Shown: positions 1 to 64,000 of the stretch, piece after piece
How the letters are laid out: every line of letters begins with the position of its first letter
Position numbering within the stretch: position 1 is the stretch's first letter
DNA from: Parapristionchus giblindavisi
Lineage: Eukaryota; Nematoda; Chromadorea; Rhabditida; Diplogasteridae
Length of the DNA: 64,000 bases
NCBI GenBank assembly: GCA_943737045.1
Contig: CALSFV010000339.1
Location: 62,001-126,000, forward strand
Reading direction: 5' to 3'
Program-made: the position numbers and the translations under genes
The notes under the pieces: generated by a model
Told to the model about the DNA's origin: nothing
Databases searched by the model: none
The model's input: only the letters and a program-made list of their open reading frames with translations

Positions 1-1994
1 ACGATACCTTTCCCTTCTGTTATCATCCCTTCGTAGTGGTTCTCCTCTTCTCTCCCTCTCATTCATTTCCCGTTCTCTTGATCGATCACGACGACGAGAC
101 ACAAGCTACAGTAATCACACATTATTGATTGAATACCATACATTTTCGAGCACCCAAAACGGGTCAGTTTATCACATATCTTGCCAAAATAAGCGAAAAA
201 GTAAGCAATTTGCGGGCCAGTTTATAATCTTGCCCGTTTATCACAATTACAGGTCAATTTATAGTTCTGAAAATGTAAGTTGAAGAAAAATGCATATTGA
301 ATATAGTGACTATAATTGATTGGATACCTTTGGTCGTTCTGGTTTTCTATTTCTCTTATCATAATCATCATCATCACTTGAATCATCACTAAGATTTCCT
401 AGATCTTCATCAAGTAATGACTTGTATAGATCCAATTCTTTCACTTCTTCAAGAGCCTCGCGTTTCTACAATTACATTACATTTTTTTTGTTAAATTTGA
501 ACTATTAAACGAATTTATTTGACTACCTAGAAATGAAGCTATCAAAAGATCAAAGATCAACCAACCTGTAATCGTGGTATTTGAATATCACAAACTCGCT
601 CCTCTCGTAGCAGATTATCGATGAAATCATCCATGTGAATCAATTCAAACTCTGAAGTAATTTAAAAATAATCAATAAAGAAGTTCTGAATGGTAACACA
701 ATTGTGACTAGACCCGACACATTCACGCAACATCGGATCCATGAAAAGACTTGGCTATGGGATACTCGGATGCAACTTCTATCTGTTGCGAGAGAAGAAG
801 AAATGAGTCATACATTTCATATACCCTCGCCGTTATTTTTGGGTCGATTTTCGAAATATGGTGGATCGATTTAGAAAATTCGTTATTTTCCGTTTAAAAA
901 TCGTTATTTTTAGCTTCTTTTTACATCAAGTGACTGAAACTGAGCCATATATAGTGGGCTAATCCTCGAGGCTATGGAAATGTATGAAATGAATGAGTGA
1001 ATGAACTAACTGCCCATCTTATTCATCCATCTCAACTTTCGATAATCATTGTAGAGTGGTTCGAGTAGTTTATATTGTTCCACTGATGTCATTGTGAGAC
1101 GAATGTAAATGGCACCCAAGGCACGTAGATATCTATAAGAGAATAAGATTCATCGTTACACAATTCAACTCATAATATCAGATGTATCAGTGATGAATAA
1201 ATAATCAACATTATGTGGAAGTCTATGAACAGTAAATCAGCGGGTTTTGCACACAAAACAAAATATAGTCAATACACTTAGAATGCACCCTCTGCCTTGT
1301 TACATTAAAAAAAAACATATACAACTATAAAATCATACTTGAAGTCTTCCTGTCGAATGAACTCAATAGCAATCTCCTTATCTGGTTGAATCTGTAGCAT
1401 CTTCAATAGTAGACACAAGAATGGAGTTGGCTGAATATAGCTATTGTGAATTATTGATTGACATAGTGATAGTTATCTACCGTATACCTTGATATTACCG
1501 GCATAGATACCTCCGATATACCGTAGGTCCATTCCCTTATCGACAATTAGTTCGGCTGCAATTATTGATTATTTAATTAACACTTGAACGCATTATGACA
1601 TGACCAACACCATAGCAGATCAACCGCACAAATTATCATAACCAAATAATTGTACTATTCTTCCAGCATACATTTTCGGCGCCCTCACAGGGTCGAATTT
1701 CGAAATATGGTAGGTTGATTTATAAAAATCTTTATTTTTCGCTCAAACCGTAATAGAAAAATAAGCTTTATATAGTAGGCCGACCCTCACATTTTGTATG
1801 AAAATGTATGTCCTCCCAATATCCCATACTATGCTAGTCCCAAATCAATAAAGTTACAGTATACCTGTGAGTGCGAAGCAGTGTTCCTTCCAATAGATAT
1901 TATCATAGATACGTTGTCTGATAATCTTCTCAACGAGAAATTGTGGATTGGTTCCCTTGACGGAATGGGCATCTTTCGCCGTGCGATTCGCCAT
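1..1994 (-). CDS. PRPF38A: Pre-mRNA-splicing factor PRP38 (PRPF38A), 3' end beyond the window
   Basis: Spliceosomal protein of the U4/U6.U5 tri-snRNP, needed for spliceosome activation in the nucleus. The ATG at 1994-1992 opens MANRTAKDAHSVKGTNPQF, almost identical to the animal PRP38 N-terminus. Later exons, read on the minus strand, give IIRQRIYDNIYWKEHCF (to about 1862), DKGMDLRYIGGIYAGNIK (1557-1488), PFLCLLLKMLQIQPDKE (1433-1339), LEPLYNDYRKLRWMNKMG (about 1135-1009), FELIHMDDFIDNLLREERV (about 650-566) and an acidic DEDLGNLSDDSSDDDDYD (about 475-331). The first exon in the window (1-116) encodes the start of an RE/RS-rich tail (SRRRDRSRERE) that runs off the left edge. It is the last gene of the minus-strand array, 392 bp after the PLRG1 stop. 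Family identity is certain; internal exon borders are approximate. Confidence 0.93.
815..965. repeat. Diverged dispersed repeat, copy 1, in PRPF38A intron
   Basis: A segment reading about CGAAATATGGTGGATCGAT, then alternating 'cgttattttt' blocks, then ATATAGTGGGCTAATCCTC. It recurs in diverged form at 1668-1793 in another intron of the same gene. No TIR or coding content was seen. It is probably an old non-autonomous repeat. Confidence 0.55.
1668..1793. repeat. Diverged dispersed repeat, copy 2, in PRPF38A intron
   Basis: Shares the order GGGTCGAATTTCGAAATATGG, an AT-rich 'tttatttttcg' middle and ATATAGTAGGCCGACCCTC with the copy at 815-965. The two copies are in the same orientation but only moderately similar. 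Confidence 0.55.
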
Positions 1995-2386
1995 TCCGAC
2001 ACAGATTCAATCCCTAATAGATTATCGATTGATAATCCAAAATGAGAATGGATAATCAATAGTTTGACAAATACAGTAATCAGGCACTCGTAACCTGTTC
2101 TGTTCAAAATAACAAAAATTAAACAATTAGATAGATTCGCATCTTTTACCGAATGATCGAGAATGGGTGTATTATATAAATATGTATGAAATGAAACGAT
2201 TAAAATAACAACAATACAACAAGGAATGAGGGAAAATTGTGGATGGAAAATGAAACTATTAAATTATCGAACAGACAACCATTCAACATTCAATCAATAA
2301 TATATTAGAAGTGGAGATCACACGACAATCGGTATATGATTACGGTAGGAGAGAAGAGTACGGTATGCCATGGTGACAAATATCGA

Positions 2387-5300
2387 TTAGTACTGCTTCC
2401 TCTTGACAATCTCTGGCCGCCACACAATCGGATGAGATTCTTCCGTCTGTAATCAATCAATAGAATCTTTTGAATATTACAAAAACTTCAATCAATAAAA
2501 TGTTTTGTCCTTACAGCAGTATCATCCTCCTTGTACATCTTGATAGTCTTATCAGCTTCAGCTGTTATCAATCTCAATCCAGTCTTATCAAATGTCATCG
2601 CATAGATGCCAGCCTCTGAATCGATTGATCCTGGCTGTGGTTTCACCTGAAAATACGTGATTAGGAAAAATCGATCAGCATCATCAAAAGATTGATCAAT
2701 AGATCAGACATAACTACTACTACTACTACCGTACCTGTTCTTGCTGGAAGCAGAATCCACTCCTCCAGTCCCAGAAGCGCATCGATCCATTGTCACCTTA
2801 GATAACATAATCAATCGATAATACCATAACCCCACGGTAAATAAACTACCGTACCTCCAGATACGAGCACTCCATCTTGATTGCACGCAAGAGAGTTCAC
2901 GATGGCATTATGTCCAGGTAGATTCTGGATATATTGGATTAATAAAATCACTGATCGTATTGCTTTCATCAATACATTGCACGAAAACACAAGATTCCCC
3001 AACATTAGCGAGTTAAAGACCCGGCAGTTGATACTTATTTCCAACATAAATGATTACCTGCATGAATTCTCCATTGGGACACTTCCATTGCTTGATATTA
3101 TCAGGACTGGCAGATGCAAACATATACAGAGTGGGATGGAGGGCAAGGGCACGAACTGATTTCTGAAATTATCACATGAGAATAAATTCAATTTAGTCGA
3201 ATATTCAGTAATGGCAAAATGCTTATGCGGAGCAATAAACCAGTCAAATAGAAAATATAAAAATATTATTCTTATTATTATTATAGATTATCCAGATGCG
3301 TATTATTGATTTGTATGTACAATACCTTATGATGAGTAAGGGAGCACACACTCCTTCCTGCTGCTAGATCCCACAATCGAATCGTTGAATCGTGCGAGGC
3401 TGTGATCACCTAGACAAGAGAAGGAATCAATCAATAAAGTGGGCGGAGTCTACCATACCACCGTACCTGAGGATCAGCTGATTGACACACGACATCAGCT
3501 ACCGTATTCGTGTGACCGCCAAGACAATGAATCTGTGCCTTTGTACGCATATCCCATACCTGAAAGATATTTGACTTTCAAATGACAAATGTGTAGTAAA
3601 TGACAAACAAGAACTAGACTATACTCCTTATTTATATCAATGAAACAGATATTAATTTTTTTACTTACTGAAACATCTTCGCGATGTATGATAAATAAAA
3701 AAATAAAATAACATTGCCTATAAAATAATCTATAATTGTATTCCAATTCGCTAACAGTCAAATGGATTTGTTACAAAAAAAGAACTAGATGAATTCGTGT
3801 TTCATAGTACGCATATTAAATGCAATATGCCACATTCATCAATTCCAAACAATTAACTTAATAGAGAAAACGAAAAACAAACTCTGGCAGTTGAATCACG
3901 AGCAGCAGTTACGAGTACGTCAAGAGTGGGATGGTATGCGATCGCCTGAATTCAATCAATAATCATTCAAATCAATCAATAAGTGCAGCCAATCTACAGT
4001 ACCTGTATGGCAGACAAATGACCGTGATAGTGACGAATTACCTTGTTGTACTCCAGATCCCAACATTTCACCTCAAATATCGATTGATTAGAATAAATAG
4101 AATCATACATGGGCGCCGACATGGGGGTGCCCCCTGTAAAATTAGGGCTTTTCAAAATTTTGTGGAATGCCCTCTGTAAAAAATGACGTTTGGATGAAAT
4201 TTTTGAAAAAAAAGTGTAAAATTAACCATTTTCGTTAAAAAAACTCCCATATGCGGTCAGATTTTTACATTACTATAATATATCGTCCAAGATTTCTCAA
4301 GTTCCATTAATACAACATCAATGCATCATACCTGTTTATCTTCTCCTCCACTGAACAAGAATGGATGTCTATTGGAGATCTTGACTGCTCTCACTGCAGA
4401 GATGTGACCAGTGAGAGACAACTTCAGTTTGCCCGATGCCAAGTCCCAGATCTGAAATGAAATCAATATTCAAAAGTATCGCGAGCAGGGGGCAAAAAAG
4501 CAATCCGATAATGTCCGACGATTTGAGGGGGGGGGGGGGGGTTCCGCGTTCAGACCGCAAAATTAAAGGGATATCGCCAAAAATGCGAAGGAGTATATAT
4601 TCTCAGAATTTTCGACCACCCCCTCCAATTTTTGAGAGTATTTTGGAGTCCGTTCAAAAACAACCCCCTTTTACCCCATGAATATGGATGGCATGATACA
4701 GTAAGGATACAATGTAATACAGTACCTTGATGATACGATCAGCTCCTCCAGATGCAAACCATTGATTCTCAGGTTCAACATCCACAGCACGAACCCATCC
4801 TGTGTGACCTGAAATCAAGATATATCAGTATTATTTTATTCATGAAAGAAAAAATTATCGTAATCCATCAACTTCACGAATTACAACGACAAAAATAATA
4901 TATTTCCAAAACACTAAATCACAAGGCTAGTTCGCGACGGATCAACTTTGAATTTAAAAAAACAATTTAAATAAATAAATATTTTAGACAAACCAGAGAT
5001 GACTCGATATAGCTTCCATGGTGCATGCCACTTTGGTTTGACCATCATGGGTGCCTTTGATGGCAGAAGTGCACGTGTAGTGTTATCATCATTACGAGAT
5101 TGACTCGATCCTTTTGATCCAGTTGGTAGTACTGACAGAATCTCACTGAAAATTAATCGATAAGATCAAGGACACCCAAGAATCGGAAGAATCATTCGAA
5201 CAAATAGAAAGGACGAATAAATACTTCCAGAAACGATAATTCAACTGGCTCACAGGCACATAAATTTGGCCAACGACAACAACAACGTTCTATGACATAC

Positions 5301-6348
5301 CCAGGTCTTTTGGGTGCTACTCCATCTCCTCCAGTTATAGCTAGATTACCACTAGGTCCATTCAATACTGCACCACCTCCACTAGATTTCTGAAATAGAT
5401 CATACAATTAGCTTTACCGTCACGATCGAATGGTTGAACACACTCCACTGGATATGATAACAGTGAAACATGAGTCAACCTAGTCTTGAGAGACTTTTGA
5501 ACGTTGAGAGATAGAGAATCTCTTCATTTTGTACATAATTTCTTCGTTCTCAATTTGAGAATCTCAAACAGCGAGTGAGAACTGGCGGAAAAGAAATTTT
5601 TTTCAAAGATCTATCTTTCGTCAATATAAAGAAGTAAGTTGACTTACTTGTGATGTTGGAAGAGCAAGCATCTCTTCCTCTTTGGCCTTCTTTGCATTAA
5701 CCATCGCACGAATAACTCCACCGTATTCCTGATGACGTTTGATGGAACGAGTGATGGCAGTACTGTAAGAGAAACCATTACCGTAAGAGAAAGGATTACT
5801 GTAAGAGAAAGGATTACTGCAAGAGAACGGATTACCGTAAGACGCACTTCTTCCGATAACAAAACTAAATTTTAAAGAAATCACAGAATATTATTCAGGC
5901 GTCAGGCAGCCATAATTCTTTCGTAAATCACATTTCATTTTAAAAATAGCCAATATAAGAGTGGTGTAATCGTGCTATCGGAAGAAGCGTACACCCAAGC
6001 TAATTTTACTCATCGCTCTGGCACGCTCTCATGTAAACAAAGAAAACAATAGAGCACTGTCAGCACGTGGAATCTCGTGCCTTTAAGCAATTACAGTAGT
6101 CAATCAATCAATACTACCTCTTCTCATCATCAGCAGGGAATGCAGGATATTCTCCACAGAATAGATCTGATGTTCTCTTCATCGATCGGAATACGATATT
6201 GAGTAGATTACGGTCAGTCTGGGCTTGTGGCTTAAATCAATCAATAAGTTACCCACAGTAATCAGAGGATCGTGACGAGACTCACCTGCTCTTCAACAAT
6301 AGCAGCCTGATCATCTTTAGACGGAACTGGAGCAGCGACTGCTGCCAT
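2387..6348 (-). CDS. PLRG1: Pleiotropic regulator 1 (PLRG1/PRP46), WD40 splicing factor
   Basis: Core component of the Prp19/CDC5L complex of the spliceosome. The ATG at 6348-6346 gives [21 protein letters not shown] minus its last residue; the stop TAA is at 2389-2387 after [18 protein letters not shown], matching the PLRG1 C-terminus. Exons encode an N-terminal helical part ([19 protein letters not shown], about 6118-6229), a linker ([16 protein letters not shown], about 5000-5150) and seven WD40 blades: [38 protein letters not shown] (about 4453-4330), [73 protein letters not shown], and [18 protein letters not shown]. All blades are present, so the gene looks functional. It lies 240 bp after the MRPS35 stop. 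Two introns hold oddities: a G/C-rich insert at 4110-4260 and tandem acceptor-like repeats at 5761-5842. Confidence 0.96.
5761..5842 (-). repeat. 18-bp tandem repeat that contains the 3' splice site of a PLRG1 intron
   Basis: Four to five copies of an 18-bp unit. Read on the gene strand it is TAATCCTTTCTCTTACAG, i.e. a polypyrimidine tract plus AG acceptor. The last unit abuts the exon that starts with TACTGCCATCACTCGTTCC. Two units end in ACAG, one in GCAG and two in ACGG. Confidence 0.8.
5990..6087. mobile_element. Hairpin MITE (CTCTCG family), diverged copy, PLRG1 intron
   Basis: Begins ACACCCAAGCTAATTTTACT, has a central palindrome around 'ctctggcacgctctc..gagcactgtcag' and ends with CTCGTGCCTTTAA. 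It belongs to the ~110-bp family whose best copies are at 49211-49336 and 41281-41400. Confidence 0.6.
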
Positions 6349-6587
6349 CTCCAAAGAGATCATGATTATGATGGGATCAGAGATCAAAGATCAAATATCA
6401 TGTCATCGAGATAGAAATCGTGGACTATAAACCACTGACAGGGGAAAAACGAATAAAAAAGTTATAAGGGAAAATCTTTATAGACACATTTGCAACAGAA
6501 AAGTGAGCAACAAACAAATAACAATCTAGAGGTTTTAGACTAATTAATATTGATGAAATATGATCAGACTATAAACTACAATGCCAT

Positions 6588-9500
6588 CTATACTCTATCC
6601 TCTACTCTTCTATTAGCAAGGAGATCCTTGATAGCCGCGGCGTATTCACGAGTCGATTCTGCGCTTTCTTCCTGTAATGAATAATCAATAAATCACAGTA
6701 AGCACAGAAAGACAGACAAGAGTGGAATGCAAACTCTTACCGTATTCACATATTTTGTCCAAATCTGCTTGAACTTTTCCTTCTTTTCTTTCGCTTCTTC
6801 AGGAGACAAACCCGTCTGTAACAAAGGTATTAGTTATTCTATCTGTTGATAAAGTGATCAACTCTTATATGATAAAAATACAACCTTAGCAATAGCCTTA
6901 TTCAATCTTTCATCAGTAGTACTTCCTTCAAATACGAGATTGAGTCTATCAGAGATTCCCTTCATCGATTCCCATGAATCCACCTTCTGTAATGCAATCA
7001 ATCACACACAAAATTCACTTATAACATGTTCTGTTTTAAAAAATTGACTGCTTACAAGGAGTCTCTTATGTCTTAAGTCGGCGAAAAGTGACGATTTATA
7101 GCTTATTGGAAAGCCCTTTCTCTGTAGAGTAAGAATGTGTGTTTACAAAATCCTGCGGGGCTCTGTGCACGGAGTTAAAAAATTCCAAAGTTTGAGCAAT
7201 TTTTGCATTGAAATTCGGGTCTAATGGCCGTGAAATCGCCCTGAAATGATGGGGCAGTTCTGCGCTCTACATCTCCGAGCTAGTGGTAGCGCAGTGGCAA
7301 AGATGTCGCTTACAATTCTTGCGCAGCGGGTTCGATCCCCGCCGAAGCCACTTCTTTTGCACGATTTATACACTCGACTTTTCATGATTTTTTTGAATTA
7401 CCTAATCTACATGACTGACAGCCGTGCATCTAATTTGCAATAAAATATGTCAGTGATTATGGCGAACTACAGAGAGAGACAAGTAAACGAGGTTGCGTGA
7501 GTTATTGCGCTATATGTGACAAAGTTGGGTTAGGTTAGACGCACGACAGATGTGAGTAACTAATGTAAAAAGAAAAAAAATAATAAAAAAATGGAAATTC
7601 ACTCGGAAACGGAGTACGAGAAAGGTTGATGTCTGCATTGGTTTGGCCTATAACGAGGCCTACAAAGATTGACCCGCGAGTCTTGCTGTTATTCATTCCC
7701 CTTGGCAGCTGATCTCTCTCTCTCCCTCTCTCTCTCCTGTAGAGTAGTTTTGGACGCACTCACAGAGAAAGGTCCATTCTTGAATACCTGCACTATATGG
7801 CCAGTGGGGAGAGTACTCATGAGAAATGTTCGCTACACTAATTTGCATAGGTTGTCGTATTTCACTTTTAAATAAATGAATTCTCTGTTATTTAATAATA
7901 TACTGATGTTAGATAACAAAAAAAAACAAATAGAAATTTTCAAATAAAACGGTTAAAGAATAGGCAAAATTTACCTTCGTTGATTGAAAATAATGTATGA
8001 CGTTTACTTGTCTCTCCCTCTCTCTGTAGTTCGCCATGATCACTGACATATTTTGTTACAAATTAGATGCACGGCTGTAGATTAGGTAATTTAAAAAAAG
8101 TAGATTAGGTAATTCAAATAATCATGAAAAGTCGAGTGTAAAAATCGTGCAAAAGAAGTGGCTTCGGCGGGGAAAGAACCCGTGGCGCAAAAATCGTAAG
8201 TGACATCTTTGCCACTGCGCCACCACTAGCTCGGAGATGTAGCGCGCAGAACTGCCCCATCATTTCAGGGCGATTTCACGGCCATTAGACCCGAATTTCA
8301 AGGCAAAAATTGCTCAAACTTTGGAATTTTTTAACTCCGTGCACAGAGCCCCGCAGGATTTTGTAAATACACATTCTTACTCTACAGAGAAAGGGCTTTC
8401 CAATAAGCTATAAATCGTCACTTTTCGCCGACTTAAGACATAAGAGACTCCTTGTTAGAACAGAACATCAGAAATTGAACTTCTTAATTTTCAAGAAGAT
8501 TTATCGCCGAAATTTCTAAGAAATATATAAATATAACAGCGCACATTTTTCTATCTTCTCGAAAGTTTGAGGGTATACTAATTCGACCACGCTGATTTCA
8601 AATCCGTTTTAAAAACCTGCACTTTATTTTTTTGAAGCAAGATAGCATTTTCACTGGCCACTTAACACCGTTTAACGCTGTCTACATCATGGTATTGGTG
8701 GCCGAGTGGTTTAGGGCGCGGAATAGCATTTTATGAGAGGAGCAGGTTCGACTCCCACGTGGCGTATATCTTTTGCTGTTTTTTACAAAATGTATTGTGG
8801 TCTTCAAAAAAATAAAGTAGAGATTTTTAAAACGGATTTGAAATCAGCGTGTTCTAATTAGTATACCCTCAAAGTTTCGTGAAGATCAGGATATGTGTCT
8901 CCAGACCATTCCCTTGTAAGTGAATTTTGTAGTAACGAACAAAACAAAATCAAGAACGAAGAAATCACAAAGATTAGAAGGGAAAACCCACGTTAGATTC
9001 ATGATAGAGTACGGTAAGCAGATAGAAGGCATAGTCATAATTCTGATCACGAGTGTAACATCTATAATCAATAAATATTGATTGATAAATAACTTATCAA
9101 CTTAAATGAGCAGAAGCATCATACCTATCAGTGACAATGGTCAATGTATCAGTCTCTTCATTATATCTCGATCCAGCCAATCTCATCAACTTCTCCTTTC
9201 CATTATCATTCAATGCAAGAGATGACACTTTCATGGATACGGTAATGACACGAGCACGATTGTCACGAATGTTTGTACCCTAAACAGAAGGTAATATAAC
9301 AAGAGTTATGCCAACTTGAAAATGTTAGCTATGATTGATAGAGTATGGAAAAATGAGAGAGCGAATATGACATTCGCTTGCAAAAAGGTTTTTCATTGAG
9401 ACTTTCTCGGGCACATGAATATTTGAACCAAGAAATTATTCGTTCCTGCGTCGGAGCTATATTATTCACCTTTAAGCAACTATATAACGAAAAGAAGAAC

Positions 9501-10574
9501 TGACCTGATGAATGAAATCAGCATATTTGACAGTAAGTGGTAGTGCTTCCACTTCTTTCCCTTTAAGAGCAGCGGGAAACTCTGTACAGAACTCTGCAAG
9601 GATCAATCATGAATATGGTATTGCGTGTATCAGAAGTAGCATAAATGAATACATAAACGTAACCAACGTTTGAGTGCATTACAGTGTTTCTCAATGGCCG
9701 CTGGCGTCAAATGGAGAAAGTTGGGGATTTTCACCAATTCGAGATTACCCTACAATAGAAATTTTAAGCATAACGAATCGTACTTTACATCTAAAACTTG
9801 AGAAACAATATTATATCAGAACAAACCTCCTTCTTGAATGGAGCTCTTTTATCTGGATTCTTTCTTGAACCCATTCTAATGGGAAGAGGAACAACAGAAG
9901 AGGCGAATGAACGAGCAGCAGGCCATACTGATGACCATTCCTGATAAGTACAAAAGGTGAGAAAAGAATAGAAATAAGTGGAATAATTCATTTTAAAATA
10001 ATCAGAATAATTCAAATTTCATTAAACGCATATTACTAACAGAGCTCAAATTTAAATTAGTACCTGATCAGTTTCCATTTCATTCGAACGAGGACTTCGA
10101 ACGGCCAGACGATCATGAATGTCCATACGACTTCTACGTTCAATCTTAAACAAATCAAAAAAGGAAATTAAGCCCGATCTCTACTATGAGGAAAGCCGAA
10201 GGAGAGGTTACGGACATAATTTAATAAATGGATAATTATCTAGAAAACATAGATGCTACAGATTGTTCGCATAATAGCTAGAAACTATCCCCAAAGACGA
10301 ATAAAAACGAGATGGAACCTGTGATCGTCCAGTAATTCTCTCCAATTCCATTTGAGCACGAAGTTTCCTCTTCGGCATCACGAACATCTCATGGAACTCC
10401 TCTCCCTGGATGCAAAACCCATACTAAACGTACACATGATGTTCTAAATACCTTAGCATCGAGATTTCCTTCTCTGATCACAGAGGCTGATCCTCCAGTT
10501 CTTCCACTCTCTGTGCTCACAGCATCACGAATCTTTGATGCAAGCGAGGAGAAGTTCCTCCTTGTTATCATCAT
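6588..10574 (-). CDS. MRPS35: Small ribosomal subunit protein mS35 (MRPS35), mitochondrial
   Basis: Subunit of the mitochondrial small ribosomal subunit. The ATG at 10574 opens [20 protein letters not shown], a basic, Ser/Arg-rich presequence typical of mitochondrial import. Conserved exons: [20 protein letters not shown] (9945-9825), [20 protein letters not shown] (about 9753-9670), [11 protein letters not shown] (about 9600), [20 protein letters not shown] (about 9280), DTLTIVTD and [19 protein letters not shown] (9062-8985), then [20 protein letters not shown] (about 6990-6885) and a C-terminal [19 protein letters not shown] with stop TAG at 6590-6588. The start is preceded directly by 'gttttatag', a likely trans-splice acceptor. 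Two inverted-repeat elements with tRNA-like cores sit in the ~1.9-kb intron between the last conserved exons. Spacing to LAMTOR2 upstream is 313 bp. Confidence 0.93.
7026..8468. mobile_element. ~1.4-kb foldback element with ~440-bp arms carrying a tRNA-like module
   Basis: The left arm (about 7054-7490) and the right arm (about 8000-8455) are reverse complements with small differences; the outer ends are TGTTCTGTTTTAA and its inverted counterpart ending AACAGAACA. Each arm contains a tRNA-like block (7278-7352 and 8159-8231). The middle (7490-8000) is unique, AT-rich, with a short TC run and no coherent ORF. It lies wholly inside an MRPS35 intron. No transposase is present, so it is a non-autonomous foldback or composite element. 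Confidence 0.85.
7278..7352 (+). repeat. tRNA-derived block in the left arm of the foldback element
   Basis: Contains TAGCGCAGTGG, an exact Pol III A-box form, and GGTTCGATCCC, an exact B-box form, about 45 bases later, with a perfect 5-bp T-stem (GCGGG/CCCGC). The acceptor stem does not pair well, so this is a tRNA-derived module and not a functional tRNA. The right-arm copy (8159-8231, minus) has a damaged B-box. Confidence 0.7.
8560..8879. mobile_element. ~320-bp inverted-repeat element with a tRNA-like core
   Basis: The terminal inverted repeats are about 50 bp. The left begins 'gaaagtttgagggtatac' and the right ends 'gtataccctcaaagtttc'; both contain GATTTCAAATCCGTTTTAAA or its complement. 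The core at 8692-8765 has GGTGGCCGAGTGGTTTAGGG (Ser/Leu-type A-box) and GGTTCGACTCC (B-box). It lies in the same MRPS35 intron, about 90 bp from the larger foldback element. Confidence 0.8.
8692..8765 (+). repeat. tRNA-Ser/Leu-like block inside the 8560-8879 element
   Basis: A-box TGGCCGAGTGG with the long D-arm form of type II tRNAs and B-box GGTTCGACTCC. The acceptor and T stems do not close cleanly, so it is tRNA-derived and probably not a working tRNA gene. Confidence 0.6.
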
Positions 10575-10887
10575 CTATAAAACATCAATTGACGATTTAC
10601 AACAACTTACAAAAACAAATTCGAAAAAACTTTATTCAAAGTGAGCCGCGACGCTGGACGCAACGCGCGACTTTTCTGAGTTCGTTGTGTCAATTTCCCG
10701 AAGATATGTCAGAATGTATTTTTTTAAAGTTCAATTTACTTTCTTTAATGATATTATTTTGCCTTGTAAATTATTGATGAATGGAATATAGTCTAATAAA
10801 TATTTATCTGATGAGAATATGAATATAGGAATGTATCGCAGGTTGGACATCATTGCACGTATACACACGACCATTGTCGGTCTCTTT

Positions 10888-11415
10888 CTAGATATTCTTT
10901 CCAACAAGAGTGATAGGTTCATCAAGATACTCAGTCAATGAGCGCATTTTAGCACGAAGAATACCCGGTTGCACTGATGAATTCGCCTAAATAAATCGAT
11001 TATTAATCTGATACTGTACAAATAGATTACTGTACCTTAAGAGCGAGAAGCATGTTTGCTACTCGTGTGGCACCCAATACACCATCCTCGCACATGATGA
11101 TCATCTCTTTAAGATCTTCTCTGCCTCCTGTAAAGATAATGGGTACTGTAACTCTGGAAGATTTGTCGATTTATAGATCAACGGATCACCTTTCCTGTCG
11201 AATGACTCCCAAATTGATGATACAAGCGCAGAGTTCACATTGGCATTGCCTTCACCATATCCATTGTATGCGAGTAGGACACCTATAGGATACGGTAATC
11301 ATATTGATCTTTGATCTTTCTCGCTCAGACCTTCTCGGTTGAATAGCAATGCTCCAGTCACATCGGCAGTATTCACCTGACCGAGGACTTCTATCAGTGT
11401 TCTATGTCGGAGCAT
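10888..11415 (-). CDS. LAMTOR2: Ragulator complex protein LAMTOR2 (p14/ROBLD3)
   Basis: Roadblock/LC7-domain subunit of Ragulator, which anchors Rag GTPases and mTORC1 signalling at the lysosome. The ATG at 11415 opens MLRHRTLIEVLGQVNTADV, then LLFNREG, VLLAYNGYGEGNANVNSALV (about 11283-11190), SSIWESFDRK, GREDLKEMIIMCEDGVLGA with TRVANMLLALK (about 11150-11037), and a last exon with RAKMRSLTEYLDEPITLVG; stop TAG at 10890-10888. The whole ~125-residue Roadblock fold is covered, with the usual length. The AG of 'cgttttag' lies two bases before the ATG. It sits 285 bp downstream of the RPB9 stop and 313 bp upstream of the MRPS35 start. Confidence 0.94.
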
Positions 11416-11700
11416 TTCTAAAACGAGAAGACTACCGTAATCAATCCATGATAAAGCTACAGTAATCTGACCAAATAAGACTACAGTATACCGATATGCA
11501 TGAACGAACGGCACGTCCAGATAAGCACAGCAAAAATATTTAGACTTTTTAAACAGTTTATGCATGCAAAATATATCCGTGGGAGATCATTAGGAACAAT
11601 ATAAATATAACAAATTTCGGAATTGAGAAACAAACAATTGAAGATGGAACACACACGAAAATCAATCAATACATCAAGATTACATTAATCGATATTTTAA

Positions 11701-12273
11701 TCAGTCCATCGATGTAGACAAGTGGTGTCCGTACACACATAATATAATCTCATCTCCTCCTGAATAATCGATTGGTCAATTACAGTACTCTACAGTTACA
11801 GTATACCTCAGCTCTTTTGGTCTGAGCCTGGAAGAATACAGCTTGTTTATGGTTACACTTAGGACAAGGATGATCTTCAGTCTTTGGTAGAGTTGGATCA
11901 CTCACAACATCCGCCACAATTTGAGTCAACTCACTGCAATTATTGATTTTATTTCCGCAACCATGGTTTTATAAACTAAAACTAACTCGACTTCGTGCAT
12001 GAGTTTGTTCACATAGATGCATTGATTGTCCGCGACCTGAAACATTTTATCGATTTATTGGAAGACTACCGTAATCAATATTACTTGTCTATGTTCACAA
12101 TTTCTGCAAGAATACATCAACTGTCGATTGTCCTTGTCTTCTCTCGGATACAACATGTTGTTGCTATAATGGTCAAATCTACAGTAACCACATCATCAAT
12201 CAATAAATCGATATATTACCAACCATTCAGGGCAGAATTTGATTCCAACGAATCCCTGGGAAGCTGTAGCCAT
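11701..12273 (-). CDS. POLR2I: DNA-directed RNA polymerase II subunit RPB9 (POLR2I)
   Basis: Zinc-ribbon subunit of RNA polymerase II involved in start-site choice, elongation and fidelity. The ATG at 12273 opens [17 protein letters not shown]. Exon 2 (about 12172-12078) gives [20 protein letters not shown], exon 3 [19 protein letters not shown], exon 4 (about 11940-11810) [20 protein letters not shown], and exon 5 ends [15 protein letters not shown] with stop TGA at 11703-11701. Both zinc ribbons are intact: CPEC/CRNC and CPKC/CTDTTC. Length matches the usual ~125 residues. The start is directly preceded by 'ttgtttag', a putative trans-splice acceptor. Confidence 0.97.
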
Positions 12274-12644
12274 CTAAACAATACAGTAACCTTACCAATC
12301 GATATAATTAATAAATTACAGTATTATGAGGTAGAAAAGTGGTTATCTAACCATTGTTAATCGGGAAAATTTGTACCGTAAACGCAATCCCTTTATCATG
12401 GTAATCGATAATATACTCTTCAAATGTGACTTAGACATGCATACAAAGGGGGAATGAATCAATGAATGAATATAGTAGATATACAATTATGTGTGCAATA
12501 AACACTTAAACTATTATGATTATACTGTAACTCTTCTTTGTTGTTCTGTACAAGGATACGGTAGAATGATCAAAACAATATCGAATGCAAATTGAATAAC
12601 AATACAAATGGTTTCCCTTTCCCATAGGAGGATAATGATATTAT

Positions 12645-15296
12645 TCATTCATCCCAATCAACCCATCCTTCACCTTTCTTCTCTGTTTCTACTGATTCTG
12701 GTGGAGTTGGAGTGGAGGTTTCAGTCTCTATCTCCTATAATGCCAATCAATATATTAAAGATACCATCATAAATTCAAGAATGCACATTATTACCTTGAT
12801 TTTTAAAAATCAATTGACTGTTAAAACATGCCATTGCTAAATATTTACCAAGAAATGATTATCAATCTCTTTAGCATATCATATTGATCGAATATTATGA
12901 ATAAATCAATGAATTACCTGAATCTCTCCATCTCCTGGACTACATACACTCCAATCATCTGTTGAATGAGCTGGACTCGTAGGCTCATCTTTGATTGCTT
13001 CTAGAATAATAATAATTTACCCAAATTTTACTAAATATTTTTTTTTTAAATTTCACCAATAGTTCGAACCAGAGATGGTAATAACGATTAACGAATTAAC
13101 GAAAATCGTTAATTTTAACGATGTTTTTCGTTAAATTTTAACGATTAACGGATTAACGAAAATAAGTTAATTTTCGTTAATTTTTTCGTTAATGAAAATG
13201 AGCGGTTTGATGCTGGAGAGGCGTATTTTTGTTACACATTAGCACCTCACTTCTAGGCAAAATCTATTTTTTTGTCCAAATTCTTTTTTTTCAGTTTTTA
13301 GAGCTGTATTCGCTTTAAAACAATTGATATATCGATTTATGGAACATCACTGTTCATGTTGTTCTAAAAAAATAAACGTGTTTGGAGAAAAATGTCATGC
13401 TTTGAGCATTAACGAAAGTTAACGAAATTAACGAAAATTAACGACTTATTTTTCGTTAATTTAAAAACTTAACGAATTAACGAAAATTTTCATTAACGAA
13501 CATCTCTGGTTGGAACAACAACCTGTGGCGTCTATATTTTAAAATCACTTCAAATCATCTTTTATAGACGAATACATACGTGAGCGGGCATCACCGCTGG
13601 AAATGAAAATCGGAGGGTCGGACACAAAAATCGGGGGGTCGGAAGCAAAAAATGGAGCATTTATACGCCATTTTGAGAGATTTTTTTTGGAAAATCGGGG
13701 GGTCGGGTGCCAAAAATCGGGGGTGTATTGCCGCTAGCGGCAGTGGTGCCCACGTATGGACGAATAATAATATTATTAAGTTGTACCTGGCTTAAGTGAA
13801 TCAGGGATGATCTCCTTACTGATTGGAGTCTTTGTCTCCATATCTTCCGCCAATTCTAACTGAATCAATACAAATTATCAATCGATAATCGTAACGAGAC
13901 ATGCAAATCTATGACTCAAACCTTAAAGAAATATCTCATCCAGAAGGTGTTATTATCCACTTTCTCTGGAACCTGAAAAGAACGTAAATAAGTTAGATGA
14001 ATAATGCAGATAATGAAAATTAAATAATATTATAACATACAACTTGCAAAAACATTAAAAATGAACTAACAAGAGATGAGAATAAGGCTCTCATTGGAGG
14101 ATTAATTGATAGAAGAGTATTGATCTCTCCATCATGCTCACTTAGACTGAAATTACAATATTTATTATGTAAGTGATGATTGTATATGATTATGTTTACA
14201 GAAGAATTCATTCCGCATTGCCATAACTACAGTATGACAACGTTTGACTATATCATACTAACAAAACAAGTGATTTATAAATCCATCCCAGAAAAAAAAA
14301 CAAGCCTGAAGTGTTCTGCAAATAGATCATATTCCTTTGTATCAGTAGGAGCCTCAAGATATGTGTCTTCTGATGTTTGAAGTTCCATTAAACGAATCTA
14401 TGAAAGAAAAAAGATTTATGGTTCGTGTAATCATAACTTTTTTATTGTGAAAAGGAGAATTAACAAAATACCTTGGGAAGGCATGAATTACGAACACTCT
14501 TAGGTCGGATTGTCTCTGTTAAATCATCTTCATCCTGAAATATTATTGTTCAGTATATTTAGATAATCGTAATCAAAAGTCGAGGTCAATAAACCTGTGT
14601 AGTATCCTCGATTCCAAACGATTGTACGGTATTTACAAGATTCTTCATCCAATTATAACCAACATTCGTCATCTTTTCCAACTGGAAAACAAACGAACGA
14701 TTTACGATGGAGAAATGCCAATTTCACAATATAAATCATATGATTACATACTTGTGCTTCGATAGCATCTCCAGTAGATGGTTTCTCTTTCTCTGTCTCT
14801 GTCTCAGGAGTAGCGACTGTGCTTGGTGTTTGCGAAGTGCGGTCTTTCTCTGCGAAAAAAAACAGTATTTTACGATAGCGTAATAAAACATACCTGATCC
14901 AGTAAAAACATTAAACGATTTAGCTTCAGTAGTGACGGTTTCAGTGAATTCATCAAGATCTTTCTTTACCAATTGCAAAGTGTCCATCGTCTAAACTCAT
15001 TAACAATAAACTACTTAGACATCATGTGAACCAATAATATAAATTAAGTTTGAAAATATTATCAAACGAACCTTCTGTTTAGCACTTGATAGCCAGGATG
15101 CTCCCCAACTTGTTCCAGCATTCACCCATCCAGAAGCAGCCGCTAAAGGATCAGCCATAGGATTCTACAAATCAATATTACAAGATAAGGAAAAAGTGAA
15201 TTGAAAAAAAGGCACCGTTGGAGACGTTGGCTGAGTCTCCTCGACAGGACTCTTCACTTCTTCTGTGCTTTTATCCTCTGTAGCATTGTCTGACAT
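12645..15296 (-). CDS. BSD domain-containing protein (BSDC1/SYAP1 family)
   Basis: The ATG at 15296 opens MSDNATEDKSTEEVKSPVEE; the stop TGA at 12647-12645 follows WVDWDE, like the acidic Trp-rich end of BSDC1. Exons give NPMADPLAAASGWVNAGTSW with SWLSSAKQKT (about 15165-15075), TMDTLQLVKKDLDEFTETV (about 14990-14890), a BSD region with LSEHDGEINTLLSINPPMRA (about 14150-14050) and VPEKVDNNTFWMRYFFKV (about 13975-13920), the FW...YF motif of BSD domains. Downstream is a low-complexity Ser/Thr/Glu tail. The biochemical role of the family is poorly known; SYAP1 relatives affect Akt signalling. It is the most upstream gene of the array, 371 bp before RPB9. BSDC1 fits better than SYAP1 because of the WxDWxE tail. 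Introns hold two MITE-like insertions. Confidence 0.78.
13062..13516. mobile_element. ~455-bp MITE made of TTAACGAAAA-type repeats, BSDC1 intron
   Basis: The ends are inverted: GTTCGAACCAGAGATG at the left and CATCTCTGGTTGGAAC at the right. Just inside, both ends are built from many short 'attaacgaaaa' words in opposite orientation, so the element can fold extensively. The centre has no ORF. Confidence 0.8.
13574..13758. mobile_element. ~185-bp MITE with GGGGGTCGG words, BSDC1 intron
   Basis: Imperfect terminal inverted repeats: left CATACGTGAGCGGGCATCAC, right about GCGGCAGTGGTGCCCACGTATG shortened at its inner end. The interior has repeated 'aaaatcggggggtcgg' words. The flanks 'gacgaata' and 'gacgaata' (13567 and 13759) may be a target duplication. 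Confidence 0.65.
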
Positions 15297-15543
15297 TCTA
15301 AAATGAAAGATTAGATGAGAATAGACATGGATAAATAACAAAACAGTTTAAAAGAGCCGAACAAGGCACGTGCTGTGGTGCCTGACACCACTATTTTGAT
15401 GTGCTTCATCAAACAACAGAATCCGGGTTTTCTCGATTTTACGGATTTGGAGTACAAGATGTTTTTTTTTGTATTTTTAATCAATTTTATTAATTTTTTA
15501 CATAATTATTTTGATTAGCCTTTTCTAGCTTATTCGGGTGATG
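15297..15543. promoter_or_regulatory. Divergent intergenic region
   Basis: About 245 bp separate the minus-strand BSDC1-like start (and so the head of the six-gene array) from the plus-strand nucleotidyltransferase pseudogene. It contains a GGCACGTGCTGTGGTGCC inverted motif around an E-box CACGTG at 15365. A shared promoter is inferred from position only. Confidence 0.4.
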
Positions 15544-16794
15544 ATGGCCGATCATTCTGAACCATCAACGTTCATTCCAGACTGGCAAGTAAGCAACCAT
15601 TTGTTACAATCTTCTTGAATTGTATTTTGGCAAGTCCATTTATTGATCAGTATACCAATTAAAATTAATATATGAACGGCTGAGTAATATGTTCAAATTG
15701 CAGGTGATCTTATCACAATGGGGGAACGGATAGAGGTGGAGGATACGTATAAGCAGTCGAGTGAGATTTTTTTATTTCAAAATGTCGTCTTTCCCGATTG
15801 AGAGTGTATCCAATTCGAATTCATTCAGAAGCATAATGTTGAATTCGAAAAATTAAATAATGAAATCATTCAATCTTGGGAAAGCTGCAAAAAAGTAATC
15901 AATAATTTGTGATTACTGTAGTTGATCTTAATCGATTTCAGGCGTATTGGAGTAGTATTCTACGTAGTTGTGATCAATATCTTTATGAAATAAAAGAGGA
16001 ATTATTATTCACTACTGTTGCTATTGATGCTATGGTATTGGTTATTTTCGTATTGATTGATTGTTATTGATCTACTGTATTTGAACTGTACCAGTTATAT
16101 GATCATCATTTATGTATTCAGGTGCCTATTCTCAAATTGAATGGAGCGATCATCGACTCATTGACTGGTAATAGATTCGAAATTGATGTGAGTTAGTAAG
16201 GGGAATTGACAACCTTTTGATTTATTTGCGATAATTTATGTAATTTAAAGGGACGGTATCCCTTGGAGAATTACATGTTCAAATTCGCGGGAGATCCTCA
16301 TACGGAAAAGTCGAACTAGAATATTTCATAGAAATCAGCAAAAATCACAACGCAAAGTGGTGGTGGAACTCGTCAGCTACGGCCGTTGAGGGCGCCGTAG
16401 ACCACTAGGCCATCAATAGACAAATTTTTGCTAGGGAAGTGCTATACTTATTCATGATCTCTTTGTATTCACTGGTTGTATTATGAGACAGCCTATTCCT
16501 TATGCCAATCAACTATCGATTTGCCTAAATCGAGTGGATAGAATACGAGTCGCTTCCTATCCAGTCTATCTTTTCTCTGTCACGATGTTTTTGCACTGCC
16601 CCGGCGCAGATATCAATGGCGATTTTCAAAAACTACCGTATGATAGTTCGTCAATTCGTGGTGGGACAAAATTTCACGTGCAAACATTTTCGACATTTCA
16701 ATCAATATTTTTATGGGAAACTCTCCCTTTAAGGCTAATTCAAGTGTATCTAATGAGATTTTCGTCTCTGGACTTCATAATTCTTTCTAGTTTG
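15544..16794 (+). pseudogene. Broken copy of the CID1/GLD-2-type nucleotidyltransferase
   Basis: Parallel to the intact gene at 21242-24015. It opens MADHSEPSTFIPDWQ (intact copy MANRYESQTFIPDWQ). An extra G in the second exon (about 15720) shifts the frame to an early stop. After VEFEKLNNEIIQSWESCK the copy joins straight to the 3' end of the catalytic exon plus its following intron (15895), so the exon with the GS...DID motif is deleted. Later exons (SSILRSCDQYLYEIKEELL, VPILKLNGAIIDSLTGNRFE) survive. A TTAA-flanked insertion (16249-16728) interrupts the gene just before SSVSNEIFVSGLHNS, where the third catalytic Asp position is also changed. No homologous sequence follows 16794. Clearly a pseudogene by three independent lesions. 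Confidence 0.85.
16245..16732. mobile_element. ~480-bp TTAA-flanked MITE with a tRNA-like segment
   Basis: Relative to the intact paralogue, whose empty site reads AATTTAAGGCTGA, this copy has an insert bounded by TTAA at 16245-16248 and 16729-16732. The termini are AGGGACGGTATCCC and its imperfect complement GGGAAACTCTCCCT. TTAA duplication with short TIRs suggests mobilisation by a piggyBac-type transposase. The interior holds, on the minus strand at 16352-16413, TGGCCTAGTGG (A-box form) followed by a degenerate B-box. Confidence 0.82.
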
Positions 16795-16799
16795 CCTTT

Positions 16800-17226
16800 A
16801 TTTATGTAACGTTTAAAAATTTCTCGTGTGATTATATCAAAAAGCAATGTTCAGATTGTATGTTCTATAATTGCATTCTTCCTTCGTTTTGGTCTTTCTT
16901 CAATGTTCTATTCTGTTTATTAATTTTCTGTTTGGTCATTTTAAATATATTTTGCCTAGAATAGAAGAATATTCTTAATTGTATAAACTTATATGATAAG
17001 CTTTATCTCTTAATTGTCGATTCATCTAAGCCCATAGACATGTTTTAATCAATGCTACCAGTTTTCATTGTATTCTTATTTCTTATGTAAATAAAGTTTT
17101 TTTTCTAAATATGATGTGATATACCAACTGACGTTGTTGCATATCTCACTGGACTACTTGTACATTTGTTAATTGGAATACAAATTAAAAGTGTTTATTC
17201 AATGTTAGTTACAGTATCCTTCTGGG
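16800..17226. other. AT-rich intergenic sequence
   Basis: AT-rich, without a conserved ORF. Between the nucleotidyltransferase pseudogene and the MYG1-like gene. The last 20 bases include 'gttacag', which could be an acceptor for either an upstream 5' exon or a spliced leader. Confidence 0.5.
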
Positions 17227-20200
17227 ATGGGAGATCGTTTGATAAGAAAGAAGGAGAAAGTTATTCTCGTTCATAATGCAAAGTTTAAATCATTTGATCT
17301 ATTAGGATGTCATATTCTAAAGAAACTTTCACAATTTCGTGATCATCGTATTGTAAGGTATTCACTCAATCAATTTTTCTTTAAACTTTTATATCTAATT
17401 TTCGGTCTCGCGATGAGAAATGGTTTGATCGTGCTGATGTATTGGTTGGTGTAGGAGGTATCAATTTATTATGTCCAACTATTTTCCTTTTCTGGGCATT
17501 TTTCTTAATTAAAGTAGATGAACTATGGTTTTCTACATTACAAAAATGTAAAAAAAAATCTTTTCCAACTTTGAGCTTATTTCACATCACTTGTCGATTA
17601 AATCTTTCATCTAATCGATAAAAATGAATAATATAATTAATCTCATAGCTGTCTTCTCTCATGAACTAAAGAGATATGATGCAGTTAGATATAAAGTGAA
17701 CGAAACAATGAGATCATTGACTGGAATTCCATTTGATACTACTCTATCACATACAGGTTATCAATCAATCAATATTCATAATAATATCGATTTTTTAGGG
17801 TTGATCTACGCATTTTATGGTAGAGAATATATCTCACAAATCACAGGAGATCCGGTTATTTATATATTTTTCTAAATTTAATTATATGCATTTCATAGAT
17901 CGATTCCCCTGAAGTTGATAGAATATTCGAAGAAGCTTATCGTAGAGTTATTGATCAATGTGACAGACATTATTGTGATGGATTCCCCGAAGATTCTATG
18001 TATGAAGAATTATTGATTTTTGTTTTTTTTTCCTAAAAAAATCTATATTTCAGTTCATGCTTCAAATCACACACAGGAAGTTTTGCTCCTCGATCGACAT
18101 TTTATCGTCGTTTTTGGTATGAAAATGAAAATGAAGAAGATGAATTAGAACGATTTATGAATGGAATGAGAGTTATTGGAAGAGAACTTGATGATACTGT
18201 GTCATTTCTTCGTTGGGTACTGTATATCATAAATCAATATTTATATTAACTCCTTTACAGGGCGAAGTTGATTTATTAGAACCACGTAGAGAATTGTGGA
18301 AATTTCGTGATGAGATCAGTTATACGGTAATTAATTTGGTCAAGAAATATATTGATTATGTCAATAAACAGATTGATCTACGAGTGATATCAGATGAAGA
18401 TATTGGAGAAGTTGATATAGTTGATGGTATATATGAATGTATTGGATTGAAGATGTGTGATAAAGTAGTGGCTGAAGATGTCTTTCCAGTATTTCTCATC
18501 TCTCAATTACATAATCCTCCTCGTATTGTTTTGAGGTTACAGATTAAATTATTGTATTTATTATTCCGATCTTTGTAATTTCAGATCAAACGATCAGTCC
18601 ATTTTGTTGAAATGTAGATACACTGTTGGTGTTAAAGGTTATTTTTTTCAATTAAAAGGACCTGATGATTTAATTTACAGTACCAATGGAATCAGATGAT
18701 AAAGATAATGAATTGAAACGGGAGAATATGACTAAAAGATTACGAAAACTAGCAGAGAAGGTTAATGATGATGATTCTATATTAGGTTTGTGTAGTTTTT
18801 TAAACTTTTTTCCCTTTTTTTCATTGTAAATATGTTAATTTCAGAAAATCAAACTCATCATTTCGGTAAAAACAATGCAAATAATTACAAGAAGGTAGAT
18901 ATTTTAAATGTAAAGATGATTTAATAAAAACAGAAATTCTCTGTAGATCCGTTCCATGTTAAAAACGCCTAAAGAAGAGGAAGAATGTTATCTAAGGGCA
19001 AGAAAAGATGCTTGGAGAGCTGTTGCTCGTTGTTTCAATAGAAAAAAGAGTGGTTTCTTTGAGAGAATGAGGTTTGAGAAAGTATAAAGTAATTGATCTA
19101 ATCAATATTTCATAGTATCTATTTGGATGCTGGTATTTGGGATTTGGTTGATAGAATAAACTATGCAAGATGTGAATTAGATTCTAATGAAAGGTACAGT
19201 AATTGTTATATGTCGTATTATTGATTAGTATATTGACAGATTTAATAAGGCTGTCGATACAATTGGAGCTTATGTTGAGACTTTGGTAGAATATAACATT
19301 ATGGTTTGTTTATCTTTATGATTTGACAAAAATATTTATTCTGACCAAGGATTCACAAACTCCTCGAGAATATCAATTTAAAAAGGATTGGGATAAGAGA
19401 GTTGAAGTTAGTTTCTCTTTTATTAGTAATATCTATATGATCAATATTTAGATTACCGGAAGTGAAAGATTACTGTATTTGGATGAATCTTATCCCATTC
19501 ATGATCTATTGATTAAATATGAGGTTTATTTGCTCTTACAAAATATTGAATATCATAAATCTAGACAAATTATTCTATTACTAGGAATTCGCTGAGATTG
19601 CTCATAATGGTATTCTATATGTGATTGTTAATCAAAAGAGAGACAATAATTACATTGTTCAACCAGTAACTGCTCTACATGGAAAGACTATTATTGATCA
19701 TATACAGTATGCTTGATTTGATTATAGATAATCAATAATCACTTGATTTCTTCAGACGTAAACCATTCCCTAATGTATGGTGGGGTCGTAGAGGAAAAGA
19801 TGCAGCCAATTGTACTATGGTATATATTCCCTATTAATATATTGATTGATATAATTAATTGATATTAAGATCTCTGATTGTATCTTTGTACATGCACAAG
19901 GATTTCTGGCTGTTTGTTTGAGTAAAGAAGGAGCTATTAAATTAGCATTGAATGCAGTCAATGCAACTGGGATTGAATATTATGATTTTAACAAGAATAA
20001 AACGGATGATGATGGAGAGGTTTTTTCTTATTCTTAAATACATACTCTAATATTGATTTCTACAGATGACTAAATGTGTTTTGAATGATATTATGAATCG
20101 TGAATCTGTGAGTATTCAAACTATTTTTTTAAATCAAGCCATTTGTGTTTCAGATAAGTGGAAGTAATCGTATTATTGTTATTGACAATCCTTATGTATG

Positions 20201-20698
20201 GTGGAATGAACTGAAGGAACTCGAAGTTTGTTTCTTCCTTTTTTTTACTAACATGTTTTATGTTTTTGATAGTTAAAATTGTATTTTTAGATCAATAATC
20301 CTGAATTAGCATCATGTCAAGTACTGTACGCCATTCAAAAACAGAGAGATAGTGATAAATGGATTGTGTTAGCTATTCCCCTCTTACACAGAAGTGGAGG
20401 TGGTATACGGTAAGTATATTTTAATATATAAAAATAAATATTAATTATTTGAGGAAGCGTTTTCCCGTTTCTTGGAGAAATTTGAGTGGAGAAGAAGCAT
20501 CGATGATCACTCAGGTATATTGAGAATACTGTAATATGAGTTATTGATTATTAATTGTTTGAGGTTGATGATTGTGAGATTGTAAATGAAGAGAGAACAT
20601 TTGCAATAGTTGGATCAAGAGAAGGAGCTATAAGATTAGCTAATTATGCTATTAACTATAAGGAAATTAATCTTAAAGATTTTCCTGATACTAAATAA
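17227..20698 (+). CDS. Divergent MYG1-type (UPF0160/DHH) protein with lost catalytic motifs and repeated C-terminal modules
   Basis: Hand-spliced to roughly 780 residues, about twice a normal MYG1. Normal MYG1 is a DHH-superfamily 3'-5' RNA exonuclease of nucleus and mitochondria. The N-terminal part aligns in order: VILVHNAKFKSFDLLGCHIL (family HNGxFHxDEAL), FRDHRIVR, RDEKWFDRADVLVGVG, then RYDAVRYKVNETMRSL at about 17690 (family RYDHHQ...ETMSSL), LIYAFYGREYI. The metal-binding FHxDE and DHH residues are gone. Further on, FNKAVDTIGAYVETLVEYN and PFPNVWWGRRGKDA with SDCIFVHAQGFLAVCLSKEG (about 19870-19930) match the MYG1 C-terminal half (CIFVHASGF...TREGA), and a third module follows (NPYVWWNELKE..., DDCEIVNEERTFAIVGSREG). 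Stop TAA at 20696-20698. About 23 small exons. One acceptor near 17407 lacks AG. Divergent functional gene or early pseudogene; family assignment is fairly sure. Confidence 0.76.
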
Positions 20699-21241
20699 AT
20701 GATCTTGTTAATGGTTGAGATTTAAAAAAAAAACTATCTGTTATATTTTCCTTAACTTATTAAAACCTCGTTCTTAGAATGCTAATTATAATGAGTAGTA
20801 ATATTAATAGTATCGTTTTATCTATGAGATTAGACACTCAATAGTAGTCATTTTGCTCATTGTTTTTTTGTTTACTTGTAAAGTCTTTTAGAACGTTTAT
20901 TCATTTTATCATTCTTTTCTCATCTTTGTTGTCATTTAGTAATTATGAGGGAACATGTTGATGTTTACGTGTGCAATGTTTATGTTCTCGATTGGATAAA
21001 AACTTTTATACCTATTATACTATTTAAATTTAAAAAAAATAGTAATAAAATATAATAAGAAGAATAATAAACTAAAGAAAGAAATTAAAAAGTGTAAAGT
21101 ATGACACATTCACGTTAATTTGGTGAACTACCGTACTTTTAAGGGCTGAAGCCGTCCATCAAAATTTCAAGTTTAAAAAAATATTTATGGTATTTTTACA
21201 TGATTATTTTGATTTGCATTTTCTAGCTTATTCGGGTGGTT
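20699..21241. other. AT-rich intergenic sequence
   Basis: No ORF or repeat recognised. The last ~60 bp ('ttgcattttctagcttattcggg' region) are shared with the same position before the pseudogene at 15544, so the duplication reached into the 5' flank and includes a probable acceptor 'ttttctag'. Confidence 0.5.
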
Positions 21242-24015
21242 ATGGCCAATCGTTATGAATCACAGACGTTCATTCCAGACTGGCAGGTAAGAGACCATTT
21301 GTTATAGTCTTCTTGACGTGTATTTTCTTCATTTATTGTTCAATATACCAATTAAAATTAATATATGAATGACTGATGCTTTTTTCAAACTGCAGGTGGT
21401 CTTATCACAATGGGGAACGGATAAAATGGGAGGATACGTAAAAGCACTCGAGTAGGATTTTTATAACAAAATTGTCTCTTGACCCAATTGAGAGTATATC
21501 AAATTCAGATTTATTCAGAAGCACGAGGTTGAATTCGGAAAACTAAACGATGAAATTATTCAATTTTGGGAGAGCTGCAAACAGGTATAACTTAATAAAT
21601 CAAACATCAATTACCCGTATAATATGAAACACTTTTATTTGTATATTCAGCCCGATTGGCAATATCGATGCAAAATCCAGTTCAAGAATCGTATGGAGAA
21701 GTACCTGCAGTCAAAGATCAGTGTAGGTTCTCTTTGTTATAATTGATCACCCACTACAGTATCTTATTCTTCACTATTCATTCACTTACAGTATCCCTTG
21801 TCACTTATTTACTTATATTATTCTTGTGTTACAGACTTGTATAACTTCGTGCTGAGCATGTCGTTAAATTATAGTATCTTCTCATTCATCTCTAATTCAT
21901 TTACAGTAATTACTTCTTAATCTCTCATTTACTTACAGTATCCCTTCCAATTGGTTATCACTGGGTCAACCATTTCCGGTGTGGCCACAGCCAATTCTGA
22001 TATCGACATCTGTATGTGTGCACCAAAGATTCTTGGCGATGTTCAACTCGATCCACATGATATGAAAAAGTAATCAATAATTTATGATTACTGTAGTTGA
22101 TCTCAATCGATTTCAGACGTATTCGAACTATTCTACGTCGTTGTAAACAATATCTTGATGAGATAGCAGACGAATTAGGATTAACTAGTATTGATTATGT
22201 TGATGCCATGGTATTGATTGGTTTCGTATTGATTGATTGTTTCTGATCTACTGTGTTTGAGCTATGCCAGTAATCATTCATTTGTTCAGGTACCTATTCT
22301 CAAATTGAATGGAGCAATCACTGACTCAGAGACTGGTAATAGATTCGAAATTGATGTGAGTTGACAATCTGCCAACAATCTTTTCATGTATATTCGATAA
22401 TTTATTTAATTTAAGGCTGATTTGAGTATATCTAATGATATTTTCGTTTCTGGACTTCATAATTCTCATCTAGTGAGAGGATACACAAGGTTTATATTGT
22501 TATGATTATTGGAGTTTCGATTATATAAAAATTGGGATTAATAAAATAAGACGAAGCGGTATCAATATTATTAGAATTAATGGTTTTATCTGGATCTCCG
22601 TGTAGGGGGGTCTAAGAGTGGTTGAGTGTGGGTAAAAGAAGAAATGATACATAGACGATATGTTTCATCTATTCGCTCATAGACAGATGTTACTATCAAT
22701 TAACATGTCTCTAATCTTGAAACATCTGGATATATCAACTGCGAATACTTTCATATCATCGATAGACCACTCATATCCTTCTTCACTCTCCTGTATCGAT
22801 TAGTTCATATCGATTGATTTATTCCAATTTCAGAGTAGATGAACGATTTGCTCCTCTTGTCGTATTCATTAAGAAATGGGCATCAGGGGCAGGAGTAAAA
22901 GATCCTCAACATAGGAGATTCAATAGGTATACTGTATCACTTAAACCACAGACCGATCTCGTTTTACTATTCGCTCTGGGAATGCTCTCTCGCTTTCTTT
23001 GTCTGCGAGAGAGTCTATCTGCCTGCCCGTTGCCAGAGAGGAGAGTATAATTAACTCGGAATAGTTCTCCCCTCATATCTCACACTGTTTCTCTTGTTCT
23101 CTTTATACGAGGAAACATTGGCCACTTCATTTTATTATCCATTTCTGTCTCACTTCTTTCATTCATCATTCATCATTCCTCAATATCATTAATTCAAGTC
23201 TTCGTTTTCTTAATTCATTTCATAATTTACTTTTATTCTCTCACAGTTATGCAATTACCCTTCTCGTCATTCATTTTCTTCAATGTGCCATGCCCAATCC
23301 CGTTCTGCCTAATCTACAAGTAATCAATAATATCTTTTTATCTCGATCATACTGTATTCTTCAGGGTATCTATCCGGGATTCTATGCAATAGCTCACGAT
23401 AACTTCCCGGATACGGTAGACGTGGAACAAGATCTTCCTGAACCTCTTCCTGGTGATTATTGATTGATTGATTATTGATTATTCTATCGATATAAATTTC
23501 AGATTTACCAAGATTGCCAAAGAATCGTTTGTTGGTATCTCATCTGTTCTATCTATTCCTCGTATACTATTCAAGCATCGATCTGAGGAACCTTGTTCGT
23601 TCCTACAGTAATCAATCAATCAATCAATCGATATCAGGTGATCCGTGTGAAATGTGGTCGTATCTGTCATCGTCTTCGTCGAGATGAAAAAGGTTCTGAA
23701 GAAGATGCTGTAGCTCCTCCTGATAAATATAAACATAGTCAAATATTCATTGAGGTATTTCATTATCGATTAATTGATTATTGATTAATTAATTGATTTT
23801 TTACAGGATCCAATCGATGATCACAATCCAGGTCGTACTGTAGATGATTGGGAAGCCGTCAGAGGATGTTTCGAGTTGGTTTATTGATTACTGTAGGCCA
23901 CTACCGTATTACTTTCGGAATATTGATTTTCAGGGATACGGCCTATACTTTTCAACGAGTGGACGATCGATATGATATGTACCTGTTTCCTGATATCGAC
24001 GATCTGCTCTATTGA
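21242..24015 (+). CDS. CID1/GLD-2-family RNA nucleotidyltransferase (poly(A) or poly(U) polymerase)
   Basis: Adds nucleotides to RNA 3' ends; nematodes have several such enzymes (GLD-2, PUP and CDE-1 types) in germline and small-RNA pathways. The ATG at 21242 opens MANRYESQTFIPDWQ. The catalytic exon (about 21941-22070) has FQLVITGSTISGVATANSDI followed by DICMCAPK, i.e. the pol-beta GS...DxD motif. The third Asp lies in EIDADLSISNDIFVSG (about 22365-22460). The central domain follows: RVDERFAPLVVFIKKWASG (22836-22925), YAITLLVIHFLQC with PNPVLPNLQ (23247-23322), GIYPGFYAIAHDNFPDT, and the PAP-associated tail IEDPIDDHNPGRTVDDWE (about 23750-23880). Stop TGA at 24013-24015 after DIDDLLY. All catalytic residues are present. 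A hairpin MITE lies in one intron. Substrate (A or U) cannot be told. It converges on the gene at 24196 with only 180 bp between stops. Confidence 0.9.
22941..23070. mobile_element. Hairpin MITE (CTCTCG family), nucleotidyltransferase intron
   Basis: Starts near CTTAAACCACAGACCGATCT and includes CTCTCTCGCTTTCTTTGTCT followed by GCGAGAGAG, the hairpin loop typical of the family, then TTGCCAGAGAGGAGAGT. The outer ends are degraded. Confidence 0.65.
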
Positions 24016-24195
24016 TTGGTACCGTAGTCATTATACTGTACACTTTTGTATGATATCCTTTAAGTTGTTATTGTTTTGTGTGTTCATTGTATTTGTAGTA
24101 TATTCGTTAATTTGATAGACGTAATTTATTCCAATATGAACGAATAATAAGCTCGATTAGGTGTATCAAGCACCCGGAAGAAATAGCTCACTCAC

Positions 24196-25435
24196 TCACT
24201 TATTCAATACAGTTTGACCAAGATTTGCGGGTACTGAGTCCATCTTTCTGTAATTATTGATCTCATCATATCTATATTCATGTGATAATCGATAAAGTAT
24301 ACTTACCGTATATTCTTGACGTAAGCAGCAGCTCTCGCCACCTTCTGTAGTTTCTCCTTGGGATTATCATCGAGTTTGGTTGTCTCTTCCCGATCCTGAA
24401 AGAAAAGAAAATACAGATTATAATTTGTGAATTATCTGTGAATACTGCTTTTCGAAAATAAACATCTAAGAATTTTAAAAAATCGAATTATTTTAAATAA
24501 ATAAAAATGATATAAATAGTGTTTACCTTCGCAACATCATCAAGTGAATTGAAATCGTGTTCCCTTTCTAATCCTTTCTCTTTAGAAGAGCTACCAGAGA
24601 TCTTCTTTCCAATCAATTCGAATGCACTCGCCCTCTGAAACAGCTGCTTGAAAAGACCAAAGATCATAAATTTAAGATCAAAGATCAATTTACCTTTTGC
24701 ATTTTCGGTTTCATCTTAGCTGGTGTGCTTGCTTTGGTTGATTCAGCGGAACTGCAAAACGTCAATTTATACTACAAATTCACTTTTTTCAACTCCCACG
24801 TGAGAATTAAATGAAGTTGGGCAAATAATAATCCCACGCAGTTTACTACTCCCACTTTTTCAACAAAAATAAAATAAAAGTCCATGTAGAAATTCTAAGA
24901 AAAGAATATATATCTTCGCCTATTTCAAACTAAAACTAACTTTATTGTGAGTGAAAAAAATAATTTCTTATCAGTTGTAATTGAATCTATTTCGTAAGTT
25001 TGAAGAACCTATTTTAATATTTTTTCACTGTTTTTTTGGAGTAAGAGTGACAAGAATATTGGATACCTCGGTTTTGAATCTGGAACATGATTTATTTCCA
25101 TACTTTTGATAAACTCCACAAGGTTCATGACCTACAAAGGATATACAATCACAATTGAACAGTTACTTCACATAATACATATCTTGAATATATATTTATA
25201 ATCAGGCAATTTTTATACGATCATTAAATCCCTTGTGTCTTAATCACTTGTCAGCAAAATCTAACGATATCATCTATGAAAATCATCGTTATACGATCAC
25301 ACAGACATGCATACATCGAATACAGTAATCTACAGATTTATACAAATAATTTTTTTAGAAAAATAAATATTTAAATTCAAAAACCTCTTTTCCAGTGGGA
25401 TCATCATCTGAGACAGATCTCGCAGGCATATTCAT
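24196..25435 (-). CDS. Small hydrophilic protein of unknown function
   Basis: Six short exons with good splice sites give about 140 residues. The ATG at 25435 opens MNMPARSVSDDDPTGKE; later exons encode VMNLVEFIKSMEINHVPDSK (about 25140-25073), SSAESTKASTPAKMKPKMQK (about 24752-24692), RASAFELIGKKISGSSSKEK (about 24634-24525), DREETTKLDDNPKEKLQKVA (about 24397-24310), and a last exon with MDSVPANLGQTVLNK; stop TGA at 24198-24196. Lys- and Ser-rich, no signal peptide or membrane segment. The short FELIGKKISG and AAAYVKNI segments look conserved, but I do not recognise the family. It is tail-to-tail with the nucleotidyltransferase. The reading frame is continuous across all junctions, which supports a real gene. 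Confidence 0.62.
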
Positions 25436-26784
25436 AATGAAAGACTTAAAGGGGAGTAATAGAGAGAATGAATGGATTACAATGATATAAAAGGGGTGGA
25501 GTTACTTCTTATATTGGTTGTCTTGGAGAGAGTAAAGGAGATTGTAGTTGAATCAATATCATATGAAGAAGTAGATTGAATATGAACGAGGAAACATTTT
25601 ATTCTCCTATATTTTAAATCAATGGTAAAATATTTAGAAGGATGATATTTTAGAGATCAATTTCTTTGTATTTCGGACAAAGCATATCAATAATTTATTA
25701 GTTTTAAATTCAAATTTCATTCTGATATGATTTCGGAATACGTCTAGTTTTTCCGTGAACATCAACTTACTACTCTTCTTGCATTGTTTGAAATAATATC
25801 TTCTAAATATTCTTGAATAATGCAAGATAATGCAATTTATGCATATGATAATAAGGAAAGAGAAGTAATTTCATTCTATCGGAGAAACTATTAACACTTT
25901 TAATGGAAAGCATAAAGACAACTGAGATATATGTAGTATAAGACCAGTGGAAAAGGTAAGCATATTCAAAGGTCCGTGCTAATTTGAAACTCTCCTATAA
26001 AGCTTTCTCGCTTTCTTTGTCTACGATAAAACGTTTCCAGAGCGGAGAGTAAAATTAGCTCGGGGTGTGCCTTTAAAGTATATCAAATATAACTACAGAT
26101 TTTGTTTATCTTTGTCTATGGCAATCATGGTCTTGATAATATTATCTTGTGTGCACCTGCAATATAATACATTATTCATCTATTTATTTAAATAATATGT
26201 AAAATTGTTTCTCACTCGTATTATATGTTGTTATCTGTACATTCAAAATATAAACATTTCACTTTTGCTGTAAATGATTTAACAAAAATGAAACTCGCAA
26301 CTTTTCAAGCATTCACATGTATTCATTTTCACACTTTAATAGTCCATTTATTAGTCTCCGCACTTCATGATATTCTCTAATCATTCTCGGGAATAATATG
26401 CAAAACGCAATCGTCATAGGAATCATAGAAATAGTAGGAAACGAAACGATAATTATGTGAATATCTCAGAGGTTTGACGTTGATATTGTATCATATATCA
26501 TAGACGTAGAAAGATTTTATAGATAATTCACTCCCATAGACATCATTAATCCTTGATCTATAATCACACAGTATTGAACTTTTCTCTATCAAAGTATATG
26601 GACATTTGTGATGCGGTTTCCACAAAGTCCAAATATATTTTATTTTAATATTGCATATTATGATTGATGATTGTACGTCGTGAGAGTGGATATATAATAG
26701 ACATTTGAGATAAAATATGTATTTATAGATTCTAGATTGTAATTACAGATTAAAACACGTAACAATGATTATAATTCAAGTGAT
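25436..26784. other. Intergenic sequence, AT-rich, one MITE
   Basis: Between the 5' end of the small unknown gene and the 3' end of the epoxide hydrolase. It holds the hairpin MITE at 25966-26076. The rest is AT-rich without recognisable features. An overlapping run of stops excludes coding use of the short ORFs. Confidence 0.5.
25966..26076. mobile_element. Hairpin MITE (CTCTCG family)
   Basis: Right end GCGGAGAGTAAAATTAGCTC then GGGGTGTGCCTTTAA matches the family end closely. The centre is TTTCTCGCTTTCTTTGTCTA. The left arm ('ggtccgtgctaatttgaaactctcc') is its inverted counterpart. Confidence 0.75.
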
Positions 26785-29700
26785 CTATTTCTTTTGTAGC
26801 GAGGAAACAAATGAGAAAAGATGATTAGCGAGATATTTAGGTTCTTCGAAAGCAGCAAAATGTCCTCCATCTGGTAGAATAACTTGAGATGTTAGATTTA
26901 CCATCGTTGAGATTATCTATAAAGGAATCTCATTTTGATAATCTGGATGTATTATTTCACACCGATATAAACTTTCATATGTTGTACATGTTTTAGTTAT
27001 CGTAGTCCTTAGTTTTTTTACAGATAAAGAAACTAGAATTTCATTGACATTGATCCCCGCTCTTTGTTCCTGTTTTCAAACACAATTAATTCAACTCGTG
27101 GTCACAATATGAAGCTTTGTGATCACCTAGCATCTTCTTATAAGTATTTACCCTTTCTTAGTAATAGAATAGTCTCTCAATGGAACTCTTTAGATTATTC
27201 GATTGTAACAGTGCAAAACCCTGTGTACTTTAGTTCTTATATACGTAATTTAATACTGTGATTTATAGCCCGTTAAAAAATAATGGAAAACCGAAATCGG
27301 CCACTTTCCACCCGTTAAAAAGTACTCGGAAAGTCGAAAATGGAAACAGGAAATTTGAATTCGAGCGCGAAGAGCTGCGGGAATTCAAATTCCGACTTTC
27401 CGTCAACGATTTAAACTCAACTTCCTGCTCGCTCAAAAAAATTGAAATCCGCGAAAATTCGCCGTCGGAAAGTCGGAATTTGAATTCCGCACCTCTTTGC
27501 ACGCGTACGAATTCAAATTTCATGTTTCCAGTTTCGAGTTTCCGGGTACTTTTTTAACGGGTGGAAAGTCGCCGATTTCGGTTTTCCACTATTTTTTAAC
27601 GAGCCATCAGTTGTTACAGTTCTTCGCTTTTTCTTAATTTATATTAGTACTGTTCAATGATTTTTTTAAACTCTGTCATTAAATTGAAAGGTGGGATAAA
27701 TATTTAATATATTTATTGTTATAAGTATGACCTATGGAGTAAAATGTTAAAGGCATACCCTGAGCAAATTTAAAATTTTCCGCTCTCGCAACGCTCTCTC
27801 TCGTTTTCTTTATCTGTCTACTAGAGCAATATTGGAGAGTTTCTAATTATCTCATTGCGAATGTTTAACAATGAATTATGAAATACCTCAGCTGGTTCTT
27901 TATCAAAGAGTTCATTCTTGAATTGAGCATGTGCTGTAGGAACGGATATGTACATACTGGAATAATTTAATTTAATTTTAAAAATGTTACAGCTTATAAG
28001 CTTGAATCAATCAATATTCTACCTTCCAAGTGCAAAAAAGTCAGAAGAAGAGAAACATTCTTTGTAGAATCGCTGGGATGAGACAATGTTACCCTTCAAT
28101 CAAATTATTATTCAATCAATAAAGTGTAACATCAAACCTGAGTCCAGTACATGGTAATTACGGTAAGAAGTTCATCAAGGGTAAACTTTCTATAATAGAA
28201 TCAATCAATAATAATGGTTTCCACAGTATTCCTATGAGTGAACTCAACAAAATGTTGTTAGGACAAAATACATGAATGAGTAATTCGTTTAATAAAAATG
28301 TAAAATCTGCCATAATTTTACTAATTACAAGCGTTTTCATCTTTCCTCAAATGCTTTACCGTCCAAGTATCCCCTTAAAAATATATGTAGACCATACTTG
28401 GTGAGTCCTCCATCTTCTAACTTTCTATAATTAGCATTGGTCCATGTGGAGAACTTCTCCAGAATATAAGCAGCCAATCCAATCGGAGAATCGTTTAGAG
28501 CAGTTCCTTAAAATATCATAAGATAAATAAGATAATAAGATAAGTAGAATTTTTATTGTTTATACAGAATAAATAAATATCTACTATTATCTCTATAATT
28601 TATTTAAATAATATTTATTTAGACTATGATCACTTTATCATTCCACTCACCTACAGTATCCGGTTTAGTTGCCTGAATATGCATGTATCCAGACTCCTTC
28701 AGCATCTCCTTCATATTAGTGAGTGGACTATAGTTATGATGATGCTCATGAGCAAATATGGACTGAAAAATCAAAGATCAACCTTAGTTAAACCGAGATA
28801 GGCCGAACAGTTTCACATAATAAAGATCAAAGATCAATTTGACAATGAACAAACCTTGGGGAAAAAGGATCCTAAAATCATATAGAGCAGAGCCTTTCCT
28901 TTACCCGGTGTAACAGGCATCATGTTCACATGGAGAGCGTGGACACTACAAAAAGATCAAAGATCAAAGGTCAAAGATCAAAGATCAAATCGCTAACCTC
29001 TCAGGATAGACCCTAGCCATGTTCGCAGTGATAATTGCTCCCCAATCTCCTCCTTGAAGGTAAAACCTTGAAATAAGCAATGAATCAATAGATAAATCAA
29101 TCGATATTCTTACTTTCTATGACCAAGTCTCTCCATGAGCTTCTTGAATACTCGAGCTGCTGCAAGTGGACCGAATCCTTCAATTATTGATTAGTTCGTA
29201 GATCATGATAGAATCAATCAATACCAGTCTTCTTTGGTTGTCCAGAGAATCCATATCCAGGAATGGATGGGGCAATTACTTCGAATGCAAAATCGTCATT
29301 GCCAATCTTATAGGCAACAGGATCAACTAACATCGGAATGATCTGAAATAGAGGATCACAATATGTAATATTATTGATTGATCTATCAAAGGGTTAATTA
29401 AATAGTTACTAGAATCTGGATATCGAAAATCGTCTGTATATCTAATCATAATTGTCGATTGATTGCTCACCTTGTAGAATTCAAATACACATCCGGGCCA
29501 TCCATGAACAATAAGCAATGGAAGAACCTTTTTGTATTTCTTAGCATCCGGTTTGACATGGTAATAGTGTACCTACAACGATATTCAATCAATAAATATC
29601 CATGTACGATATTTTGTGACTTGTGGAAGAAGTGTTGTGTAATGTGAGTTTATGGCAGTATGAGAATATAGTAATGTACATCTAATAGAAAAACAAATAA

Positions 29701-30666
29701 CAAACGTGCAATGTCAATCATCGACATTTAATCTTTGATACACAATTGATGTGAGTCTATTTACGATCTGCACTTCCCTTCCTCTCCCTTCTTCTCCCAC
29801 TCTTTTTTCACCACGCACGCTCTCGTTCATTTGTTGTTTCAAATATTGCTTTTTGATGTATGTATGTTAAATTAAATTAATTGTGTGGTATCTAGAATAG
29901 TAATGATAGTGTATATTGATAGATCAGTAAAAGTTGACTGTTTCTAAAAGACTCACATTAACTCCTTCAACTTCAGTTGTAAACTGTGGCCATGTGTTCA
30001 AAATCGCTTCTTGTTTACGCCAATCAAACTTGTTTAGCCAGTAATCTTGTACCTGCAAGTAAACAAATACAGCTCAAAAGTAATCAAACTAATAAATAGA
30101 TCCTTATTTGTCGTTAAATTTGCCTTACGCGAATACGCCGCCACGTAAACGTGCTTTACATTTTTTGGAGACCAACCACGCTCCGAAATTTACGCTGACG
30201 CATACGTAGCGAAATGTAACACGCGTTGTTTGAGTAGGCGCGTAAAGCAAATGTATTAATTTTGATATATTTCTAACCTTCTTTAGGTAATTGACATTGA
30301 ATCCATATTCGAAAGAGTTTGCGTCTTCTAAAACTTCATGACTTAATCTAGAACTGCTCAGACGTGTTTTCAGATCCTTAAAGGTACATTTTCAGTGATT
30401 TTAAAAAAAGTTTCAAAAATATTTACCTTCAACACATCTTCAGATACATTTACAGTGAATGGATAAATCTTTGTATTATCTGGTCTCTCTTTTCCACTAC
30501 CATACCATCCAGTCTTAGGTACTTCAATCTGAAATCAATCGATAATCGTAATAAACATAATCATGAGAGTAATTCCCACTGGTTGTGGTGGATTCAGAGT
30601 TGAGTAGAGATAGTAGACTCCCACGGAGAGAATAGTAGGCACTATTATCAGCTTGAAAATGCCCAT
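26785..30666 (-). CDS. EPHX1: Microsomal-type epoxide hydrolase (EPHX1 family)
   Basis: Membrane-anchored alpha/beta hydrolase that hydrolyses epoxides to diols; arthropod relatives degrade juvenile hormone, and nematode relatives act on lipid epoxides. The ATG at 30666 opens MGIFKLIIVPTILSVGVYYL, a type I membrane anchor. In order: EIVPK-type EH N-domain (PKTGWYGSGKERPDNTKIYP, about 30520), DYWLNKFDWRKQEAILN (about 30045), LLIVHGWPGCVFEFYK (HGWPG oxyanion hole, about 29500), APSIPGYGFSGQPKKTG (about 29260), YLQGGDWGAIITANMA (nucleophile Asp, about 29060), GNIVSSQRFYKE (about 28090), VPTAHAQFKNELFDK (about 27930) and DGGHFAAFEEPKYLA with catalytic His near the end. Stop TAG at 26787-26785. 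All catalytic elements are visible. 'atctcag' directly precedes the ATG, a possible trans-splice acceptor. Introns carry a LINE remnant and several MITEs. Confidence 0.94.
27044..27261 (+). mobile_element. 3' end of a non-LTR (LINE) reverse transcriptase, remnant
   Basis: Reads STRGHNMKLCDHLASS, LPFLSNRIVSQWNSLD and IVTVQNPVYFSSYIRNL before a stop. This is the pattern of the C-terminal end of LINE reverse transcriptases (RGH..KL, F..R....WN.LP, S...FK..L). Only this end is present, upstream it is broken by stops (FKHN then stop), as expected of a 5'-truncated dead copy. It lies antisense in an intron of the epoxide hydrolase gene. Confidence 0.72.
27266..27606. mobile_element. ~340-bp inverted-repeat MITE next to the LINE end
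   Basis: Ends: left GCCCGTTAAAAAATAATGG, right CCACTATTTTTTAACGAGCC inverted. The arms also match over AAACCGAAATCGGC and CCACCCGTTAAAAAGTAC. The inner part repeats 'aaagtcgg' and 'gaattcaaattt' words. It folds along almost its full length. The two overlapping ORFs of 86 and 99 codons read through the palindrome and are artefacts. Confidence 0.85.
27747..27869. mobile_element. Hairpin MITE (CTCTCG family), TTAA at both ends
   Basis: TTAA at 27747-27750 followed by AGGCATACCCTGAGCAAATT, hairpin centre CGCTCTCGCAACGCTCTCTC, and an end with TTTAA at 27865-27869. In an epoxide hydrolase intron. Confidence 0.7.
28952..28990. repeat. (AGATCAA)n short tandem repeat
   Basis: Five consecutive near-perfect heptamers AGATCAA (one GGTCAA variant) in an epoxide hydrolase intron. 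The same heptamer occurs in 2-3 copies at many other introns of the window. Confidence 0.85.
30114..30259. mobile_element. ~140-bp TTAA-flanked MITE
   Basis: TTAA at 30114 and 30256. Ends ATTTGCCTTACGCG and its complement CGCGTAAAGCAAAT. The interior is rich in CG ('acgcgttgtttgagtaggcgcg'), unlike the AT-rich intron of the epoxide hydrolase gene around it. Confidence 0.7.
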
Positions 30667-30774
30667 CTGAGATATTATTGATTGATTCTAATCAGAAAAT
30701 AGGAGCAAGTGGACAGAAACGGACAATATTTTGCAGTAAGGGAAAGAGTGTTGATTAGGGGGTGGGGAGATGAG

Positions 30775-30866
30775 AGTTGTTCATGGGAAGAGTGAGGGAG
30801 TGGAGGGGAGGGGAGGGTAGAGGGAGGGGAGGAGAGGAGGGTAGAGGGAGAGAGGGAGGAATGCTA
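30775..30866 (+). repeat. GGGAGG/GGGAGA purine tract
   Basis: About 90 bases of purine with GGAGGGGAGGG and AGAGGGAGAG words, directly upstream of the epoxide hydrolase start. Confidence 0.8.
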
Positions 30867-31363
30867 GCGTAGAATACAACTCTGTTGTTGATGTTGACTA
30901 GTATGGCATATAAACGACGATAAAGGAAAATAGGAAAATAGATAGAAATGATGAAGTTTCGTCGTCTTTTGCATTGTAAGAATGAACTAAACTGATATAT
31001 GTAGTGAAGTATAGTGGAGTGAACCCTTTTCTTCCTCCTTCTCTATCTGACCTCTCTTCGTATCTCTATCACCCTCGAATACAACATCTACGCTTTTTAG
31101 CACATTTTATCAGGAAATGTTTATTGTTTCAAGTGAGACAGATGTGAATTAAACGACCACAAATTATTGCATCATACAAATTAGTACAATATGGATAGTG
31201 AATAATGACAATATCTATTATATTGAATGAAGAATACAGGCAAGGGTTACATATTTGAATAGTTTAATCATAAAGTAGAATATATTTGTTTTCTCTCCCG
31301 ACGATGATATTTATACGAAGGAACAGTGGAATCGATATAATGTTAGTTGAGATAGAGTGACAG

Positions 31364-32068
31364 TGTAGTGACTTGTCACTACTTTCAAACATCAAACTTC
31401 GTATCCTAATTTGCATATTATAATAGATGAACCCAACAACAGACTTACTGACACCAGACACTGTTGAATTTGCATATTCATATGCTAATTGAGTTGGCGC
31501 GTATAAATAGCCATCACAGCATCATAACTTCAGTTCAGTGCATTTCTTTCGAATTGTCAACTCCGGCTATCAGCCGTCTTCTTTCCCAGGCATCAGGCCT
31601 TTCATTCATTCATTAGTTCAGTTCACTTTCTTTCGAATTGTCAACTCCGGCTATCAGCCGTCTTCTTTCCCAGGCACCAAGCCTTTCATTCATTCATTCA
31701 TTCATTCATTGGTTGTGTATCACCAACCAATTCAATTCTTATCTGCCGTATCACGGCTTCAATCCCACTGCCGTATCACGGCCTCAAATCTCTTCTGTCG
31801 TCATCACGACTTCATCCCATCGGCATTCAAGCCCTCTCTTCTCCTTCTCTTCGTACAACATCTACAAGAACTCTCGTCTACTTCTCGTCGTCAACGACCA
31901 TCCGTCGCCTATTATTCCTTCCCCTATTTATTGTAACTATTCCTAATAAATATTATTGATTTATATCAATCTCTTTGTCTCCACACTATCATTGTACCAA
32001 AATAAGGGCAAGGGTAGTTCTCCTCCGTGTTAACCATTTTAACAACGCTTCCGTCGGAAGTCGTTATA
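31364..32068 (+). mobile_element. Probable solo LTR of a retrotransposon
   Basis: About 700 bp bounded by a direct repeat GACAG (31359-31363 and 32069-32073; GACAGTG on both sides). It has a TATA box TATAAATAG at 31503 (just after GGCGCG), a CT-rich leader and an AATAAA signal at 31947, the order U3-R-U5 of an LTR. The termini TG...TA are not the usual TG...CA; an alternative TGTT...AACA boundary is 31462-32044. Inside, an ~85-bp unit (TTTCTTTCGAATTGTCAACT...) is tandemly duplicated at 31546 and 31630. No gag-pol was seen, hence solo LTR. Open frames of 102-132 codons across it are not believed coding. Confidence 0.6.
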
Positions 32069-32317
32069 GACAGTGATATATGTAATCATTGATTGATTCA
32101 TGATTATGGAGTAGAAAGAAGTAGATACCGGGATGGATAAGAGATTGATTGATAAACTGAGATGAGTACATATTCACAATGGAAAGAATAACCAAAATTA
32201 AGTCAAGATAATAAGAAGAAATATGAGAAAGTTCTCCGGATTTATGCATACTATATAATATTCATTTGATAAATCGAGGTTTTTTTTAAATGGGAAATAA
32301 ATGTGTTGAGAAGTCCT

Positions 32318-38070
<5,753 letters not shown>

Positions 38071-38809
38071 TATTCATTTATTGATTATTGATTATTGATT
38101 ACTAATTATTGATTTATTGATTTATTGATTATCATTGCAATACTTTCAGTTACATAACTTTACTAATTTACTTTTATCAATTCTATCATATATTTCAGCA
38201 TACAGTTCATACCAAAACTGATCAATTCCTCTCAATATTATTTTTGTTGAGCTTTACAATCTTTTTATTGCAAGAAGATTGTTATTAATCAAAAATACCT
38301 TTTTATTGGAGTTCAACATAGAAGTAATTCGATTATAAATATCCATCAATTATTGATTATCTCATGTCGATCGTAAACTATTGATTTTATATTATTGATC
38401 CACTGAAGTATAATACATCTAACTACTTCATACTCTCTTTCGTACTAGTATCTCTTCACCTTTTATAACAAGTATCCTCTTCTTCTCCATCATCTCTATC
38501 AGAGTCTATCTCATTATCTCTTCTAATGAGGACTTTATCACTGATATATCCAAGTGAAAACGTATCCATTCAAGTGTTTATCAACTTCCTCAAATGTCAA
38601 ATGTCTCTTATTCCATGATTCATATTATATTAAGTACAGACTACGGTAGATCCACAATCTTCCAATGTACTCAAGGTGTGATTGAACAAATCCAAGAAGA
38701 AGACGGAGAAGGGGAAATAATATCTTTTCACTTTTTAAATTAATTTTAGCGCCTATATCCTATGAATCCTATGAATCGGTTCAGGCAATTTCTAGAACGC
38801 TTTTAAGCG

Positions 38810-38928
38810 TTAAAACACACCGAGATAACTTCACTCTCCGCTCTGGCAACACTCTCTCGTAAACAAAGATAGCGAGAGAGCATTGACAGAGCGGAGATTT
38901 TCAGATAATCTCGGGTGTGCCATCAAAA
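38810..38928. mobile_element. Hairpin MITE (CTCTCG family)
   Basis: TTAAAACACACCGAGATAAC at the left, TCTGGCAACACTCTCTCG / CGAGAGAGCATTGACAGAG as the hairpin arms, and CTCGGGTGTGCC at the right end. Confidence 0.8.
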
Positions 38929-39169
38929 AGTTCGATATTTCAAATATCAGCGCTATTTTCCCTTGTGAATGTGGACTAGAAATCAGTTAAGAACAATAGA
39001 GGGGATATTTGTATCTTTGTCAAAGGAGAAGAAGAAAGAATAGAGATAGAGTTGAAAAGAAGAAGAAGAAGGGGGATGATATGTGAGATGGTCAATGGTT
39101 GAATCCTTTTGAGATGAAGAAGAATAGGTTATCTCACCCCTTCCATACGATACTGAGATGTGAGCTAAG

Positions 39170-39292
39170 ACAACGAAGGAGAGGGAGAGATGAGGGAGAG
39201 GAGAGATAGATTGAGAGGGAGAGGGAGAGAGACGAGAGGGAGAGGGAGAGATGGAGGGAGAGTGAAAGGGAGAGGAAGAGGGAGACAAACAG
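39170..39292 (+). repeat. GGGAGA purine tract
   Basis: Purine-only stretch with repeated GAGAGGGAGAGGGAGAG, between the homeobox and channel genes. Confidence 0.8.
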
Positions 39293-39717
39293 TTGGAAAT
39301 GGGATAACAGAGATAAAAGCATGTGGTGAGAACAAAGTTAGAGGAAGAACAGATTACTGTATACTATGGTATACTGTATGTCCGATATCAATCGATTCAA
39401 TGTATATCTTACAGATTTATACAGTACTGAATGAATGACAGAATGGTCGATAAAACCGGTAGTGGATTGGAAAGATAGAGGATAAAGTCATGAAAAGGCA
39501 TATGAAAGACACTGAGATCATAAGAGAAATGAATGAATGATTGAAAGAAAATGAAAAGAGATAAAAACGATAATGACGTTGATTCGAAGTGAAATTATGT
39601 TGAGAAAGGCAACGATTTAACAAGAATACATGGATATTAACTCATTCCTAATCCTTCTTTTCAAGCGGAAAGATGGAAATCTTTAAATTTTCAAAAAACA
39701 AAAATCAATAATAGACT

Positions 39718-42700
39718 TCAAGCTGATGGATCTCCATTAAGGGTATGTTTCCATTGAATTTTAGTTGTTCCTTCATCAACTTCTTCTTTTATATCCGAAT
39801 GATTCCTTTGTACACTTTCTGATACACTACTCTCTCCTTCCCTACCGTATCCCGAATCCAGCATCACTGAAAATAAATATATTATACAATACCTTTCTAC
39901 CCCAAACATATTCCGTTTGTCTGTCATACGTGACCATAGACGTTCACCTATCCCAGCGACTTCATATATAAGAAAAACTGTGCCACCCTTTTACTCAACC
40001 ATTACGAGGACAATACAAACATATTACTATTACTGCTATTGTAAAAAAATATATATATATATAAATACGTACCACTCGGAGTTGGAGGAGCTAATGAATC
40101 AGTGAGGATATGTTGAGGTGATGAAAGAGTAGTTGAAGGTGCAGTAGATGGAGACATTGGAGACCAATCCTCTACTTCTTCGATTAATCGATTCTCTTGC
40201 ATTGAACTGACAATGAATACAATCCTTTTGTGGATAAGCTACGATCATTTTCATTAACGAACAACGGATATGTTTTATGATATGCTAAAAAGTTTAAATA
40301 TGTCTGTATCGGTGATCTTATCATCTTAACCGGTGTTACATTTCCATAATTGCGCACGCCGCACCCTCCGCCGTAACGACGGAGACGTTGCGAAAACGTT
40401 ACGGCGGAGGTTACGGCGTGCGCACGTTTTGAAAATGTAACTCCCCATTATGTTTTCTAAAATAGGAAAAATTATTTGAGCAAAATTTAAAATTTGCCAT
40501 GAATATTAATTTAATTCTATAGTATTAAACACCCCATCTAATTTTACTCTCCTATTTGGCAATACTCTCTAGCAGACAAAGAAAGCGAGAGAGTGTGGCC
40601 AGAGCGGAGAGTCTCAAGTTAACTTAGAGTGAAACAGTTTTGAATATAATAATAAATACAAACCATCTTCTACTCATATTCAACAATCGACTTCTTCTTT
40701 TCTCTTTGAATTCCTCCACATATTGCTGAAGAATCGCATGCATCTGTCAATTTTATAATGTATTATGATTATGGACTTATTGGAATGAAACATGTGACTA
40801 ATTAATTTAAACCTAACATTTCAAAACTTAAAGGGACCGTTACCTCATTCAATGGTCTCTTCATTGCGCACACTATTTTTCTGTTCTCTAACAACGAGAG
40901 AGCATTGCGCGTCGAAGAGACCATTGAGTGAGGTTACGCTCCATTTAATGAGTTACGATTTTTCCGCAAATGTTTTCGTTCTTCTCTGCTTTTATTTTAT
41001 TGTTAAATAATTTTAAAATATACCGGTGATTCATCACTGTTAGCATATTCTCCAATCTTGAGATCATCATATCCTAATAGAAGATATCTCTCTTCATCCA
41101 TTATAAATGATCCATTTGAAGAGACTGTCGAGATCATTGAACCTTAATTTTATTTATTTTTATTTCTGAAAAAAAAAACTGAATTTGAGAGCGAGGACAA
41201 TTTCTTAAAGACAATTTCTTCAAAAAAATCATATGGAAATAATTTCTTTAAAATAACAAAATTTACATGGAAGAATTGATTTAAAGGTACACCCGATCAA
41301 TAATATTTGCGATTCTCAGGTCTAGCAATGCTCTCTCGCTTTCTTAGTCTACGAGAGAGCGTTGCTAGAGCGGAGATTAAGATTTGCTCGGGTGTCCATA
41401 TAAAATTAAATAAATATTCAATGAATAATGATATAAATATGATAAATACCAGGTCGTCTCTTAATAACAGATCCTCCATTTTCTCCATTGAATCCATTAT
41501 CAGTTTGTACTCCAATACTCTTCACTCTTAATCTATTCTCATTCTCTTCAACGAGTTTATGAAGTTGATCCGATGCAAGAATCTTCGAGAATATCATTGA
41601 TCTGATAATCAACGATTATGAATTATCAAGTACAAAACCAAAATCGCCTTATCCTATCTATCCCTCGTCTGCCCTTATTCACCACTCCTCATTATATTTG
41701 ATGGAATAAAGAAATAAATAATTGAATAAATAAGTAGGAAATAAAAATACAGTGTTGTCAGTTCAAACTGATATGGTCATCATCATCTTATTATGGAGTG
41801 TGAAATATGTTTCAGATTAGATTTTAGAGATGCAGTAGGATAGTGATACAATGTTCGTGATGATCTAGTGAAGTAACGAAAAGAAATTAACTCTCCCCTT
41901 TTCACACTCTCTTACGTTATTTTTCACACATTTTTGTCAATTTTATTTTCTGGTTTTCGTGACGTTTGAACATGACAGTGGACTCACTTGAAATCATTCC
42001 TATTAGGTCTCAATCTTTCCAATGTTTGTATTCGATTGAATAATGCTCTATTCTGCATTACTGATGACTGTCGAAGAAGACGAACACTTCCATTATGAGA
42101 TCCTGATTATTATTAATATTACTAATCAATATTTTGTGATAAATCATTAATTTTTTTCGAATTCTTCTTTTTAACTATATTGCTTTCAGGTAGAACCAAA
42201 GAGATAAATAAATAGAGATATCGCATTAGATTATAAAAATTATTTTAAAAAAACAATACAAAGAAGATTAGCATCATTATAAATATAATATACTTGAATA
42301 TAATTCTTGATAAATGTGATTAAAATGAAATATAATATACTTGAATGTTTCCTCATAATGGGTGATCTACTCTCGATATGAGCCATATGTAATCGTGGAC
42401 TATCTTCTACATTCAATTCCATTACTCCTTCATTCCATTCACTTCTTTCTTCTTTATCTTCTATTAATTCTTCTTCGTCTTCTTCTTCGTCTGAATCTGA
42501 ATCAGGATCAGATTCCAATTGACGGCCTATCACCTATAAGAACGCAAGTTGTTATATCACACTCTTTTGGTTATTGTGCGATTATTCCTCTTTAGCTCTC
42601 AGCTAACCCCGTGCTTAATTAACACTTATTGTTAACTCATCTAAGTCAACAATCAATAAATTTTCAAAATCAAAACGAAAATAGATGGTTATGGGACATT

Positions 42701-45700
42701 AAAAATTTGTATGTAAAAATGTTCAAAGGAATAGACTAAAAAGCGAGACAATATATAGGTAAACAAGAAAATGTACTGTCATATACTTCGGAAGTAGCCA
42801 CTGAAGGCTAAATCCGAATGGGAGACACCATTCAATATCGCATACTAGATAAACACCGAGAATATGACATGCAACGGTGGATTAGAGATATGCACACTTG
42901 GTTGGAGTCGAACCATCGAGGGTTGGAGTGATAGGTCTGGACACTTACCAATACACTACGCGTAGTGTTCAACAGGATTGCTGAAAGATTGTTACTCACC
43001 TCAGTTGCGACTTTCTCAGCCATCCAATGCTTCGCTACTCCCATCATTCCATGTGTACGATGTTCTATCACGGGAAGACGAATCAATTTGCCTGCAAAGA
43101 TCAAAGATCAATCATTTGTAAGTGAAGGAAATTAACGCAATCGAAAACGATCAAAGCCTATATTAAAGTTAGAAAGGATCAAGCAATAATTGATGTGTAG
43201 CATCATGAAAATGATACAAGATGAAGGATTAGAGATCAAAGATCAAAGATCAAACCAAGTATTCCCATTTCGAAAGTGGCAGCAGCTTCTTCTTCAGGAC
43301 CTCCTTCTTCTTTTCCTTCCAATGCCATTACTTCCATTTCTATTATATATTCTCGTATCAGTAGACTCCAAAGATTTTCAATTAGAGTCTGAAATTAATT
43401 ATTGATTGAATAATAATATTTTAAATCTTATTTCAGCAAACAAGTTGAATGTGCCCTAACATTAAATTGTTTTTATTTCGAAAACATGGTGCAACCCCCT
43501 TGAGACTTTGCCCTCAAAGTGTTATCCACTGCAAGTTTGATACTTTATTTTTGTCCTCTTACGATTGGTCATTTGTCAAAAGGAAACATTCAGTCCTAGA
43601 TAACTCTTAACTCTTTCCTTCTCCCTCCCTCTCTCTCTCTCTCACTCCTTCTCTCTTCTTCTCTCTCTCTCTCTCTCTCTCTTCCTCTCTCTCTATCAAT
43701 CTCTTATGCTCATCTTCCCATCCATCTTCTAGCCTATCATCTCATTCAAAATAACGAAGAGAGGCAGAGATAGAGTGGTTACACAATCATATAATAGAAT
43801 TGTGACCAATGGTTCAGTGATCACATTTAACTAGAATGAATTACTTAACGAATCGTAAAGAAGAAGTTGATAATCCTAATCAATTTTATTGCTTCTAAAC
43901 CACAATGACTCTACTTAAAACAACAAACATCACACACTTTCTCTAATTCCCTCATTCGCCCTCTCTTTCTCACTATCTTCACGAATTGCTTTATGGATGA
44001 CATTAAACTACATATATTCATATCTATCCCTTCTATTCATTTTTGTCATATTAAATAATTAAAATAATACCTGTAATAGATTCAGACACATGGATAACAT
44101 AAACAATCCGATGAGGATAAGAAGAAAGTTCACAACGAGCATATCGGAATTGGTGGGGATGATATCTCCTAGTCCCACCGTACTAAAATCGTAATAGATT
44201 ACGATAAAATATGAATCAGTTAAAATTTTATTTTGTTAGTTTATTAAATAAATAAAATATGAGCTTCGCTTACTATTCTCCGCGAATAGTTTGTTCCAAT
44301 AAAATAAAAAATAAAATAAAATTTCAACTATTAAGACAGTTTCGCATATATGTATGACTAACCTGATGGATACAAAATAGAAGTAGACACTGGTAGTAAG
44401 TCCCCATTGCGTTTCCCAACAAGTGAGAAGACATGCAGATAGTAGAATCCATGTTAGAAGAAGACCAAAGGCTATCGGGATTTGAGTGAGCATCGTCGAT
44501 AATTTCTGCAATTGGGAATTTCTAACAAGACTTTCATGGGATTATGAACGGCTTAACTCTTTCCCAGAAAAGGAGGGCTCACTAGTTAGCGGTTGCACTG
44601 ATTTTCAACGTAAAGGAGTTTGATCTTTGATCTTTCTGGCATAAATCACAACTTACATTAGCTGCTCGTCTCTTTGCTTTCTCTTCCTCGTCCATAGCTT
44701 TGCCTCCACTCTTTTCCAATTCATTTCCATCCTGAGAAATAATCAATCAATATTGGTCATGATACAGTATACTTTTGTCTCTATTAAATTACAGTAATCG
44801 ATATCTAACTTTCTTTCTGTCGTATGCTCTATTATATCTATATACCGTATCCACATTACTTTACACTTTCCCCTCTACCGTAATATCTATCGATCTCATA
44901 ATCCCTACAGTATACCTTGCACTGTGCCTTCTTATGCCTTCTCAGCCTTCGATAAGCTCTCTTGAGAGCTGTACTCAACGATTGTCCAACCTAAATTAAT
45001 CCAATCAATACTTGTATACCGTATTCTCCCGATACCGTACCGATTTGAGTGCAACGAGAAATATGGGAATCCCGAAGAGAATGTAGAATATGGAGACCAT
45101 TTGTCCTTCACGTGTTTGAGTCGTAGGAATACCGTAACCTGAAATGATCTTTGATATTTGATCTCTGATTTCTTGATCTCTCGTTAAAGTTCATTGAATG
45201 TTCGAACTTCAGTTGTCTAAAGTGATAGTTTCTTTAGCTTCTTTACCTTCTTTTCATGATCACACATTCATCACATTGAAGCCATTACTCAATCAACTCT
45301 TTCTCTCACTCTCCCTCTCCCTCCCTCTCCCTCTCCCTCCCTCTCCCTCTCCCTCCCTCTCCCTCTCCCTCTTCCTCTACCTCTCCCTCTCCCTCTCCCT
45401 CTTCCTCTTCCTCTCTCTCCACCTCTGATTTTCTCCCACTGACTCGTTTTTATATCTAAGGGTGGTTGTAACAAGCCTGCACTCCTTCTTCTTCTCTTCT
45501 ATCACTATCTCTTCATATCTCATTCAATTCAATAAGAAACAGATGACAAAAGGAACGGAAACAATGAAAGAACGGACTCAAGAATTCAGAGATCAATACT
45601 GGAGATAATCATGAAGAAATGAGAAGATGAATCTTCATCAAAGAATATTGAAGACTCTTGGATTTGTCTGACGTTCACTCTTTATAATCATCAAATAACA

Positions 45701-47591
45701 GAGCAGAACTATGTTGTATTGAAAAGCGCATTTCATTTTTGTTCTTTGCGCCAGTTGAAATTCTTAGCTGCATAATAAAAATGGAATTATGAAGTAACAG
45801 TATACCTATGGTTGTATACAATTGTCCAGCGTAGAACATGGATCCTAATAGACTCCATGGTGTTTCTTCACTTCTTGCAGCAATCACCTGCAGTGTGTAT
45901 CATTTGGTCGGAGAGAAGTCTTCAATTTTTTAAATATAATTCTAGTAATTGTATTTTCGTCTTTTATGGTCAATTTTCATGTACCTATGATTTATGCTTA
46001 TTTCTTTTCTAGATATTGTTGTAGTCTGTAGTGAGGATAAGGGTCAGCTATTCTTAGATAATGATGGTTGGCATGTGTGGAAGGGGTGTTAAATGTTTAG
46101 AGAGAAGAGAATGGAACTTATGGTGAAGATTGATTATTCTAACAAACTTCCTTCTTCCAATTATCGATTACTAACGAAAGTTCAGAATTGTTTTTGGAAA
46201 TTAAATGAGTGAAGCATGAAGTCAATTTGTTGCCCCTCTTATATTTTCAAGATCACACTTGAGCATGTCCTTTGAACCGTGAGTCACATGTTAAAAGGGA
46301 CATCAAATAGGTTTCAAAGCACAACTAAAACAATGAACTATTGTAATCAAGTTAATTCTTGAACTTGGCATGTCTAATAGACGAATTAAAATAGAGTCCC
46401 GCGAAAGATTATCCAAACCTCTAACGATTATCTTATGCAAATGACTATCAAGCTAGAAGTGACATAACCCCTTTTCCAAATCCTGAGCAGCGGGGTTAAA
46501 AAAACGGTTTAGCAACCCCCAAGTACTTTCCAATTTAAAAAAAGCTCGCCATTTTTGAATCAAGTACTGTACAGTGTTTATTATTACTTTTGCTATCTTC
46601 ACAGTTCCGCAAATAAATATATATTAATACAAACAATAAATTGACTCACTTCAGTTAAATTGAGATGATCAAGGAACCAATAAATGGCATCTTTAGCATG
46701 TCTTATCTGTTCATCTCGATTCTTTCGAATCTGACGATCAAGACACTTCACTTCCAACATACGATCCAACATCTTTAAAATATTAATTATTGATTTAAAA
46801 AAAAGATTTACTTGCACCCACAAGGAATAAAATATAAGTTTTATTTAAAGATTGAAATGACATTTTTTTGTGTATGAATCAGTTTCACGTAGATTATTGA
46901 TTGGTTTTTATTATTGATTGTTATTGTTCTGATCTAATCAATATACTTCCTCTTCATATTCTATTCTCATATTACATTTGATGTCACTTGAAGTTCTCTT
47001 CTTTCTCTTCCTCTTCATCGTCATTATATATTTATTTCTGTTCTTTCAGAAGATCGTTGTCATCAAACTCTACTATCTTTATTGAAATGATACACCGTGA
47101 AAGAACGCCTACTTCATGAATCCCCCGAAACTCTTTTTCTAGAGGTTTTTGGAAACGAACTGATCACAAACTTTAGTATTTTCACAGTAACCGTTTTTTT
47201 ATCTAAAAGTGAAGACATCTTCTTTCAAAGTACACCATATCAATCAATATTCTTAATATCAATCAATAATCTGAATATCAATCAATAATCTGAATATCAA
47301 TCAATAATCTGAATATCAATCAATAATCTGGTCTACCTGGTTAACAGCCCATTCACTAGACTCAGCATATTGTTGTCTCCTCCGTACATCTTCTCCCATC
47401 TCCAAATATCGAAAGATCAGACCTCCCGCGAGCTCAAAATAAAATCATTCGACGATAATCATGAATGGTGTACCTACCGTATACACAATAAGTACAACAC
47501 ATGGTATTCGTCCTCCGAGAGTGACAATATTATATATTCTATCGAGTATTCGTCCCTTTCTACTCTCTGGTTTCTTCAATCCTTCCCTCAT
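39718..47591 (-). CDS. Two-pore-domain potassium channel (K2P/TWK family)
   Basis: K+-selective leak channel of the plasma membrane. The ATG at 47591 opens MREGLKKPESRKGRILDRIY, then TM1 GGRIPCVVLIVYT (about 47480) and GGLIFRYLEMGED (about 47415-47370). An extracellular helical cap region follows with YWFLDHLNLTE (about 46670). Pore 1: TPWSLLGSMFYAGQLYTTI joined to GYGIPTTQTREGQ (45890-45045), i.e. filter TIGYG; TM2 IFYILFGIPIFLVALKS; TM3 PIAFGLLLTWILLSACLLT (about 44480). Pore 2: DFSTVGLGDIIPTNSDM and TM4 NFLLILIGLFMLSMCLNLL (44180-44065). The cytosolic tail is long (about 430 residues), acidic (DPDSDSDEEEDEEE, about 42500) and ends KIQWKHTLNGDPSA with stop TGA at 39720-39718. Subfamily not determined. 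Several MITEs and a tRNA-like repeat lie in introns. Confidence 0.94.
40335..40441. mobile_element. ~107-bp GC-rich palindromic MITE, K2P intron
   Basis: Arms GTTACATTTCCATAA with GCGCACGCCG and their complement CGGCGTGCGCACG with ATGTAAC. The centre holds CTCCGCCGTAACG / CGTTACGGCGGAG. Near-perfect hairpin, far more GC-rich than the intron. Confidence 0.88.
40525..40632. mobile_element. Hairpin MITE (CTCTCG family), K2P intron
   Basis: TTAAACACCCCATCTAATTT at the left; CTCTCTAGCAGACAAAGAAA then GCGAGAGAG in the centre; GAGCGGAGAG near the right end. Confidence 0.8.
40828..40948. mobile_element. 121-bp TTAA-flanked hairpin MITE, second family, K2P intron
   Basis: TTAA at 40828 and 40945. 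The ends read AGGGACCGTTACCTCATTCA and the matching complement TGAGTGAGGTTACGCTCC... The next block CAATGGTCTCTTC is paired with GAAGAGACCATTG. Starts AGGGAC like the insert at 16245. Confidence 0.88.
41281..41400. mobile_element. Hairpin MITE (CTCTCG family), well-preserved copy, K2P intron
   Basis: TTAAAGGTACACCCGATCAA at the left; the arms TCTAGCAATGCTCTCTCG and CGAGAGAGCGTTGCTAGAG pair perfectly; the right end is GCTCGGGTGTCC. Inserted about 50 bp from a K2P exon. Confidence 0.88.
42895..42970 (-). repeat. tRNA-derived repeat, K2P intron
   Basis: On the minus strand: TAGTGTATTGGTAAGTGTCC (A-box-like) and GGTTCGACTCC (exact B-box form) about 35 bases later, as in a tRNA-derived element. 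Clover-leaf pairing is poor. Confidence 0.5.
43618..43695 (+). repeat. TC-rich microsatellite
   Basis: Imperfect (TC)n with a 20-base pure run near 43662, K2P intron. Confidence 0.9.
45300..45425 (+). repeat. (CTCCCT)n tract, K2P intron
   Basis: CTCCCTCTCCCTCC-type repeats over about 120 bp. Same hexamer family as the 35354-35798 array. Confidence 0.9.
47254..47330. repeat. 19-bp tandem repeat, four copies, beside a K2P splice donor
   Basis: Unit AATCTGAATATCAATCAAT. It ends within 15 bases of the exon that encodes YLEMGEDVRRRQQ (donor CAG/GTAGACC on the minus strand). Confidence 0.9.
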
Positions 47592-48339
47592 CTGTTGTGA
47601 TCATCATAAGAAAGTACTTGACACGAGGATATGTGTAAAAATAGAACGTCGTGCTTTATTTGAGACCCGAAAGGGTTGAGGAAATGAACGCCTTTTCAGC
47701 AAACAAAAAGAACATGACATTACGAATACCCAAGGGACGAACACGATAAGCGGTGTTTTTAGCATCTTTTTTTTTTACTAGAGAAGATAGAATTGCAAGA
47801 TTTAGTGAATATTCGACAACGAGAATCGTTTTGAAGAACGTTTTGATGTAAACGTGAAGGATATGTGTGAATAATGTTTTGAAAGGTAAGTCAAAGTGAA
47901 GGTGTCAGGGTAGAGGAAGAGATGGAATGGATGACAGATGAACGAAGAAGATGATGATGAAGTGTTCGTAGACTCTCTTCTTCTTTGAGGACGAACCAAA
48001 CTCGATTGAATTAAGATAAATAGTGTGAATTGTAATGAAAAGAAGAAGAAGGAGATAGGAATGAGGATGTCAGAGATTGTAATAAACTCATATGATTGTA
48101 GAGGGTCAATGAATAATAAAGTTTGCGATAGTCGAATATGGATACTGTAGGTTCAGTAAGATTTTAAAAAGAGTGAACGAAAGAAGATAAAGAGATCAGA
48201 TAAAAATTAGAAGGTAAAGGAGAAATGGAGAAAGGAAGAGAATAGACATGGATAGGTCTTGAATGAAAAGTGGAGAGATGAGAAAATCTTTCCGGAGATG
48301 CAGAAGATATCTTTGAGAGAATCAAGAGAAAGATATAAA

Positions 48340-48478
48340 GTTTGAGAGAGGGAGAGGGAGAGAGGTAGAAAGGTAGAGAGGTAGAGGGAAAGAGGGAGAG
48401 GTAGAAAGGGAGAGGGAGAGGGAGAGAAGCAGAGGTAGAGAGGGAGAGGCAGATAGGGAGAGGGAGGGAAAGCAACTG
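48340..48478 (+). repeat. GGGAGA purine tract
   Basis: Purine-rich with GAGAGGGAGAGG and AGGTAGAG words over about 140 bp. Confidence 0.8.
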
Positions 48479-48596
48479 AGAATTAGAGTGTGAATGAACA
48501 CATGGGAAGAAAAGACTGAAAGAATAAGTGGAAAGATTTCTACAAACTATAGAACTATCCACTTAGTCATACTATCTATTGTTATAGAAACGGCCT

Positions 48597-48703
48597 ACGC
48601 TAATTGGAAACTCTCCGCGTTGACCACACTCTATCGTAGTATGAGTAAGCGAGAGAGAGAGAGTATGGTCAGAATAACATACGTTATTCCTTTAACAGAT
48701 TAC
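48597..48703. mobile_element. Hairpin MITE (CTCTCG family), diverged
   Basis: CTACGCTAATTGGAAACTCTC at its left (first 20 match the family), GACCACACTCTATCG / GCGAGAGAGAGAGTATGGTC arms, and ATTCCTTTAA at the right. Confidence 0.68.
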
Positions 48704-49210
48704 AGTATTCAGTTGTAAAGACAAATCGGTTGAGAGTATAGTAATGAAAATATTGTTTTTTCGAAGATATTTTTTCGAAGGAGGAAATCTGATATCTTCT
48801 GTTGTTGAAATATGAAAAAGAAGGCGTCAATTCTGTTCTATCTTATGTCAACATTTCAGAAATAGAATCAATGCATTTAAAATATATTTATGAACAGATT
48901 CATATTTGACCTTCATATATTAAATAACTGATTTTAGCAAGAAGGCAAAAGATTAATAAAAACATGTTCAGAAATACATATTCTTTGAAAGTTTTCATTA
49001 TGGAGCAAAACTCTTTATTATACAGAATTCATTAATCAGAGCACAAATTAATTGAATTAGTTGAGAGAAAATGGGATTGGGGAAGATTCGACCAATTGTT
49101 TCTATTGTCTTGAGAGAGGAAGGAAGAAGAGAATGAAGAGAAAGAGATGGACTCAGTCTATTGTTACTTCAGAATGGATTAGATACAATGAAGTGGATGA
49201 GGAACATCTC

Positions 49211-49336
49211 TTAAAGGAACACCCCAAGCTAATTTTACTATCCACTCTGGTCATTCTCTCTCGCAGACAAAGAAAGCGGGAGAGCATGGCCAGAGAGGAG
49301 AGTTTCAAATTAGCTCGGGCTCGGGATTTAAGTTAA
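49211..49336. mobile_element. Hairpin MITE (CTCTCG family), well preserved
   Basis: TTAAAGGAACACCCCAAGCT at the left, TCTGGTCATTCTCTCTCG paired with GCGGGAGAGCATGGCCAGAG, then AGCTCGGGCTCGGG and TTTAAGTTAA at the right. Confidence 0.85.
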
Positions 49337-51130
49337 ACAGTTATCAATGATATGATTGTTGAAGGTACACAAAATAATACCTTAATGATGAAAAGTATTT
49401 TTACCGCTTCATTTCATTCAGTATTTTTTTATATTCTCAATGAATGAGTATGAGAAACGATGAAGCTTGGATTACGGAAGAACTCGAACAAATTTTCATT
49501 ATAATGGCTCTCTCCGTTGAGAGAATGACTGGAAATGACAGGAAAGACGTTCGAAATCATCTCGACGAAAGAGAAAATCACGTAATACTACCTGAAGTCG
49601 TTGCCAAACTCTCGCTTTCTTTGCTTATGAGACATTTTGAAAATATCGGGCGTTAAATATTTATAGTCTCCAATAATACTCATATATAAGAGAAAACTAA
49701 TTCAATGTCTATGTAAATACATGAGATTCAAACAAGATCCTAAATTAATGTTTTTGGATATTTATATAAGTAGTGGGCGATAGTTATGGTTGAAAGAGTA
49801 AAAAAGAAGGAATAACAATATGGGGTTATGTTATAATCCTTCGTACTCTATGAGACCAATCCATCGTCCTTTATATCTATGTCTTTGTCCCTTTTAAGTA
49901 GTGACTATTCATCACTCGAATAGATTATACCAGACTAACGAGAGAATATGGGAGAGTCATATGTTAGTACTACGAAAAATAGGAAACTATTTCGATATTG
50001 TATTCCTTGTATATTTCGATCTAGCAAAATTAACACCTTACACAATTAGAAAAAAATGTTTAAACATGTGTGTATTGAAGTGAAAAAATCATTCATGTTG
50101 TATGAAACGGTATCGAAAGAGAATTTTATTTTATTTTTTTCGAAAATATTTTTAAAAATCATTTCCTTATGTTTTCTTTGACTACGATCACTGTTTTTAC
50201 AGTTTACAATTTAAATACATTAATCAAAAGTAGGCTCTCATGTGCATCGTGAAACACTCCTCACTTCTTGCTTATCTCAGAAAAGTTGGACCGGCTATTT
50301 GCATGAGTTCTTTTCATCTTACTGGTGGGCAACGGCGCAATAGCTCAGGTTCTCGAGGGGTTAATCCAGGGCTGCTCACATGATAAAATATACATATTTA
50401 ACTGAAGTGAAATTATAATTGTTGTCTCCAAATTTGAAATTTTTGTTAAAATGTCATAAATTTTTGAATTTTTTTTTTATGAAAAAAATTTTTCAACGAA
50501 GAGAAAACTCGAAAAATACGAAAAAAGAGATCGTTTTAATCTATTAAATATCTGTTCCACTTCAAGTCATGATCATCAGCATTCCTGTGCATCATTTCCT
50601 TTTCAATGAACCATCGACCCTCACCATAGTAATGCATTATCCAACACAGCGACTCGTTCCAACAATCTATGGGCAATTGTGTCACCGTCAATCTTTCCAT
50701 CTGTTTTCACTGATCTCATAACTGATCTAATGTTTTAATGTCTAAAAATTAAGAATGAAATGGAGTAGTTACCTATGTTATATTACATTTACGACAAGAA
50801 AACTAATAGTTGCCTATTTATAATGAGATGTTCTCCCCAGTTAGGTTCACGGACAAATCATATCTTATCAGTACTTTCCGTTATTCGAAGATTCAAGTTT
50901 CAAGTTGCTATTCAAAGAAAATCAAACATTTTTTCTAAACTGTTATTAATTGTTATTCTTATTTTATTCAATAAAAAGAGATAAATTTATCCATATCATA
51001 ATTAGAATCAATGGGAATCAGATTCTGGATGTTTTCACGTTAATTATCACTTTAATTACGTCAAGTTAAATACGTCAAGTTTTCGTGGGTTATTTGACTA
51101 TTCTAATCAAGTTTTCACGTTGTAATATTA

Positions 51131-52363
51131 GGTTGTCGGGAAAGTCTTGACACCTTTTTCGACCGTTTATTTCTCGAAGCAAACAGAAGTACGTTATGGG
51201 TTATATGCTCCATCATGATCAACAAATGTAGTGCCAACGTTCAGCCAATGTGTGGTTTCCCTCTTTGTAGAACCCAGCTGGGCGCGAAGTAAAGTATTGC
51301 TTGAGTTGAGACTCGACACTTCCACGGGACTTGAAGGTCCTATCTCGAAGGGCACGGGTCACGCTTGCGAAAAGCTAGTAATCCGACGGGGCCAAGTCAG
51401 GAGAATACGGGGGGTGATGGAGAACCATCCATCCATATACGGCCAGTTCCTGCCTGACTTTATTGAAAACATGGTGACGGTGGTAATAGTGGTGATAATA
51501 TACTTTTTTGTTCTTCTGACTTGAAAGATCTACTGCCTTCATCATATTCCGTAGTTGTGTGACGCACTTGGACTTGGTAATTGTCATGCCCTCGGGGAGC
51601 AGCTGCCAGCTGATCACACCATCCATTCCCCACCACACTGACAGCATGGGTTTTTGGGGGAGCAGGTTAGGTTTGGGGGCATCCTGTGGTGTCTCTCGTT
51701 CTTCAACAATCTCGGCTCACCTGTGGTTGTTATAGTAGTAGACCCACGTTTCATCCCCCGTTATGAGCCGGTCCAGCCATCGATCCCCAGAGTGGAGAGT
51801 GGGTGGATAATGGAATCATCGATTCGACGATGAAGGTTGGTTTTGGTGTGATCATAGGGTATGAATCGACCTTGAAATTTTCACATTCCAATGGATTTCC
51901 GGTATTCCTCGACTGTGCTATGGTGGACTTCAAGTGTGATGACCAATTTACAGACACTTTGAAATCGGTCCGATTCCACAAGTTTCTTCGACGTGTCAAA
52001 ATCCAACTCACGGGGTCTGCCGTTTAAGGAAGGAAATGTCGTTTCCTTTGAAGCGCAGGAACCAAGTCTTGATGGTGTTGTAGTGTGGGCATGTCTGTCA
52101 TAAAAAAATCTTCAGGAGGGTATCCGAATCCTACGTCGTGGTGTCGGATAGGAAGAGGTAAAATGGAACATGACGGTCGTGGAAAGCACTAATGTCATAC
52201 ATTGTTGCACAACTAGAGCCTGACTGATGTGATTGTAATGGGGAGTTGTTTACTGCAAAGGCACATCACTGCTTGGTATACACTAGTAACGAGAGAAACC
52301 CAAAGTGCAACTGCGACACACAGTGGAAAGGCAAACATATGTGTCAAGACTTTCCCGACAACC
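51131..52363 (-). mobile_element. Full-length but decayed mariner transposon
   Basis: Terminal inverted repeats of about 24 bp (GGTTGTCGGGAAAGTCTTGA plus CAC, and the exact complement at 52341-52363) with a TA target duplication on both sides (51129-51130, 52364-52365). The 1.23-kb length is normal for mariner. It carries the transposase relic on the minus strand. Confidence 0.95.
51370..52030 (-). pseudogene. Mariner (DD34D) transposase, inactivated
   Basis: DNA transposase of the Tc1/mariner superfamily. Minus-strand fragments in order: GRPRELDFDTSKKLVESDRF, HHSTVEEYRKSIGM then a stop, ITGDETWVYYYNNHR (first catalytic Asp kept) then a stop, MLSVWWGMDGVISWQLLPEG, and HHPPYSPDLAPSDY (third Asp kept). 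The second catalytic Asp of the HHDNARPH motif is replaced: the copy reads HHYYHRHH. With several stops and frameshifts it cannot encode an active enzyme. Confidence 0.92.
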
Positions 52364-52365
52364 TA

Positions 52366-53090
52366 ATACTATTATGCACACATAACTTTTATTTGCACAT
52401 TCTATCTAGTATTAATAATTCATTCCCTCCGGACTGAATTGGCCTTGGATTATCACTGGTCGATAGCAGTGATCACTTCGTGTTTCTTGAATAATACGCT
52501 GTACCTTTACCTTTTTATTAGCTTATTGTTAATATGCAGCAACTTATTGACTATGCAGGGATAGGTCTGAAAGATGAGATAACGAGAAAGAAATAATTCA
52601 TGATGAGTAATCCTTTTTCCTTTTCGATTGCCAAAGAATGAGATTGTATACCTTTAATTTCTTCATTAAATTTATTACCAGTTCTTTCTCAACCCAGAAT
52701 ACGTTTAATCTTCTTGACTTTCACCAGGACATCATGGGAAAGAAGATATCGCTTATTGTTAGATGAACTTGAACTATTTATTTTGACGAGAAAAGACCGA
52801 TAAGTTTATTTGATCACTTTTGAAGTCTTATTTTTCGAATGTTTGTGACAACGATGGGGACATTACATCTTTTCATTCCTTCGTCACTGTATATTAGTTC
52901 TTTTCGATCGAAAACAGTTTGTGAACTTTTGACGTCGTTCTAGATATTTATTGGACAATTCGCACGTTTGTCGTTCTAGTTCCTTCTTGAAAAATCAATG
53001 TCAAATTTTCCGGTGAATATCGCATTTTTGATATTCACTTCTTTGGAAGAACTATTGGCATATGTGCATATAATGAGGTGTTAAAATCGC
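52366..53090. other. Intergenic AT-rich sequence
   Basis: Between the mariner and a palindromic MITE. No ORF, RNA gene or repeat recognised. Confidence 0.5.
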
Positions 53091-53282
53091 GGAAAAGTAG
53101 ATGGAAAAGTGAAAAGTAGTGTTAATTTTGCAATTGTAAAAGTAGTTGGAAAAGTAGCATAGCTTCATAATTTACAAGCTTTTACACTGAAATTACGAAG
53201 CTAAACTACTTTTCCAACTACTTTTGCAGTCACAAAATTAACACTACTTTTCACTTTTCCATCTACTTTTCCAAGATTTTAA
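53091..53282. mobile_element. 192-bp TTAA-flanked palindromic MITE
   Basis: TTAA at both ends. Arms of about 85 bp: AAAAGTAGATGGAAAAGTGA, AAAGTAGTGTTAATTTTG, AAAAGTAGTTGGAAAAGTAG and their complements. Nearly the whole element is one hairpin. Confidence 0.92.
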
Positions 53283-54020
53283 ACCCACATAAGTAGATGA
53301 ATGTGGTTAATTGAATAGTATTTTAATGTGTGATCACTTTATATTATTATTGATCCATATCATCTTTCTCATACATAATAACTCGGATGTTTCCATTGCG
53401 AACCTATTGAATTTGCGCTACAACTTATTGTTATAATTTATTATGATATCAAGAATAATGATGAATGATAAATAAAACTTATTTTGTATCCAGTAATTCT
53501 ACGAATAAAACTTTGACGTAAGAACAAGAAATCGAGGCGGTGATTCGACTGAGAATTTTTCAGTAGGATCATCGAGTTCGAAATATTTGTCAGCAAACTT
53601 ATCAGTCATTCATCAGTTTCCTAAAGTATCACATTCACTGTACAATATGTCTAAAATAATAGATATTTATTCATGATCTACCTTGATCTACGTCATAACG
53701 TATATTGTTAGACCTACCAATAACTTTGACGAGCATCGTTTAGATTTCTATCATAAATCTTTTATTTTATTAGATAAACGAATCGGAAATGATACTCTTT
53801 GATTACTTTTTATTCATATTTCTTCCATTCTTTCCATTTCATTTCATTCTTCTTCTTCTTATCAACTTCATAGTGGATCTAGACATTCTATAGAAACTTA
53901 TCCCCTTTTCCTATTCTTTCCCTCTTTATATTCTGTCCCTCTCTTTCCCTCATGAGACAATCATAGACTCGTCATAGTTCAGATTGCTCCTTTCCTCTTC
54001 CTCTCCCCTCTCCCTCTACC

Positions 54021-54021
<1 letters not shown>

Positions 54022-54073
<52 letters not shown>
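54022..54073 (+). repeat. (TC)n microsatellite
   Basis: About 25 uninterrupted TC units followed by imperfect CT-rich sequence. Confidence 0.95.
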
Positions 54074-54074
<1 letters not shown>

Positions 54075-55024
54075 TCCTTCTCCCCTCTCTCTCTCGATTC
54101 CTTCCCCTAGAGTCCTCTTCGCTTCTTCCATCGTTTAACTCTTCGTCTTCTTCTTCAATTTGTCCATCCGAATATGTTTCATTGATTATATATTATTTTC
54201 ATTAACTCAAAAGACCATCAATTCCACTTCGACCTTATTATCTTTAAAAAAATCACTTTTAAAAATACTTCCTTCAAATTAATAAGCAATCGCGATATGG
54301 GTTTTGATAATTTACCTTGTAAACCACATAATAAGAATTAATATAATTGAAGAAATTACGCGGCGTTTATTCCATTCTAATCCATTTACTTTCAAAATCC
54401 AAATTATTGCTTCTTTTCTGCGATATTCCACACCTATTATTCTGGTGAAATCTCTGATTTGCAAATGTTGTTAGATAGAGTAAATCTCGAATTATGAATC
54501 GAATGCAGAATGAGTCTAGTGAAGAAGTACTTGTAAACATTCGAAAGACATTTCAACTCTGTTATTGACCTGATTATTTTGGGTAAAAAGAGATAGATTT
54601 CTTTTGCCCCATAAAATAATCTCACTGTAAGAAATGATAGAGCATTATTAATATTATTATTATATGATGAATGAATTGTGACTGCACCCATTCATTCTAT
54701 CTTTAGTATTTCAATCATATCAACATCTGGTACATGGTGATAACAAAATTGCAACGAAATATCGCAGACAATCCACTTATGAATCATATTTGATAGAAAA
54801 GAAGATTAATTTGAATATGTACTCTGACCACGCTATCTAGTAGACAAAATGGACAAAGAAGATTAGAGATTAAGAGGAGATAGGAAGGATTATAAATATG
54901 ATAGGAACATTTTTACAATAACAATTTATCCTTCTTTTCTATTCAAATGGTCATTCATTCATTCATTCGTTGCTATCGGCAACCTCTACGATGCACATGG
55001 AAATAGACAGAACCTTGTTCCCCC

Positions 55025-55162
55025 TCTCCCTTCCTCTCTCCCTACCTCTCCATCTCTCTCTCTACCTCTCCCTTCCTCTCTCCCTACCTCTCCATCTCTC
55101 TCTCTACCTCTCCCTTCCTCTCTCCCTACCTCTCCATCTCTCTCTACCTCTCCCTCTCTCTT
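55025..55162 (+). repeat. Minisatellite, ~42-bp unit, three copies
   Basis: Unit contains CTACCTCTCCCTTCCTCTC and CCTACCTCTCCATCTCTC. A higher-order repeat grown from the CT hexamer tracts. Confidence 0.85.
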
Positions 55163-57746
55163 TCTCTACCTTTCCCTCTCTCCTTCCTAAAAACTCAAAC
55201 TCATCCTAAAAGTCTGATCATCATTATCTCCACATTCATTCCTTTTCTAATCCATTAACTTCTCACATCTCCATCTTCTCTTTCTTCTTTTTCTCTCAAT
55301 CAAACAACATTCATTCTTAAATCTTTCTAATCACACAGATTAAAGTTGCACGAGTGGTCTAAGTTGCCAAATCATTTATACATATATGGGCAACATCCAC
55401 ATTCAAATCTCTCCCTCTCCTTATTTCTCCCTCTCCTTCTCCCTCTCCCTCTCTCCCTCTCCCTCTCCCTCCAATCACTTTAATCATTCCCTTAATCCCC
55501 CTCGATTATGTCATCCACACATGTTTTTTCACCGATTACCTAGCTGATTAGTCCCTATTGACCCTATCTCTTCCCCAATCCTCCTCCCTCTCCTTCCCTC
55601 CCTCTCTCTCCCTCTCTCCCTCTCCCTCTCCATCCACCTCTGTTCCTCTACTACAGCTGGTAGTAATCCTCTTCTTCTTCTCTTAATTTCTCCTCTTTCC
55701 TCTTCATTTTCTCGTATAGATATACACCGGTTTACTTCTCTTCCTTCCTCTCATTCACACTTATTCATATTATTATAATGTCTTTCCTTTAGTTGCATCA
55801 ATTATTATCTATCAATTTCTGTGAAGTCTATTAATCTGATCGTATATCTCCATTTTCATTCGTAACAGTTCTGCTGTAGCGCCTCGGGCGTAGATAAATT
55901 ATTATTATTGACATGATCCTTTATCGATAATCAATAAATCAATATATGTACTTTCTACAATGATCTATCAAGTAGTAATCAATAAATACGACAAGTGCAT
56001 CTGATTCATCAAATTCCCGCATTGTGTTCATTCTCTATTCATCATAGAATCAACAGAGAAATATGTCATTATCTATCCTTGCATTATGATTATATCCTAC
56101 TCATAACGATTCCTCCTCTACCCATTTATTCTCTCTGTAACTCTCCTCCCTCTTCTACCTCTCCCTCTCTCTCTACCTCTCCCTCGCTCTCTATATCTCC
56201 CTCTCTCTCTTCTACCTCTCCTCTCTCCTCCCCCCCTCTCGTTCTTATTGCCAATTCATTGTCTTCTCATCCATTTGTGTAGACTGTAACACGATACTCC
56301 ATCAGTTGTGCACCTACTCTACCTCTTAGTTCTCTCCTTCTTCAACTCTCTCTCCCTATCTCCCTCTCTCTCCTTCCTCTCACCCTCTCCTCTCTCCATC
56401 CTTCTATTCTTTTACATGATAATCTTCCTTGTTCTCCTTCATTCTTCTTACATCTTCGTTTTCTCTTCTCAAAATGAGACAACTTTGAATGAGAGAAAGA
56501 AGAGTGAGAGTAACGAAGTAACGAGTAAGTAAAGAGTAACGAGTCATCTGAGCATATATTGCCTGATTTGATAAATTGATTGATTGATTGATTGAGTAAC
56601 GAAGACCATGGGAATATTACAAGATGACGGAGGAGAGGGAGAGGGAGGGACAGCGAGAGGGGTAGAGGGAGAGGGAGAGGAGAGAGAATGAGAGGGAGGA
56701 GAGAGGGAAATGGAGACAGAGAGAGGGAGAGAAGATATCCTTCGAATCCAATTGATCAATCGATAGTAGAAGAACGAGACTGAGAGAAGTAAGGTCCTGA
56801 GCGATGAGGGAGGAGGTAGAGGAGGAATAAGGAGAGGGAGAGAATGATAAAGAAAGGGAGAGAAAGGAATGGTAAGGGTGGATATTCCCAATGGATTTCA
56901 TCGAGAATTCTTCTTCTTCTTTTCTTCTTTTATAGATTACACTAAGACATATATGATGGACCCTCCAATCCCCTCTTATCTCTTATCTCAAATGTTCCTC
57001 GATCCTCCATCTCCTTCTACTCCCCTCTCACCTCTCTCTCTCAGCCTTCCTCTCCCTCTCCTTATTCCCCTCCCTCTCTCAATCTCCCTCTCTCCATCAG
57101 TTCCTCTACACTCTGATATCATCAACTACAAATAGAATTGCGCCAAAATCGAATGTGTATTGCCAAGTAAAAGAAGAAAGAAAGAAGAAGAGGGGAGGGC
57201 TAAAGTCTCTCCCTCTCCTTATTCCTCTTCTCCCTCTTCTTATTCTCTCCCTCTCCCTCTTGGAACAGTGTTTTCGTGTTCCTCTCTTCCTCTACTATCA
57301 ATGCATTACTTCTTCTCTTCTTCCATAACTCTCAATAATATCACTTTCCTTTATTACACTATTATTTATTGTGAATTAACGCTCCGTGTTAATTTTAAAC
57401 TCTCCATCTCATATTTGTCTTGAGAGAGAGAATATGATCAGAATTTCAATGCTTTCGGTTTTTGTTTATCTAATTAGTTATCCAAAATGTATTGATCACT
57501 TTAATGTAAAACTTATCAATCTCTGTATCTTCAGTATTATACAAATCTCTCTTATACAATCGGGATGATTATGACTGTAGTCAAGTTTCATTATCTCCTT
57601 CTCCTTCTATTCATTCATCTCTTTGCACTCTCAGTATTGTTGTCCTTTCTCGTTCATCTTATCATGATTATCATAATCTGACTATCTCTATTTGAGTATG
57701 GAGTAACTCCTCCTCCTTCCTTCATTCATTCATCTTCTTCAATTCA

Positions 57747-64000
<6,254 letters not shown>

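Follow-up and report, generated by a model that had tools for sequence, protein, structure and literature searches.

MYG1 (UPF0160, PF03690) is a 3'-5' RNA exonuclease. Human MYG1 in which the DHH motif was changed to ALL is described in passages of PMC11167044 as lacking exonuclease activity yet still driving growth and glycolysis, in part less strongly, which suggests roles for the family outside catalysis; a dead paralog could retain these. Two other nuclease families offer comparisons. In Cdc45, three of four active-site motifs are inactivated according to passages of PMC4873980, and by analogy Cdc45 is a precedent for the conversion of a dead DHH-family nuclease into a structural subunit. 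Among the Dis3/RNase II family, the fungal pseudonucleases such as Ssd1 are RNA-binding proteins, as portions of PMC8097288 and PMC8934651 report.

Here we analyse a gene, which we call pseudo-MYG1, in a 64,000-nucleotide stretch of the genome of the nematode Parapristionchus giblindavisi (the window). It matches the family profile over all three of its modules and shares the position and phase of many introns with canonical MYG1; unlike the latter, it has replaced active-site residues, repeated modules and a length of 730 rather than 353 aa. It is changed at the same motif as the human DHH-to-ALL protein (H67A, H68V), as far as that protein is described in the passages cited, but the change is natural, and the protein is far more divergent and carries extra modules. 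Cdc45, in contrast, is RecJ-related and part of the CMG helicase, and Pfam did not report the Cdc45 family for the whole pseudo-MYG1 protein at E up to 1. The likeness to Ssd1, judged from the same portions of those papers, is that of a presumably dead 3'-5' exoribonuclease paralog beside an active one, although the Ssd1 nuclease family is unrelated to MYG1 and RNA binding has been described for Ssd1. Titles and abstract openings of the literature on MYG1/UPF0160/C12orf10 and Pristionchus contained nothing on a pseudo-MYG1 gene.

Gene model and family membership

The window gene, copy A, was modelled by splicing and by comparison with two paralogs, copies B and C:

17227..20698, + strand: pseudo-MYG1 copy A (GT-AG splice model and comparison with the two paralogs)
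17353..17417, + strand: intron 1, splice sites shifted relative to canonical intron 1
18327..18371, + strand: 45-nt intron, stop-free in copy A (comparison of A, B and C)

Copy A extends from an ATG at 17227 to the end of its stop codon at 20698, exactly the span of the original prediction, and comprises 24 exons and 23 introns; after splicing, its fully open frame encodes 730 aa and not the roughly 780 residues first estimated. The introns measure 42-65 nt except for one of 191 nt, and their positions are conserved in copies B and C. All 23 are GT-AG in copies A and B, and copy C has one GC-AG intron. We read intron 18327-18371 as spliced out because its counterpart contains stops in copy B (45 nt) and has a length of 49 nt in copy C. 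Leaving it in gives a 745-aa reading, which, whole or in pieces, was the query for the Pfam, PDB-chain, protein-database and genome protein searches and for self-BLASTP. At intron 1, none of the three copies has an AG at the place matching the canonical acceptor; instead they appear to use a donor a few bases upstream together with a downstream acceptor, with the frame kept, and through this shift the codons matching canonical RSRD would be gone from the copy A mRNA.

Pfam placed the 745-aa reading in PF03690 (MYG1_exonuc) with E 1e-65 and 222.9 bits against a cut-off of 22.1, bearing out the predicted MYG1-type identity. The match falls into three stretches, and with E allowed up to 1 Pfam assigned the whole protein to this family alone. 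Among PDB entries, MYG1 chains, which we take to be the human protein, matched at E down to 5e-18. The original prediction had proposed looking for a second, canonical MYG1, and the genome has one intact gene of this kind on contig C333, with 11 exons, 353 aa and every motif intact. Its product shares 81% identity with a protein from Pristionchus mayeri and 79% with one from P. fissidentatus, as expected of a diplogastrid in or near Pristionchus. In a tree built on module 1 of copies A and B with the canonical gene and 25 MYG1 homologues, the canonical gene grouped with these two proteins (support 100/100); A and B sat jointly at the tip of a branch of ~6.7 changes per column, a length from which their origin cannot be dated.

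Active site and module architecture

Family conservation was assessed on 120 listed homologues; as the best 120 of 2931 matches, they represent near relatives of the canonical gene. Against this background, motifs I, II, III and IV of the exonuclease are all broken in copy A, two of them by the following replacements:

17272..17298, + strand: motif I, HNAKFKSFD for H-x-G-x-FHCDE (H15K, D17F and E18D in canonical numbering)
17672..17686, + strand: motif III, RYDAV for RYDHH (H67A, H68V), with AV in all three copies

Both substitutions named at the outset, FKSFD for FHxDE (FHCDE in the family) and RYDAV for RYDHH, are thus present as stated. The motif I residues are the same in the three copies except at canonical position 12 (A/A/G). 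Motif II reads VGVGA for VDVGG (D53 to G), motif III continues as RYDAVR against RYDHHQ in the family, and motif IV reads CDRHYCDG for D-x-x-D-N-G, with DNG lost; the first D of motif IV may be kept, in an ambiguous part of the alignment. In the 120 best of 2931 homologues, H15 and D17 are invariant in 117/117 ungapped rows, and D53, D66-H67-H68-Q69 (DHHQ) and D135-N136-G137 (DNG) each occur in 120/120. All three copies have K, F, G and DAVR instead at these sites, and DNG is missing from each. Five of eight distinct PDB MYG1 sequences have, relative to the commonest one, alanine variants at D17, E18, D53, H67 or D135 (the other two variant sequences were left out of the comparison), and so mark the same positions as those changed in the three copies. 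Copy A keeps H10 and D66, as well as D132 by one alignment, and therefore could still bind metal weakly.

Taking residues present at >=97% in >=110 rows as family-invariant, module 1 covers 48, and 26 of these differ in copy A. The idea that metal ligands had been lost selectively found no statistical support: copy A keeps 3/10 ligand-type and 19/38 other invariant residues (Fisher p 0.31), and copy B 3/10 and 18/38 (p 0.48). Among the fold residues quoted as retained, LIY..G and CIFVH..GF....EGA are there, whereas the supposed NETMSSL is NETMRSL. Invariant residues kept in the C-terminal parts of copy A number 15/28 in module 2 and 5/23 in module 3; within the GFIGG motif, AV (module 2) or AI (module 3) stands in place of GG.

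Judging by exon lengths and intron phases, the protein has a three-part order in which a MYG1 unit without C-terminal domain is followed by a second, degenerate MYG1 unit and by one more C-terminal domain:

17227..18326, + strand: module 1 (aa 1-220), dead DHH domain and linker helix, no C-terminal domain
18372..20019, + strand: module 2 (aa 221-588), second MYG1 unit (intron chain, exon lengths, Pfam)
18585..18637, + strand: exon 9, RSNDQSILLKCRYTVGVK, corresponding to RSRDTEVLKTCDVVVDVG of canonical exon 2
20066..20698, + strand: module 3 (aa 589-730), further C-terminal domain (Pfam E 8e-14)

Module 1 matches canonical residues 1 to ~213 (Pfam E 7e-19 for aa 1-144) and has introns at canonical positions 55/1, 91/1, 110/0 and 145/2, with 213/0 mapped by hand. 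The canonical 173/2 intron is absent from module 1 (window 18054-18216) and present in module 2. In module 2, a strongly degenerate DHH half (aa ~238-385) precedes a linker helix and a C-terminal domain (Pfam E 4e-25), and canonical exons 2-9 are matched both in exon length and in the chain of introns. Module 3 has an intron at canonical 275/2. The program mafft --add misaligned the start of modules 2 and 3, so that positions 145/2 (module 2), 213/0 and 239/0 (both module 3) were placed manually on profile alignments; the intron at 588/0 may correspond to canonical 331/0 instead of ~194/0. Introns additional to those of the canonical gene lie at its positions ~194 and 296. With domain limits taken from a canonical model, the protein departs from the family's single DHH domain, linker helix and C-terminal domain in having the C-terminal domain twice. 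The two C-terminal modules (aa ~386-588 and 589-730) match each other by self-BLASTP at E 7e-18 with 34% identity, in agreement with the original claim of at least two. Calling this a multiplied C-terminal half nevertheless understates the architecture, as an N-terminal (DHH) half, in degenerate form, apparently survives in the second unit too.

The similarity of that second DHH half to the canonical gene is uneven. Exon 9 has the length (53 nt) and intron phases of canonical exon 2, and its peptide scores z 5.6 against it, with 0/300 shuffles as high. Exon 11 reaches z 2.9 against its counterpart and exon 8b a weak 1.86 (11/300 shuffles), while exons 10 and 12 show no similarity in this exon-wise test (z 0.05 and -0.97); exon 7 of module 1 is also weak (z 0.83). 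Taken together, the five module 2 exons score z 4.2. Global hhalign of the remnant aligned only 6 columns, with 57/300 shuffles equal, and local hhalign was matched by 0/200 shuffles, or 4/200 with a longer region; the reading of this half therefore relies on the local alignment, the exon lengths and the exon-wise scores in place of the global alignment.

Paralogous copies and selection

With the protein as query, the genome (251 Mb, 703 contigs) yielded 52 matches (34 scored candidates), every one of them at one of four loci: copy A in the window, copy B (C214), copy C (C284) and the canonical gene (C333). Neither copy A nor copy C was picked up by a six-frame Pfam search of the genome. By blastn, copies B and C share with the window the following blocks:

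16757..21037, + strand: block similar to copy B
16815..20727, + strand: block similar to copy C

Beyond these blocks only scattered repeats match, in flanks of ~1.4 + 3.4 kb for B and 1.7 + 2.2 kb for C. We consider it unlikely that the copies are assembly haplotypes rather than paralogs, given that similarity ends at the edges of ~4 kb blocks and that there are three diverged copies. An origin by retrocopying was rejected on account of the introns common to pseudo-MYG1 and the canonical gene.

Over 722 common codons, amino-acid identity is 87.3% for A-B, 83.2% for A-C and 83.5% for B-C, and intron identity is 81, 79 and 78%, respectively. All three copies agree at 565/722 residues, the longest identical runs being 648-679, 115-142, 250-275 and 74-96. 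The former motif IV region lies in the 28-residue run 115-142, EVDRIFEEAYRRVIDQCDRHYCDGFPED, which contains Cys, His and Asp. Exonic gaps in copy C are confined to exon 10 (24 nt lost, 3 gained). Introns 2, 8, 20 and 23 of copy B have insertions of 122 to 300 nt relative to A, with splice sites kept. Two elements in the window (27271-27607 and 40827-40949) match pieces of the copy C locus (845-1193 and 3091-3213) in both orientations; one of them sits inside a copy C intron, and they look like inverted-repeat mobile elements.

The loss of catalytic residues, the 26/48 changed invariant residues, the moved intron 1 splice sites and the GC donor in copy C would all fit duplicates that are decaying and have so far escaped stops. 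The comparison of the three copies led us to reject this reading, which we regard as very unlikely. No stops occur in any copy over the common codons, despite synonymous divergence of 0.26-0.31 (NG86) and intron divergence of 19-22%. When A and B were simulated neutrally with the observed number of changes, a mean of 14 stops arose and 0/1000 runs were stop-free; the fraction of amino-acid-changing differences is 0.54, compared with 0.82 +- 0.03 under neutrality. For A-B, A-C and B-C, dN/dS is 0.25, 0.31 and 0.27 by NG86 and 0.16, 0.17 and 0.16 by YN00, and by module the A-B values of 0.19, 0.28, 0.33 and 0.20 (bootstrap upper limits 0.33-0.60) are well below 1 throughout. Exonic indels between A and B number three (3, 12 and 1 nt), the 1-nt indel lying at the final codons, where the last residues of copy B are changed; of 25 intronic indels, 17 are not multiples of 3. 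Splice sites are conserved. By this comparison, the coding frame of copies A, B and C is under purifying selection. Open frames in all copies, matching introns and dN/dS of 0.16-0.31 argue that pseudo-MYG1 is not a pseudogene. Stops or neutral dN/dS had been named as what would reveal a pseudogene, and looking across the paralogs we found neither; a pseudoenzyme, as originally proposed, fits the lost motifs combined with selection in three copies.

With the 745-aa query, a search of 5.8 billion proteins found no match among 7993 scored candidates, and a module 2 query found one MYG1-family protein (P0001). The pseudo-MYG1 family is apparently restricted to this lineage, a point that is weakly tested because the search requires shared 5-residue words and similar length and may let other diplogastrids escape.

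Origin and possible function

Our favoured reading, to which we assign a probability of about 0.72, is that the MYG1 exonuclease gene was duplicated in the lineage of this nematode and that one duplicate lost the metal site and grew by duplication of its own exons, with breakpoints probably in introns, into a fusion of a MYG1 unit lacking the C-terminal domain, a degenerate MYG1 unit and a further C-terminal domain. The fused gene would then have been copied to at least three loci and kept under purifying selection. Its product would lack nuclease activity and act as a binding protein; the likeliest role is that of a protein-protein adaptor or a regulatory partner, perhaps one serving MYG1 or the proteins that MYG1 works with. 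Sequence comparison supports the origin, the repeated architecture, the loss of active-site residues, the intact frames, the selection and the canonical MYG1 alongside; purifying selection is silent on what the protein does. We infer the binding role because the catalytic residues and the C-terminal glycine motif are gone, whereas elsewhere some stretches show strict conservation across the three copies. The longest identical runs point to candidate interaction surfaces in the dead DHH domain, at the beginning of module 2 and in module 3. More tentatively, intron-bounded exon duplication may have turned MYG1 into a multi-domain, non-catalytic platform with a new binding surface at motif IV, whose three paralogs regulate canonical MYG1 or its nuclear-mitochondrial pathway; this extended version is doubtful.

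The original suggestion of an RNA-binding protein, that is, a pseudonuclease that still binds RNA via the MYG1 fold and competes with MYG1 for its substrates or guides them, is possible, but we rate it below a role as protein adaptor or regulatory partner. The family fold is retained by profile match, the degenerate DHH half of module 2 is basic (pI 8.3, net +2), and RNA binding is described for Ssd1 and further pseudonucleases of the Dis3/RNase II family in the portions of PMC8097288 and PMC8934651 cited above. However, R38, R40 and, in both C-terminal modules, the GFIGG glycines are lost, and the whole protein is acidic (pI 5.5-5.9 for copies A, B and C), which is weak evidence because canonical MYG1, which acts on RNA, is acidic as well (pI 5.6). 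The conserved run over former motif IV, with its Cys, His and Asp, could instead belong to a neo-functionalised hydrolase with a different activity; we think this improbable, as Pfam at E up to 1 reports no other family.

Toxin-antidote elements are known in nematodes, and a selfish or rapidly copied gene, for example part of such an element built from a duplicated housekeeping gene, would fit the dispersed duplication of a ~4 kb unit containing just pseudo-MYG1 and the lack of a relative in the protein database when searched by shared 5-residue words and similar length. But the shared blocks hold no second gene, with ~0.5 kb of flank on either side, and dN/dS is low in all copies; of all the readings weighed here, including decay, we find this one the hardest to credit.

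As a triplicated, selected and probably dead MYG1, the family is unusual beside the best 120 of 2931 homologues, all of which have DHHQ and DNG. It offers a natural separation of the enzymatic and non-enzymatic roles of the MYG1 family, and its exon record traces a probable path from a single-unit enzyme to a fused, repeated pseudoenzyme.

Elsewhere in the window, Rfam at gathering thresholds gave no match, and long simple-repeat tracts at 35163-35966 and 33329-33761 produce spurious long ORFs (SPSP, ERER, poly-Asn). Just downstream of copy A, an exon-like stretch at 21921-22070 (+ strand) matches a nucleotidyltransferase domain (PF01909, E 2e-4) and perhaps belongs to a poly(A)/uridylyl transferase gene. 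A piece of a mariner-type transposase lies at 51375-51716 (- strand; PF01359, E 3e-17). The mitochondrial COX1 match of the genome contains 11 TGA codons and is open when TGA is read as Trp.
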